From the NCBI GenBank assembly GCA_030765065.1, contig CM060988.1:194988565-195052564 (forward strand): a stretch of DNA of 64,000 nucleotides, given 5' to 3'. Positions 1 through 64,000 of the stretch are shown piece by piece (position 1 is the stretch's first letter; each line of letters starts with the position of its first letter). The DNA comes from Deroplatys truncata. Taxonomy: Eukaryota > Arthropoda > Insecta > Mantodea > Mantidae. The translations under genes and the position numbers were made by a program. The notes beneath the pieces were generated by a model. It did no database searches. It was not told the origin of the DNA and worked only from the letters and a program-made list of their open reading frames with translations.

Positions 1-615
1 GGACTTTAAAAGAATGGCTAAGTATTGAACAATTTGAACCATTAATAATGAATATCTCAGAAATTGCCGATGTCACAAGAAAGTTACTTGAAATCAATTG
101 TGCGTTTTAAAGAGATCTACATTCTTTGTGCAGTTCATTTTGTCTAATTAATGTTTACCAGTTTTACAAGATTATGCAAAATTCCTTCCAAAAGAAGAGG
201 ATTTCACAGGCTATTCCCAAAAAATTTAAGATATACAACTTATTTGTAATATAAATATCTTTAATATATGGTGTTTTAATCAAAATCATTAGCCATTTTT
301 TAGAAAATAAAAAATTTCAAAACATGTTCCATGTAAAAGCTAGTTGGAGTGGGGGGGGGATTTTCTTGAAAATCTTTATGTTACATCTTTGGAAAGTATT
401 GTACTTAAATACCAAGTTTTATATTTATCCAACCTTTCATTTTTGAGTTATGCTGTTCACACACACATACACACATGGGAATTTTTCTAAAAAGGCTTGT
501 TTTGGGTTCAAGGGGCCACAAAATATGTATTCCCAGTGAAATCTCTGTATCAAATTTTTGGGTGGAATGCATTACCTTCTGTACCTACTAGGTATGTCGT
601 AAAGAAAGTAAAAAG
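1..615 (+). repeat. family B interspersed repeat, 5' end cut by window edge
   Basis: Unclassified repeat also seen at 3286-4117, 4118-4975, 16485-17655 and 22953-23711. It ends with the family hallmark: a short CA-rich tract (about 459-475), then a stretch reading like SGEIS-xSNFWVE, then a degenerate terminal hairpin and AAAGAAAGTAAAA. Short open frames inside it follow the repeat consensus and are not convincing genes. Confidence 0.75.
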
Positions 616-639
616 ATGCCTTTTAAATCTAATATTTAA

Positions 640-846
640 GAATATTTACTCAGTTTTACTGCAAGTTATCGCTCCTCATTGTTTGAGAACCTAATTCTTA
701 TTCAGAAGCTATTTAATAGTAAATATAAAGCATATTTGGTTCGGCCTATTTATTTATTTCTTTTTGAGTTAGTGGAACATCTTTTGAGATATAGTCCACC
801 ACTATACAAATTCACTCACTGACTGAGAACAAATGCATATCATCTG
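640..846 (+). repeat. interspersed repeat (left part), interrupted by a PLE
   Basis: This stretch matches about 9680-9867 on the same strand (shared phrases include TTCTTATTCAGAAG, GAGATATAGTCCAC and TTCACTCAC). The match resumes after the PLE at 1633 with TCATCTGGTTTAAGTAAAT. The 9.7-kb copy is therefore an empty-site version of this locus. Confidence 0.7.
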
Positions 847-1632
847 TTGATAGTTTTTTAAGTCGCACTTATTTACACTCACCTTCACTTTATGCATCTC
901 CATCATCAGCTGTTGGGTGACTGAAGCTCTCTTTTTCTTGTCTCCTCTTCCTTCTCCTGTAACTGATCCTTTTGCCATTGATGTCAGGCACAAATTTTAA
1001 CACTTTGTTTAAAGGCGGGATTTTGAAATGAACAACATTGTTGCAGTTATTAATGATATATATCTTCTTCCAGATATTTAACTCTATTAATGTGGTAAAT
1101 GGTCTCAACAATTTTATACTCTGGCCAATATAATGATTTTCTGTCCAAAATTGGTTTTGGTGTTGAAATTTTTAGAGCACAATCTTCCCTCATCTCCAAG
1201 TGCATTTGTCACCATTTCACTTATTTCCCATTTTTGGACAGAAAATCATGATATCAGTCAAAGTATAATACTGTTGAAACCATTTACCACGCTAATAGAG
1301 TTAAATATCTGAGAGATGATGTATTATACATCATTAAAAACTGCAACAATGTCATTAATTTCGAAAACCCACCTTTAAACGAAGTGTTAAAACTTTGTGC
1401 CCCTAACAACAGATAACAAATAGATCAGTTACAGCAGGAGGAGGAAGAGGAAACACGAAAAAGAGAGCTTCAGTCACCCAACAGCTGATGAAGACAAATG
1501 TCTTCAAAAACGTTTCAAAGTTTTACAACCTTTAAAAGTGAAGGCGAGTGTAAATAAGTGTGACTCAACAAAACTATCAATATGAAGAATACTTCACTGT
1601 TAATAGTGCTTCTGTTTTTAACCTTTAACATG
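847..1632. mobile_element. Penelope-like element remnant, inverted head-to-head
   Basis: Two 3' ends of one PLE point outward. The minus arm (about 847-1152) and plus arm (about 1232-1600) share the coding tail, the phrase CACCCAACAGCTGATGA and the downstream GTGTAAATAAGTG. They are separated by a loop of about 80 bp at 1153-1231 with TTTTCTGTCCAAAA and TTTTGGACAGAAAA at its edges. TCATCTG flanks the insertion at 840-846 and 1633-1639 and occurs once in the uninterrupted relative at 9861-9867, so it is a probable target-site duplication. Only the last part of the ORF is present and the element cannot be active. Confidence 0.75.
890..1111 (-). pseudogene. PLE protein C-terminal fragment
   Basis: The minus-strand frame contains LNIWKKIYIINNCNNVVHFK followed by IPPLN. 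This is the conserved end of PLE endonuclease proteins (compare LDIWEKIHIVKHRNHLMNFE-LPPP in the intact copies at 49-53 kb). The RT core and the GIY-YIG motif are absent, so this is a 5'-truncated remnant. The plus-strand partner at about 1290-1400 carries the same peptide with disruptions. Assignment to the PLE family is firm; the lineage is not determined. Confidence 0.65.
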
Positions 1633-1639
1633 TCATCTG

Positions 1640-2100
1640 GTTTAAGTAAATGAAATACAAAAAAAAGTAACTATAACTTTTCTCACGCTTCTAACCAGGT
1701 AAATGGTTGGTTTGCAACCTATGTTTCAAAGGTGTTCATCATCTTTGTCTTCAGAATAAACTGGTGGAAATGGAAGTCTGGATCTCCATATTATAGTGCT
1801 GGAGGAGTGATGTGAAGCTGAAATCTTATTGGTTCACACAATTTTCTTGACCATGAAACAGCTTGATATTTAACGTGACTGAGGTATGGGCACAGGCCTG
1901 GTAGAAAACTTTTTACAGCAATTTGCAAACTCATTATGTTTTTAATTCAAACACGGACCTGTAGAAACGCCATGAAATGTTCTAAAAGTTTGGAAGACAA
2001 TAGGTTGCCAACTATTTACCTGGCTCTTATTTTAAAAATAAAAGTGTTAATTTTGACTTTACCAAAGCAATACCATTTGTACATTTTTTAATTTTTCTGC
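1640..2100. other. unassigned AT-rich DNA
   Basis: Begins with the resumed right flank of the 640-846 repeat. After that I see no ORF, RNA gene or repeat I can name. Confidence 0.5.
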
Positions 2101-2692
2101 CATGTACATAGTAGGTAGAAAAGGTTGCATACCACAAAAAAAAAATTATTCTGAGATTTCAACGGAAATACATGTTTTGAGGCCTCCTGAATCAAACAAA
2201 TACTGCATAACTCGAAAATAAAAAGTCGGATAAATACCAATCTTGGTATTTATTATATGCAACACAAAGATTTTCAAGCAAATCCCCCTATCTCCAACTG
2301 CCCTTTACATGAAACATTTTTCGAAATTTTTAATTTTCTCAAAAATGGCTCTAATGATTTTGATTAAAATACTATATAGTAAAGATATTTTCATGACAAA
2401 ATGTGTATCTTGAATTTTCTGGGAATAGGTTATGAAGTCCTCTTCATTCAGAAGGAATTTTGTATCATCTTGCATAATTGGTAAACATTAAGTGACAGAT
2501 GAAAACATATCATACAAATAATGTAGGTCAGTTTAAACATGTAATTTACTTCAAATAACTGTTTTTGTGGCATAAGCCATTTCTGAGATATTGGTTATTA
2601 ATGGTTTGAATTGTTCAATACTTAGCCATTATTTTAAAATCCTGAGTGGAATACAATACTTTCCCTACTTACTATACGTAGTAGAGAAAGTA
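2100..2692 (-). repeat. family B copy fused to a plus-strand family A tail
   Basis: 2100-2644 is a minus-oriented family B copy: it begins with TAGTAGGTAGAAAAGG and contains the inverse of the conserved core. From 2645 the sequence switches to the last 48 bp of a plus-oriented family A element (TGGAATACAATACTTTCC to AGTAGAGAAAGTAAAA). Confidence 0.7.
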
Positions 2693-2929
2693 AAAATGAA
2701 ACCCCAAATCATGTTTACCGAAAATATCTCCAAATTGTGTAATTGCATAGACCTGTAAAAAGTTCTGAGCTTTCAGACTTACGCAAAATATTTTCTATGA
2801 GAAAAACATTTTATCTTTATAGTATTAATATTATGTGCTATAAATTCTTGAAAGTGCATCCACGAATTCATGTACTAACTCTATCCTACTCTACTAAAAA
2901 TATGGAGATAAAAACTTTATAAGGACGTA

Positions 2930-3285
2930 TGTTCTCAATGTAACTGAATCTCTCTACCCACTATCGTTTATTTGTAAATAGCTTCTAAACACTGTTCTTA
3001 TGAAACCTTATTTTTCCATCTTCTTCATGTTAATCGAGATAAACATATGCAGAAATAGTTTCATTACACATGTTGTTGCAGATATAACGGTGACAGAGGA
3101 AACCAAATTGATAGATGTTTAAATGTAGCTACATGTTGGCCTTAAAATTCCAACACTGTTTCCATGACATCGTGAGAAACAAGTGAATAGTGACCACACT
3201 TTAAAAAAATGACAAAGTATTTAAAATTTCAAACCAATAATAAAAGATATCTTAAAAATGGCTAATGCCACAAAAAAACTTATGT
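2930..3285 (+). repeat. family B fragment (first of three tandem units)
   Basis: 5' part of a B unit, from CTCTCTACCCACTATCG to GCTAATGCCACAAAAAAAC. It is truncated where the next unit starts. Confidence 0.7.
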
Positions 3286-4117
3286 TGCATTCACTTGACT
3301 TTCTCTATCCCCTATAGTTTATTAGTGGATACACAAATTATTGCTATGAAAGTTTAGTTTTTAATCTATTTCATTTTAATTGAGATAAACCTTTGCAGAA
3401 ACAGCTACATTACACATTTCTTTAAGATACAATGAGAACAGCTTAAGAATGGACACTATATGCTGGCCTTAAAGTTCCATACTGTTTCTATGCAATTGCG
3501 AAAAACACCTAAAAATTTACAGGACTTAAAAAGAATGAAAGTATTGAACAATGCGAACCATTAATAATGGATATCTCAGAAATGGCTGACGCCACAATGA
3601 AACTTATTTGAAATAAAGTGTGTGTTTTAAAGATATCTTTTGTGTAGTACGTTTTCATCTATCGCTTAACGTATACCAGTTGTACAAAATTCCTTCCGAA
3701 TGAAGAGGACTTCACAGGCTATTCTCAGAAAATTCAAGATATACATGTCATGTGTATTTGTCATTACATTCGTCTTTAATATACAGTATTTTAATCAAAA
3801 TCGTTGCAGCCATTTTTTAGAAAATTAATATATTCTAAAAATGTACCATGTAAAGGGTAGTTGGGGGTAGGGGGATTTTCTCGAAAATCTTTGTGTCGCA
3901 TCCTTGGAAGATACTGAACTTAAATACCAAGTTTGATGCTTATCTGACTTTTTGTTTTTGAATTATGCTGTTCACACACACATACCTTTTTCTAAAAATT
4001 ATTTTTTTTGGATTCAGGAGGACTCAAAAAATGCATTTCCAGTGAAATCTTGGTAATGAATTTTTGGGTAGAATGCAATACCTTCTCTACCTTCTATGTA
4101 GGTTGTAAAGAAAGAAA
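3286..4117 (+). repeat. family B full-length unit (second tandem unit)
   Basis: Head-to-tail with its neighbours. It starts at a GACTTTCTCTATCCCC motif and ends in CTACCTTCTATGTAGG then AAAGAAAGAAAAA. It carries the internal ACACACACA segment at about 3972-3982. Confidence 0.75.
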
Positions 4118-4975
4118 AAATTTGTGCTAAACATGACATTCCCTACCCCCTATAATTTATTATTGGCTATACGAATTATTCTTATGAAAGTTTAGTTTTC
4201 TATCTACTACATCCTAATCCAAATAAACCTTTGCAGAAATGGCTACATTACACATTTCGTTATAGATACAAAGAGAACAGCGATAGTCAAATGTTTAACA
4301 ACTGGACGCTATATGCTGGCCTTAAAATTCCATAATGTTTCCATGACATCGCGAGAAACAACTGAAAATTGAACAGGACTTTAAACAATGACAAAGTATT
4401 GAACAATGCAAACTATTAATAATGGATATCTCAAAAATGTCTTATGCCACAAAAAATTATTCGAAATAAATTATGTGTTTTGCACAGACCTACGTTTTTT
4501 GTGTAGTACATCTTCGTCTATCGCTTAACGTTTACCAGTTACACAAGATTATATAAAATTCCTCCCAAATGAAGACGACTTTACAGGCTATTCCCACAAG
4601 GCTCAAGATATACATTTTATTTGTCATCTAAATATTTTTAATATGTGGTATTTTAACCAAAATTGTTGAAGCCATTTTTGAGAAAATCAAAAATTTTCAA
4701 AAATGTTTCATGTTAAAGGTAATTTCAGCCGAGGGGTTTTCTTGAAAATCTTTGTGTTGCATCTTTGGAAGGTACTAACTTAGTATCAAGTTTGGTGTTT
4801 ATCCAAGATTTTGTTTTTGAGTTTTGCTGTTCAGACACACACATGGACCCTTTTCTAAAAATGCATTTTTTTAACAGGGGGCTCAAAACATGTATTTCTG
4901 GTGAAATCTTGTATCGAATTTTGGGTGGAATGCAATACCTTCTCTACCTATTATGTACATGGTAGAGAAAGTAAA
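4118..4975 (+). repeat. family B full-length unit (third tandem unit)
   Basis: Begins directly after the previous unit and ends with CTACCTATTATGTACATGG-TAGAGAAAGTAAAA, a terminal hairpin (CTACC paired with GGTAG). The 66-aa frame at 4765-4965 is repeat consensus, not a gene. Confidence 0.75.
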
Positions 4976-5084
4976 AATGTTACCAGAAACTAATTGTGTT
5001 TTAAACAGATCTACATATTTTGTGTAGTAGGTTTTTGTCTTTGACATTTACTAGTCATACAGTATGTACTATATACAGCATCAT

Positions 5085-5425
5085 TTGCAAGGTATACATC
5101 ATAACTGGTTTGAATTTCTAATTGCTTGGTCATTTTTAAAGAGTTGTTGCTATTCAGTTGTTTCTCTTGATGTTATCAAAAGAGCGTAGAATTTCTAAGC
5201 CAGCAGATAGCGACTAGCTTTTAAGCATCTATCGATTCAGTTTCCTCTATCCCCCTGTGCCTTCAACGAAATATGTAATGAAGCTATTTAGACCAAGTTT
5301 TATCTTGATTAACATGAAATAGAATGAAAAATAAGCTATCATAAGAATAATGTGTAGAAGCTATATAAAAATAAAAGATTTTAGGTAGAGAAGGTCATGC
5401 AAATGTAACACTTCAGAATTTTTTA
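5085..5425 (-). repeat. family B fragment
   Basis: Minus-oriented 5' part of family B. It includes ATTAACATGAAATAGAATG and ends in GTAGAGAAGGTCATGCAAATG, the inverse of the unit start. Confidence 0.65.
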
Positions 5426-5484
5426 TTTGTAGAGAAGGCTGGGTGGACCATTTAAGTTGAAACTGTACATCATCTCCAAAACAA

Positions 5485-5739
5485 AGCCTTGCAGAAAGAA
5501 ATGTCTCTATTAAATGTTGCTTGATGGGGGAAAGTAAATGCCATTGGTCATGTTTTATTTGGAGGACGTTGTGATGGTCCATTTAAATTGACCCTAATTA
5601 TAGGTTCCCATTTTAAAAAATTAAATTGAGCCTAAATTGACCATCATAACATCCTCCAAACCAAACACGACTAATGGTATTTACTTTCCCCTATAATATC
5701 AAGCAACTTTCATTAGACATTTCTTTCTGCAACGCTTAG
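5485..5739. repeat. long inverted repeat (fold-back), about 100-bp arms
   Basis: Arm 5485-5581 and arm 5638-5739 are reverse complements with scattered differences. They share GCAGAAAGAAATGTCT, GGGGAAAGTAAAT and the GGAGGA(C/T)GTT motif. The loop is about 56 bp. Just outside lies GGGTGGACCATTTAAGTTG (about 5440-5458), which recurs inverted at about 6514-6533, so the fold-back may be the end of a larger DNA element. Confidence 0.7.
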
Positions 5740-6093
5740 TAAGTAAGTAATTTAAGGATCAAAAAAAAAAAAATAATACACACATTTGATGTCGATATGG
5801 GACAGATAACAGTAACATTAAATTCATTGTTATTTATAATACAATACAATTCATATATATATTCATAAAACATTCATGTATGTTTGTAATACATTCTGTG
5901 ATTAAATAAAATCAGTATTCAACAATTATCAATTTAAAATTAGACTAAAATAATATTTAAAATAAGTCATAAAAAGTAACATAATTCCATAAATATTCAC
6001 ATGCATGTTTACAAATTATAATTGAGCTATGGCTTATGCATCAGACTTTTACTTAACTATGGTAGAACCACTCTATACCGAATAATAATTCAT

Positions 6094-6515
6094 CTAATTC
6101 TGTTGTAAAAAAAATTCTGTATTTGAACAAAAGCAGTGGTCAAGTAAAAAGGCCAGAAGTTTAGTTTTAAATTCAGAAAATGTCTCTATTGTTTTTAATT
6201 TATCAGGAAGTTTGTTATATAACTTGGTATCTGAATATACTGCTCCATCCTGTAATAATTGTATTGGTTTTCATTATATGAATGTTTGATTTGTCTCTAG
6301 TATTATAGTTGTGAGTTTGTTTATTAGTTAAAAAAGTGGTATTAAAATTGATATTTTTCTTCGTAAAACATATTACCTCATATATATAAATACTTGGGAG
6401 AGGTAAAATATTAATTTTTTTAAAAATAGGTCTGCATGTGGTTCTACTATTTGCCCCTTCCATTATTCTTAATAATCTCTTCTGAGCTTTGAATAGTTTT
6501 GGAGGTATTGTACAG
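6094..6515 (-). pseudogene. non-LTR retrotransposon RT protein, C-terminal end
   Basis: The minus-strand frame at 6215-6463 encodes a typical LINE RT C-terminus, including INILPLPSIYIYEVICFTKK and HNYNTRDK. After a frame change near 6235 the reading continues as KLYNKLPDKLKTIETFSEFK and on to a stop at 6094-6096, which is the usual end of Jockey/CR1-type ORF2. The RT catalytic core is missing (5' truncation) and the frame is broken, so it is dead. The AT-rich stretch 5750-6090 is probably its 3' UTR. The exact clade cannot be fixed without a search. Confidence 0.7.
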
Positions 6516-6770
6516 TCTCAACTTAAATGGTCCACCCTGTATATAAAACGTACCCTCACACAATGGAAGAACTCAAACAAACCATATAAAATGATATCAG
6601 AAATATTATACTGATTGAACTAAATAGATCCAATCTGGATTATAATGAACAGAATATTACTGATTGTGATGTTATCATATAATGAATTGAAGTGAGTCAT
6701 TACATATTAATTCGCATCACAATGGCGCTTGGTATTAACTGAGAAGCGCTTTCGAGAGAAGTGTTTCTCT

Positions 6771-7126
6771 AACGAATTAAAATACATTAAGAATATAGCT
6801 ATTGAAAATGTCTTCAAATCGAAGCTCATTAACAATTTAATTACTAGATACAAAAAGAAACATACCTTACGTATAACCAGTACCTTACAGAACCCGAATA
6901 AAAAGGATTTAATATACAAGAAATTTACATACCATTCAGTGATGTTTGAATATTTTGAAAAATTATTTAGAAAATTTCATATCCAACTGGCGCCTCAGAA
7001 CAGATATAGTTTGAGAAATATGCTGAACACACCTTTGACTAACACAACTGATTATTTAAAAAAGTCAGGTATTTATCAGATTTCATGTCAAGATTGCCAA
7101 GGCTCATGTATAGGTAGAACAAAAAT
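6771..7126 (+). pseudogene. PLE protein fragment ending at the GIY-YIG motif
   Basis: The frame reads through KKFTYHSVMFEYFEKLF, then SGIYQISCQDCQGSCIGRTK, the GIY...IG start of the PLE endonuclease with its paired cysteines. It is cut right after GRTK by the family A insertion. The downstream part resumes at 8263 with a frame equivalent to KIRLSEHQRNIKLK and continues to the C-terminal IPP-DYLMQLIQS block near 8495. The RT domain is missing. The ATG near 6729 lies in the inverted arm and is not a genuine start. Confidence 0.75.
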
Positions 7127-7342
7127 CTGATGTGTTACACTCACATGACTTTCTCTACTCTTGTACAAACTATTTTTCAAACGCTTATTCTCCATATGCT
7201 TCATGTTAATCGAGATGTTAATCTTATTGCTAATTTTCTTGTAATTGCAAGGGAAATTGGTAGGCTTTAAGCGATAGTCAAAAATTTTAAGAGCTGGTTG
7301 CTATGTGGAGTATTCCATTCTCTTTGCATTAGCACGACACAA
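7126..7342 (+). repeat. family A repeat, partial
   Basis: First 217 bp of family A, from TCTGATGTGTTACACTCAC. It stops where a second A copy begins, so two A elements are joined head to tail inside the PLE. Confidence 0.75.
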
Positions 7343-8262
7343 AGAAATCCGATGTGTTACACTCACATGACTTTCTGTACTCTTGTACAAACTATTTTTA
7401 CAAACGCTTATTCTCCATCTACTTCATGTTAATCGAGATAAACATATGCAGACTCTTATCTTATTGCTAATTTTCTTGTAGATGTAAGGGGAAAATATAT
7501 TTACAAGGGCAATATAGAAAAACAGTAGCCTTTAAGCACATACATATCTCTTAATAGCTGGTTGCTAGGTGCAGCACCATTCCCTTTGCCACAGATTATA
7601 ACTCTTTGCATATCCAAGACAAAAAAATGAATAACGAATTCCCATTTGAGAAAATAAGTATTGAAAAATTTAAGGGAATAACAAGCAATATCTCGAAAAT
7701 GGTTCACTCAACAAAAAAATGTATATGACATAAATTGTGTATTTTAATGCGATCTACATTTTTTGTGTAGTAAAATTTTGTCTATCTCTTATGGTTTACC
7801 AGTTATGCAAAAGTCGTTCACAATGAAGAATACTTTTGGAGACATTCCCAGAAAATTCAAGACATACATTTTATTTGTCATGAAAATATCTTAAACCTAT
7901 GATATTTTAATCAAAATCGTTACAGCCATTTTTGAGAAAATTAAACTTTTCAAAAAATCTTCCATGTAAAGGGTAATCTGGAGTGGGGGGATTTTCTTGA
8001 AAACCTTCGTGTCACATCTCTGGAAGATACTGAACTTAAATACCAAGTTTGGTGTTTATCCGACTGTTCGTTTCTGAGTTATGCTGTTCACAGACACACA
8101 CACACGCGCACACACACACACACACGGACATGTTTCCAAAAATGCTTTTTTTGGATTCAGGGTGTCTAAAAACATGTATTTCCGGTGAAATCTCGGTATA
8201 AAATTTTTGGGTGGAATACAATACTTCCCCTACTTACTGTACGTAGTAGAGAAAGTAAAAAG
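7343..8262 (+). repeat. family A repeat, full length
   Basis: Starts TCCGATGTGTTACACTCAC and contains a (CA)n tract at about 8093-8126. It ends CTACTTACTGTACGTAGTAG then AGAAAGTAAAAA. The flanking PLE sequence resumes immediately, and A-runs lie on both sides of the insertion. Confidence 0.85.
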
Positions 8263-8672
8263 AAACTTAAAAATAAGACTAAGTGAACATCAGAGAAATA
8301 TAAAACTAAAAACAAATAGATAAATCAGCAGTTGCCAAACATTTTTGGAACAGTAACCATGAAATAGGACAAGAAATAAAATTATTAAAACCTATACAGA
8401 TTCCTTCACACCTGGAAATTTGAGAAAAGATTTTCATCCACCTCAACATCAAGAATATTTTGAATTTTGAAATTCCGCCTACAGACTACCTGATGCAGCT
8501 GGTCCAATCAAATTATGAGAGAAAAGAAAGAAGACAGATGAGTTCCCAACCTTCACTATAGATGGCAGTAAATCCAAGAACACAAGTTTTAAATTTTTCC
8601 CAGCAGAGAGCAGAAGAATCATCAACTGAATTACTTTTTGGGGGTCAGGGGAATGAACGAGACTTCAGTCAG

Positions 8673-8722
8673 CCAGAGCTGAAGATGAGAGAAACACATC
8701 TCTCGAAAGTGCTTCTCAGTTA
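8673..8722 (+). ncRNA. hammerhead-ribozyme-like core of a PLE
   Basis: CTGAAGA at 8679-8685 is followed by U, a 6-bp stem II (GAGAGA/TCTCTC, loop AACACA) and GAAA. A 2-bp stem III (AG, loop TG, CT) and H17=U follow. Stem I pairs GAG upstream with CUC downstream. PLEs are known to carry hammerheads with very short stem III. The extra U next to stem II departs from the consensus, so activity is uncertain. Confidence 0.55.
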
Positions 8723-9227
8723 ATACCAAGCGCCACTGTGATGCAAATTAATATGTAACAACTCACTTCAATTCATTAGATCCAATCTGAAAGTATTTGC
8801 TGGTACAAGCCCTTTTAGCTATGGAAGAATGAAGAAGCAAAGTCGGAACAAGCATGTCCAGCTGCTGAGATGCAGATTCGTGTGTAAGTTGTAAGGACAT
8901 GTTCAGGAAGCGCTGTTCATGTTCCAAGAACTGGTGAACATAACCAATAACTGGTTATATAGTGCCTCAAATACTTCTCAGGAACGTAAAAGTGTACAAC
9001 CCACAGCAAATTTGTTTGATCCAGATTTAATCAGATTTATCTCTATTTAATAAGCAAGCCTTGAATGTTCACTCACAGTCAGAAGCAGATCCAACATTCC
9101 TTTATGGAGGAGCTAGCACATTTTGAAGCATACCTTACCAATGAGTAAAATGCAGTCCATAATTGAGCATTTTACTTTTCTGGATTTTCAAACATCCTAT
9201 AAGTGATTAATGGATCATCCTTTGGAT

Positions 9228-9572
9228 ACACTGAATTAAATTTTGTGATTCAACAGCCCATTGCTGGTACAAGGCCTGCCGCCCAGCCACTGCAGCACCC
9301 ACCTCTGCCCACAACAGGCGTCACGAGTGAGGTGCAGTACTGGAGGTGTGACGTGGTCAGCGCCCCAGGTCTCTCCTGGTCGGTATATGCGGTGTCCTTA
9401 ACCTGGAGCCACTACTTTTCAATCAAGTAGCTCCTCAATTAATCCCTCAGGGACTTAACGAGGTTGATTGCACCCCGGGCTAGGTCTCCCAGCAGGAGAA
9501 AATCAACACGCCAGTACTAGGAATCGAACCTGGGTCTCCCACTTGGTGAGCAGCTGCACTACCACTGCCCTA
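9228..9572 (-). mobile_element. tRNA-derived SINE with 14-bp TSD
   Basis: On the minus strand the head reads GGGCAGTGGTAGTGCAGC (A-box-like) and then GGTTCGATTCC (B box), followed by a tRNA-unrelated body of about 250 bp. ATCATCCTTTGGAT flanks it at 9214-9227 and 9573-9586. The 75-aa plus frame at 9203-9430 is antisense to the SINE and not a gene. Confidence 0.85.
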
Positions 9573-9675
9573 ATCATCCTTTGGATGCAAACATTAGTTT
9601 AAACTTGGAGAAAGCTTATAAAAAGATTTATTAAATAACATGTATTTTAAACATAATGTTTAAGCAGTTTGATTT

Positions 9676-9900
9676 ATCAGTTTTACTGTAAGGTTTTGCT
9701 CCTATTGTTTCAGGGCTTCATTCTTATTCAGAAGTTATTTACTATTAAATGTAAAGCGTATTTGTTTCAGCCTGCTTCTTTTTCTTCTTGAATTAGTGAA
9801 ACATCTTTTTGAGATATAGTCCACTGCTAAGATAAATTCACTCACTCAACGAATAGATGCTCATCTGGTTTAAGTAAATAGGATAGAAATCAGTGTTGCT
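9676..9900 (+). repeat. interspersed repeat, uninterrupted copy
   Basis: Paralogous to 640-846 plus 1633-1660, without the PLE. It carries TCATCTGG once at 9861-9868. Confidence 0.65.
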
Positions 9901-10289
9901 TGTGATTTTACCAAAGCAAAGTAACACCATAACCTTAAGTATAACAAATGCCATTTTTTTTCTTTAATTAAAGGCGGGGGAAGCTATACCCTCTTTTAGC
10001 CCCTTCTGAACCTGCACTATGTCACCTGCTATTTAACTTGTTTTTGTAGCGTCTCTCAAAAATACATATTGAAGAACCAAGTAATATCACGGCTGAGCAT
10101 GCCATTCAATCTATTAATTGGGTTTGAAAACTATAACATGAATTCTCCAAATGCACTCCATGCAATGAAGCATTCGTACAGAAGGTTAGGAAATATGGGG
10201 TGTAAAAAAAGAAACGGAGTGTCTTAAAATTTCTGAAAAGCATGTTTATGTGCACATATAAAATATATTGTTGTCTGACTGTACTTACA

Positions 10290-10860
10290 AAAATATGGGT
10301 TACACTCACATGACTTACTCTACCCATTCTTCAACAAATTATTATTGCAAAAGCTTATTCTTCTATCTACTTCATGTTAATATAGATAAACATTTACAAA
10401 AATTGTCTTGTTGCATATTTCCTTGTAGGTAAAACAGGATTAGGGGAATACAGTCAGCTTTAAGGATAGTCAAATCCTTTAAGAGCTGTTCGCTATGTGA
10501 TGGATATGAAGTTTTATTCTCTTTGCATGGGCAAGAGAAAAAAACAAACCAAGTATTTGAAAATTCAAACCAACAACAAAGAATATCTCAGAAATGGTAA
10601 ATGCCACAAAAATGTTTATTTGGCATAAATTGTGTGCTTTAACAAGATCTACATTTTTTATACAGTAAGATTTTGTCTATCTCTCATGGTTTATCGGTTA
10701 TGCAAAAGTCATTCAGAAGCTATTTCCAGAAAATTCAAAATATACATTCCATTACTCATGAAAATATCTTAAACACATTATGGTATTTGAATCAAAATTG
10801 TTAAAGAGTCATTTTTCAGAAACAAAATCTTCCATATAAAGGGTAGGTTGCAGAATATTA
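10290..10860 (+). repeat. family A repeat, diverged and 3' truncated
   Basis: Begins GTTACACTCACATGACTT and follows the family A order through TACATTTTTTATACAGTAAG. It stops before the CA tract. Confidence 0.65.
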
Positions 10861-12130
10861 TATTTTCTTTACAGATACAGATTTACTTTGTACAACAAAA
10901 CAAATTTTTAATTACACTTACACAAATCAAAGATGCAAAAGTACTTTTATTAGTGAACCTCCTTTTTTGCTTTGAAATTTGCATGACTCTACATTTATAT
11001 TTTTAAGTAAAGTGAACCCCATATAAGTGACAAAAATATTAAAATGACCCAATTGTGAAAAGAAAAGAAATCATTTACTTAACTTTTTCTTTTAATATCA
11101 ACGTTTGAAATGTGGATGCATGTGAGTCACATCACCAGTATTAAAAATGTGCAATGTAAATGGTCTACAATTTAGATCACTGACAACCTTGAAAAAATTA
11201 AATGTTTAAAACTTAACCGAAACAATACTGATATAAAACACTAAGTTTTTATTAATGTACCTTAAAATACTTTAAAATGTATTTCCATATAATACCCAGT
11301 TATTTATCTAATAATGAATTACCATTAACAAGATGTGTTATTATGATTTTAACCTTAAGAATCCTTAGCCATGGTAGCCTTGTAAATATGGAGAGAAAAA
11401 GAATCTAGATTTCTATTATGTCACCTTACACAACCACACACACTAAAAATCATGTTATGAAAAATGTTATGTCCCTTATTTGTAAAATGTGGAACTATGT
11501 GCATAGGGTGAGGAAACAAATTATCTTAAGTTCTTTTTCATTTCTTGTAAATGTTATATTAAAAAGTGCAAGTACCGGAATGTGCAATGTAATATGACTG
11601 TATAACGTTTAAAATAATTTTAAGCATGTATTTGCCTTCATTAAAATAAGCAGACTGCAATATTTTCAAAGTGTTTATAATTCTAACACACTACTATTTA
11701 TAATATTTTACATAACCAATTAGCTAGCACCGTACCAGCATTAGCGAACAATTTTACTGACAGTTTAATGCATAATCGTAAACTATGTACTTGCAGCCTG
11801 ATACTCAAGAAAAAGAAAACGCGCAAGCAGTAATATAAAACGTATAAAGTTTAACCTCACAAAATTAAAAATTCTATAGTGAAGTAAATACACAGTAAGC
11901 TGTTTATCTCTTTAGTAATTTGATATACGTAAATTATTGCTAAATAAATTATTCGCTAACCTTGTAAAACCTTTTCTAAACTTTTGACATAAATTGTCAA
12001 ATTTTCGTAGTTGTTTACATTCTCTAGAGAATAAAGTGTGGATAAGCTTGAAAGGCAACTATACAGATTCAAAATGTTAAAGTTATAACAATTTCAATAT
12101 TTTTCTATTACTTTGCGTTTAATTTTACCC
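10861..12130. other. unassigned AT-rich DNA, possible intron 1 of the minus-strand gene
   Basis: No repeat family seen elsewhere in the window and no convincing ORF. If the minus-strand exon at 12137-12209 is real, this is the start of its first intron. Confidence 0.4.
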
Positions 12131-12136
12131 ACTTAC

Positions 12137-12209
12137 CAAAAAACTCAAACGGCACTGCATCAGGTGCGCTGCGATACACAACCCTTCGCCCGAGCGTAAG
12201 TTGGGACAT
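12137..12209 (-). CDS. putative first coding exon of an unidentified minus-strand gene
   Basis: Reading from ATG at 12209 the exon encodes MSQLTLGRRVVYRSAPDAVP followed by FEFF and one extra base, then the consensus donor GTAAGT (12136-12131). It lies in the most GC-rich, repeat-free stretch of the first 18 kb (about 12140-12260). The -3 base of the ATG is a purine. An overlapping ATG 5 bp upstream opens another frame in a weaker context; it also reaches the same donor, in phase 0. I do not recognise the protein. Later exons should lie below 12130 or beyond the left edge, but I could not find one among the repeats. It could be a pseudo-exon, though coding-like composition and a perfect donor favour a real gene. 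Confidence 0.45.
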
Positions 12210-12479
12210 TTCATCAACTGACCAACAAAGAAGGGAAATTTCGCAATTAGTGGCGCCAATTTACAAATGTACCAAACAGCAATCCACCTTGCGTGTGATT
12301 ATCTACATGAAATCAGAAAAAATAAATAAACTCTTCGTTTTATTATTTTGTCTCGTAGTTATATATATATAATAAAACTATCGCTTAAATGTTTCCGATA
12401 ATTTTCGATTTAGGACAAATGACAAGCTATCAAGCATAATCGTATTCCCTGATGCCAAAAACAGCATCTTCACTTGCTC

Positions 12480-12600
12480 TCTCACCTCTCTCTTTCTCTC
12501 TTACTTATAGTAAGAAGAGGAAGTACTGCGTTTCACCCAAAATTTCATAGAGTTTTTTGGAAATACACGCTTTGAGATCCCAGATTTACGAGCAGAAAGC
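12480..12600 (-). repeat. family A/B 3'-end fragment
   Basis: Starts in a CT-rich tract and matches the inverse of the family 3' end (TACTTATAGTAAGAAGAGG, TTTCACCCAAAATTTC). Confidence 0.55.
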
Positions 12601-12603
12601 AAT

Positions 12604-12782
12604 TTTTACTGTCTCTACCACGTATAGAAAGTTGATTGGGAACAAAAGAACATGGTGAGTGACACCTATACCCAGTAGGTAGAGAAGGTATTGCATTCCA
12701 ACCAAAAATTCGATATCGATATTTCACCGGAAATATATGTTTTGAGACCCCCTGAATAAAAAAAAGCATTTTTGGAAACATG

Positions 12783-12836
<54 letters not shown>

Positions 12837-13532
12837 TGTGAACAGCATAACTCAGAAACGAACAGTCGGATAAACCCAAACTTGGTATTTAGGTTCAGTA
12901 TCTTCCAGAGATGCGACACAAAAGTTTTCAAGAAAATCCCCCCACCCCGGATTACCCTTTACATGGAACATTTTTCGAAAATTTTAATTTTCACAAAAAT
13001 GGCTCTAACGATTTTGATTAAAATATTATATGTTTAAGATATTTTCATGACAAATAAAATTTATATGTCGAATTTTCTGGGAATTTCTCCAAAAGTATTC
13101 TTCATTGTGAACGACTTTTGCATAACGGGTAAACCATAAGAGATAGACAAAATTTTACTACACAAAAAATGTAGACCGCGTTAAAATACACAATTTATGT
13201 AATATACATTTTTTTGAGTGAACCATTTTCGAGTTATTGCTTGTTATTCCCTTAAATTTTCCAATACTTATACTTTTTCTCAAATTCGTTATTCATTTTT
13301 TTTTGTCCTGGTAATGCAAAGAGAATGGAATACTCCACATAGCAACCAGCTCTTAAAATATTTGACTATCGCTTAAAGCCTACCAATTCCCCTTGCATCT
13401 AGAAGAAAAGTAGCAATAAGATTAGCATCTCGATATCTCGATTAACATGAAGCATTTGGAGAATAAGCGTTTGTAAAAATAGTTTGTACAAGAGTAGAGA
13501 AAGTCATGTGATGTAACATATCAGATTTTTAA
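12604..13532 (-). repeat. family A repeat, full length
   Basis: Minus-oriented copy. It has a (TG)n tract at about 12785-12838, the conserved core, and the end GAGTAGAGAAAGTCATGTGA near 13494-13513. The several ORFs with runs of THTHTH or CVCVCV are translations of the dinucleotide tract. Confidence 0.8.
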
Positions 13533-13549
13533 GAAAATAATGAAACAAC

Positions 13550-13850
13550 GAAACATCTACCATTAAAGGATTCTTTGGATTGGCAGAAGGGGGGAATTCC
13601 TTGCGTCCCTGAAATGAGTCTTATCAAGGTATGAAGTTTGATACTCATGCGCCTTTTCTTTTTTGATCTATGTGTTTACACTCGCCTTACATACATACAC
13701 TGGGTGCAGAAATTTTATATTACTGTTTCCTTACTTTAGAAGACCTCAAAATACGCAGTTCTAGTAAAATATCTACATAGAATTTTTGGGTAGAAGCAAT
13801 ATTTTGTTCTACATTAGATAGCCATGTGGTAGAAAAGTTAAAAGTGAGGG
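13550..13850 (+). repeat. family B 3' fragment, diverged
   Basis: Shows the order TTGATACTCATGCG, ACATACAC tract, GAATTTTTGGGTAGAAG and GTGGTAGAAAAGTTAAAA typical of the B 3' half. Confidence 0.55.
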
Positions 13851-15329
13851 TGAGTTCTTTTATTATGTTGAACATATCACAAACGTGCAGTGTTCAACAG
13901 TTTTTGTTTTGAAGATCACATATTTTGAAAATATAAAATTCTTAAATACTGAACTATCCTGGGAACACCTGATTAATGAAAAACTTTACAAGCGTTGTGT
14001 TACGTTACGAAGCCAAATTGAGTTTATGATGGATTCAAATGAGCGGAGGCATCCTGAATGCCGTACCAATTAGCGTACTCAGAAGCAAGTATTTTACTTG
14101 CAACACACGTCATAAATGATTATGTATAATAGTACTATTATGAAGTAAGTTGGCAAGCCTGAGTTTTCTACGGAATGTGCAAAATGCGTATCCGTAGTCT
14201 TCAAGGCCAAGAAAATCCAAGCTCGTGTAAAAACATTGAATAGTCTAGTATAAGAACCTGATAAATCACAACGTTAAATTGTTGCAGAATTCCTCTGTTT
14301 TTTTCGTGAATTTTGAAAGTTTAAACATTTATGTATTTTCAAGAAATTAAATATATCTGGACTTTCCAGGATAATGCCATTTCATTCAGTGATACCACCT
14401 AAACTGACTCTAGTTAAGCTATTGTCATAAAAATAAGAACATTTTAGGGTTATAAGCTTTTTCTCCGAATATTTCCTACATAGCCTGGTTTAATCAGCTC
14501 CCGCAGTACTCAAATAAGTTTAAGAAACTTGCAGGGAGCCATTTACAATCAAGTGTCTTCATTTGAAAGGACTTAAATGGTTGCATTTGATTTAAGGAGG
14601 TTTTAAGGACATTTTGAAGGGCCTCTTCATTTCTCAAATGAAAGATAACGATTTTAAAAGCAGATTCCAATATTTTAGTAATAATGGAGGGGGAAGAAAA
14701 GAAAAGAGAGAAAGAATAAGCTTCTGTCTGGAACATTTTTGTTAAAGGATTCTTAAAATAGCTTAACATAACTGAAATATCATTAAGTAAGTTTAAATGA
14801 TTTCTATGCCTTCTTTCTTCTTCTTTTTGGTAAAACTCGTAATTTAAGTAGGTGCTATTAAGATGCATTAGAAATCATTACGGCATCATATATAATTAGG
14901 GAATGTTTCATGTTAAATTAATTGAAATGAAAATCATAAATAAATGCAAAGCTAGATATTCTAGTTGAGTCTTTTTGTTATTAAGTGGTGTTATTTTCGA
15001 GCAGAGATGCGCTAGGGAAGGGTTTTGGTAGTTGGACTCCCCCTTGCTAAAAATATACAAAAATTAATAGCAAAAATAGCTTCTTAAAATAATAGCATCT
15101 TTCCAGGTTGACAGGAACAAGATATTCCTAATCGTATCACTAGTAGTGCTAAATTTACGCCTCATGTCTTAAGACAGTATCGCCAAAGGTGACAGCAGCA
15201 GAAGCTACTTTAGAACTTGACATTACAGACAGACGAGGGTTTTAATACGAATGCCTGGGGAGAGAGGCGAATTTCGTCAGCCGTGAGCTACTCAATGTTT
15301 GTTTAGGATAACAGAAAGCCTAGAACAAA
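13851..15329. other. unassigned AT-rich DNA
   Basis: Holds a 62-aa plus frame (13885-14073) and a 124-aa minus frame (14494-14868). Neither shows a recognisable domain, splice context or homology to other parts of the window. I regard them as chance frames. Confidence 0.4.
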
Positions 15330-15495
15330 AAATTCTGATGCATTATATTCACATGACTTCTACCCTCTATCATTTCTTAATGGGTATAAAAACTATTCTT
15401 ACGAAACCATATTTTGCTATCTATTTCATTTTAATCGAGCTATACTACACATTTCGTAATAGACACAAAGAGACAGCGACAGTCAAATGTTTAAA
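15330..15495 (+). repeat. family B 5' fragment
   Basis: Follows the B order (TTCACATGACTTCTACCC, TTTCATTTTAATCGAG) and ends where a family A unit begins. Confidence 0.6.
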
Positions 15496-15496
15496 A

Positions 15497-16343
15497 AATC
15501 TGATGTGTTACACTCACATGACTTTCTCTACTCTTGTACAAACTATTTATACAAACGCTTATTCTCCATATGCTTCATGTTAATCGAGATATCGAGATGT
15601 TAATCTTATTGCTAATTTTCTTGTAGATGCAAGGGGAATTGCTAGGCTTTAAGCGATAGTCAAATATTTTAAGAGCTGGTTGCTATGTGGAGTATTCCAT
15701 TCTCTTTGCATTACCAGGACAAAAAAAAATGAATAACGAATTTCCATTTGAGAAAAAGTATAAGTATTGGAAAATTTAAGGGAATAACAAGCATTATCTC
15801 GAAAATGGTTCACCCGAGAAAAACAATGTATATGACATAAATTGTGTATTTTAACGCGATCTACATTTTTTGTGTAGTAAAATTTTGTCTATCTCTTATG
15901 GTTTACCAGTTATGCAAAAGTCGTTCACAATGAAGAATACTCTTGGAGACATTCTCAGAAAATTCGAGATTACATTTCATTTGTCATGAAAATATTTTAA
16001 ACATATAATATTTTAATCAAAATCATTAGAGCCATTCTTGAGAAAATTAAAATTTTCGAAAATATTCCATGTAAAGGGTAATCCGGGGTGGGGGGATTTT
16101 CTTGAAAACTTTTGTGTCGCATCTCTGGAAGATACTGAACCTAAATACCAAGTTTGGTGTTTATCCGACTGTTCGTTTCTGAGTTATGCTGTTCACAGAC
16201 ACACACACGGACATGTTTCCAAAAATGCTTTTTTTTATTCAGGGGGTCTCAAAACATATATTTCCGGTGAAATCTCGGTATCGAATTTTTGGGTGGAATA
16301 CAATACTTCCCCTACTTACTATACGTAGTAGAGAAAGTAAAAA
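15497..16343 (+). repeat. family A repeat, full length
   Basis: From TCTGATGTGTTACACTCAC to CTACTTACTATACGTAGTAG then AGAAAGTAAAAA. The open frame at 16038-16328 (MRKLKFSK..., ending SNFWVEYNTSPTYYT) is the same coding-like segment found in the copy at 36402-36689. Confidence 0.85.
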
Positions 16344-16484
16344 TGAGTGCTATGTGCTGGCCTTAAAATTAAATACTGTTTCCATGCAATCGCTAGAAAA
16401 TAACTGAAAATCGACGCGACTTTACTATTTATCTGACTTTTAGTTTTTGAGATACGCTGTTCACAGACACGCGCGAGATTTGAT
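16344..16484 (+). repeat. family B internal fragment
   Basis: GTGCTGGCCTTAAAATT and the short CACAGACACG stretch match two separate parts of B, so this piece is internally deleted. Confidence 0.55.
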
Positions 16485-17655
16485 CTGATGTTTTCCATTT
16501 ACATGACTTTCTACTCCCTAGCGCTTATTAGCAGGTAGATATACAAATTATTCGTACGAAATCTTATTTTCCTATCTACTTCATTTTAATCGAGATAAAC
16601 CTTTTCGGAAATAGCTGCATTACACATGTTGTTATAGATACAAAGGGAACAGCGATACTCAAATGTTTAAAAACTGGACGCTATATGCTGGCCTTAAAAT
16701 TCCATACTGTTTCCATGACATCGAGAGAAACAACTGAAAATCGACAGAACTTTGGCTAAGTATTAAACACTTTGAACCATTACGAATGGATATCTCAGAA
16801 ATAGCTTATGCCATAAAAAGTTATTTGAACTAAATCGATGTTTTAAAGATATCTTCATGTTTTGTACAGTACGTTTTCGTCTATCCTCTAACGTTTACCA
16901 GTTATACATACAAGATTATACAAATTTCCTTCCGAGGAAAGAGAACTTCACAGGCTATTCCCAGAAAATTCAAGATATGAATCTATATTTTGTCATATAA
17001 GTGTCTTTAATATGTGGTATTTTAATCAAAATCATTAGAGCCAGCTTTTAGAAAATAAAAAAAAATCGGAAAATATTCCTTATTGGGGGGGGGTCCTTGA
17101 AAATCTTCGTGTCGCATCTTTGAAAGGTACCGAACCTAAATAGCAAGTTTGATATTTATCCGACTTTTCGTTTTTGAGTTACACAGACAGACACTCACAC
17201 ACACACACACTTACGGACCTTTTTCTAAAAAAGCTTTTTTGGGGTTCAATTGATTGATCGAATTTTTTGTTTGTGGACGGTCTTTAACTGCTGTGCTCCT
17301 TAGCGTTCCATTCTATATTGGACGTGAAAGACCGAAATTTTGCTCAGAGACCTCTTTATCAGGTTCGAGGTTCTTTCACGTGCCGTAAATCTACGACACG
17401 GGACCACCGGCTGTACTTCCCTTACGAAGGAAGCCATGCTAAGGATTTTTACGCCCGAAAAAAATCCATTTCTCTCCGCCGGGTTAGAACCCGCGACCTT
17501 GGGAACTACAGACTAGCATGGTAACCACTACACCACGGAGGACGACTTTAGTATTGAAGGGTCTCAAAACATGTATTTCCGGTGAAATCTCGGTATTGAA
17601 TTTTTAAGTGGAATGGAATATCTTTACCTACTATGTGCGTGGTAGAGAAAGTAAA
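16485..17655 (+). repeat. family B repeat interrupted by a SINE
   Basis: Complete B order with a CA tract at about 17193-17212. The SINE at 17250-17545 sits between TTTTTTGGGGTTCAA and GAAGGGTCTCAAAAC, which are contiguous in other copies. It ends ACCTACTATGTGCGTGGTAG then AGAAAGTAAAAA. Confidence 0.75.
17250..17545 (-). mobile_element. tRNA-derived SINE
   Basis: Minus strand head TCCTCCGTGGTGTAGTGG (A box) and GGTTCTAACCC (B box) followed by a conserved body. A second copy at 27858-28148 shares the whole body, including GAAGGAAGCCATGCTAAGG as read on the plus strand. It is inserted in a family B repeat. The 68-aa frame at 17318-17524 lies inside it and is not a gene. Confidence 0.8.
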
Positions 17656-17970
17656 AATGCATTTTTATTCAAGGGATATTTATCTCGGTATTGAATTTTG
17701 GGTGGAATGCAATACCTTCTCTACCTACTATGAACGTAGTAGAGAAAGCAAAATAATGGTAGGTATAAATGGAATAGAGGAAACTGAATCTACAGTCAGT
17801 GTTTAAAAGCGGCTCGCTATATTGCATACTCTTTCGATGACATCACCAGAAGCAAGTGAATCGCGACAGCGCTTTAAAATAATTACAAAGTATTGATCAA
17901 TTCAAACCAACATTAACGGATACCTCGTAAATGGTTGATGCCACAAAAAAGTTATTTGAAATAAATTTGG
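17656..17970 (+). repeat. family B fragments
   Basis: 17656-17752 repeats a B 3' end (GAATTTTGGGTGGAATGC to AGTAGAGAAAGC). 17756-17970 matches an internal B segment (GATGACATCACCAGAAGC, TTAACGGATACCTCG). Confidence 0.6.
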
Positions 17971-18791
17971 TGCTTTAATGAGAGGAAATATAAATATGAC
18001 ATCAAGAACGCCAACAATGAATAATTTATAATAGGAGACCGATGTAATGCATCATTTTTACATAGTCGCGCGTTGTCATTGTGTTTTGAAACACGTAAAA
18101 TACGCGAGTACATTTTGCTCATACAACTCGACTTTCTCCGCCGGCATTCGTAATGAGGACCCGGGCGACGTAATTCGGCTTTCTCCGTAGGCATTCGTAA
18201 TGAAGCCCCCGTCTGTCTGTAACGTCAGCGTGGGTACCATCATGTTCATATATCGGGAATATGATGTCATTTCGGTGCTAAATTTGAGTGCAATATCTCC
18301 CAGTTTAGAACATAACTAGAAACTGTATTTTCTAGTGAAATATAATGGCCTGCAGCAGTAATATAAAATACTTCACAATGGTCATTAATTCTCATGTCAT
18401 AACACATTTGCGCTTAGAATACGCACGACATCCTTTACTAATTTTAATTTCAATTGCTGCACCTTAATCAGTGAATATGAAATCGATTTGTTTAAATATT
18501 TCAACTCAGGATTAATTCATATTTATCATTTGAAATAATACAAATTGTTTAAAAAATGGAGATCCCTATGCATAAACCCCCTTTAATATTTTTCTGACCA
18601 CACTACTGTTTTCGAGGCAGCCTCGGAAGGACGTCCCTCAGGTCATGTAAATATGTAAGCTATAAAGAACAAAGGGAAGTGGTAAAGGAAAGCACAAAAA
18701 CCGCATTGGTGACTGAGATATGATTCAACAGGAAATGATAAAAGGCTCCTTGTGGTACTGGCACCTTTGCTATAATCACTTTGTCGTAACC
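17971..18791. other. upstream region of the EB-module gene, with a short direct repeat
   Basis: CTTTCTCCG...GGCATTCGTAATGA occurs twice (about 18132-18157 and 18179-18204), a direct repeat with a period of about 47 bp. A TATAAAG at about 18661-18667 lies about 130 bp before the ATG and could be a TATA box. No other feature is evident. Confidence 0.35.
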
Positions 18792-18864
18792 ATGTTATAT
18801 ACTGTTTCCTTGTTTGCTGTTCTGATTTCATCTTACGCCAGCTCGCACGATGTAGAAGACCAAG
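18792..18864 (+). CDS. EB-module secreted protein, exon 1 (signal peptide)
   Basis: From ATG 18792 the exon encodes MLYTVSLFAVLISSYASSHD then VEDQ and one base. It ends at the consensus donor GTAAGT (18865). The hydrophobic run LYTVSLFAVLISSYA ending in small residues is a classic cleavable signal peptide, so the product enters the secretory pathway. The exon is in phase with exon 2 after a 106-bp intron. Together, exons 1-4 give about 159 codons of a small cysteine-rich extracellular or membrane protein. Its function is unknown; EB modules occur in arthropod and nematode proteins, often beside EGF-like or Kunitz domains. Confidence 0.75.
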
Positions 18865-18970
18865 GTAAGTGAAGCAACTGTCATTTCGCAACAATGCTTG
18901 CCATTAATGTATGCCAATGCGAGTCTCGGTTTGAAACGCCAAGGCAGCAAAACTATCCTTTTTGTTGCAG

Positions 18971-19111
18971 TTGGACAATTGGGTAGGCCATGCAACACAA
19001 CCACTGCGGCAATTTGTAATACAATTTCGGCTGCCGAGTGTAGGAATAATGTTTGTGTTTGCAAGCCTGGATACAAGATGGACACAGACAAAAATAGTTG
19101 TAATAAAACAA
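18971..19111 (+). CDS. EB-module secreted protein, exon 2 (EB module 1)
   Basis: Acceptor TTTGTTGCAG (ends 18970) and donor A|GTAAGT (19112). The 141-nt exon is symmetric phase 1-1 and encodes one module with six cysteines: C-x7-C-x7-C-x4-C-x-C-x12-C, including CRNNVCVCKPGYKMDTD. This spacing and the CxCxxGY feature fit the EB module family (Pfam PF01683 type). The reading frame runs from exon 1 without a stop. One module per phase 1-1 exon suggests the gene grew by exon duplication or shuffling. No catalytic residues are expected; six cysteines should form three disulfides. Confidence 0.8.
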
Positions 19112-19264
19112 GTAAGTGTTCTTAGTTTTCCCCACAACATTAAAGTTGACCTCTTGGCACGTATAATCCAAATGAAATCATATTGTAAATATATGATTAA
19201 ACTGCATCAGTTTTAGGCTTGCTACATACTACGCAGGTAAAGTGATGACCATATATTTAAAAAA

Positions 19265-19470
19265 TCTGATATGTTGCATTTAAACCACTCTTTACTCACT
19301 ATTCTACAAACTAATTTTACAAAAGCTTACTTTTCTATCTGCTTCTTGTTAATTAAGATATACTTTCATTTCACATTTACACGTCATTTCGTTGTAGAAC
19401 ACAGTAGGCAAAGCGAGTGTCAGATTTTTAAAGAGCGTGTCGCTCATGATGGCCAGGCAGAGGGGTTTTA
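19265..19470 (+). repeat. family A 5' fragment
   Basis: Starts AATCTGATATGTTGCATT and follows the A order (CTACAAACTAATTTTACAAAAG). The rest of a diverged copy appears at 20150-20835. Confidence 0.55.
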
Positions 19471-20149
19471 GTAAGTAAAACTTGGTCTTATTACCGCACG
19501 GAGTATACGAGACATCAGGTATGCCTATTGTGACGGACACACTCCTCCCCTCTATTGCGACTGTCCCATTTACTCGCTGATAATATACACCAGTGGAGAA
19601 CTGTGGCAATATGCCTAAAGGAAGGAAGAGTTTATACATCAGAATTAGCATCATTTGCGGCGGAATGTAGCAGGAAACACTTCCGCACAAATGGCGAAAG
19701 TATCAGATATATCATAGGGGTCAAAAGACGTTTAAATATCACGTTAAACACATTGTAATTCAATGAAACAGAAGGGACATGTGACATTATTAGAAAGGAA
19801 CAACGAGGAAAATGGACCTTCAACCTCCTCAGCCCCAAACTACAAATCAAAAGTTTTTGAGGATCTGTGTCATACACTAACAAGAGGGGATACTGCTTTT
19901 AAAATGTACAGCTTTTGAAATGCTTGTTTCGTAGCTTTCATAAACTAAATGCACACTATTAATAGCTAAATATACATTGCTTTCTTACTTCTAATGCTAC
20001 TCCTTAATCCCAATTTACCTACTTTCGAAGCAGGGTATAGTGCCTTCAACTGTTCATCACATTTGTTTATAGAGTAAGGTAAGATAAGGTCGCAGTCACT
20101 CCCACCTTCCCTCGCCACCAATCCTCTATGTGTTCCTAACTAGATGGCT
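19471..20149. other. unassigned DNA between two parts of a diverged family A copy
   Basis: No recognised domain in any frame. Several overlapping short frames on both strands are probably chance. It may be an old insertion splitting the A copy. Confidence 0.35.
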
Positions 20150-20835
20150 TACTTACTGAAACCCCACTCCCTGGTAATGGCTTTGAAATTTTATTCTCTT
20201 TGCATGACCTTAAGAAAAAATGAATAGCGTCTTCCCAGTAAAAATTATAAGTATTTGAAAATTCAAACAAGGAACTGCTAACTTAGGAAAGGGGAAAAAA
20301 AAGAAAGAAAAGGGAAGGAAAAAAAACACACGCACAGGGAGAAATCGTGTGCTTTAACGAGATCTACTTTTTGTGTAGTAAGATTTTGTCTACTTCATAC
20401 GGCTTGCCAATTATACAAAAGTCATTCAGGGACTTCACAGACTATTCCCAGAAAATTCAAGATATACCTAGGTGCATTTCATTTTGCCTGAAATATCTTA
20501 AACATATGGTAGGTGTTTTAATCAAAATCGTTAGAGGGATTTCAGAAAATAAAAAAATAACGAATATTTTTCGTCTAAAGGGTAGTTTGAGGCGGGGGAT
20601 AGTTTTAAAAATCTTCGTGTCGCATTCCTGGAAGATGCTGGACTTAAATACTAAATAAGATATTTAGCCGACTTTTCGTTCTTGAGTTAAGCTGTTCACA
20701 GACACACGCTGATGTTTTTCTATATGTTTTATTCCTCCGAGGAGGTTCACCTCCGGTGAAATCTCAGTGTTGAAGTTTTGGGTGAAGATGCAATATTTCC
20801 TCTATTTACTATAGCTAAGTAGAAGAGAAAGTAAA
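20150..20835 (+). repeat. family A 3' part, diverged
   Basis: Contains TTTGCATGACC, GATCTACTTTTTGTGTAG, the GTGTCGCAT and GAAGATG core, CACAGACACACGC and a degenerate 3' end (AGAGAAAGTAAAAC). Confidence 0.6.
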
Positions 20836-21245
20836 ACAGAAAACGGATATTTTAATATTTGCCTCAACCAAAAAAGAGAGAAAAGGGGACGCCAAAAGCT
20901 TATGTGATAAATATTTAGGTTTGGAAACTAATAAATAAATACTGAGTAACTTATGTGATTATTCAATTTACTCCAAGCAATCCTTAAGAATTATTAGTGC
21001 AGCATACACAGATATTTTGCTGATGAATAGAGTTTCTTTAGTTGAATCCTTTTTATCACTCAGCATTTTGTCAAAGTTTACCCAAGTGTGATCTAAGTTC
21101 ACCTTATTGATCAACATTGTTGGTTTGTACTGAAAGAGCGTTCTTGTCACTTGTCCATAAACCATTCATGTAAATAAACCTCGTTCAATGGGGGCGTTAG
21201 TTTCAGGTAAACAAAGAACACATTCCAATATTTTAAGAAAATTAG
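20836..21245. other. unassigned AT-rich DNA
   Basis: No recognisable gene or repeat. A 65-aa minus frame at 20968-21165 has no identifiable features. Confidence 0.35.
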
Positions 21246-21613
21246 GATATAGGTATTCTAGTTACCACTCCTCAGAGGAAGGGATGAAGGCTACAGAGAC
21301 GCGGGGAAGTCCCAAACAAAGACCCGACCCATTTCTGGAGTACTAGACCTGCCCAGAGAAGGGATGAACGACCCGTCGAAACAGACAGCCCTCTAGTGCC
21401 CAGGGGGAGTACACTTTCCTTGCAGCAAGCACCCGGCGCCGTCTCACACCGCGAAACCTGATACTTGAAAAGGAAAGGTAAATGAGGGAAAGGAAACCAT
21501 CCCAACATTTGCTTATCGACCAGGGAAAACCGCGAAAAACCCAAGGTGAGATTGGGCGGTCGACGGGAATCTAAATGTGAGTCTTGCACGTTACCGCGGA
21601 GTCATCTCGCTCG
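21246..21613 (-). mobile_element. tRNA-derived SINE (third family)
   Basis: Strikingly GC-rich for the area. The minus strand begins GAGATGACTCCGCGGTAACG (A-box-like), then a degraded B-box region (AGATTCCCGTCGACCG), then a body with GGTTTTCCCTGGTCGATAAG. Near-identical flanks TTTTAAGAAAATTAG (21231-21245) and TTTTTAAGAAGAATAG (21615-21630) look like a diverged TSD. The minus frame at 21272-21589 lies within it and is not a gene. Confidence 0.7.
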
Positions 21614-21672
21614 ATTTTTAAGAAGAATAGAATAAGGCACATTGTTCATATTAAAATGTGAAATAATGTTTA

Positions 21673-21856
21673 CACAGCAGTCACTAGATGGCCTACTTTA
21701 CAGCTTTTATTTTTCAGTATGTTTGGTGCTATGTATTGTTTAATATTCACGTACACATCAGACATTATAGATGGAGCCACTTCACAAATGAAATCTTCAG
21801 TCTTTTGTATATTCTTCCACTGGGGTATCCTTGCCTTTAGGGGGCCAACCTGTGAA
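21673..21856 (-). CDS. candidate terminal exon of an unidentified minus-strand gene
   Basis: After a good minus-strand acceptor (TTTTCACAG) an open frame runs VGPLKARIPQWKNIQKTEDF, then ICEVAPSIMSDVYVNIKQYI and a C-terminal KSCKVGHLVTAV to a stop near 21673. The composition is protein-like and unlike the surrounding AT-rich chance frames, and the frame stays open upstream to 21969. I recognise no family. It could be the 3' exon of a gene nested in the 7.2-kb intron of the EB gene, or the tail of a transposase remnant. Upstream of it I see only repeats. Confidence 0.3.
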
Positions 21857-22090
21857 AATTGTTGAAAATTCTTGAACATGAAGATTTTAGAATTTTTGTG
21901 TATTAATAAACTCTGGTTCTTGTAGATTAATATGCCAAAGTTATTTTCAGCTAGTTGCACTTTAAACATATGTCACATGACCATTTAAATGACAGTTTTA
22001 AAGATACAAATCTAATTTGATGCATTCACATTACTTTCTCCACTCTCCATTATTTATTAGCGGATGTACAAACTATTCTTATCAAAGCTT

Positions 22091-22952
22091 ATTACTTTCT
22101 CTACTACGTATAGTAAGTAGGGGAAGTATTGTATTCCACCCAAAAATTCGATACCGAGATTTCACCGGAAATACATGTTTTGAGGCCTCCTGAATCCAAA
22201 AAAAGTATTTTTGGAAACATATCCGTGTGTGTGTCTGTGTCTGTGTGTCTGTCTGTGAACAGCATAACTCAGAAACAAAGAGTCAGATAAACACCAAACT
22301 TGGTATTTAGGTTCAGTATCTTCCAGAGATGTGACACGAAGGTTTTCAAGAAAATCCCCCACCCCAGATTACCCTTTAAATGGAACATTTTTCGAAAATT
22401 TTAATTTTCTCAAAAATGGCTCTAACGATTTTGATTAAAGTATCATATGTTTAAGATATTTTTATGACAAATAAAATGTATATCTTACATTTTCTGGGAA
22501 TGTCTCCAAAAGTGTTCTTCATTGTGAACAACTTTTGCATAACTGGTAAACCATAAGAGATAGACAAAACATTACTACACAAAAAATGTAGATCACGTTA
22601 AAATACACAATTTATGTCATATACTTTTTTTTGTTGAGTGAACCATTTTCCAGATATTGGTTGTTATTCCCTTAAATTTCCAATACTTTTTCTCAAATGG
22701 GAATTCGTTATTCATTTTTTTTTTTTGTCCTGGTAATGCAAAGAGAATGGAATACTCCACATAGCAACCAACTCTTAAAATATTTGACTATCGCTTAAAG
22801 CCTACCATATTCCCCTTGTATCTACAAGAAAATTAGCAATAAGATTAACATCTCGATATCTCAATTAACATGAAGCATATGGAGAATGAACGTTTGTAAA
22901 AATAGTTTGTACAAGAGTAGAGAAAGTCATGTGAGTGTAACACATCAGATTT
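22091..22952 (-). repeat. family A repeat, full length
   Basis: From ACTTTCTCTACTACG-TATAGTAAGTAGGGG to GTGTAACACATCAGA. It carries a GTGT/CTGT tract at about 22224-22256 and abuts a plus-strand family B copy. Confidence 0.85.
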
Positions 22953-23711
22953 TTTTTTCTATCTACTACATTTTAATCCAAATAAATCTTTGCATAAATA
23001 GCTACATTAACATTTCGTTATAGATACAAAGAGAACAGTGATAGTCAAATATTTAAGAAGTGGACGCTATATGCTCTATGACACAACATCTGAAAATCAA
23101 CAGGACTTTGAAGGAATGGCTAAATATTGAACAATTTGAAGTATTAATAACAGATATCTCAGAAATGGCTTATTCCACAAAAAAAGTATTTTAAATAAAT
23201 TTTGTTTTAAAGAAACCTACATTCTTAGCGCAGACATTTTTGTCTATTGCTTAAAGTTTACCAATTGTACAAGATTATGCAAAATTCTCTCCAAATGAAG
23301 AGGACTTCACAGGCTATTCCCAGAAAATTCAAGATATACATTTTATTTGTCACATAAATATGTTTAATACATGGTATTTTAATCAAAATCGTAAGCCATT
23401 TTGTAGAAAATAAAAAATTTCAAAAAATGTTCCATGCAAAGGCTAGTTGGGGTGCAGCATTTTCTTGAAAATCTTTGTGTCTCATCCTTGAAAGATACTG
23501 AACTTAAATACCAAGTTTGGTACTTAACCGACTTTTCATTTTTGAGCTATGCTGTTCACCGACACACAGACGTACACACGGACATGTTTCCAAAAATGCT
23601 ATATTTGGATTCAGGGGGTCTCAAAATATGCATTTCTGGTGAAATCTCAGTATCAAATTTTTGTGTGCAATACCTTCTCTACCTACTATGTACATGGTAG
23701 AGAAAGTAAAA
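22953..23711 (+). repeat. family B repeat, 5' truncated
   Basis: Runs from CTACATTTTAATCCAAATAA to CTACTATGTACATGGTAG then AGAAAGTAAAA. The frame at 23434-23700 is the coding-like core. Confidence 0.8.
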
Positions 23712-24389
23712 AGTCCTATGTCCTCAAATATTAAAAGTCATTTTTCTCATAATGCATTTTCCCAAGGCATGTGAATGTTCGAAATGTTCTTTGTAGTGCA
23801 AATTTCAACCCATCAGATTTTCGTACCAGAGATCCTTAACATCATAATAAATAAAATTTATTGGTGGAATTTTTAAGCAATTAAAATTAATTATGTATAT
23901 TAACAAAGTTGTTATTTATTACCTCTAAAATAAAAAAAAGTATGAATAAATAATTTATTATTTTTTTCTACTGTAAGCTTATTCCATTTAAAAATCATCA
24001 CAATATGCTTTTTTAAAGTGGTATTTCTAGAACATAAAGTTTTGTTACAAAATTTTGAAAACTGCACTGCAAGGACCTTTTATTTTTTACTAGCTCAGTT
24101 AAAAAAAACAAAAAATACCTTTTTCTCAAAAACTATCTTATGGGTTTGTCTAAAAAATTGGAAATTAGTTATATACATTGGCAGTAGTATGTAATAAAAA
24201 ATAATGAGTTTTTTTCTTAAGAAACACAGAATTTTAAATTTTCACAGCTTAGTCCGGTTAAATTTTCACGGGTTAAGTGTTAAAATACATTTATTTAGAT
24301 ATTCAGCTGTAGTTTGATAAAATATATAGACATGCTATTTAAATTTTGCAATCGCTGATGACAAATGCTGCTTTTCTAATTTACCAAGA
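23712..24389. other. AT-rich DNA with a possible piggyBac-type MITE end
   Basis: AAATTGGAAATTAGTTATAT at about 24157-24176 resembles a segment near the left end of the piggyBac-like element (34900-34915). The inverse of TTAACCCGTGAAAATTTAAC occurs at about 24257-24276, reminiscent of a piggyBac terminus with TTAA. Support is weak. Confidence 0.3.
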
Positions 24390-24600
24390 TCAATTTATGC
24401 TTTTAAAAATCTATCAATTTGGTTTCCTTGCACCTACAGCAAAATATGTAATGAAACTATTTCTGCAAAGATTTATCTCAATTAACATGAAGTAGTAACA
24501 ATAAGTTTTGTTAAGAATAGCTCGTAGAAGCTATATAAAAATAAAAAATAATGGGTAGACAAAGTCATATGAGTGTAATACATCAGAGTTTTTAGATCTT
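24390..24600 (-). repeat. family B 5' fragment
   Basis: Inverse of the B start: AAATATGTAATGAAAC, ATTTATCTCAATTAACATGA and GGGTAGACAAAGTCATATGA. Confidence 0.6.
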
Positions 24601-25445
24601 GTGTTCTTGAATACTTAAGTTAAGGAGTAAACTTCATTAAGTTATTTAAAGAATAGGAAGACAATACACAAGAGCACAGCATACAGTTTCAATGAGTGTT
24701 TTTTGCAAAACAGAATGAATATATATAGGGTTGCCAGAATCTGATAATTCAAAACCAGACATTTTTACCATTATTTAATTGGTTTAAGGAAATACATTTT
24801 GAGAAATAAGGAGCCCTAATGTAGAAGAAATGTGCATTTAATTAATAATCCAGAGTTATAGAAGGACTGCTTTATTGTATTTTACCTTAAGTAAGCACAT
24901 ACTATCAAAATGTATTCAGTATTAACATTTAAGTTTTTTATACCAGTTGTATAATACTCAGAAAAGAGTATTAACAATGACTTTTTGAAACTCAGAATAA
25001 CTTATATTTTTCATATTGTATTTGTATCATTGTATTAACTGGTTTTATTGTTAACCTCTTCCTCTCTTCTGTCCAGTTAACACTCAAGAGCGGAAAAAGC
25101 TCTCTCTACATTGGGTTATGACCAGGAATGGAGAAATAATATCGCATCATTTTTAGCAACTCTGAATACTGCTCACTAGAAGTGCAATTAAGAATGAAGG
25201 CAACCCATTTCTTATATGACAACAAATTCTCAAAGTAATCATCCTTGGCCTCCCTCCCCCCAAAAAAACATTGTATTTGTTGAAGTAGAGCTCAAATATA
25301 GTAAAAATCGTGGACTTTTGTCTTTTTGGCCTAGATCTTTTCATTTACAATGAAATCGCAGATAATTCACAAACTCCATGACATTTAGGTATACATGACC
25401 AATCATAGGAGACTAAATAGGATGACTGTTTTTGAGTTAAACTTG
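24601..25445. other. unassigned AT-rich DNA
   Basis: No ORF with recognisable features and no repeat matched elsewhere in the window. A 63-aa minus frame at 25153-25344 is not convincing. Confidence 0.35.
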
Positions 25446-25559
25446 AAAGACCCTTTATTATAATTATAATGAACAGAAATACTTTTTATTGTGATGTTAT
25501 CATATGATAATTTAAACTGAGTCATTACATGTTATTTCCCATCACATTAGCGCTAGATG

Positions 25560-25607
25560 TTAACTAAGCTTTCGGGAGATATGTTTCTCCCATCATCAGC
25601 TACGGCC
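25560..25607 (-). ncRNA. hammerhead-like core, decayed stem III
   Basis: On the minus strand CTGATGA (25600-25594), U, stem II GGGAGA/TCTCCC with loop AACATA, then CGAAAGC. Stem II changes relative to the 8.7-kb copy but stays paired. The stem III region lacks several bases compared with that copy, so this one is probably inactive. Confidence 0.45.
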
Positions 25608-26153
25608 GACTAACAGATCGTTCTCTCCCCTAACTCCAAGAAGTATTTCATTAGACGATTCTTCTGCCCTCTGTTGTGAAGAATTGGAAACTGGTGGTGT
25701 TGGATTTGTTGCCAACTGTGGTGAAGGTTGGGAACTCATCTTTCTTCTTTCTTCTCTCTTGTAATCTGATTGGATCAGCTGCATTAAGTAGTCTGTAGGC
25801 GGTATTTCAAAATTCAAAGCATTCTTAATGTAGAGATGAATAAAAATCTTTTCCCAAATTTCCAAGTGTGAAGGGATCTGTATAGATTTTAGTAGTTTTA
25901 TCTCTTGTCCTATTTCATGGTTACTGTTCCAAAAATGGTTGGCCACTGCTGATTTATCTATTTGTTTCAGTTTTATATTTCTTTGGTGTTCACTTAATCT
26001 TATTTTTAAACTCCTTTTAGTTCTACCTATATATGAACCTTGGCAATCATAACATGAGATCTGGTAAATTCCTGATTTTTTTAAGTTATCAGTTGTATTA
26101 GTCAAAGGTGTATTCAACATATTTCTTAAACTGTAGGTATTCTGAGGTGCCAA
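25596..26153 (-). pseudogene. PLE GIY-YIG endonuclease fragment (185 aa)
   Basis: The frame starts after the RT domain. KKSGIYQISCYDCQGSYIGR gives an intact GIY-YIG signature with a C-x2-C pair, followed by TKRSLKIRLSEHQRN, ANHFWNSNHE and the C-terminal NFEIPPTDYLMQL block. Family knowledge: in PLEs this domain nicks target DNA for target-primed reverse transcription. The copy lacks all RT motifs, so it is a 5'-truncated, non-autonomous remnant. The reading frame itself is still open to the C-terminus. The M at 26153 is internal and not a true start. Confidence 0.75.
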
Positions 26154-26287
26154 CTGTTAAAATTGTTTCAGGAAGAGAAAAATAGAAAAAAAGGAAAGAA
26201 AAAGAAAAGCTACTCCTTATTTTAAGAATAGGTTTTAAAAACTAAAAACAAAATAATTGACTTAAGAACTATTTCTTCTTTTTTCAG

Positions 26288-26419
26288 GTTTAGGACACAC
26301 ATGTCACAATGACGCAGAATGTCGGATGAATGACAGAGCATGGTGCAATAGTTTTAACATCTGTGATTGCATTTCAGGCTTTGTGCAATCCAAAAAAATC
26401 AAGAATCGCTGTCTTCAAG
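26288..26419 (+). CDS. EB-module secreted protein, exon 3 (EB module 2)
   Basis: Acceptor TTTTTTCAG (ends 26287) and donor GTAAAA (26420). The 132-nt exon is phase 1-1 and continues the frame from exon 2 with no stop. It encodes LGHTCHNDAECRMNDRAWC and NSFNICDCISGFVQ with six cysteines spaced C-x5-C-x7-C-x5-C-x-C-x13-C, matching modules 1 and 3. The preceding intron is about 7.2 kb and full of repeats. The matching phase, cysteine count and order of exons are what make this a gene rather than chance ORFs. Confidence 0.8.
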
Positions 26420-26525
26420 GTAAAACAAACATTTGTTATACCTGTATGAAAACTAATATTAGGGACTGCTCTAATGCTCAGAGCAGGGCCAGCTCAAGCG
26501 GGCTTGAGCCATGCCACCGACCAGG

Positions 26526-26583
<58 letters not shown>

Positions 26584-26640
26584 CGTGCATGCGTGTGTGT
26601 GTGCATCTGTGTGTGTGTCTGTGTGTGTGTGTGTGTGTTA
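26526..26640 (+). repeat. (GA)n/(GT)n microsatellite
   Basis: (AG)n at about 26527-26580 followed by GT-rich repeats to 26638, starting about 107 bp after the exon 3 donor. The antisense frame with poly-SL residues is a low-complexity artefact. Confidence 0.9.
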
Positions 26641-27339
26641 GGGGAGGTGAATGGAAAGAAATGACAATGAAGGTGTAATGAGGTGGGGTTGGTATAAGGT
26701 TTTTAACTTTTCTTAAGTTTATTTCCAACACTAAGCTTTTGTCCCAAAACATCATTAGGGTATTGTTTAATACATATTAAGCATGGTTTAAAATAAACAA
26801 GTCTACAAGTGCTAAAGTAAAATAATGACCACTAACTTAATTCCTTATGTTTATTTACAGCATTTTGCCATACCCATTTTAAGTTAAATCACACCACAGA
26901 ACCACAATTTTTTTGTTATTTCACAACTTTAGCAATGCCACACTTGTATTAAGGTTATATTTCTCTCAATTTCCTTTTATTTCTGTTGCTCACATCACTT
27001 CAATAAGACAAAACAATCGCTAGTCAATTGCTTGCAATCTTACCTGCCATCTATTAGCACTTTTCTCAAGAATTTTCTCATGGCAAATGTGAAAAGCTGT
27101 AGATACAGTAATATCATAAAAACAAGACACACATACTTCGCAGTAATTGCTTAGACAACATTAATTTTATTTTATCTATTGCTGTTACCAAAGTGCATTA
27201 TTAGTTGATCTTGTCCAGAAAATAAAAGCTAATAATTAATTGCTTTTTCTAAGCATGTTCCCCTGGAAATGAATGAATAGACTGAACTACAGTTTTAAAC
27301 ATTTATTTATAGGAACATCATTTGATGAAATTACGTTTT
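26641..27339. other. unassigned intronic DNA
   Basis: AT-rich, no recognised element or ORF. Confidence 0.4.
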
Positions 27340-27610
27340 ACTTTCTCTACCACATACTTAGTAGGTAGAAAAGGTATTGCATTCTACCCAAAAATTTGAT
27401 ACCGAGATTTCACCGGAAATACATGTTTTGAGGTCCCCTGAATCCAACTAAAGCATTTTTAGAAAAAAAATCTGCATGTGTATGTAACTTTTATTTAACT
27501 ACAGTACCTTCCAAAGATGCAACACAAAGATTTTCAAGAAAATCCCCCCTACCCTTCACATCAAAGATTTTTCAAAATTTTTTATTTTCTAAAAAAATGC
27601 TCTAACAATT
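27340..27610 (-). repeat. family B copy, 3' part (split by insertions)
   Basis: One minus-oriented B copy is broken into 27340-27610, 28847-29208 and 29917-30130 by two insertions. Element order is preserved across the three pieces. Confidence 0.7.
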
Positions 27611-28846
27611 GAGGAGTATTTTTGAAAAAGTAGGTAGATGCAAAAATTTCCCAAAACGAGTTATATATTGCATCCACATACTTTTTAGCATATGAATCGA
27701 TCTATGGAATCAGATTTAGCAAAACTCGATTAATGCTGTAATTAAAGTCAAAAAAACATCCCAGGTTTTTTAAAACTCAATAGATACAGCCACATAGTTA
27801 AAGCAAAACTCGATACATGCTTGACTCTTTATTTGAAACATACACAAAGCAAGTAAATTAAATTGAGTTTTATTTATGGGCACTCTTTAACTGCTGTGGT
27901 CCTTAGCATCCCATTTTATATTGGGCGTGAAAGACTGGTAATTTTGCTAAGAGGCTTCTTATCAGGCTTGAGGTTCTTTTATGTGTCGTAAATCTATGAC
28001 ACGGGACCACCAGCTTTAGTTCCTTTCTGAAGGAAGCCATGCTAAGGATTTTTATGCCCGAAAAAATCCATTGCCCTCTGCCGGGTTTGAACCTGCGACC
28101 TTGGGAACTAGAGGCTAGCAGGTACCACTAGCCCACAGAGGATGACGTACAAAGCAAGTAAAATGTTTTTTCACCAATAGTATAAAGTTTTAAGTAAGAG
28201 CATTTTCCAATGTCCTAATATTTCAACTACTGCATTCCCAAGGGAAGGTAAGGAGCAGAATATTAATCCTTGCATCCTTGGACATAAGTTGGCTACTCAA
28301 ATAGTCATATCTAAAGTTTTCAATGTAAGCATGAGCTAATGTTTTCCATTTAACTTGTACTGTGCCGGCATAACATTCTTATCTGCAATGCTAGCAGATT
28401 CCATACCCAGAAGCTAACTCCAGAAGTTAACATGGTGTCTAAAGAAAAAAAAAAGAATGTCATTAAGAAACTCATGCAGTATTTTTAAATAATAGATGAC
28501 GCAAAGGACTTCTACACAACTGTTCTAATGGAGGTGTCCAATTTAGACTTTTGTGATAATTATAGTTTTCAGCTAAAATTATTAATTTTGTTCAGTTTTA
28601 TTAGTGCTCTAATGAGACTCATATCAAGAAAGACTGTATCTTTCGAACTTTGAAAAAATCCTTAGTGTTTTTGGAGTAAAACAAACCAATATTTTAAAAC
28701 TGCATATATTTCTGTTAAACCACTTTCATTGCCGCCAAACAAAGACTGCTTCATGCCAAAAACTTTTGTTATAAAATATATGCTTGTGTTTAAAACAAAA
28801 AATGTGATTCTTGTAAAATTTTGATTTCGCATCTATTGATGTTTGC
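27611..28846. mobile_element. unidentified 1.2-kb insertion with about 17-bp imperfect TSD, itself carrying a SINE
   Basis: Flanks AAAAATGCTCTAACAATT (27593-27610) and AAAAATGCTCCCCAATT (28847-28863) are a diverged duplication of a B-family site. The insert contains no ORF I recognise. Its two ends hold loosely inverse TAGATGC(A/G)AAA motifs. The SINE at 27858-28148 is a later arrival. Confidence 0.5.
27858..28148 (-). mobile_element. tRNA-derived SINE with 14-bp TSD
   Basis: Same family as 17250-17545. ACAAAGCAAGTAAA flanks it at 27844-27857 and 28149-28162. The minus-strand head shows TCCTCTGTGGGCTAGTGG and the B box GGTTCAAACCC. Confidence 0.85.
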
Positions 28847-29208
28847 AAAAATGCTCCCCAATTATGATTAAAATACTATATATTCAAGATATGTACATAA
28901 CAAATAAAATGTATATCTTGAAATATCTGCAAATAGCCTCTGAAATACTCTTCATTTGAAAGGAATTTTGTATATTCTTGTATAACTGATAAATGTGAAG
29001 CAATAGATAAAAACTTACTATACAAGAAATATAGATCTCATTAAAACACACAATTTATTTCAAATAAATTTTTTTGTAGCATCAGCCATTTCTGAGATAT
29101 CCATTATTAATAGTTTGGATTGTTTAATACTTAGGCATTCTTTTCAAGTCCTGTCGATTTTCAGCTGTTTCTTCATGGAAAGAGTATAGAATTTTAAGGC
29201 CAGTGTAT
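28847..29208 (-). repeat. family B copy, middle part
   Basis: Continues the copy broken at 27610 (AAAATACTATATATTCAAG, TATCTTGAAATATCTG) and stops at the left TSD of the LINE insertion. Confidence 0.7.
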
Positions 29209-29916
29209 GAATGAATGATTTGTTGTCTACTTTGAACTTATATACAATTTATACAATGTTTACAATACAATGGAGTTGCTTGTTATTTCTCTTTCCCTTA
29301 TATTTAACATTTTGATGTATATATAATGGGGAAGTATAATTTTCCACTATTTACTTTTTTGCCTTGTTACTCTTTTTCCATATCTTCTACAATTTGCTTC
29401 ACATCTCTTTTAACCACTTTAACCTAATTTTTCCTAAATATTTTCCTGCTTTCTCCATATATTCACTTCATCTTGTATTAAAAATCTTCCTAACTTTTAA
29501 CTCTATTGGTAAATTTTTCCATTTCTCTAGTATTAAATTCTCTCTTCTTCTATCTGTATCCTCGCATTGCAGGATATAATGCCATTTGTCATGTAATCCA
29601 TTACATTTAGTACATCTCTCCTCCTCCCTGTTTGACCACTTAAATTTATTACACCTGTCCTCACCCATGCATATCCCATTCTGGCCTCTTTGTGGCATAC
29701 TTCAATGTATCTTTCTTTTCCCCATTCCGTTTTAAAATATTTATAATCTATTAATGACCTTTTTTCCTTGAAGCTACTTATAATTTCTTGCTTTTCAATA
29801 TCCTCCACTTTTGTTCTAATTTCTTTCCAGAAACCCTTACTTTTGTTGTTTCTTTCTGCCTGTGTTTCCCCCATTCCTATTTCTTCCAATGTTATCAATA
29901 TCTTGTGCATCCAAGA
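29209..29916 (-). mobile_element. 5'-truncated non-LTR retrotransposon with 11-bp TSD
   Basis: GGCCAGTGTAT lies at 29198-29208 and 29917-29927; it is one site in uninterrupted B copies. The minus strand encodes the C-terminus of a LINE ORF2 (29468-29880): GFWKEIRTKVEDIEKQE, RYIEVCHKEARMGYAWVRTG and a zinc-knuckle-like CTKCNGLHDKWHYILQCE. It is 3'-complete with a short CATT-type tail and lacks all RT motifs. It is the same family as 30246-32104 and 58735-59985. Confidence 0.85.
29533..29900 (-). pseudogene. LINE ORF2 C-terminal fragment
   Basis: Part of the insertion above. The frame (LEEIGMGETQAERNNKSKGF, then WKEIRTKVEDIEKQEIISSF) matches a C-terminal domain repeated at 30430-30700 and 59210-59488. 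A frame change near 29690 separates it from the zinc-knuckle part at 29468-29698. No RT or endonuclease domain is present, so it is inactive. The N-terminal residues of the longer open frame (above 29916) come from the flanking B repeat. Confidence 0.7.
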
Positions 29917-30130
29917 GGCCAGTGTATAGCATCCAGTTCTAAAATATTTTACTATCACTATTCCCTTTCTATCTATAACAAAATGTGTAATGTAGCTATT
30001 TCTGGAAAGGTTTATCTCAATTAAAATAAAGTAGATAGGAAAATAAATGTTCATAAGAATAATTTGTATACCCTCTAATAATGATACAGGGTACAGAAAT
30101 TCATGTGAATGTAACATCAGACTTTTTTTT
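29917..30130 (-). repeat. family B copy, 5' part
   Basis: Resumes after the LINE with the second TSD copy and ends with the inverse of the B start (ATTCATGTGAATGTAACATC). Confidence 0.7.
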
Positions 30131-30255
30131 TCATGAAATTTACATAAAATATTGTAGTACACATATTACAAAATAATCCTTAGTAATTTGTATGTCTTAA
30201 AATATGACCAAAGGGAGTATTTTAAATACTGACGCTTTACTTTTGTGAACAAATA

Positions 30256-30702
30256 TTGGGCTTACCAAGATCATCACCCAACAGAGTAGCTCAAGCCGAA
30301 TTAGGGAGAACAGGAATTAAAGGAAAAATAGTGGAAAGAGTGCTAAAATATTGGATTAAAATTAGAAACTTTGATGATCAGAACATTTTACATCAATGTT
30401 TGATAGTGCAGGAAAACTTAATCATAAACAAGTCTTGGCTAGCTAAGATAAAGGAAACCTTGATGAAGATAGGTTTTGGGAAGATTTGGAAAGCTAAAGA
30501 ATTATTACAAATAGATTTCTGGAATGAAATTAGGACAAGAATAGAGGATATGGAAAAACAAGATTTATTAGTGAGTTTTACTTTTAAGGGCTCACTGAGA
30601 TTATACAGAGAAATGAAAGTAGTATGGAGCAGGGAACAGTATGTTGATATATGTGATAAAACAGCAAGAGGAGGATTTGCATGGGCTAGGAAGGGATGCT
30701 GA
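30256..30702 (+). pseudogene. LINE ORF2 C-terminal fragment (148 aa)
   Basis: Encodes the post-RT C-terminal region: RVLKYWIKIRNFDDQNILHQ, KIGFGKIWKAKELLQIDFWN, EQYVDICDKTARGGFAWARK. After a frame change near 30700 the zinc-knuckle-like CPLCHQKAKEW...LECE follows. It matches 29209-29916 and 59210-59488 in domain order. The RT and endonuclease domains are lost by 5' truncation, and the frame is broken several times towards 30960. Family: non-LTR retrotransposon, clade not assigned. The first ATG is internal to the element. Confidence 0.75.
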
Positions 30703-31295
30703 ATTTGAAAGATTTGAGAAAAGAGACTGATTTGGAGAAATGCCCACTATGCCACCAGAAAGCCAAAGAGTGGCAATTAGTTTTAGAGTGTGAATTAAAC
30801 AAAGTTGCTTAGAGAGAGGTTAGAGAAGAGAGAATTGTTAAATTTACCAATAGAAATTCAAGCTAAAAAGTTAGTAAATGTAAATTCTAGGAAATATATA
30901 ATAGAAGTAGGAAACTTTTTGGGCAGAGTAAGAGCAAAATGGATGAGGAAAATTAGCAAGGAAGAGGCAAATGAGTATTAAATTACAGTAGTTTTTATTT
31001 GATATGTTGCAAGTAGGATCCAACAACTCAACAACCTCAAGGTTTGAGTTTGTTGGGGTCCGAGGTAAAGCAACTCAAGGTAGAGTTAGTATTGGAGATT
31101 AAATAAATTGATAATTGTACTTTTAGATTAGGAGGAATGTTGGCTACCAGTATTCCATACTGTTGGATAGTTTTTTTTTTATTTTATTGTTATTTTTAGT
31201 AACTGGGTTAAGAATAAATTTGTACAATTAACTGGTTTAATAAAATTAATTACTTTCTTAATTACTTAATTGCCGCCCGCCTGCTTGCCTGCCTC

Positions 31296-32098
31296 CTCAC
31301 TCACTCACTCACTCACTCACTCACTCACTCACTCACTCACTCACTCACTCACTCACTCACTCACTCACTCACTCACTCACTCACTCACTCACTCACTCAC
31401 TCACTCACTCACTCACTCACTCACTCACTCACTCACTCACTCACTCACTCACTCACTCACTCACTCACTCACTCACTCACTCACTCACTCACTCACTCAC
31501 TCACTCACTCACTCACTCACTCACTCACTCACTCACTCACTCACTCACTCACTCACTCACTCACTCACTCACTCACTCACTCACTCACTCACTCACTCAC
31601 TCACTCACTCACTCACTCACTCACTCACTCACTCACTCACTCACTCACTCACTCACTCACTCACTCACTCACTCACTCACTCACTCACTCACTCACTCAC
31701 TCACTCACTCACTCACTCACTCACTCACTCACTCACTCACTCACTCACTCACTCACTCACTCACTCACTCACTCACTCACTCACTCACTCACTCACTCAC
31801 TCACTCACTCACTCACTCACTCACTCACTCACTCACTCACTCACTCACTCACTCACTCACTCACTCACTCACTCACTCACTCACTCACTCACTCACTCAC
31901 TCACTCACTCACTCACTCACTCACTCACTCACTCACTCACTCACTCACTCACTCACTCACTCACTCACTCACTCACTCACTCACTCACTCACTCACTCAC
32001 TCACTCACTCACTCACTCACTCACTCACTCACTCACTCACTCACTCACTCACTCACTCACTCACTCACTCACTCACTCACTCACTCACTCACTCACTT
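31296..32098 (+). repeat. (TCAC)n tetranucleotide array, about 200 units
   Basis: Almost perfect TCAC repeats for about 800 bp, with one visible change at the right end (CACTTAC). It yields an open frame of SLTH repeats because the unit length has no stop in that frame; this is not a gene. Such uniformity implies recent growth or ongoing conversion. Confidence 0.97.
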
Positions 32099-32116
32099 AC
32101 TAAAGCTTTACTTTTG

Positions 32117-32604
32117 CAACTTGCATCTTAAATAACTATTTATTTATAAATAGTGTATTCATAAATTAGGCACTATTAAGTACCCTATTTAGGATAATAG
32201 TTTTTAGAAAAGCAGATTCCTTAATGAAGCCTAACACTTGAAAACATTAAATAAAAGAGCAACTTTCTTATTTTAATTAACATATCCCTTCATATGTGTG
32301 CTCTCATGTTGCTCTGAATATAGTTTTCATTGTTAGGATAATGGAAATGTATTAGTATGTTTTAACATTTCTTATCAGTAATCCGTATCTTCTCATCTTC
32401 GGTATTGTAATATTGTAAATTTAAATTTTACTTTATTTATGTCACTTAAAGGTATATATGTTCCCTTAAAGTTTTAATTCTGAATAATTATTGTAAAGTT
32501 GAGAGTGTCATAAATTTGTAACCCTACATCAACAACACGACTATCACTGAAATTGGTATTTTTAAGATGAATTGCTTTAACACTGAAAATACTTGTATTG
32601 TTAG
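32117..32604. other. unassigned intronic DNA before EB exon 4
   Basis: AT-rich; no element recognised. It ends in the acceptor CTTGTATTGTTAG. Confidence 0.4.
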
Positions 32605-32736
32605 AGGCTGGCATAGGAGATTACTGTGAGGAACATCATCAGTGTTACCAAAACAACTCCATGTGCACCTCAGGTCGTGCTTGCAAATGTAAACCCAGTC
32701 ACAGATATGAAGGAGGGGCATGTGTATCAAATCCTG
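32605..32736 (+). CDS. EB-module secreted protein, exon 4 (EB module 3)
   Basis: Acceptor TATTGTTAG (ends 32604) and donor GTAAGG (32737). The 132-nt exon is phase 1-1 and stays in frame with exon 3. It encodes GIGDYCEEHHQCYQNNSMC, TSGRACKCKPSHRYEGG and ACVSNP, six cysteines as C-x5-C-x6-C-x5-C-x-C-x10-C. A mariner-derived element begins only 38 bp after the donor. The gene must continue, since no stop is reached; the next exon is uncertain (candidate 34069-34211, or beyond the window). Confidence 0.8.
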
Positions 32737-32774
32737 GTAAGGGCTGTCTATTTGTACAAGAGAATGTTACATTA

Positions 32775-33402
32775 CGAGGGTAAGTCAATAAGTATCGACA
32801 CATAATTTTTTAATTTATTATAACAACAATAGAAACTTACAATTACTTCACCTTTTAACGTAGTCCCCTTGCTTCGTAATGCACATGGTCCATTGTTGCA
32901 CAAGCTTTCTGATATCCTCAGAAAAAAAGTTTTTCTGCTGAGCAGCAAGCCATGTATGCACTGCTTCCTTCACTTCTTTGTCTATGGTGAAGCGACAGCC
33001 CCTTAAGGTATTTTTAAGTGGACCAAAAGTGCCACTTCATCGACAGTCAATCTTCGGTTCTCTGAATCAAGATATGGACTTGCTCATTGTTGGCACCATT
33101 AGTGGATAAGGATGGGTGTCCTACTCTTTCCTCATCCTTCACAGTTGTTTGACCACTCTTTAACTTTAAAATCCATTCGTACGCATTTCACCGGGGTAAA
33201 CATTGCCCCCATATTATGCAAAAAGTCGGATTTTGGCTCCTGGTACACCTTGAGATGACAAAAAACAGCGATAATGCAACACTCACTGGAGCGATAATGG
33301 TCAAACACTCCACAAGCAGAGACAAAAAGCATGTCAACATGCGCACGCACAAACCTACAAAAAATTAAATAGAGTGTGTGGATACATATTGCCTTACCCT
33401 TG
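32775..33402. mobile_element. mariner-like element, internally deleted or non-autonomous
   Basis: Terminal inverted repeats CGAGGGTAAGTCAATAAGTA (left) and the inverse of a matching CAAGGGTAAGGCAATATGTA (right), each next to TA (32773-32774 and 33403-33404). The length is 628 bp. Translation shows only scraps of mariner transposase C-terminus (minus strand), with no catalytic triad. Confidence 0.75.
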
Positions 33403-33417
33403 TAAATTTTAATATAA

Positions 33418-33817
33418 CTCTTTTTTACTTTCTCTATCACATACTTTGTCATACGTTTACCAGTTTTGCAAAATTTTTTCCAAATGAATAGGTTTCCAGA
33501 ACATTAAGCTATACATTTTATTTTTCAAGCAAAGATCTTAAATGCCATTTTTGGGAAAATAAAAACTAGTGAAACATTTTCTATGTAAAGGGTAGTTGGG
33601 ATGAGATTTTTTCTTGAAAATCTTTTTGTTGTATCTTTGGAAGATAGAATGCCACACATGCACATGCACACGGCACACAGGCCTTTTTCTAAAAATGCTT
33701 CTTTTTACTCAAGTGTCCCAAAACAAGTATTTCTGGTGAAATATTTATATCACATTTTTGGTTGAAATGCAGTACCTATCTTCTCTACTTGCTAGGTATG
33801 TGTTAGAGAAACTAAAC
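33418..33817 (+). repeat. family B 3' part
   Basis: Runs from TACTTTCTCTATCACATAC, through GTAAAGGGTAGTTGGG, CACACATGCACATGC and TTTCTGGTGAAAT, to GTTAGAGAAACTAAACAG. Confidence 0.7.
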
Positions 33818-34068
33818 AGAGCCCTACTGTCTGAACAGGCTGGCTGTCTGTAAAATAATGAATTTTTTAATCGCCAGCTTAATGAATATGTTCAAACTTT
33901 CTTTTTTATTTATATACATTAAAAACAAAATAACTATCCTTCTATTATGTTGAAAGGTCACTATGTTTTTCTACAACTAGTCTATCACTCATAAAGTAGG
34001 TTTTGTAGCTGTACTACTGATACATTTTTTGTAAATATTATTACTTATTTTGATAATTTCTTTTTCAG

Positions 34069-34211
34069 CCTCTTCTCCACTTTTGGCACTAACGTTGAGG
34101 CACATGGTAATGTTTTTCACGACATCTGCTCTAGCAGAGACGCATTTTGTTACTGCCTGTAACAATGTATTTATGAAACTCTTTCATTTGTTTATAAACT
34201 TATGGAAATAA
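34069..34211 (+). CDS. weak candidate for EB gene exon 5
   Basis: Acceptor TTTCTTTTTCAG ends at 34068. In the phase required by exon 4 the frame continues ASSPLLALTLRHMVMFFTTS and ALAETHFVTACNNV to a stop at 34209-34211. It has no EB cysteine pattern, though the hydrophobic stretch could be a C-terminal anchor. An internal GTAATG at 34106 could instead act as donor. The acceptor and phase fit are the only support, so this may be chance. Confidence 0.25.
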
Positions 34212-34791
34212 CAATTGAGGCAAAAATAACAAATGCTATACAAAAATATTTCCATGGACTGCATTACAATTAACATTACACTGACTGTTTTATGAATTGG
34301 ATGTGAACTGATTATATGTCTAGGCAATGGAAACCTCATAATTCTACCAGTTGCTGAAAACTATTTTATTTCATCAGCAATGCAGAAAAAGTTGGCATGT
34401 AATCTGTTGAAAAAATGTACTTCACATTCTATACTCCATCCAACCCAAGAAAGAGTCCTGATGTAAACAAATGTACATGCCACTGCCACAGCACTCCTTT
34501 CAAGCAAATAAAGCTTGTAAATAAACTGTAGTGATTGTCTACTGAATGAGTGACCAGGGTCAAAGTGCAGTAGACAATCAAATTTGTAAAACTCTTAGCA
34601 CAATAAATAAATAAATAAATACTTAAAAGCCAATCAGTATTGTTGATGTAGTGAACATGGCTGATTACATAGCAGGTCAGACAAATGTAATGAAACATAC
34701 AAATGGGAAAGCCTTTAAAAATGGTGTGAAAACAATAGTTTTGAATGTGTTTTGTTTGAGTGTTATGATATTCTTGCTGTTAAGGATGACA
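34212..34791. other. unassigned AT-rich DNA
   Basis: Includes a short (AATA)n run at 34603-34620; otherwise nothing recognised. Confidence 0.4.
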
Positions 34792-34795
34792 TTAA

Positions 34796-35738
34796 CCTTT
34801 ATGTACACGTGTATAATTTTGTAACATACCTACATGCGTGGGGTATTTTTTACCCCAATTTGGAAACAAAAAATGTTTCATAAACTATTAAGGAAATTGG
34901 AATTTAGTTATGTATATTGCAACATTAGTGTGTTTTGAACAACATTTAATACTTTTGTTCTTATCTGACAGTAACTTGATGAAAATTACAATGATTCAAT
35001 ATGACATTTTCGAAAACAACTTATGTACATACATATATTTCAAATAAGCCCTCTGCTATATATGCATGTAATTACTTTTTAAATAGTATTGTAATACATT
35101 AAAAATAAGTATTTTAGAAAAATTAACACTGCATTGTTGTTTTCTCATATAGCAGAATCCAGGTTCACAAAGAATGTCTATTCTAGAAAGTTGGCTTTTT
35201 TGTCTCTAATTATTAGAATCACTGCCAACACATTCTTCACAAACTGAATACAAATGTTCCTTACAAGTCAGTTTGTACAACTTCCTACATGTAGTTTTGG
35301 TTTTACGGTCTTTTTTCCTTTGAAATATACCTGAGTCAATGAAGGCACATCCTGTTTATTATCACCACTCTCTGCCTCTTGTTCATGATCACCTTCTGAA
35401 ATGTGGTCATGTTCGTCCTCAGACTCACTATTTCTCTCATTTTCACTTGCACTATCATCTAGATAGGTTCTCGTGTCCTTGTTTTGCTCGAATCTGTAAT
35501 CCATTTTCCAGCTCAGGAATTACTTTAGCACATGCGTGGGGTATTGTTTACCCAGACACCAGAGAACATGTGTTTACTAAGATAATGCATGAAACTGCTC
35601 CACTAACACATTGTTGCAAGGAGGAATTGTTGATTGAAAGGTGTGTGGAAGGTCATTGTTACAGAATTTATGTTACAATGCTACCAGCCTATGAAAGCTA
35701 TCATGGGATATAATTCACCCCACGCATGTGCTTACGGG
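34796..35738. mobile_element. piggyBac-like deletion derivative flanked by TTAA
   Basis: TTAA at 34792-34795 and 35739-35742. The right end, read inward, is CCCGTAAGCACATGCG-TGGGG. The left end begins CCTTTATGTACACG, and ACATGCGTGGGGTATT occurs subterminally near 34833 and again near 35532. It holds N- and C-terminal parts of a transposase (minus strand) with the catalytic middle removed. Confidence 0.7.
35206..35504 (-). pseudogene. piggyBac-like transposase, N- and C-terminal remnants fused
   Basis: From ATG 35504 the frame encodes an acidic N-terminus (DDSASENERNSESEDEHDHI, SEGDHEQEAESGDN) typical of piggyBac transposases. Near 35290 a one-base shift is needed to continue into TTCRKLYKLTCKEHLYSVCE then ECVGSDSNN and a stop at 35206. 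That cysteine-rich tail corresponds to the family's C-terminal zinc-binding domain. The DDD catalytic domain, some 400 residues in intact members, is absent. So the element cannot move by itself. Confidence 0.65.
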
Positions 35739-35742
35739 TTAA

Positions 35743-36387
35743 ATCAACATTGGAAGCAACTAATGTGGCTGTGAATACTTTGCAACCAAGTTATAAATCT
35801 GGAAGATGACTCAAGGTGTATCATCATTTCTGAGCTGTGTGTTGCGCTAATACCCAAGGACTCAAATTAACATGTACTTTTTTACAATAAAAGATATTTC
35901 ACAACATTTCTTCACATTTAATTTAATGGCTATGTATTTCTTTAACACTCAGGGCTAGTGCAATGAAAGATAGCACATGGTTAAGATAACATTGGGAGGT
36001 AATAATGGCAATTTCTTGAAATCCTAAAAGTAAACAGATGAGCAACTGTTCAGGAGGAAGAACAGAAGTTTCTCTATGCATTCATGAAATGTCAAAACAT
36101 GGAGTGATACTACGTGCACTTTTTATGTTAGAACAAATTCTTGGTCTGGAAGGATTACATATGTATAGTAGTATAAATAAAAAGCTTGTGTCTCTTGAGC
36201 CCTTTCATTTGTGCTGAAAATCTTGTATGTCTAGCAAGCACATTGTTGATATACTGAGGACTGACATTTTGTGTATTGTAGAGCTTCCTATTTGAATGTG
36301 CTATTGTTGTGTGTTCATTATTACATTGATTCACATCTAAAACTATGTGTGCAATGAAAATAGTAAAAACCTTTTAGGATATATAAT
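35743..36387. other. unassigned AT-rich DNA
   Basis: No ORF or repeat recognised. Confidence 0.4.
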
Positions 36388-37252
36388 TTTTACTTTCTCT
36401 ACTACGTATAGTAAGTAGGGGAAGTATTGTATTCCACCCAAAATTTCGATACCGAGATTTCACCGGAAATACATGTTTTGAGACTCACTGAATCCAAAAA
36501 AAGCATTTTTGGAAACATGTCCGTGCGTGTGTCTGTCTGTGTGTCTGTGTGTCTGTGAACAGCATAACTCAAAAACGAAGAGTCAGATAAACACCAAACT
36601 TGGTATTTAGGTTCAGTATCTTCCAGAGATGCGACACGAAGGTTTTCAAGAAAATCCCCCCACCCCAGACTACCCTTTACATGGAACATTTTTCGAAAAT
36701 TTTAATTTTCTCAAAAACGGCTCTAACGATTTTGATTAAAATATCATATGTTTAAGATATTGTCATGATAATTAAAATGTATATCTCGAATTTTCTGGGA
36801 ATGTCTCCAAAAGTATTCTTCATTATGAACGACTTTTTCATAACTGGTAAACCATAAGAGATAGACAAAATTTTACTACACAAAAAATGTAGATCGCGTT
36901 AAAATACACAATTTATGTCATATACATTTCTTTTGTTGAGTGAACCGTTTGCGAGATATTGCTTGTTATTCCCTTAAATTTTCCAATACTTATACTTTTT
37001 CTCAAATTCGTTATTCATTTTTTTATGTCCTGGACATGCAAAGAGAATGGAATGCGCCACATAGCAACCAGCGTTAAAATATTTGACTATCGCTTAAAAC
37101 CTACCATATTCCCCTTGCATCTACAAGAAAATTATGAATAAGATTGACATCTCGATATCTCCATTAACATGAAGCATATGGAGAATAAGCGTTTGTAAAA
37201 ATAGATTGTACAAGAGTAGAGAAAGTCATGTGAGTGTAACACATCAGATTTT
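36388..37252 (-). repeat. family A repeat, full length
   Basis: From ACTTTCTCTACTACG-TATAGTAAGTAGGGG to GTGTAACACATCAGA followed by a T run. The 95-aa minus frame at 36402-36689 is the best preserved version of the coding-like segment (FLENLRVASLEDTEPKYQVW). Confidence 0.85.
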
Positions 37253-37739
37253 TTTTTTTTAATTTTAAAGCAAACAAATATGAAATGACCAATTAACGCA
37301 CATATAAATGATTGAATAAGGCAATACTAAAAGAACAAAGACATACAATGAAACAATGTTAGAAGAAAGTAATAATTCTATGATTAGAAAAGGTTTTTAA
37401 AGCTTTTACAAATATCCCTGGTGAAGAGATTGAAATATGAACTGTTGGTTGTTTTGAAAATTCATGGTGATTTTGGGGAAGCCAGTAGAACATGGGAGGC
37501 ATCACTATGGACAACAAGGGCTATAAAGATGATTTGTTGCTATCCTTTCAAAGCAGACATTCCAAATGATTTGATGTCAATAGTGGGTAAGTCCAACATT
37601 TCTCAGGTGTCAATGAAGAACTTTGGAATTGTTCCATGGGCACCTGTTAACAGCCCAATCACCACAATGAGGCCAAGGATGACAATGACATGTTGGCGGG
37701 CTGAGGGCAACCCGAAGGTGTGTTAGGCGTGTACCTGCC

Positions 37740-38470
37740 CTAATTAGGGCTCAACCACGTAGTGATGGGATATGGGGTTTACAGGATGGCGGTTGAAATT
37801 TTTGTAGGGGAGTGAAAGGAGGAGTTTGTTACTCAACGGTTGCCAGTTATGGTGCAAGCACCCTTGTGTACCACTGATGTTAGTGATTAGTCATATTATT
37901 AATGTAGGGTAGTAATTTTGAAAGTCCAAGCTACTCTTGAAAGGATTATGTAGGAGCTTAGCCTTGGCTGCTGATGTAGGTGCTCCGTTGTTACCGGATG
38001 TGCCTGCATGCCATGCGATGTCTCAAGCGGTGTGTTATAGTCCCCAAGAGACCGAACAAGGGCGCTTTGATGGTGTGGCAACTGGTCATAAAAGTTTGCA
38101 GCCCAGAGCCTAATTTCATCCTCCACGTAAGGAAGAGATGTGGCTTCGTGAAGCAGTCTCATGGGAAAAGAGGGGTTTACAGAATAGATAGCCCAAAGGA
38201 CCCTATTCCTCACCCATTGCAGAAGCAGTAGACTGGAGTCTGCGTCCATGTCCCAGATCTCGCAAGTGTAAAGCAGGACGGCGATTATGAGCGCTTGAAA
38301 AAGGCGTAACTTAAGCGGGACAGGCATTCCCAATCTCAGCATGGGGTACAATGAAGCCGTAGCCCCAGTGGCCCAATGTGTGAGGTCCCTGATGTGTCCC
38401 TCGAAAGTAGGCCCTTATCTAGCTTAACTCCCAAGTAGGTGGCCAAGAGAATATTTTACTTTATAATATG
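37740..38470 (-). pseudogene. Jockey-type LINE ORF2 C-terminal fragment
   Basis: On the minus strand, ATYLGVKLDKGLL (near 38440) is followed after a frameshift at about 38405 by the 150-aa frame at 37899-38351. That frame includes ASLYPMLRLGMPVPLKLRLF, LLYTCEIWDMDADS, RNRVLWAIYSVN and NFYDQLPHHQSALVRSLGDY. This is the post-RT region typical of Jockey-clade ORF2, where FYxRLPxHxNPLVxxLGDY is near the end. The RT core is absent, so it is a dead 5'-truncated copy; 37740-37900 is probably its 3' UTR. The plus frame at 37421-37726 has no recognisable features. Confidence 0.75.
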
Positions 38471-38804
38471 GAAATGTTTGCTGGTAGAAAATTTTTTTCC
38501 TTATTATTAACCTTCTTGGCTTGGGTAGGACTCATTTTAAATCATATTGTTGGGTCTACTATGTAACCAATATGTGAGGCAGATTTAAAGGCAATTATAT
38601 CAATATGCCATGTACTTCCTTGTGCAGCAATTCCGGAGATCTTTTCATGAGTGACATATCCAACCTTCTAGAGAATTAGCCAATATATGCTGAATTGTGT
38701 GGTGACAAATATTTCTGAGTGCTTATTAAATAGTATTAAAGCTGAATGTGGAATTTTTATTGTTTCTTAATATATAGAGTTTCTGAATTTAGATAACTAT
38801 TATA
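38471..38804. other. unassigned DNA
   Basis: No feature recognised between the Jockey remnant and the mariner. Confidence 0.4.
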
Positions 38805-39606
38805 AGGATCATTCAAATGAAATCCGGTCACTTGTGTAAAGTAACGGTAACGATTTTATTAACTCAAAAATAGTCGCCAAAACTGTTGGCACATTTATCC
38901 CATTGCGACACTAGCCGGTCGATTCCATCTTTGAAGAAACTAGTAGGCTGCTGTCGGATGCAGGCCTGAACCCATTCACACACTTCGTCATCCGTTGTGA
39001 ATCAATGTCCACGAATAGCTTGTTTTAGAGGTCCATAAACATGAAAGTCACATGGTGAAAGGTCTGGACTGTACGGTGGATGTTCCAGCGTTTCCCATCG
39101 AAACTGCTGCAATATCGTCTTCACCGCATTGGCAGTGTGTGGGCGGGCATTATCATGCAGGAGAATAACACCATTGGACAACATGCCTGGGCGTTTCGAC
39201 TTGATGGCTCGTCTAAGGTTCTGTAAAGTGGCTTGATAACACTGGGAATTGATGGTGGTTCCCCATTCCAGGAACTCGACAAGCAGTGGGCCCTTATGGT
39301 AAAAAAAGGACATGATGACCTTACCAGAACTGGTGTGCACGGCCTTTGATTTCTTTGGAGGTGGTGAAGTCACATGTTTTCACTGCTTGCTTCTGACTCA
39401 CTCCTCATTGTTCCTGCTTACTCGCCTTCATGTTCAGTAGTGAACGATAGCTTGTGTGACCACCTTTCTTCGGCGTGAAACCATACTGTCACACGTGTAG
39501 TCACTCTACCAATAGATGGTGCCACCATACACGCAGTTACATGGTGCCACCTTACGTGTAGTGCAAAGTTAGATGCACTGACCAGGTTTCATTTGAATGC
39601 CCCTCA
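38805..39606 (-). mobile_element. mariner-like element, N-terminal region deleted
   Basis: Inverted terminal repeats: left AGGATCATTCAAATGAAA, and right the inverse of TGAGGGGCATTCAAATGAAA, each beside TA. The length is 802 bp compared with about 1.3 kb for intact mariners. Confidence 0.85.
38864..39373 (-). pseudogene. mariner transposase, C-terminal half with premature stop
   Basis: The frame from 39373 encodes the DDE region: KVIMSFFYHKGPLLVEFLEW, LLHDNARPHTANAV (second catalytic Asp) and HPPYSPDLSPCDFHVYGPLK (third Asp, the D34D arrangement of mariners). A stop interrupts after AIRGH at 39002, beyond which the same frame continues FTTDDEVCEWVQACIRQQ and ends GDYF at 38864. The N-terminal DNA-binding domain and the first catalytic Asp are deleted. 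The transposase would be non-functional. Confidence 0.85.
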
Positions 39607-40019
39607 TATTTTAACTTATATAGTACCTGCAAACTTATATTAGTTTTACCAATTCCATCTTAAGTGATAAGCAGGCAGGCAGTAGCTTCAAGTTAGCTAC
39701 ACTCAAACCATTAATTCAATATAAAGAATATAAACAACAGTAGCCACGAGTCACTGATGGGCAGGTAAACATGGTCCCTTGAGTGTGGTCTAGAAATACC
39801 AACAGATTGTCAAGGGAGGGGGTGGTTTGTAACCTGTAACATCACTGATAAAATCCAGTAACATTTCAAATAGATTTCCTTTTGTTATGTGTCTTTAATG
39901 CTTAGAAATTCCTATGCTCAGTGATAAAAATTACTTTTTTCTCAACCACACATTTTGTAGTAACTATGTTATAGAAATTATTATTAAAATTCTTAATCAA
40001 ACCAGACTTTTTGGCCGTG
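39607..40019. other. unassigned DNA
   Basis: No feature recognised. Confidence 0.4.
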
Positions 40020-40990
40020 GTCTAAACAATAAAACATCAACTGACATTCTGGCAGGCATCTTCAGAGGACACAGTGAACGACTTCTATCACACACTGTTC
40101 ATTATTCATTAACCAGTTGTGTTTATAGCAGGGACAGTAAGACCAGCACTGTTTCTGGTTGAATGGCGGCCAATTATTGCGCAGCCAAGCCTGGAATTTG
40201 ACAATTAGAGCGGGTGTATTTTTGTGCTTTTGTATGCAGTTTTTTATGCTGGTAACCAAGCTTTATGTAATCGATTTAATTTTTCTTTTTTATTAAAATT
40301 GTTACGATGTTTAAAGATTTTTATAGCCTTGCATGATAGTAAGGTGTTTTGTTGAGCACTTCTCTCTTGTGAAACTTAATATCGTGGCCTTATAATAGTG
40401 CATGTTATGCTATTGCAGACTTCTGTGTTTGTCCTAGTCTGCAGCAGGCTTTATGCTCTTTTATTCTTGTATTATACTACGTTTTGTAGTAGCAACATAA
40501 ACCTGTCCACAGCTACAGGGTATGTGGTATACTCCATGTGCAGATGAGCACACGGATCTTGTTTATACTTCACTGAATGGAGGCACTGTTTTAATTTGGT
40601 AGTTGACTTTCTCTAAGAGTCTGCCTATCCTGTCAGTGACCTTATTTATGTAAGGGAGGAGTGCTTTATTTTGTTGTTTAAATTCTATTTCCTCTGGAGT
40701 ATCCTTAGGTCTTCTTGAATGTGAAGCACATTTTATTTCTTTTAGCCCATAACCATTTTTCCGAAATGCCTCACATAGATGTTGCATTTCATTTTGGAGG
40801 GTGGTGGGCTCACAAATGCGTTTAGCTCATTCAGTCAGTGTACATATTACATTCGCTTTTGACAGGGATGGTGATTAGAACCCCTTTTTGGATGTAATGA
40901 TCTGTGTGGGTTGGTTTATGGTACACTGTATGTCCCAGAGTCAGGTCTTTCTTTTTAGTTACTAACATGTCCAAGACAATCTGTTATACA
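40020..40990 (-). mobile_element. Penelope-like element fragment (a distinct lineage)
   Basis: Minus-strand reading, with several frame breaks, goes from an RT-end block (YRKPTHTD-like at about 40915, SNHHPCQKR) through EMQHLCEAFRKNGYGLKEIK and AHGVYHIPCSCGQVYVATTK, the GIY-YIG start, to about 40180. A CTGAAGATGCCTGCC-type terminal motif at 40051-40065 sits where the hammerhead core lies in other PLEs. The VCSSAHGVYxIPCSCG signature differs from the other PLEs here, so this is a separate family. Confidence 0.7.
40563..40787 (-). pseudogene. PLE protein fragment between RT and endonuclease domains
   Basis: Seventy-four residues including FRKNGYGLKEIKCASHSRRP and LLPYINKVTDRIGRLLEKVN, the linker between the reverse transcriptase and GIY-YIG domains of a PLE. 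The frame ends near 40563. The endonuclease signature follows after a frame break (GVYHIPCSCGQVYV at about 40500-40545). Inactive remnant of the element above. Confidence 0.65.
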
Positions 40991-42221
40991 GAATACAATA
41001 ATAATTTCTACAACATTGATGCTGGCCATGAAAGATTAAGTATATATATCTGTAGTAAGTACTTTGTTTTCAGATGAATGAAAGAACAAAACACATACTT
41101 ACACTTGTAATACAAGGAGACTGTTGTTCTAGTCGATTCATACCTGTGATACATCAAAACTCAGTATGGGGTTAACATGAGGGTAAAATAACACTCATAA
41201 TTTTATATTATGTCTTTTTTATTATATTATATAGCACTGCCTCTGTGGTTTGGTGGTTAGCATGCTATAATCTGTCTCAAACAAGAATGATCCTCTTGTA
41301 AACATGGGAGAGAAGAAAGAGAGAGATGGAGATAATGAGATGGAACAATCTCAGGCTGCTGATTTGTGGAGGGAACTTCATGGGTGTTTTCTTTCATTTG
41401 TTTTCACTCAATAAACATCTCTAATAAGTACTGTAAGCAGTTTTCTAATCACTGCTTAGCATGAATTGGTTTGGAGGAGAAAAAAGTCTACAAATGTTTA
41501 GATTTATGTCTCTGTATCCTGCACATATACTACAGATGTGTTCTAGACTCATGAATTCTGAAAGGAATGCTTATAACAGACATATACATAAGCATAGAGA
41601 TATAGATTAAACTAGTGACAGATGCAGTTATACACTATTAACTTATTATTGTACAATACTATGCAGCCTAACTTTGTGTTACTAAACAGTTGTATAATGC
41701 ATAAGTTGTATTCCTATACCATATGGCCCTCTCAAAACAAAGTAGGTCTTGAGGTGAATGCTGATTCATATGTTATCGTTTATTGAGCAGAGTCACTTTT
41801 TATATTTCATTTTATTCCATCTGTGGATCAGTTTACATGATATAGAATTGTCAACATATATGTTATATAAAACAACATTTACAATATGAAATAACAATTT
41901 ACAAAAATATATTAGCTGTAATCCTACTTAATTGTAATCAGTTGTTACATCTGTTTGAAAAAACGTCGATGCTATAAAAACAGCAATCCAATAAAAGATT
42001 CGTCAACTTAAAGATAGCTACATTTTTTATTACCTTAAGTATACTCAGTAAACAGTTACAGAGTTTTAAGCCTGTTACAATAAAACTTTCTGCAAATAGT
42101 GTTGTATTGTGTGTTATTAAACTTTAGTTATATCTTTTTATAGTTTCATAAGTGTGGACTCCGAAGTTGCTTTAAAAAGGTTTAGGTTTTGGTAGGTGCA
42201 ATCTAAGACATTTTGTATATA
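40991..42221. other. mostly unassigned; weak tRNA-like head near 41.24 kb
   Basis: CTCTGTGGTTTGGTGGTTAG at 41237-41256 resembles a SINE A box. The following segment (CAAACAAGAATGATCC) recurs inverted near 46165-46182. 42000-42221 may be the 3' UTR of the LINE at 43543-44723, displaced by the mariner. Confidence 0.35.
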
Positions 42222-43542
42222 CTCGGGCAGATCAAAAAGTAACGCACAATAATTTTTTTTACAAAAAAATTTAATAATTAAAACAACAACAAAAAATCAC
42301 AAATGAACTTACACCTTTTACCTACTTTTCGATATAGTCACCAGGTTTCTCAACACATTTCTCCCATTGTGATACCAGTTTCAATATGCCCTAGTTGTAG
42401 AAGTCCATTTCCTTTGAGTATAGCCATCTTTGGACTGTTGATTTCACTTCCGCATTTGTCGCAAAGCATTGGCCGGCCAGGAATTTCTTCATGGGACCAA
42501 AGAGATGAAAGTCCGATGGTGCAAGGTCCGGAATGTATGGTGGATGCTGGAGCACCTCCTAACCAAATTTTGCGATTTTCTAACCAACAGCAACAACAAC
42601 ATGGGGTGAGTGTTGTCATGAAGAATTTTGACATCGTCAGCATTCATGTTGTGGCGTTTGTCACGAAGGGCACGACGCAACTTCACCAAAGTTTTCATGT
42701 AGGCTGCAGCATTCACAGTGGTCCTGTGTTCAGCAAAGTCCACCAATACAACACCATGCATATCCCAGAACAACATCACAAGCACTTTCCTAGCAGACTG
42801 AGTCACTTTGAATTCTTTTTTCACTGGGGAACCAGCATGTTTCTGCTCCATACTTGTCTGCTTGGTTTTGGGTGTGTGGTGGTATGCCCACGATTCATCA
42901 CCAGTGGCGATTTCTTTCAGAAAGTCATGCTCTTCTGCGGTGCACCGCGTTAGGTGATCCAAGCTCTCATCATCATTCGCTGGCCCTTGTGGTTGTCTGT
43001 CAGGTTCTTAGGCACTCAGTGAGCACTAACTTTACAAAATTTCAACGTGTCATGAACAATATCATACACTGCACCATAGGAAATGTTGAACTGTTGCAAT
43101 AAGGTTCGCAGTTGCACACACCGGTCGTTCAAAATTGCTGCCTCAATGCCTCTGACATTCTGCATGGTTGCAGCTGTTACTCCCGAAGCATGGCAAATCA
43201 CTAAGGTTCACACAGCCCTCTAGGAAGAATGCACACCACATTGCTATGGTCCATACAATCATCCCCATACTGCCATGCATGTTCCTGTGAATATCTCTCG
43301 GTTTATGCCCTTTGGCCCACAAATATCGAAGCACACCTCTCTGCTCTTCACACGTGGACGACAGTAACATGTGTGCCATCTTTGTTGCGTAATTCACGCT
43401 TCTCTAGCTCGAGCTGTAGATGAAACAAAAAATACCCTCTGTAGTGAAAACTTGAAACTATATCTGTGTGAAATTGCAACATTCCAGCTGCAATACCAAG
43501 GCAGAAAAAAATTATTGTGCGTTACTTTTCGATCCGCCCTCA
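42222..43542 (-). mobile_element. full-length degenerate mariner-like element
   Basis: Inverted terminal repeats: left CTCGGGCAGATCAAAAAGTA and right the inverse of GGGCGGATCGAAAAGTAACG, both continuing into GCACAATAATTTTTTT. The length of 1.32 kb is that of a complete mariner. It is inserted in the minus-strand LINE that continues from 43543. Confidence 0.85.
42489..43397 (-). pseudogene. mariner transposase, degenerate
   Basis: The minus-strand frame at 42489-42962 encodes the middle of the protein: HDFLKEIATGDESWAYHHTP (first catalytic Asp in TGDE), KVLVMLFWDMHGVVLVDFAE and VKILHDNTHP (second Asp). The N-terminal part at 43143-43397 is in another frame (EEQRGVLRYLWAKGHKPRDI), with stops and shifts between. 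The PYSPDL motif with the third Asp is damaged by an expansion of leucine codons near 42590. The family is clear; function is lost. Confidence 0.8.
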
Positions 43543-44723
43543 CACAAGCATGGTAGCGGTAAACAAAATATGGGCCTATTTGAATAGAGTTTTACAGCTA
43601 GTTTGTCTGGATACTCAGAACATTAATCGGATTGCTTGCTTTTGCAATTTAAATACTGAGACACTATTTGGAGAATTACCCCAACACATTACCCCATAAG
43701 CAGAACTGAGTAGAAATAGGAAAAGTATATAATTCAGATAGATTCTGCTTTTTGGTGTTCCTAGCTGCTCATATCATGTGCACTACTTTGTTTAATTTTT
43801 TTAATAACTTGTCGGTGTAAATAATCCACTTCATATGTTATGTCAATGTTATTGCTAAGAATTTCACACTATTGGCATATTGAAACCTTTTTCCATCAAG
43901 TTCAATGCCAGGTTTTTTGTATATTCCTATTTTGTACATGATGAAAGCATAGTACATTTGTCTTTTCTTTATTAATTACTAGTCTGTTGTCATTGAACTA
44001 GTAGAGGTTTTGCATTACATGATTAATACCGATCGTATTGTTATTTAAGTTATTGCCTTTTATATGTATGGTTTTGTCATCTGCAAACAGACGACACAAC
44101 CTCTGCAGTGTCAATTCTTGATGGTAGATCATTAATATAAATGAGAAACAGGATAGGCCCAAGAAGAGATCCTTGTGGTATGCCATACTATTAATTAATT
44201 TTTGTTTGTGATTTTTTATTCATGGAATTTGAGATTTCATCCAAAAACTAATTTGAACTATTTGCTATTTCTTAAATAGGATTAAACCAATGCAGAGCAA
44301 CACCTCTAATTACCTATATTAGTCTGTTTAACAGAAAATTATGATCTATCATGTTGAAAGCTTTAGTGAGGTCTAAAAATATACCAATTCCCTTTTTGTA
44401 CTGGTCAAGGCTGGTGTAAATTAGTTTTAAAAATTTGCCTAACACAGATGTAGTGGACTTTTCCTCTATAAAGTCGTGCTGCTTATTACTGGTAGTATGA
44501 CACGGAAAAAGGCTAATAATCTAAAAAGTATTATCTTTTCTATGATTTTTGAAAAACCTGATCTATAATTACTAAGTGCATGCTCTGATCCCTTTTTATA
44601 TAGCGGCTTTATTTTTGCTAGTCTTAATTTTTCTGGAAACTCTCCTGTAGATAGCGATACGTTTACAGTATGACAAAATGGTTTAGTTAAGTCTTTGTAG
44701 CATGATTTAATTATAATATACAT
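43543..44723 (-). pseudogene. non-LTR retrotransposon ORF2 (RT domain), degenerate
   Basis: Minus-strand reading from 44723: SLSTGEFPEKLRLAKIKPLY and KKGSEHALSNYR (RT N-terminal motifs), then [18 protein letters not shown] (a decayed form of GIPQGS-LGP-LF) and [15 protein letters not shown] with the FADD catalytic box at about 44090. Further on come VINKEKTNVLCF and GVMCWGNSPNS near 43700. The order is that of a Jockey/CR1-like RT. Many stops and shifts show it is dead. It starts abruptly at 44723, where an opposite-strand LINE begins, and is interrupted by the mariner at 43542. Confidence 0.75.
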
Positions 44724-45540
44724 TCAGATACTGATATAATACTTAAATTTCTTACTAATAATTACTTAATTAATAATCTAGATAAGACAAGTGTAATATA
44801 TTTTAAAATTAATAAATTTCTATATAGGAATATGAAAATTAAAATTGGAAATGAAGAAATTGACACCTCTGATGACCACTCATTTCTAGGACTACATATA
44901 GACAAAACTTTATCATGGACAAGGCATGTAAATTATATATCTAATAAAATTAGCAAGGGTGTCTATTTGTTGACCTATATGGCTCATTATTTGGAAAAAC
45001 CAAATTTAAAACTGATTTTTTATGGAATTATCCATACTCATTTGAACTATGGTATTGAATTATGGGGCACAACGCATAAAGATAATTTAAAGCGGTTATT
45101 AGTACTACAGAAGAAGTGTCTAAGAATTGTATGCTCATTAAAATCCAGGGATTCTTGTAGGGAGGTATTTAAAAAAGAAAGAATATTAACTGTGGTTTCA
45201 TTATATATTTTTAGAGTTATTCTTTTAGTCAGATATAAAGATCAATAGCAATGTACATACATATGACACAAGAACAAAAAAATAACATGTATAGGGAAGG
45301 GAAAAGTAAGAAACCCTTATGTGATTGGTAAAGTATTATACAGTAAATTACCTTCCTCGATTATACAAATAACAGGTTCCAAATTCATTAAAGAATTACC
45401 TCATAAATTGTGCATTTTATGACATAGATGAATATTTATAAGTAATTGTTAATTTTAATTTTTAATGTTAAATGGCAATGCCAGAAACTATGTAAATAGC
45501 CTATTGGTTGCAATAAGTGAATTGAATTGAATATCCAGGA
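44724..45540 (+). pseudogene. non-LTR retrotransposon ORF2 C-terminal part, opposite strand
   Basis: Starts exactly where the minus LINE ends. The frame from about 44727 (LTNNYLINNLDKTSVIYF) continues in the 138-aa stretch at 44832-45248: DDHSFLGLHIDKTLSWTRHV, HTHLNYGIELWGTTHK, LVLQKKCLRIVCSLK and KKERILTVVSLYIF. Then after a stop come KVRNPYVIGKVLYSKLPSS and FIKELPHKL. It ends in GAATTGAATTGAAT near 45521-45534, a 3'-tail-like repeat. This is the post-RT C-terminus of a LINE related to, but distinct from, its neighbour. Confidence 0.7.
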
Positions 45541-46508
45541 TTTTATCATAAACTGATAACTTCTTATTTTTCATTTTTTTTAAATTTTTTTTTATTGTTT
45601 TCATTATTTCTACCTTGGTAGCAGGATATACAAATAGATTTTTCTTGAACTAGTAAACCAGTACTGCATGACATCTGGTCATTATAATGGGTTTGAGACA
45701 TCTGTTTAGTGATGCTAATAAAATAGTTATTGAACAAGTTGACAGTATCTTTGGTCTCTGTGATTTATTGACTATTATGGCTAATTGAAGATTTTTTGGT
45801 TGTTGATATTTAAAACTTTAATTCCTACACCTCACAAGCCCAGAACACTTACATATATGCAATTTAAAAGCAGTCAGCTTATCATCATGGAGCAGGCCTG
45901 TCAATCTGCTGAAATAAAACACAGCTGAGGCAAATGATCATGCATTGTTTTGCAATGCTTAAGAAAGAAACCCCAAAGCACACCATTATGCTACTTCACA
46001 ATAATATTAATTCTGTAACACACAGATTTAATAAGTTACTGGTAATATCTTACTCAATTTATTGTCATGAAGTTAGCGCTGATACAGCTAGTATTGCAAA
46101 GCTTATCTGCACACGCGTAACATCAAAGACATGGCGGGTTGAGGCCAGTCCTGTTTGTTGTTTACAACAGGATCATTCTTGTCTGAGATAAAGTATAGCC
46201 TCTAAATCTGGAGGTCTCAGGTTCATATCCTGCTTGGAGGGGGGGAGTTTTCTTTAGCCGGGATTATTCCCTCTCCTCTCTAGAGTCTGGAAGTATGAAA
46301 GAGAGTCTGAATGTGTGTGTGAATTTAAAGACAACTCAAAGAACCCAATGATAGATACAAACAGTAAACAAGTTAACACTTGCCAAGACCAATTGTTCCA
46401 AAGGCAAAGCAAAAACAAGCAGTCACTTAGCAGTAAACCATAATTAATGACTAAGCTTGTGTTATCGAGCAAAAACTGCAGCAAGTATCTGTCAAAAGCT
46501 TTATATGT
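45541..46508. other. unassigned DNA with a possible SINE fragment
   Basis: At about 46130-46235 GGTTCATATCC resembles a tRNA B box, and the segment before it is inverse to 41262-41290. A GGGGGGGAG run is at about 46240. The 85-aa frame at 45934-46191 has no recognisable features. Confidence 0.3.
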
Positions 46509-47336
46509 ATTACTTTCTCTACTACATATAGAAAGTAGCAGAAGTATTGTATTCCACCCAAAAATTCGATTCCGAGATTTCACCAGAAATACATGTTTTG
46601 AGACTCACTGAATCCAAAAAAAGCATTTTTGGAAACATGTGCGTGCGTGCGTGAACAGCATAACTCAGAAACAAACAGTCGGATAAACACCAAACTTGGT
46701 ATTTACGTTCAGTATCTTCCAGAGATGCGACACAAAGGTTTTCAATAAAATCCCTCCACCCCAGACTACCCTTTACATGGAAAATTTTTCGAAAATTTTA
46801 ATTTTCTCAAAAATGGCTCTAACAATTTTGATTAAAATATCATATGTTTAAGATACTTTCATGACAAATGAAATGTATATCTGGAATTTTCTGTGAATGT
46901 CTCCAAAAGTATTCTTCATTGTGAACGACTTTTACATAACTGGTAAACCATAAGAGATAAACAAAATTTTACTACACAAAAAATGTAGATCGCGTTAAAA
47001 TACACAATTTATGTCATATACATTTTTGTTGTTGAGTAAACCATTTTCGAGATATTGCTTGTTATTCCCTTAAATTATCCAATACTTAAGAGTTTTTCTC
47101 AAATTTGTTATTCATTTTTTTATACCCTGGACATGCAAAGAGAATAGCAACCAGCGCTTAAAAGATTTGACTATCACTTATAACGTACCATATTCTCCTT
47201 GCATCTACAAGAAAATTAGCAATAAGATTGACATCTTGATATCTCGATTAACATGAAGCATATGGAGAATAAGTGTTTGTAAAAATAGTTTGTACAAGAG
47301 TAGAGAAAGTCTTGTGAGTGTAACACATTAGATTTT
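46509..47336 (-). repeat. family A repeat, full length
   Basis: From ACTTTCTCTACTACA-TATAGAAAGTAG to GTGTAACACATTAGA. The CA tract is contracted to GCGTGCGTGCG (about 46641-46652). Confidence 0.8.
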
Positions 47337-47976
47337 TTTAAATCATTTGCTTCTCCTCTGAAATTTATAATAATTGAATTATGAGGTTTCCATTGACTAT
47401 TACCGATATGCCAATGGACAGCAAGTGGGATGGATTGGAGGTTGAAACTGCCCCTCAAAGTCACCCAGAAAAATAAAAAGAATATGTCAGACAAATGAGT
47501 GAAACAACAATTAAAAACACTGCCTTAACTGTACTTTACAAAGCAACAAAGATTTTCAGTAAGTGATTTCTATTATTATATAATGATAGGCATCCCTCCA
47601 CTCAAGTGACAGCTGTGAGAGTATGGCTCCCATTGCCCAAATACCAATTTTGTGATTTGTGTGAAGAACAGTGTTATCTGCTGCCAATTGGAGGGCAATT
47701 ATTTGAATTATGGATCATTTAATATTCTGGAAGATAACCTATAACAACAAGCATTTCTTTGTTGTTCAGTGAAAATTTAAATCAATTTATTTTACTAAAT
47801 ATGTACTATCATTTTTTTATGACATTTTAAATATGTTAACTTTCAGCTCATTTAAAAACCTGAATTATTGTTGGTTATACTGAAAGTAAGGGTTGCTCTA
47901 CACCCACAAAATGTAGGATTCCTTATTTTGTGTGCTGAAAATATGTCCAGCAAATCTATAAGAATTTAAAAAAAAA
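47337..47976. other. unassigned spacer between two divergent family A copies
   Basis: No feature recognised. The copies on either side are in opposite orientation with their TCTGATGTG ends facing the spacer. Confidence 0.4.
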
Positions 47977-48847
47977 ATCTGATGTGTTACATTCACATGA
48001 CTTTCTCTACTCTTGTACAAACTATTTTTACAAACGCTTATTCTCCATATGCTTCATGTTAATCGAGATAAACATTTGCAGAAACTATCTTGTTGCTAAT
48101 TTTCCTGTAGGTACAAGGGGAATATGGTAGGCTTTAACCGATAGTCAAATCTTTTAAGACCTGGTTGCTATGTGGAGTATTCCATTCTCTTTGCATGTCC
48201 AGTACGTAAAAAAAATGAATAACAAATTCCCATTTGAGAAAAAGTATTGGAAAATTTAAGGGAATAACAAACAATATCTCAAAAATGGTTCACTCAACAA
48301 CAAAAAAAAGTATATGACAAATTGTATATTTTAACACGATCTACATTTTTTGTGTAGTAAAATTTTGTCTATCTCTTATGGTTTACCAGTTATGCAAAAG
48401 TCTTTCACAATGAAGAATACTTTTGGAGACATTCCCAGAAAATTGGAGATATACATTTCATTTGCCATGAAAATATCTTAAATATATGATATTTTAATCA
48501 AAATTGTTAGAGCCATTTTTGAGAAAATTAAAATTTTCGAAAAATGTTCCATGTAAACGGTAATTTGGGATGGGGGATTTTCTTGAAAAGCTTTGTGTCG
48601 CATCTCTGGAAGATACTGAACCTAAATACCAAGTTTGGTGTTCATCCAACTTTGTTTCTGAGTTATGCCGTTCACACACACGCACGCGCACACACACACA
48701 CACACGCACACGGACATGTTTCCAAAAATACTTTTTTTGGATTCAGGGGGTCTCAAAACATATATTTCCGGTGAAATCTCGGTATCGAATTTTTGGGTGG
48801 AATACAATACTTCCCCTACTTACTATACGTTGTAGAGAAAGTAAAAA
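47977..48847 (+). repeat. family A repeat, full length
   Basis: From TCTGATGTGTTACATTCAC to CTACTTACTATACGTTGTAG then AGAAAGTAAAAAAA. The CA/CG tract is at about 48674-48711. Confidence 0.85.
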
Positions 48848-49086
48848 AAAAAACTTGATTTATACTACGACTAGACAAATGAAGTTTGACATTAAAGTGC
48901 CTAATTTGGTGTTTATCACTATAAAAGCATATCAGATATTAACAATATGATTTTGCTTGTTTTTGAGTTTGAAAATAAGATGAGTAATGAAATCAGAAAA
49001 GGTATACTGTATCATGTAAAGAATAAACATTTTTCTTTATAAATGCCCATATGGTATTATTTGTCACTTCTGCTTAAAAAAAAAAC

Positions 49087-49098
49087 AACAGTAAAGTT
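49087..49098. repeat. left TSD of the PLE palindrome
   Basis: AACAGTAAAGTT, repeated exactly at 53351-53362. Confidence 0.8.
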
Positions 49099-49189
49099 CA
49101 ACTTTTGAAGATTTAGAAGCTTGTAACAGTGATGTGTCATAATTTAAAATAGAGAGTTGAGGGTTGTTACACTACATCACTATGATAAT

Positions 49190-49245
49190 CTTACTTGAAC
49201 GCGTTTCGGGAGACGGCTTGTCCCCATCGTCAGCATTCTCTCTCA
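49190..49245 (-). ncRNA. hammerhead-ribozyme-like core, left PLE end
   Basis: Reverse complement of the right-end core: CTGACGA at 49233-49227, stem II GGGGAC/GTCTCC, then GAAAC. Confidence 0.55.
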
Positions 49246-51032
49246 ACTGATATTTGCCGGTCATCGTCTGGGGGATGTGTGTGGTTTGTGGTGTTCTCTG
49301 GTGCTGGGCTGATGAACCTCCAAAGGCTGTTGGGTGGCGGCAGTTCAAAATTCATTAGGTGATTCCTGTGTTTGACAATATGTATTTTTTCCCAGATGTC
49401 CAATTCATTGCTGCTGTTGATCGGTTTTAAGAGTTTTATGTTTGGAGTGATATCATGGTTTGAAGACCAGAAATGATGTGCTACTGCTGATTTATCTTGC
49501 TGCTTTTGGTAAATGCATCTCATATGCTCTTTAAGTCTTATTTCAAGATTTCTTTTTGTTCTTCCTATATATACCAGGTTACATTCATTACAATCAATTT
49601 GATATATACCAGCTGATTTATCGTTGGGGATAGGATCTTTTGTTCTGTTGCATAGTAGTTTCTGTATGTTGTGGTTATTCTGTGGAGACAGGGTGATGTT
49701 GTATTTTTTGAAAATCCTTTGAAATTTATGATGTGTCCAAGGGTGATAAGTGAATTTTCTATATGCTTGTGGTTTTTGTTGTCTGAGTAATGTAGTCATT
49801 TGTTGGATGTATTTCTGTCTTTCAAACCTTTTAATCTTCTTATCTATTGTTTTTTTCTGGTATCCATTCATAGTGGCTATGTTGATAATGTGTTGGTATT
49901 CTTTCTGGTATTCCTCTTTCTCCATTGGTATATGTACTAACCTGTTTGTAATACTATTTAAAATTGCATGTTTGTGGCTTGTAGGATTGTAGCTATTATT
50001 TTTAATGTAGTTTTCTGTGTGCGTTGGTTTTCTGTAAATGCCAAACGTTAGTTTGTTGTGTGCATTATTTCTGATGATCCTGATGTCTAGGTAAGGTAAT
50101 TGGCCATTTTCTTCTTTTTCCATTGTGAATTTTATAGATCTTTTTTGTAAATTTAATAATTTCAAAGCATCTTCTGAAAGTTTTTTTGGAACAATAGCAA
50201 AAATATCATCTACATATCTATACCAGGTTTTGAATAGATGTGGGAAAGATTTTGTAATATGGGATTCAAAATGGCTCATATATAGTTCTGCTAAAAATGG
50301 TGAAAGGGGGTTTCCCATAGTTAGGCCTGAGGTTTGTTTAAAGATTTTGTGATGGAATGAAAAGAAATTCTGGTCCAGACATAATTTTGTTAGTTTCAGG
50401 TAATCTTCTGTTTGTGCTCTAGGTGTGCCATTGTTTAATATCCAATTTTCTAGGAGTGGTAATAATTCTTCTTTTGGTATGCTTGGGAAGAGTGCAGTGA
50501 CATCAAATGATACCATCATGTCTGTGGGTGATATATTTATATTTGAAAGGTGACTGGTTAATTCTAAAGAATTTTTTATGCTAAGACTTTTGAACATAGG
50601 CATGGAGTTGAAGGTATTTGAAAGCCATTTTGCTAGTTTATATGTGGGAGAGTTTATGTTATTCACTATGGGCCTCATTTTGTTGCCGAGTTTGTGTATT
50701 TTTGGTAGTGCATATAACCTAGGTATGATGGGAAAATCTGGTTTAATTCTGGATTTTTCGGCTTTTGTTAATGTTTTGGTTTCTATCAATGTATTCTGGA
50801 GTGACTTGGTGCATTCTTTTAATGGATTTTTGCTGATTTCTATGTACTCTGGGTTATGTAGTAATTGCATAACTCTAGATTCATAATCATCTAGGTCTAA
50901 TATCACTAATGTGTTTCCTTTGTCTGCTTTGGTGTATACTACAGGTTTTGACTTTAGAGATTTGATAATTTTTTTTTTGATGTGGTACGTAGTGGTGTTT
51001 TTGGGCTTGTATCTGGTCCAATATTGGTTCAC
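49230..51032 (-). CDS. Penelope-like RT/GIY-YIG endonuclease, left copy
   Basis: A 600-aa open frame identical to the right copy except L for Q at residue 47 and S for T at residue 262. It holds all RT motifs, including FDVTALFPSIP with Asp177 and YRYVDDIF with Asp275/276, and the endonuclease GIYQIDCNECNLVYIGRTKR at 475-494. It would be copied by target-primed reverse transcription. This copy lacks the upstream N-terminal region present at 51135-51462 because the element is 5'-truncated near 51113. The ATG at 51032 follows a shared frame break, so the natural start is not certain. Intact catalytic residues suggest the source element was recently active. Confidence 0.85.
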   Translation of the reverse strand: MNQYWTRYKPKNTTTYHIKKKIIKSLKSKPVVYTKADKGNTLVILDLDDYESRVMQLLHNPEYIEISKNPLKECTKSLQNTLIETKTLTKAEKSRIKPDFPIIPRLYALPKIHKLGNKMRPIVNNINSPTYKLAKWLSNTFNSMPMFKSLSIKNSLELTSHLSNINISPTDMMVSFDVTALFPSIPKEELLPLLENWILNNGTPRAQTEDYLKLTKLCLDQNFFSFHHKIFKQTSGLTMGNPLSPFLAELYMSHFESHITKSFPHLFKTWYRYVDDIFAIVPKKLSEDALKLLNLQKRSIKFTMEKEENGQLPYLDIRIIRNNAHNKLTFGIYRKPTHTENYIKNNSYNPTSHKHAILNSITNRLVHIPMEKEEYQKEYQHIINIATMNGYQKKTIDKKIKRFERQKYIQQMTTLLRQQKPQAYRKFTYHPWTHHKFQRIFKKYNITLSPQNNHNIQKLLCNRTKDPIPNDKSAGIYQIDCNECNLVYIGRTKRNLEIRLKEHMRCIYQKQQDKSAVAHHFWSSNHDITPNIKLLKPINSSNELDIWEKIHIVKHRNHLMNFELPPPNSLWRFISPAPENTTNHTHPPDDDRQISVEREC

Positions 51033-51134
51033 ACTGTGATTGTATTAAACTTTTATCCTTATCTGTAAGGTGGTTGGAGGCTATTTCAATATCAGCAACA
51101 AAGTTTTCTGTATTATACGCAACTTAGCAAGAAA

Positions 51135-51608
51135 ATGAGCGCCAAAACAATGAAACTGAAAAAGAAACTAAACAACCTTATATTCAAACAAAAAAACTCC
51201 CTGGAATACCGGGAAAAATCTCCTAGACATAACCAAAAACGGAAATCAACATATAAACATAACCTAAACAATGAACCTACCACAGGCCAATATGTAGTTA
51301 ACCTCTCAAAAGAACCATTCACCAGCACTGAGCTATCTGTCTTGAACAATGGCCTAAAAACATGTTTCAACTTCACAAAAAATACAGAAAACTTTGTTGC
51401 TGATATTGAAATAGCCTCCAACCACCTTACAGATAAGGATAAAAGTTTAATACAATCACAGTGTGAACCAATATTGGACCAGATACAAGCCCAAAAACAC
51501 CACTACGTACCACATCAAAAAAAAAATTATCAAATCTCTAAAGTCAAAACCTGTAGTATACACCAAAGCAGACAAAGGAAACACATTAGTGATATTAGAC
51601 CAAGATGA
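51135..51608 (+). CDS. N-terminal part of the PLE protein, right copy (frame-shifted from the RT frame)
   Basis: A 157-aa frame with a lysine-rich start (MSAKTMKLKKKLNNLIFKQK) and LSKEPFTSTELSVLNNGLKT, a region found before the RT domain of PLEs. It overlaps the 600-aa frame by about 146 bp. Residues after about 115 (QIQAQKHHYVPHQKKNYQ) are out of the RT frame, so the real homologous part is roughly residues 1-115. The left copy shares the same junction sequence (CAAAAACACCACTACGTACC). Hence the shift was already in the template. It could be a damaged lineage, ribosomal frameshifting or a genuine two-ORF layout. Confidence 0.6.
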   Translation: MSAKTMKLKKKLNNLIFKQKNSLEYREKSPRHNQKRKSTYKHNLNNEPTTGQYVVNLSKEPFTSTELSVLNNGLKTCFNFTKNTENFVADIEIASNHLTDKDKSLIQSQCEPILDQIQAQKHHYVPHQKKNYQISKVKTCSIHQSRQRKHISDIRPR

Positions 51609-53265
51609 TTATGAATCTAGAGTTATGCAATTACTACATAACCCAGAGTACATAGAAATCAGCAAAAATCCATTAAAAGAATGCACCAAGTCACTCCAGA
51701 ATACATTGATAGAAACCAAAACATTAACAAAAGCCGAAAAATCCAGAATTAAACCAGATTTTCCCATCATACCTAGGTTATATGCACTACCAAAAATACA
51801 CAAACTCGGCAACAAAATGAGGCCCATAGTGAATAACATAAACTCTCCCACATATAAACTAGCAAAATGGCTTTCAAATACCTTCAACTCCATGCCTATG
51901 TTCAAAAGTCTTAGCATAAAAAATTCTTTAGAATTAACCAGTCACCTTTCAAATATAAATATATCACCCACAGACATGATGGTATCATTTGATGTCACTG
52001 CACTCTTCCCAAGCATACCAAAAGAAGAATTATTACCACTCCTAGAAAATTGGATATTAAACAATGGCACACCTAGAGCACAAACAGAAGATTACCTGAA
52101 ACTAACAAAATTATGTCTGGACCAGAATTTCTTTTCATTCCATCACAAAATCTTTAAACAAACCTCAGGCCTAACTATGGGAAACCCCCTTTCACCATTT
52201 TTAGCAGAACTATATATGAGCCATTTTGAATCCCATATTACAAAAACTTTCCCACATCTATTCAAAACCTGGTATAGATATGTAGATGATATTTTTGCTA
52301 TTGTTCCAAAAAAACTTTCAGAAGATGCTTTGAAATTATTAAATTTACAAAAAAGATCTATAAAATTCACAATGGAAAAAGAAGAAAATGGCCAATTACC
52401 TTACCTAGACATCAGGATCATCAGAAATAATGCACACAACAAACTAACGTTTGGCATTTACAGAAAACCAACGCACACAGAAAACTACATTAAAAATAAT
52501 AGCTACAATCCTACAAGCCACAAACATGCAATTTTAAATAGTATTACAAACAGGTTAGTACATATACCAATGGAGAAAGAGGAATACCAGAAAGAATACC
52601 AACACATTATCAACATAGCCACTATGAATGGATACCAGAAAAAAACAATAGATAAGAAGATTAAAAGGTTTGAAAGACAGAAATACATCCAACAAATGAC
52701 TACATTACTCAGACAACAAAAACCACAAGCATATAGAAAATTCACTTATCACCCTTGGACACATCATAAATTTCAAAGGATTTTCAAAAAATACAACATC
52801 ACCCTGTCTCCACAGAATAACCACAACATACAGAAACTACTATGCAACAGAACAAAAGATCCTATCCCCAACGATAAATCAGCTGGTATATATCAAATTG
52901 ATTGTAATGAATGTAACCTGGTATATATAGGAAGAACAAAAAGAAATCTTGAAATAAGACTTAAAGAGCATATGAGATGCATTTACCAAAAGCAGCAAGA
53001 TAAATCAGCAGTAGCACATCATTTCTGGTCTTCAAACCATGATATCACTCCAAACATAAAACTCTTAAAACCGATCAACAGCAGCAATGAATTGGACATC
53101 TGGGAAAAAATACATATTGTCAAACACAGGAATCACCTAATGAATTTTGAACTGCCGCCACCCAACAGCCTTTGGAGGTTCATCAGCCCAGCACCAGAGA
53201 ACACCACAAACCACACACATCCCCCAGACGATGACCGGCAAATATCAGTTGAGAGAGAATGCTGA
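51463..53265 (+). CDS. Penelope-like RT/GIY-YIG endonuclease, right copy
   Basis: Six hundred residues. In order: YTKADKGNTLVILD (33-46), PRLYALPKIHK with MRPIV (104-123, RT motif 2), MVSFDVTALFPSIP (173-186, motif A, Asp177), SGLTMGNPLSPFLAELYM (235-252, motif B), YRYVDDIFAI (271-280, motif C), LPYLDIRI and FGIYRKPTHTENYI (motifs D/E, 312-343), a basic linker, then GIY (475-477), YIG (488-490), Arg491/494 and the Cys481/Cys484 pair followed by His503 and HHFW (519-522) of the PLE endonuclease. The C-terminal block NHLMNFELPPP is at 557-567. No internal stop. Full Penelope proteins are longer, since the N-terminus is in the overlapping frame at 51135-51608. The hammerhead-like core follows directly after the stop. 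Confidence 0.9.
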   Translation: MNQYWTRYKPKNTTTYHIKKKIIKSLKSKPVVYTKADKGNTLVILDQDDYESRVMQLLHNPEYIEISKNPLKECTKSLQNTLIETKTLTKAEKSRIKPDFPIIPRLYALPKIHKLGNKMRPIVNNINSPTYKLAKWLSNTFNSMPMFKSLSIKNSLELTSHLSNINISPTDMMVSFDVTALFPSIPKEELLPLLENWILNNGTPRAQTEDYLKLTKLCLDQNFFSFHHKIFKQTSGLTMGNPLSPFLAELYMSHFESHITKTFPHLFKTWYRYVDDIFAIVPKKLSEDALKLLNLQKRSIKFTMEKEENGQLPYLDIRIIRNNAHNKLTFGIYRKPTHTENYIKNNSYNPTSHKHAILNSITNRLVHIPMEKEEYQKEYQHIINIATMNGYQKKTIDKKIKRFERQKYIQQMTTLLRQQKPQAYRKFTYHPWTHHKFQRIFKKYNITLSPQNNHNIQKLLCNRTKDPIPNDKSAGIYQIDCNECNLVYIGRTKRNLEIRLKEHMRCIYQKQQDKSAVAHHFWSSNHDITPNIKLLKPINSSNELDIWEKIHIVKHRNHLMNFELPPPNSLWRFISPAPENTTNHTHPPDDDRQISVEREC

Positions 53266-53305
53266 CGATGGGGACAAGCCGTCTCCCGAAACGCGTTCAA
53301 GTAAG
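53252..53305 (+). ncRNA. hammerhead-ribozyme-like core, right PLE end
   Basis: CTGACGA (53262-53268), stem II GGGGAC/GTCTCC with loop AAGCC, and GAAAC (53288-53292). The third A with C pairs with a following GU across a GC loop (2-bp stem III), with U as H17. Stem I has only two clear base pairs (UG with CA) before mismatches. A U/C mismatch lies at the base of stem II. Confidence 0.6.
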
Positions 53306-53350
53306 ATTATCATAGTGATGTAGTGTAACAACCCTCAACTCTCTATTTTA

Positions 53351-53362
53351 AACAGTAAAGTT
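53351..53362. repeat. right TSD of the PLE palindrome
   Basis: AACAGTAAAGTT, same as 49087-49098. Confidence 0.8.
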
Positions 53363-53879
53363 GTTCCAGTTTTATAAAAATTGTTTTTCATATTACACAT
53401 TTCAGTTCCAATTTATTTTCAACCAAAACTTGATAGCCTATCCTACATGGCAACGCAGTGCCACCCAAAATGTGGAAAAGGATGGGGTGAACCCATGTAA
53501 AATAAATGGTGATTGGCTTGAAGGATGTAGACAGGGCTTACTTAATATATGATCAAGCATCTGCTTGTACTTAAATTTTAAAAAAAATCAATCAAATATT
53601 TTATTTAATTTTTACTTAATGTTAGCCATGTTAATACCCATAAAATTAATCAAACTGCTGGATGGTAAAGATAGAGAATTGTCCAAAGTTAAAAGTTTCT
53701 CATATCTGAATTATTTTATAACAAGCTGAGTTATAAATAAATGTGAAGTAAATCTGACATGGGAAATGAATAATTATATCACATCTAACTTTGGTAACAT
53801 TCTTAGTCTTTTTTGCATTAATAAATAAATAAATTAATTAATAATAACAATAATGGATGGATGGACGGATATGTGGATG
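53363..53879. other. unassigned AT-rich DNA
   Basis: Includes short AATA/ATTA runs at 53818-53850 and GGATGGATGGACGGATATG near 53854; nothing else recognised. Confidence 0.4.
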
Positions 53880-54396
53880 GATGCGTGGAATGTGTTTCAG
53901 AGACATCTTGTCTCCATTGTCAGCTACGAACCACTAACAAATTTTTTGGCTTCCTTGTAGGTGTTGCTTGGCTTGATGTATTTGATGACGAGATCCTTGT
54001 CTGTTGGAAAAGTAAAATTCATAAGATGAGCCTTGTTCTTTTGTACCCAGAATGTTTCCTGTATAGTTAAATCTATTACCATCCTTGGGCATTCAACAAA
54101 TTCAAAAAAAGTTTCAAACATTGGAATATAAAATTAGCACTGATTAATAAGTATAGCCTAATTAACATGTTGAAAACCAAAACCAAAGACATAATTCCAA
54201 AGAATAAGATGATTGTGATGATTGCCAATTAATGTGTATAGGTAAAACAAAAAGGAACATTGGTTCAAGGCTTAAAGAACACCTAAAACATGTTAAATAC
54301 AAAGAAACAGAAAAACTATGATTGCCAACCATTTCTGGACAAAAACTCACAATATGCAAAAAGAGGTAAAATTAATAAGCAGTTCAAAAACCATAT
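53880..54396. mobile_element. Penelope-like element remnant, inverted pair (another lineage)
   Basis: 53880-54121 on the minus strand carries a PLE C-terminus (QETFWVQKNKAHLMNFTFPT, DKDLVIKYIKPSN) and a decayed hammerhead-like CTGACAA...GAAAC near 53893-53926. 54130-54396 on the plus strand carries an endonuclease part (DDCQLMCIGKTKRNIGSRLK, EHLKHVK, ANHFWTKTHN). The arms again face head to head. The frame is broken by several shifts. Confidence 0.65.
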
Positions 54397-55184
54397 AAGA
54401 TGTCACAGTTCTCAATGGCTAGTGTTATCTTATTTGTTGAGCGCCTCTTGTTTTATTATTTTAAATTTGGGTTCTTTGTCCTCCAGCTAGCTATTACAAC
54501 GCAGTCAAGCAAGAGTCTCTATGCAAGGTGTGTAAACAGAAAGGAGTTGTTGCTAAAAGATAACACTGATAAAATAATTTGTTTCTACACACTTAATTAA
54601 TAATTCACATATTTAATTTTTATACTTGCCTGACTGAAACTGCGATATTTCCAAATGTAACTACAGTGGTTTTAGTTGCCGCGTACCAATTACTTCGCGT
54701 ACTTCACATTTTGTAACTAACTTTGCGACGTATACCTCGCGAGAGATTCTTCAGGACTACATGACGTGCACCTCGGGAGAGATTCTTCCGAACTGCGTGA
54801 AACCCGAATTGCCTAAACATTATAATACAGCTGCCATTGGTTACCAAATCGCACCCACTTTAGCATCTGTTTTGTCAGCCAATCACTGCTACTAACATAT
54901 ATACTCTAGGGAAGATATTCCCTCCTTTTCTAAAGAAAGGCACGCTACCCTGACGTCATTTATTTATCTCTTCTTAGTGATAAACAACTCACCCCCTCAG
55001 TTTATTGTTACCCACTTCTATTGTCAGTTTCAGTGAGGCCGTGTAAACTTATTTCCTAACCATACTTATGGCTAACAAACATATAAAATCCTTTACATAC
55101 AATAATATTAATTACACTACAATCACTCTGGCATTCACAGTGTTGTGATATAAAATATTACCTCAAAGAAAAACTCTGGATGCA
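54397..55184. other. sequence separating two parts of a PLE; possible promoter-like segment
   Basis: The endonuclease stops at 54396 and its expected C-terminus appears at 55185. In between is unknown DNA with a 36-bp-period direct repeat (ACCTCG(C/G)GAGAGATTCTTC at 54734 and 54770) and ATATATA at about 54897. Either an inserted element or a chimeric PLE end. Confidence 0.35.
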
Positions 55185-55345
55185 AAAGTACAAGGGTCAT
55201 CTTATGAATTTTAGTTTTCAAACAGACAAGGATCTCATCACTAAGTACATCAAGCCACAGGCGGCACTTACAGGGAAGCCAAAAAATCTGTTAGTGGCTC
55301 TTAGCTGACAATGGAGATAAGATGTCTGCGAAAGCGTTTAAGGTA
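55185..55345 (+). mobile_element. PLE 3' end fragment with decayed hammerhead-like core
   Basis: The plus frame gives LWMQKYKGHLMNFSFQTDKD then LITKYIKPQ, the same C-terminal block as 53924-54060. Next comes CTGACAATGGAGATAAGATG-TCTGCGAAAGCG at 55308-55339, where the G of CUGAnGA is replaced by A. Confidence 0.65.
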
Positions 55346-55501
55346 AATCTGAAAAAATTAGTGAAGTTATTAGTGTGTGTGTGCCACAATGAAAAATAAT
55401 TCTTGCAATGTATACTTGTACACTATAGAGTTTGAAGTTTGGGTTTTATGCCCAAGCACTGCAACCTTAAAGATCTATTGCGCATCCCCCCTTTCATCAG
55501 T

Positions 55502-56105
55502 TAAGTAGTCTGTTGCTCGTTATGAATTTAACCAGACTGCTAACTGAGGCTTTCGATAGTTCATCTGTCTTTGGAAAGTGATTGCCAAAAATACTTGCTC
55601 TTTGATTCGCAAGAGCAGGGCAATCACATAGTAACACTCTCATCTCCTTCTAGGCATCTACTACAGATAGCGTTGTTAAACAATCCCATTCTGTATAGAT
55701 TAAACTTTAGGGCACAGTGTCCTGTAATGAATCCTGTTGCCCATGCAAGCCTTCTTCTACTAAGACCGCACAGGTACTTTGCCCTGCTGTTATCCAGATC
55801 TGTAATAAACAACTTGGAATGTCTGCAACCCTCAATGGAGTTCCAGTAGTTCTTATGTTCTGCTTGAGCCCAGCACTTAATAGGCTGTTTCACTGGTCTG
55901 TAGGATACCCCCAGTACAGGCTCCGGACCCAAAAATGGGATTTTGCTTCCAATCTTGGCTGCTTCATCTGCTTTCTCATTGCCTGGTATACCTGTATGTC
56001 CTGGCACCCACATAAGTTGAACCTTATTGTGTTCAGCCAGTGTCATTAAGGATTCCCGGCATTCTGAGACGAACTTTGATTTTATTGATGGTGATTCAAG
56101 TGCTT
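55502..56105 (-). pseudogene. non-LTR retrotransposon RNase H domain and C-terminus
   Basis: The minus-strand frame at 55624-56046 encodes MTLAEHNKVQLMWVPGHTGI and PGNEKADEAAKIGSK, the VPGHxGIxGNExAD motif of RNase HI with its catalytic Asp. Then follow CGLSRRRLAWATGFITGHCA and AICSRCLEGDESV, the tail typical of LINEs with an RNase H domain. After a frame change it ends near 55502 (VSSLVKFITSNRLLN). Upstream coding sequence begins abruptly near 56105. No RT domain remains, so it is inactive. Confidence 0.8.
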
Positions 56106-56451
56106 ATGTATACACTATACTATATTATATAGTATACTACACCATAGCTAATATGAAGCTCAAATATTCTGACGGATATTTTATTTGGAATGTGTAATGT
56201 ATATCAGTGATGGCTGCTGAGACATTCTATTGATGGTGCCATCCCCCCAAAAGTGAAAACAAATATAATATGTTTACCACCTTTGTGCAGTATCATCAAA
56301 CTTATTATGTGGTCTTGTCAGTAATTCATATATTTCATAATATAATGTACATATCAAACAAAGTGTTTAGAGGTAAAGAAATAAGCAATTATTAATATGG
56401 CGCTCTTCTTATACACAGTTGTAAAGAGCACAGTATGAGTTTGATATAATA
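56106..56451. other. unassigned DNA
   Basis: AT-rich, nothing recognised. Confidence 0.4.
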
Positions 56452-56612
56452 CGAGGGCTATTTTTTTTCAACTTCCAATCACACAGGTGCGCAACCACAC
56501 GAGCGGCGGAAACTGTTTGTGCATGGAGGGCAACTGCGCATGTCCCCCACTCTACCCTCAGTCACAGCCAACTTCACCATACCATTGTGAGCCTAGTTTT
56601 TGGCATGGAAAC

Positions 56613-57041
56613 ATGGCCACTATGATTGACTCTCCTGCCAAATGTGAGTTGCGTAGTGTTTATTGTGAGATATTACAACTACTGCAGAGAGCCATACAGA
56701 ATAAACAAAGAGGCAAGCTGACATCCGGGGTTGTCTCAATTCATGACAATGCCCACCCTCACAGTGCTCATGTCACCCAACAAATTCTTCAGGAATTTCA
56801 ATGGGACGTTTTCAACCACCCACCGTACAGTCCTGATTTGGCACCAAATGATTTTCACCTCTTCCCTGGGCTGAAAAAGTGGCTGGGAGGGCGGAAGTTT
56901 GAGAATGATGAAGTCCTTCAAACCAACGTCCGTACCTATCTTAACTCACTGGCAGCAACATACTCTGCAGAGGGGATCGAAAAGCTTGTCCACAGGTATG
57001 ACAAATGCCTCAACCTTAATGGTGACTATGTTGAAAAGTAA
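56613..57041 (+). pseudogene. mariner transposase with large in-frame internal deletion
   Basis: The natural start is probably ATG 56613 (MATMIDSPAKCELRSV, the canonical mariner N-terminus). Near 56660 it jumps to the C-terminal half: YCEILQLLQRAIQNKQRGKL, VSIHDNAHPHSAHV (second catalytic Asp) and HPPYSPDLAPNDFHLFPGLK (third Asp, D34D), ending YDKCLNLNGDYVEK. The helix-turn-helix region and the first Asp (TGDE) are missing, yet the frame is uninterrupted over 143 codons. The cysteine-rich residues upstream of 56613 in the same frame are 5' UTR. Confidence 0.85.
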
Positions 57042-57114
57042 ACACATTTGGTAATAAATTTATTTGGCTATGTACTCTTGTCTTTTAATTATGACCCATC
57101 GGAGGTTGAAAAAA

Positions 57115-58023
57115 TATCTGATGTGTTACACTCACATGACTTTCTCTACTCTTGTACAAACTATTTTTACAAAATCTTATTCTCCATCTACTTCATATTA
57201 ATCGAGATAAACATTTGCAGAAACGATCTTTTGAGATGCAAAGAGAATTACATTTTACACTTAGCGACCAGTTCTAAAAATATTTGACTATCACTTAAGG
57301 CCTACTATGTTCCCCTTGTTTTGCATTTGCAAGGGCAATATAGAAATACAGTAGCCTTTAAGCACATACATATCTCTTAATAGCTGGTTGCTAGGTGCAG
57401 CACCATTCCCTTTGCCACAGATTAATACTCCTTGCATATCCAAGACAAAAAAATGAATAACATATTCCCATTTGAGAAAATAAGTATTGAAAAATTTAAG
57501 GGAATAACAAGCAATATCTCCAAAATGGTTCATTTAACAAAAAACATGTATAACATAAATTGTGTATTTTAATGTGATGTACATTTTTTTGTGTAGTAAA
57601 ATTTTGTCTATCTCTTTATGGTTTACCAGTTATGCTAAAGTCGTTCACAATGAAGAATACTTTTGGGGACATTCCCAGAAAATTCAAGATATACATTTTA
57701 TTTGTCATGAAACTATCTTAAATATATGATATTTTAATCAAAATCGTTAGAGCCATTTTTGAGAAAATTAAAATTTTCGAAAAATGTTCCATGTAAAGGG
57801 TAATCTGGGGTAGGGGGATTTTCTTTAAAACCTTCGTGTCGCATCTCTGGAAGATACTGAACCTAAATACCAAGTTTGGTGTTTATCCAACTCTTCGTTT
57901 CTGAGTTATGCTGTTCACAGACACACACACGGACATGTTTCCAAAAATGCTTTTTTTTGAATTCAGGGGGTCTCAAAACATATATTTCTGAAATCTCAGT
58001 ATCAAATTTTTGGGTGGAATACA
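57115..58023 (+). repeat. family A repeat inside a mariner terminal repeat, 3' truncated
   Basis: Starts TCTGATGTGTTACACTCAC and follows the full A order with CACAGACACACACACGG (about 57916-57932). It stops at TTTTTGGGTGGAATACA, about 45 bp short of the usual end. Confidence 0.85.
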
Positions 58024-58036
58024 GAAAATAGCCCTG

Positions 58037-58731
58037 GAGAATGAAATCGCTTGTGTACGATTTCATTCACAAAAAGGAGACAAAAGTGGTCGCTTTAGTT
58101 ATCTTGTGCCAATATATGCATGAGAAATAAAATGTAACAGGAAATCCAAAAATCTGTCGATCATTACCAATCATCTTGCTGTTCTGAAATATACAACTAT
58201 TGAAATAATGCCTCTTAGTTTCAAAACATAACGACATAATTATATTCAAAACTATATATATTTTTATTTATAAGCATATTTTGGTGTACTATTTCTGCAT
58301 TCGATTTAATTAAGCATTAATTTTCATCTCTAAAAGCAGTAGCATTAGGTTGCAGTCAGAGCATCTTGGCTCCACCTCTCCCATAAGAACCATGTAGAAA
58401 TGTACACCTTAGCCTTACACATAATGCTAATGAGCATAGATGGTGTCAACCTGGAATTGGCTCCAAGCTTCAGAAAACTACCGGTAGAGCACGCGCCACT
58501 TAATGCTCCTGTTCAAATGAGAGAATACACACTGCTTTATGAGCAAATGCTATACACTTCTCTTTCTTTTCTTTTTCAATAGTGGTGCCACTAGTCAGCA
58601 CTACCCCAGAAGCCATCGTCCCTGATGTATATTTATTTATTTGTGCTAGCAATCTTCCTTAGACTATGGCTATACATCAGTCCAAGCTGTTATCTTGTCA
58701 TATTCTACCCATATTACACTCTTTAATAATA

Positions 58732-58734
<3 letters not shown>
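58037..58734. other. unassigned AT-rich DNA
   Basis: No feature recognised. A 60-aa frame at 58400-58582 lacks recognisable features. Confidence 0.35.
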
Positions 58735-58774
<40 letters not shown>

Positions 58775-58775
<1 letters not shown>

Positions 58776-58860
58776 TAGTAATGATACCAAAATAATAATC
58801 TAATAATACTAATATTATAATAATGATAATACAATTACATAACTTGCCATCACATGATGA
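58775..58860. repeat. ATAATA-rich simple sequence
   Basis: Imperfect AATAAT repeats continuing from the (AAT)n run at 58736-58773; likely the 3' tail of the adjacent minus-strand LINE. Confidence 0.7.
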
Positions 58861-58916
58861 AATTAATTTACATCTCTTTTTATTGTCCATAACCATTTCT
58901 TTTTTACTTTGGACAG

Positions 58917-59180
58917 CTACTCTCCTACCCTTTTACTATCCTTGTTAAAAATCTTGCTTAAGGCTACTTTCCTGTCCAGTTTTAACCATTTCCCATTTAT
59001 AGCTTCCTTTCTCCAATGCTGTGTACCTTTACAGTCAAAAACGATGTGTTCTAAATCTTCTGTTTCCCCACATATTGGACACTGGTTCTGTGGGAACCCA
59101 TTTCTCATTCCTATTAGTCTCCATACACCTGCTCGTACCCAGGCTATACTTTCTCTTTGTTCCTTATTTGAGTTATCCAC
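58917..59180 (-). pseudogene. LINE ORF2 end with zinc-knuckle-like motif
   Basis: QRESIAWVRAGVWRLIGMRN, then CPICGETEDLEHIVFDC and LSKIFNKDSKRVGE. The CxxC...H...C pattern matches CTKCNGLHDKWHYILQC of the 29.5-kb copy. It is the last part of the ORF2 that starts at 59976, separated by a frame change near 59190. Inactive because the RT core is missing. Confidence 0.75.
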
Positions 59181-59209
59181 ATACTGTTCTCTAGCCCATA
59201 CATTTTTTA

Positions 59210-59488
59210 TTAATATATTGATTCCAAGGAACTTGTCTTCCCAATGTTACTAAATAAATTTTGTATCTCTATATCTTCAAACCTCCACCTAGCTTCTTTC
59301 CAAAAACCCTTAACATTATTTTCCCTCCTTCTCCAAATTTCTCCCAGACCACTATTTTCCAATTTAGTTTGTATACTATAACTCCACCCATTTTTCTTTA
59401 AGCTCCTTTCTTGGAATTCCAAACACCTCAACAAGTTCTTCTCTTCTAAATTTAATGGTCTGTACCAATATCTAAGAGCTCTCTCCAT
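59210..59488 (-). pseudogene. LINE ORF2 middle C-terminal region
   Basis: MERALRYWYRPLNLEEKNLL and KLENSGLGEIWRRRENNVKG then FWKEARWRFEDIEIQN. It aligns with RVLKYWIKIRNFDDQNIL and KIGFGKIWKAKELLQIDFWN of 30256-30702. Separated from the 5' neighbour frame by a 1-2 base shift at about 59489. Confidence 0.75.
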
Positions 59489-59490
59489 TA

Positions 59491-59976
59491 TTACCCCTTT
59501 TCTCCCACTCTCTGCATTTCAATTAGAGCAAATTCCTTAAGTGTAGCATTTGGCAGGCCTAAAATTTCTCTACAAAAACTCCTATGTACCATATCTATCT
59601 CTTCCCAGCCTCGTTCTACTCCCCATATTTCACTTCCATATAACATTTTTGCTTCAACTACTGCGTTATATATTTTCTCTAGCCATTTAACATTTATATC
59701 TGGTATTCTATATTTGCACCCTCCAATCGCTGACATTACCCCTTTCCCCTTTGTCAATACCAGTTTCTTCTGTTTCTCCCATTTTCCACCCCCATCCATT
59801 TTAACCCCTAAATATACACAATCTCTGACCACTTTATATTCCTTCCCTCCATTCTTCCACTTTTCATACTTGCCCAGTTTGGCACCTTTCTTAAACACTG
59901 TAATTTGAGTCTTCTCTTGATTTACTTTCAGATTCCATTCATCACAGTATTTATTCATTTGCTGTAGGGACTGCAT
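59491..59976 (-). pseudogene. LINE ORF2 post-RT region
   Basis: MNKYCDEWNLKVNQEKTQIT followed by VYLGVKMDGGGKWEKQ and EAKMLYGSEIWGVERGWEEI. The phrase W-L-VN-EKT-I---K is the RT thumb-proximal motif and YLGV/YGSEIWG mark the region after the RT catalytic core. The FADD box itself should lie upstream of 59985 but is absent, so the copy was truncated there on insertion. Confidence 0.8.
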
Positions 59977-59985
59977 GAGACCAAT

Positions 59986-62599
59986 TGTCTGATGTATATA
60001 CTAAGGTAGCATGGAAGAAATGGCACTCATTTATATAGTATTCATTTATTAATGATTCATGCACAGAATGTTTACATCTGTTACTTTATGAAAATTCAGT
60101 GATACATAAGAACAATAGCATTTCTGTGTAAGATGTTGTCAGTGGACTTCCTGTCTAACAAAAGCAAAAGGCTTACTAGTTATGCTAACAAAATGAGATC
60201 ACATCGAAACTGCCTTAATGATCCAATACACAGCCAGAGCTACTATCGAGACATGCAGGTTTCCAGCGCCATCTGTAAACAAAATCAGTTGTAATGATTA
60301 TTTTTATAGTTCTTTTCTTTTTTTTTTACCAAAAAATGAGTATGTAAACATTACATAGATTAATTTAAAATTCAAGAAATCTTAAGGGGATAGGATACCT
60401 ATTCTGAAATGGTATTCATTTATTTATTTATACATATTTATGCATATAGAAAGTGCCAATGAGCTGACAGCTGTAAGGTGGGACTGTCCTTTAAAATACA
60501 ATAAGCTAAGCTACTATTATAAAATATGAAAAACAAACATAAATAATTCTTTATGAGTAGGAAATGCATTCACTATACACATGGCACACATAATTATTTT
60601 GATTACTTTCATAACATTATTAAACATAAGGGGTACTACTGGACGTTGTGGTTTGCATATTTAATTATATTTTGTCACTTCCATGTTAACACGTTACACA
60701 ACTCCCATCACATGCATCCCTAAGACATTATGGGGGCATTGCTTGTATTGTCCTGCTGCCAACACTGGCGGCATAGTCGAGGGATGCTTTTAATAAGTAG
60801 AGGAGCCATGGGGTGAAGCCATAGGATCTGTGAGAGTAAACCACAATGAACCTTTTATGGCGACAACCCTTTAACAACATTTTGTTTTCTTTGGTTGGCA
60901 ACTCCATCACAAAATGTCATTAGTAGCCACTGGATGGGCAATATGACTTTGTTCTGGCAACAACAACTCCTGCACAAAGCAAATCCCCATTCCTTACTGA
61001 CACTTCTGGATATCAAAACATCTTGTTTTCATAAGTATTTATTCTGCATTGTGCTTCTACTGACATACCGTACTAGTGCCAAGCAAACAAACAAAACCTA
61101 GATTAAATCACTATAAACCTAAGTATTCTATACTAGGTAAACATTGGATATAGTATATAGGCTAACTCTTTTTGTTATTAACTAGGTACTTGAAGTAAAG
61201 TTCAATAGTATAAGATGCACATACTGTTCGCCAACAGAAAGAAAGTCCCTGACAGGAATATGCTAAACTTATTTGTTTGAGAAAAGTGCGACAAGGACAG
61301 TGAATTGTGACAGAGAATGCATGCTATGCAAGGAGTAAAACCATTCAACTGAGCTGTCGTGTGTGTCATAAATAAGGGTAACATAAGTCAGTAGGCAGGG
61401 TTCGGACCATGTCTAATCAGCAATTTCCCCTCTGCCGTTCATTCCCCAGGGACTTTCTTTGCTGTGGAAGACAGTACTATTTATTACTTATACCTTAATA
61501 GAATTTGTTCAAAAGACTTAACTTGACTATGTAAAAACTAAATAAGAAATTGGTGCTATATACATATTAACTTATGTTTAAGCATAGTTTACAGTTTGCA
61601 ACAATTTTACAATTTATACAAACTACATATATAAATGGTAAAGGTAAAAACTGATCTTTTTGAATCTTAACTTTAAAAATAATCTATTTTAAGAAAATAT
61701 ATCTTATATGATTTGGGGTACTTTTACTGTCATTTTAACAGGAGATTAAGTGATGATTTTGATCAATATGTTGCAGATTTTGTTTTTGTTATATATTAAT
61801 ATTTTAAATGTTCTGTTTATCATGATGTATTATTTGTTTGTTGGTCAATTTAAAGTATTTTGAATATGTATTTAAAGATATCACTGCACTAGGCAATTAA
61901 AAGTAAGTATGAGTGATATCTATGCACCATTTCAGAAAATAATTCATAATTTTGGAACCATTGGCGCTAGAAAGCTGGTATTTAGCTTGATCTAAACTTC
62001 ATACATTAGAATCATTCCATGTCAAGTTGCACAAATTTTCACAAAATTTGACCATCATGTGTCCGATTCATTTCAAATTTTTTCCATGGATTACAAAAAC
62101 AAAGTAAATTGTTTTATATTCTTATTTTTTTTAAAATAACAATATCTTAAAAAAGTATTGCACAATCCAACTTCTGAAAAATGGCACCTTCTCTACCTTT
62201 AAATTAAAATATCTCATAGGCAATAAGTGATAAAATTATGTTTGAGGCAGTATTTTTAACACTTAAATGATTTCATTCTAATTATATAATATATATAAAT
62301 TCAATAACAGCCCACCTTAAAGCAATATGTGTATATAACAATATATAAGGAGTGTATATTACAGTCATTGTATATTATTGTATACTACTGTATACATGTT
62401 CAATAATGTTATATGAATGCATTACGTAATTTAATAATGTAGGAGCTGTGAAAATAATAAGTTAAAAGTTGCTAACAATGAGGTAACCTTGAGGCAATAA
62501 TGAGCAAGATAGTTTAATAATGCTATTAGTCATTATTGGAGCAACAATAATGTAATTTTAGCGACAGTTTATAAAATGCCAATCAACAACCAGAAAAAA
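59986..62599. other. unassigned AT-rich DNA
   Basis: No gene recognised. Several 60-68-aa frames show no domain. ATTCCATGTCAAGTTGCAC near 62017 looks like part of an interspersed repeat, but I see no second copy here. Confidence 0.4.
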
Positions 62600-63250
62600 C
62601 TTTAGTTAAATGAAGGTATTCTATTGGACTAGGATTAGCCAATCAGAAACTGAAATATAGCAAAATTTACAAATTTAGAGTTCAGTTGACTGCAGACAGC
62701 GTTACTAACCAGATGCAAAAAGTGTCCTCAAGAAATTTAATACGTATTCGTGTGAGACGAAAAATGGTTTACGTGTTAAAAAGTGCAAGTAATTAATTAA
62801 AGAATCTCAAAGCTCTCTATATTAGTGAAGTGTTATTTAAATTGTGTCAAGCATTAATAAAAGGAGTGAAGTAAAATTATAATCTGTGTAAGCCTACATT
62901 CTTGTCACATCACAGCCCTGCTAAGAGAAACATGTCTGTAACAATAATACTGACGCAACCGAGGCAAACATAAATATATAATATTTAAAGAAACAGTCAA
63001 ATTACAAAGTTAATATTTTTAAACTTGGGGCAAAGGCCACCGGAAAGTACATTTGGGGCGAAGGCTACCGGAAACGTTTTACTATACGTGCGGTTGCAAC
63101 TACTACAAATTCGGCTCCCCAACAGTTGAACTATAATACAACTCCTTCAATACAAACTACTTCAAATTGACACCCAAAGCATGGTGCAAATAACGTAACA
63201 AACCACCTACTTCAATTTGGCGTCCATACGTGGAGCTAAATAAATTTCTT
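62600..63250 (+). promoter_or_regulatory. possible LTR-retrotransposon promoter and leader
   Basis: CCAAT (62639), an arthropod Inr-like TTCAGTT (about 62684), AATAAA (about 62856), then two GGGGC(A/G)AAGGC(C/T)ACCGGAAA copies (63028-63076). Three units begin AAATTCGGCTCCCC, AAATTGACACCCAAAGC and AATTTGGCGTCCATACGTGG. The last resembles the TTTGGCGCCCAACGTGG type primer-binding leader of gypsy-like elements. No gag or pol is visible to the window end. Confidence 0.3.
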
Positions 63251-64000
63251 CTCATGTTATAAAATGCAATGCAGAGCTTAATATTTAATCTTTTACTTAA
63301 TATTTATTATAACTGGCATTAATTATTTACATTAATTTTTAAAATCCAAACATTAAAAAACTATATAACTCTATTAAACCTGCAAGTTTAAATTTCTATA
63401 AAAATCATAAATAAATTCCTTGTAGTTTATTATATATATTTGCATAAAACAAAGATGGATCCTGCATAGTTAATTTTATACAAGCGGTGCTTAGCAAGAT
63501 TCCAGCGTGGCGCAGCTGAGGAGTATTAGTAGCAGCAGCAGCAGCAGTCTGTCATTGTATGTTTTGTCAAATGTTCATGGTACTAGTTTGTTCACATGTA
63601 ACTTAAATTTGGCATATAGTTGAGAAACATTTGAACTTTCAATCTTATCCAATGAGAGGCAACTTAACTACAATTTAAATGCATACTTTTTCCCCCTTCA
63701 GGCTCAAATGAATACCATCTGATTATTACTGCATTATTGGTTGTTGGAATAAATTAATTTAGCTCGAAGGTACCAGGGATTGCTTTTGCCTTGCTGTATC
63801 TTGCCTCAAAATGTTCAAAACTACTTCTGAATTATTTACAGCATTGGTACCTTGTAGCATACAATCACTGTTATCAGTGAGTGGTACTTTGGGAATTTTT
63901 TTCAACATGCATTACATAGTTTTAGGTCTGGTGACAAAGTTAAGTTTGTAAGCTTAAATAAGCTTAATGATTTCTGCCTTATGCTTGGAAACATTAAATG
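63251..64000. other. unassigned AT-rich DNA with a short (CAG)n
   Basis: (AGC)n at 63529-63547; no ORF or repeat recognised otherwise. Confidence 0.5.

Follow-up and report, generated by a model that had tools for sequence, protein, structure and literature searches.

A Penelope-like element (PLE) insertion in the mantid Deroplatys truncata consists of two GIY-YIG PLE copies lying head to head inside one 12-bp target duplication, and we propose, with a probability of roughly 0.8, that it arose in one EN+ PLE retrotransposition event by paired target-primed reverse transcription (TPRT), with coupled start sites ~46 nt apart and probably a single RNA as template. The insertion lies in a 64,000-nt stretch of contig CM060988.1, here called the window, and the proposal draws on further insertions of the same family in the 4.29-Gb assembly to which the window belongs. 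The strict pairing of one tailed arm with one tailless arm is the new part; the element itself is of a known kind.

The two inverted arms (49143-51114 on the minus strand and 51381-53352 on the plus strand) are 1972 nt each and align with 0 gaps and 2 mismatches (99.9% identity), at 51602/50893 and 52246/50249 (A/T at both). Comparing the reverse complement of the left arm with the right arm, as the original prediction had proposed, thus gave two substitutions and confirmed a near-identical head-to-head pair; the 4.25-kb palindrome that it described has near-perfect arms but is not continuous, being interrupted by a 266-nt spacer (51115-51380, plus strand). Both copies are 5'-truncated, and a 5' pseudo-LTR (pLTR) is absent. 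The left copy (49099-51114, minus strand) has its 5' end at about unit position 734 and carries a 44-nt tail (49099-49142, minus strand) that corresponds to unit 1 to ~46, the interval between the two putative reverse transcription start sites. The right copy (51115-53350, plus strand) is tailless, with its 5' end at about unit position 469. The spacer is assigned to the right copy alone, as a 5' extension, because of its unit mapping and strand composition, its AT skew being +0.42 compared with +0.30 in the right coding stretch and −0.30 in the left. The target duplication, AACAGTAAAGTT, occurs at 49087-49098 and 53351-53362 (where the first AA could also belong to the element end, ...TTTTAAA) and nowhere else in the window, including the inner junction; at any one given position, this 12-mer has a chance probability of 2.2e-7. 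The flanking 12-bp duplication had been predicted, and the inference of a single integration event within it is supported.

Each copy contains a 600-aa reading frame (49230-51032, minus strand; 51463-53265, plus strand), part of an 830-aa frame of other copies, and the two products differ, as predicted, at two residues (Q and T on the right, L and S on the left). The right-arm protein has a reverse transcriptase domain (RVT_1, E = 8.7e-12) and, in the same ORF, a C-terminal GIY-YIG domain (E = 1.4e-5, residues 474-509 of 600). A reading-frame break at an A-run (51517-51526, plus strand; mirrored by a T-run at 50969-50978 in the left arm) is common to both arms and had been missed in the original prediction. 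A length difference at this site is also present in the C10 insertion (L009) and absent from the other sampled copies covering the site. Of 30 stretches from other copies that extend into the start region, 19 contain an 830-aa single frame. Since the window copy is frame-broken and shares its break with L009, it was probably mobilized by protein from other copies. We also considered the tail, which contains an ATG, as the N terminus of the element ORF and rejected this reading, as full units place the start of the 830-aa frame at unit 121-122. Pattern matching identified putative hammerhead-like cores (CTGACGA-stem II-CGAAAC) in the right copy (53262-53298, plus strand) and the left copy (49197-49233, minus strand). 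The looser core CTGANGA-stem-GAAA occurs in the window at 53262, at 49233, at two further PLE ends, and at one stray site, versus 0.05 occurrences per mononucleotide shuffle; the Rfam hammerhead search gave no match. A search of viral contigs found no relatives.

Family copies were collected through their similarity to query stretches, 40 being scored out of 1163 to 1708 candidates, and the sample is therefore biased to young copies. Within it, most copies are 99-100% like the reference unit, which, together with the 830-aa frames, agrees with the prediction of a source family that was seemingly active recently; the predicted youth of the window insertion is likewise supported. The genome search for further copies and their 5' structure showed a head-to-head arrangement in 22 of 24 sampled insertions (L022 and L033 being one-armed), with second arms as short as ~30 nt or as long as several tandem units of 2.7 kb, and the view of the near-complete inverted partner of the window insertion as exceptional is not supported. 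Tandem units of 2700 nt, a pseudo-LTR organization, are present in L014+15, L016+17, L013, L011, and others, and two arrays, of 16.9 and 16.3 kb, are each enclosed by a single duplication. Of 38 head-to-head insertions, 33 are flanked by repeats of 10 bp or more, compared with 0 of 291 mismatched-flank controls (12 of 291 at a threshold of at least 8 bp). In the other five (L031+35, L043, C1_1463, C6_540, and C15_83), motif-based reading of the ends found no flank repeat of at least 8 bp, whereas an earlier end reading had assigned C1_1463 a repeat of 11 bp and C15_83 one of 8 bp. Inner junctions (n = 29) follow no common rule, with overlaps of 1-4 nt in 9, neither overlap nor filler in 5, and filler of 1-24 nt in 15, and the pair of inner 5' ends differs at each of the 29 insertions.

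The outer ends are of two types, either tailless or with a tail of ~46 nt (42-48 nt). Of the 39 head-to-head insertions for which both ends were read, 38 have exactly one tail. All 38 canonical insertions follow this rule, with the tail on the left in 23 and on the right in 15. The 39th (L013) does not use the canonical start sites: both of its ends are shifted, to unit 126 and 171, which lie ~40-45 nt apart and hint that the spacing is fixed more than the sequence. At its right end, up to 5 nt may be target duplication. Because unpaired 3' ends are tailed in 8 of 17 cases, an independent choice at each end should leave about half of the pairs with one tail, and 38 of 38 would then have a probability of ~4e-12 by arithmetic. 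In the earlier end reading, three tailless ends read 18-19 and tailed ends up to 62; we attribute these values to accidental similarity running on into the flank, a view with which the motif-based reading agrees. The tailed arm is longer in 10 insertions and the tailless arm in 17, with one tie (n = 28), and the idea, drawn from the window, that the tailless arm is always longer was dropped. The suggestion that the asymmetry of the arms records how the second strand was primed is thus strongly upheld at the 3' end, while no rule emerged at the 5' end.

Both arms of an insertion appear to copy the same RNA sequence. Within insertions, arms differ at 48 of 38,585 sites (0.0012), versus 0.0032 with shuffled partners (24 insertions), and shuffled partners were as low as the real arms in 0 of 2000 trials. 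Rare variants common to both arms number 35, and the discordant sites number 61, comprising 57 singletons and 4 rare variants. In 7 of 29 insertions the arm lengths differ by no more than 30 nt, against 0.73 expected and a count reached by 0 of 5000 shuffles; in L032+36 the arms differ in length by one unit. In several insertions (L039, L040, and L042) the similarity between the arms does not exceed that between arms of different loci. The shared variants could also have arisen if gene conversion had homogenized the arms or if the arms had been copied from separate transcripts of a single source locus, and the near-equal inner stops could come partly from self-priming.

Two older insertions of the window also fit the one-tail rule. 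One (6625-8789), which belongs to an older family, has a 13-bp duplication, TAGATCCAATCTG, at 6625-6637 and 8777-8789 and arms at 6677-6770 and 8688-8781, with the tail on the left arm only; its right copy is interrupted by ~1.1 kb containing another repeat. The other (836-1639) is more decayed, with arms ~83% alike, a tail on the right arm only (1581-1628), and flank repeats of 11 nt that differ at one position (CATATCATCTG / CATGTCATCTG). Its inner spacer gave a PLE protein match no better than shuffles in both directions. Among sampled pairs of an older family, one tail is present in 6 of 6 pairs, of which two are probably copies of one event (~5 independent), and the ends carry a flank repeat in only 2 of 6 (12 and 8 nt).

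We envisage that the GIY-YIG enzyme, perhaps as a dimer, would make a staggered cut leaving 3' overhangs of ~12 nt and that both 3' ends of the cut target would simultaneously prime reverse transcription. One cDNA would begin at the proximal site (...TATTTTAAA, unit position 0) and the other at a distal site ~46 nt further 3', generating the tail, with the start sites coupled such that nearly every event receives one of each. Both cDNAs would copy the same RNA sequence toward its 5' end, probably from one molecule (at times multi-unit) rather than from two transcripts of one locus. Each would end by truncation or run-off, before the two 3' ends become linked head to head, frequently through a few bases of filler.

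A self-priming hairpin, in which a single cDNA made at one target end folds back at its 3' terminus to template and prime the second arm, was proposed for PLE inverted repeats by Arkhipova and colleagues on the basis of junction palindromes and the head-to-head order (PMC3846280), and the 7 of 29 insertions with near-equal arms would suit it. We nevertheless consider it improbable, as a second arm copied from the first could not carry a tail missing in the first. If the tailed arm came first, it would have to be the longer one, as it is in only 10 of 28 insertions (with one tie), and the loop should follow it, whereas the window spacer belongs to the tailless arm; insertions in which the tailless arm extends further 5' contradict self-priming. 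In the window, each arm holds extra sequence (the 44-nt tail on the left and 266 nt on the right), unlike a self-primed pair. Dual-strand TPRT from two independent RNAs, with a random start site for each, draws support from the in vitro section of the Anolis PLE study, where both strands are extended with a similar choice of start site (PMC11167929), and yet we rate it marginally lower still, since it predicts one tail in about half of the insertions rather than 38 of 39. Its arms should also differ like separate insertions, and overall they do not.

Twin priming of one RNA, as in LINE-1, yields inverted, non-overlapping parts of that RNA. It would account for inverted 5' structures inside one target duplication, but the 1972 nt of the same template in both arms refute it for the window locus, and we give it almost no weight. 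Palindromes are a known problem in sequencing and assembly, and an assembly artefact, or else two separate insertions in opposite orientations, would be another way to obtain the pair. We judge this very unlikely at the window locus, where unlike flanks share the enclosing 12-bp duplication, the inner junction lacks it, and the outer ends match the two 3' end types of the family; the architecture also recurs elsewhere, and none of 29 insertions shares its pair of inner 5' ends with another. Paired TPRT remains our preferred reading, as the one-tail rule and the shared RNA sequence of the arms in the sampled insertions of this young, abundant family argue against simple self-priming and independent priming.

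The family shows the features of EN+ PLEs, including a reverse transcriptase and C-terminal GIY-YIG domain in the same ORF, tandem units, a 3' tail, and a short target duplication. TPRT, 5' truncation, and short target duplications also characterize LINE-1 and R2, a likeness that the window PLE shares. The canonical PLE tail is optional and 30-40 nt long, and that of the mantid family is a little longer (42-48 nt). As far as the published descriptions of Adineta vaga Penelope elements such as Pen2a go, the likeness extends to one RT and GIY-YIG ORF (830-842 aa; 830 aa here), tandem or partial-tandem pLTRs, an inverted pLTR on the 5' side, and a short target duplication (PMC3846280). The tail described there is optional at one inverted pLTR and measures 31 bp (PMC3846280), whereas in the mantid the partner is often near complete or a multi-unit array and exactly one tail is present in 38 of 39 sampled head-to-head insertions. 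Poseidon of Anolis carolinensis (PAc) is similar, in the features described, in its tandem repeats, hammerhead motif (putative here), and AT-rich targets, but its start sites lie inside the ORF (PMC11167929); those of the mantid family precede the 830-aa frame by ~75 and 120 nt. According to the in vitro part of that report, the purified Anolis protein cleaves and extends both strands and initiates at a pair of neighbouring sites within the RNA that correspond to the tail; the start site was no different between top and bottom strands (PMC11167929), and nothing known would therefore force one of each. A term search of its main text found no discussion of inverted genomic copies (PMC11167929).

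The one-tail rule turns the puzzle of PLE inverted copies into a testable model, that of a paired reverse transcriptase. Whether integration is obligatorily paired, with a two-subunit enzyme copying one RNA twice from sites ~46 nt apart, each of which accepts a different 3' end of the cleaved target, appears to us evenly balanced. If it is, every insertion would be two-armed with exactly one arm tailed, and such pairing, combined with random 5' stopping, would explain the inverted pLTRs, tails, arrays, and palindromes of these elements.

The Penelope-like element (PLE) insertion at 49099-53350 had been described as a near-perfect palindrome of two head-to-head copies, and alignment of its reverse complement bears this out: the inverted arms (49143-51114 and 51381-53352, 1,972 nt each) align without gaps and with two mismatches, both A/T. 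Each arm contains a 600-aa frame, as described, and the right-arm protein, the one searched, matches RVT_1 and GIY-YIG. The claimed exact flank repeat was likewise found, with AACAGTAAAGTT immediately outside the 3′ end of both copies and nowhere else within the window. The left copy is indeed shorter at its 5′ end and longer at its 3′ end, starting at ~734 in unit coordinates (0 being the tailless 3′ end) versus ~469 for the right copy and carrying 44 nt past the right copy's 3′ end that are found in the left copy only. The 266-nt spacer between the arms has an AT skew of +0.42 and so matches the right copy in strand composition. By pattern match, both arms contain a core corresponding to the minimal hammerhead motif, which PMC7761336 describes in PLE pseudo-LTRs.

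The search for further copies and their 5′ structure proposed in the original prediction was run on the 4.29-Gb assembly, in which the window is part of contig C14. The best 40 of 1,163 candidates were scored and yielded 24 insertions, including the main element, all of which were retrieved for analysis, a sample of tens of insertions drawn by similarity and hence of young copies. The repeat unit is 2,700 nt, seen in tandem arrays, with an unbroken 830-aa frame in 19 of the 30 stretches that reach its start region; three of the other 11 start beyond its start codon. Twenty-two of the 24 insertions are head to head, and the remaining two (L022 and L033) consist of a single tailless arm between flank repeats. 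Second arms vary in length from ~30 nt (L026 and L037+28), or barely more than the tail (L030), to several units in insertions L014+15 (16.9 kb) and L016+17 (16.3 kb), each enclosed by one target duplication. Given this frequency and this continuous range of arm lengths, the palindrome is the usual product of the family; the near-complete partner lies within that range, and the suggestion that it is exceptional is not supported. The tandem units of the 16.9-kb insertion (G000:C2:202338000-202357800) have in common one additional T within the tail region, missing from the other listed tails. The array was thus copied from one sequence, through either a single RNA, multi-unit or circular, or an amplification that came later.

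Two further searches with 3′-end queries gave 35 new places, 17 with both ends listed and 17 with one (C6:209045792 was left out), bringing the head-to-head insertions with both ends read to 39 (22 + 7 + 10). In 38 of these, the two ends lie at unit ~0 and unit ~46, respectively, so that exactly one outer end carries the tail; ends fall mostly within a few nucleotides of these positions, with as many as 20 nt separating the element from the flank repeat in a few cases. The sole exception, L013, ends at units 126 and 171 inside a 13-bp duplication, and up to 5 nt of its right end may be target duplication. In this insertion (G000:C1:33907000-33916500), the shifted ends fall just within the start of the ORF, and the inner junction has a long A tract. 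In L042, the tailed arm has seemingly lost internal sequence; it keeps the distal end. As 8 of 17 unpaired ends are tailed, the two end types are about equally common, and independent choice would predict one tail in only about half of insertions. Flank repeats reached 10 bp or more in 33 of 38 head-to-head insertions (median, 12) versus 0 of 291 control pairings of flanks from different loci. This test found none for L031+35, L043, C1_1463, C6_540, and C15_83, and a separate end reading gave 11 bp for C1_1463 and 8 bp for C15_83.

A search for another PLE family, one of greater age (query 25520-25820; best 40 of 2,009 candidates scored), likewise gave exactly one tail in 6 of 6 two-ended pairs, two of which resemble copies of one event and one of which had a tail called by eye, the motif test having missed a variant; flank repeats occur at the ends of only two pairs (12 and 8 nt). 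Near-identical PLE insertions with their flanks on C12 and C3 (L086/L087 and L088/L089) are probably a segmental duplication. The head-to-head order is also seen in two older PLE insertions within the window. One (6625-8789) has a 13-bp duplication around 94-nt arms that are 93% alike, with a tail of 42 to 44 nt on the left arm only; the other (836-1639) has arms ~83% alike, a 48-nt tail on the right arm only, and flanking 11-mers mismatched at one base. Their tails can be aligned with each other and with those of the copy near 25.5 kb and the main element. The stretch interrupting the GIY-YIG part of the 6625-8789 insertion includes one copy of a ~0.9-kb repeat that occurs many times in the window (7341-8260; e.g., 22092-22956, 36388-37255, 47971-48846, 15493-16342, 12673-13528, and 46510-47339; copies 81 to 86% alike), and an inverted pair of it lies immediately left of the main palindrome. 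The window also contains a CTCA array (31296-32101; 201 copies, 99% matching) with three open frames on one strand, encoding an (SLTH)n repeat, and open stretches at 42489-43007 (−) and 56445-57041 (+) that, by eye, resemble mariner-type transposase remnants.

In the 24 insertions whose arms could be compared, the two arms of an insertion disagree at 48 of 38,585 sites (0.0012), versus a mean of 0.0032 for shuffled partners, which were as low as 0.0012 in 0 of 2,000 shuffles; for the short arms of L039, L040, and L042, the likeness is not distinctive taken singly. The 61 discordant arm sites comprise 57 singletons, four rare variants, and no common ones, and 35 rare variants are common to both arms of an insertion. 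When the tail is left out of the count, the two arm lengths are within 30 nt of each other in 7 of the 29 pairs (expected, 0.73; 7 reached in 0 of 5,000 shuffles), and in L032+36 the arms stop at the same unit position with lengths 2,701 nt, or one unit, apart. The simplest reading is that one RNA, at times multi-unit, was copied twice and that the copies sometimes ran off the same 5′ end. The shared variants could also stem from two transcripts of one locus or from gene conversion between arms.

A staggered target cut with both 3′ ends serving as primers would explain why one duplication encloses both arms, why they lie head to head, and why their 5′ ends vary. Self-priming of the second arm, raised in PMC3846280, does not account for the arms seen: such an arm could not hold a tail absent from the first, nor could tailless arms reaching further 5′ be produced, as seen in 17 of 28 cases, including the main element. 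In the in vitro work of PMC11167929, an Anolis PLE protein cut both strands and extended them, starting within the RNA at two adjacent sites, which coincide with the genomic tail, with no strand difference in start site; to that account this genome adds that each insertion pairs a proximal start with a distal one. Elements of the one-tail rule are already in print, since PMC3846280 reports inverted pLTRs, 8- to 10-bp duplications, and a 31-bp tail that is optionally present at one inverted pLTR; PMC8969392 reports inverted pLTRs as well, along with second copies in tandem and short 3′ extensions. The passages of PMC12910113 consulted contain nothing on this subject, and in the open-access collection searched, in which few subscription papers are included, we found no statement of an obligatory single tail per insertion or one tying head-to-head copies to two-strand priming.

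Both arms of the main element have a frame break at 51517-51526, which recurs in L009, an insertion on C10 with a difference of 1 nt between its own arms there, and is absent from every other sampled copy covering that place. The two arm mismatches are singletons among the sampled copies and may be copying errors, so they give no more than an upper limit on age. Because the break came with the template, the protein for the main insertion was probably supplied by other copies, and copies with an unbroken frame exist in the genome.
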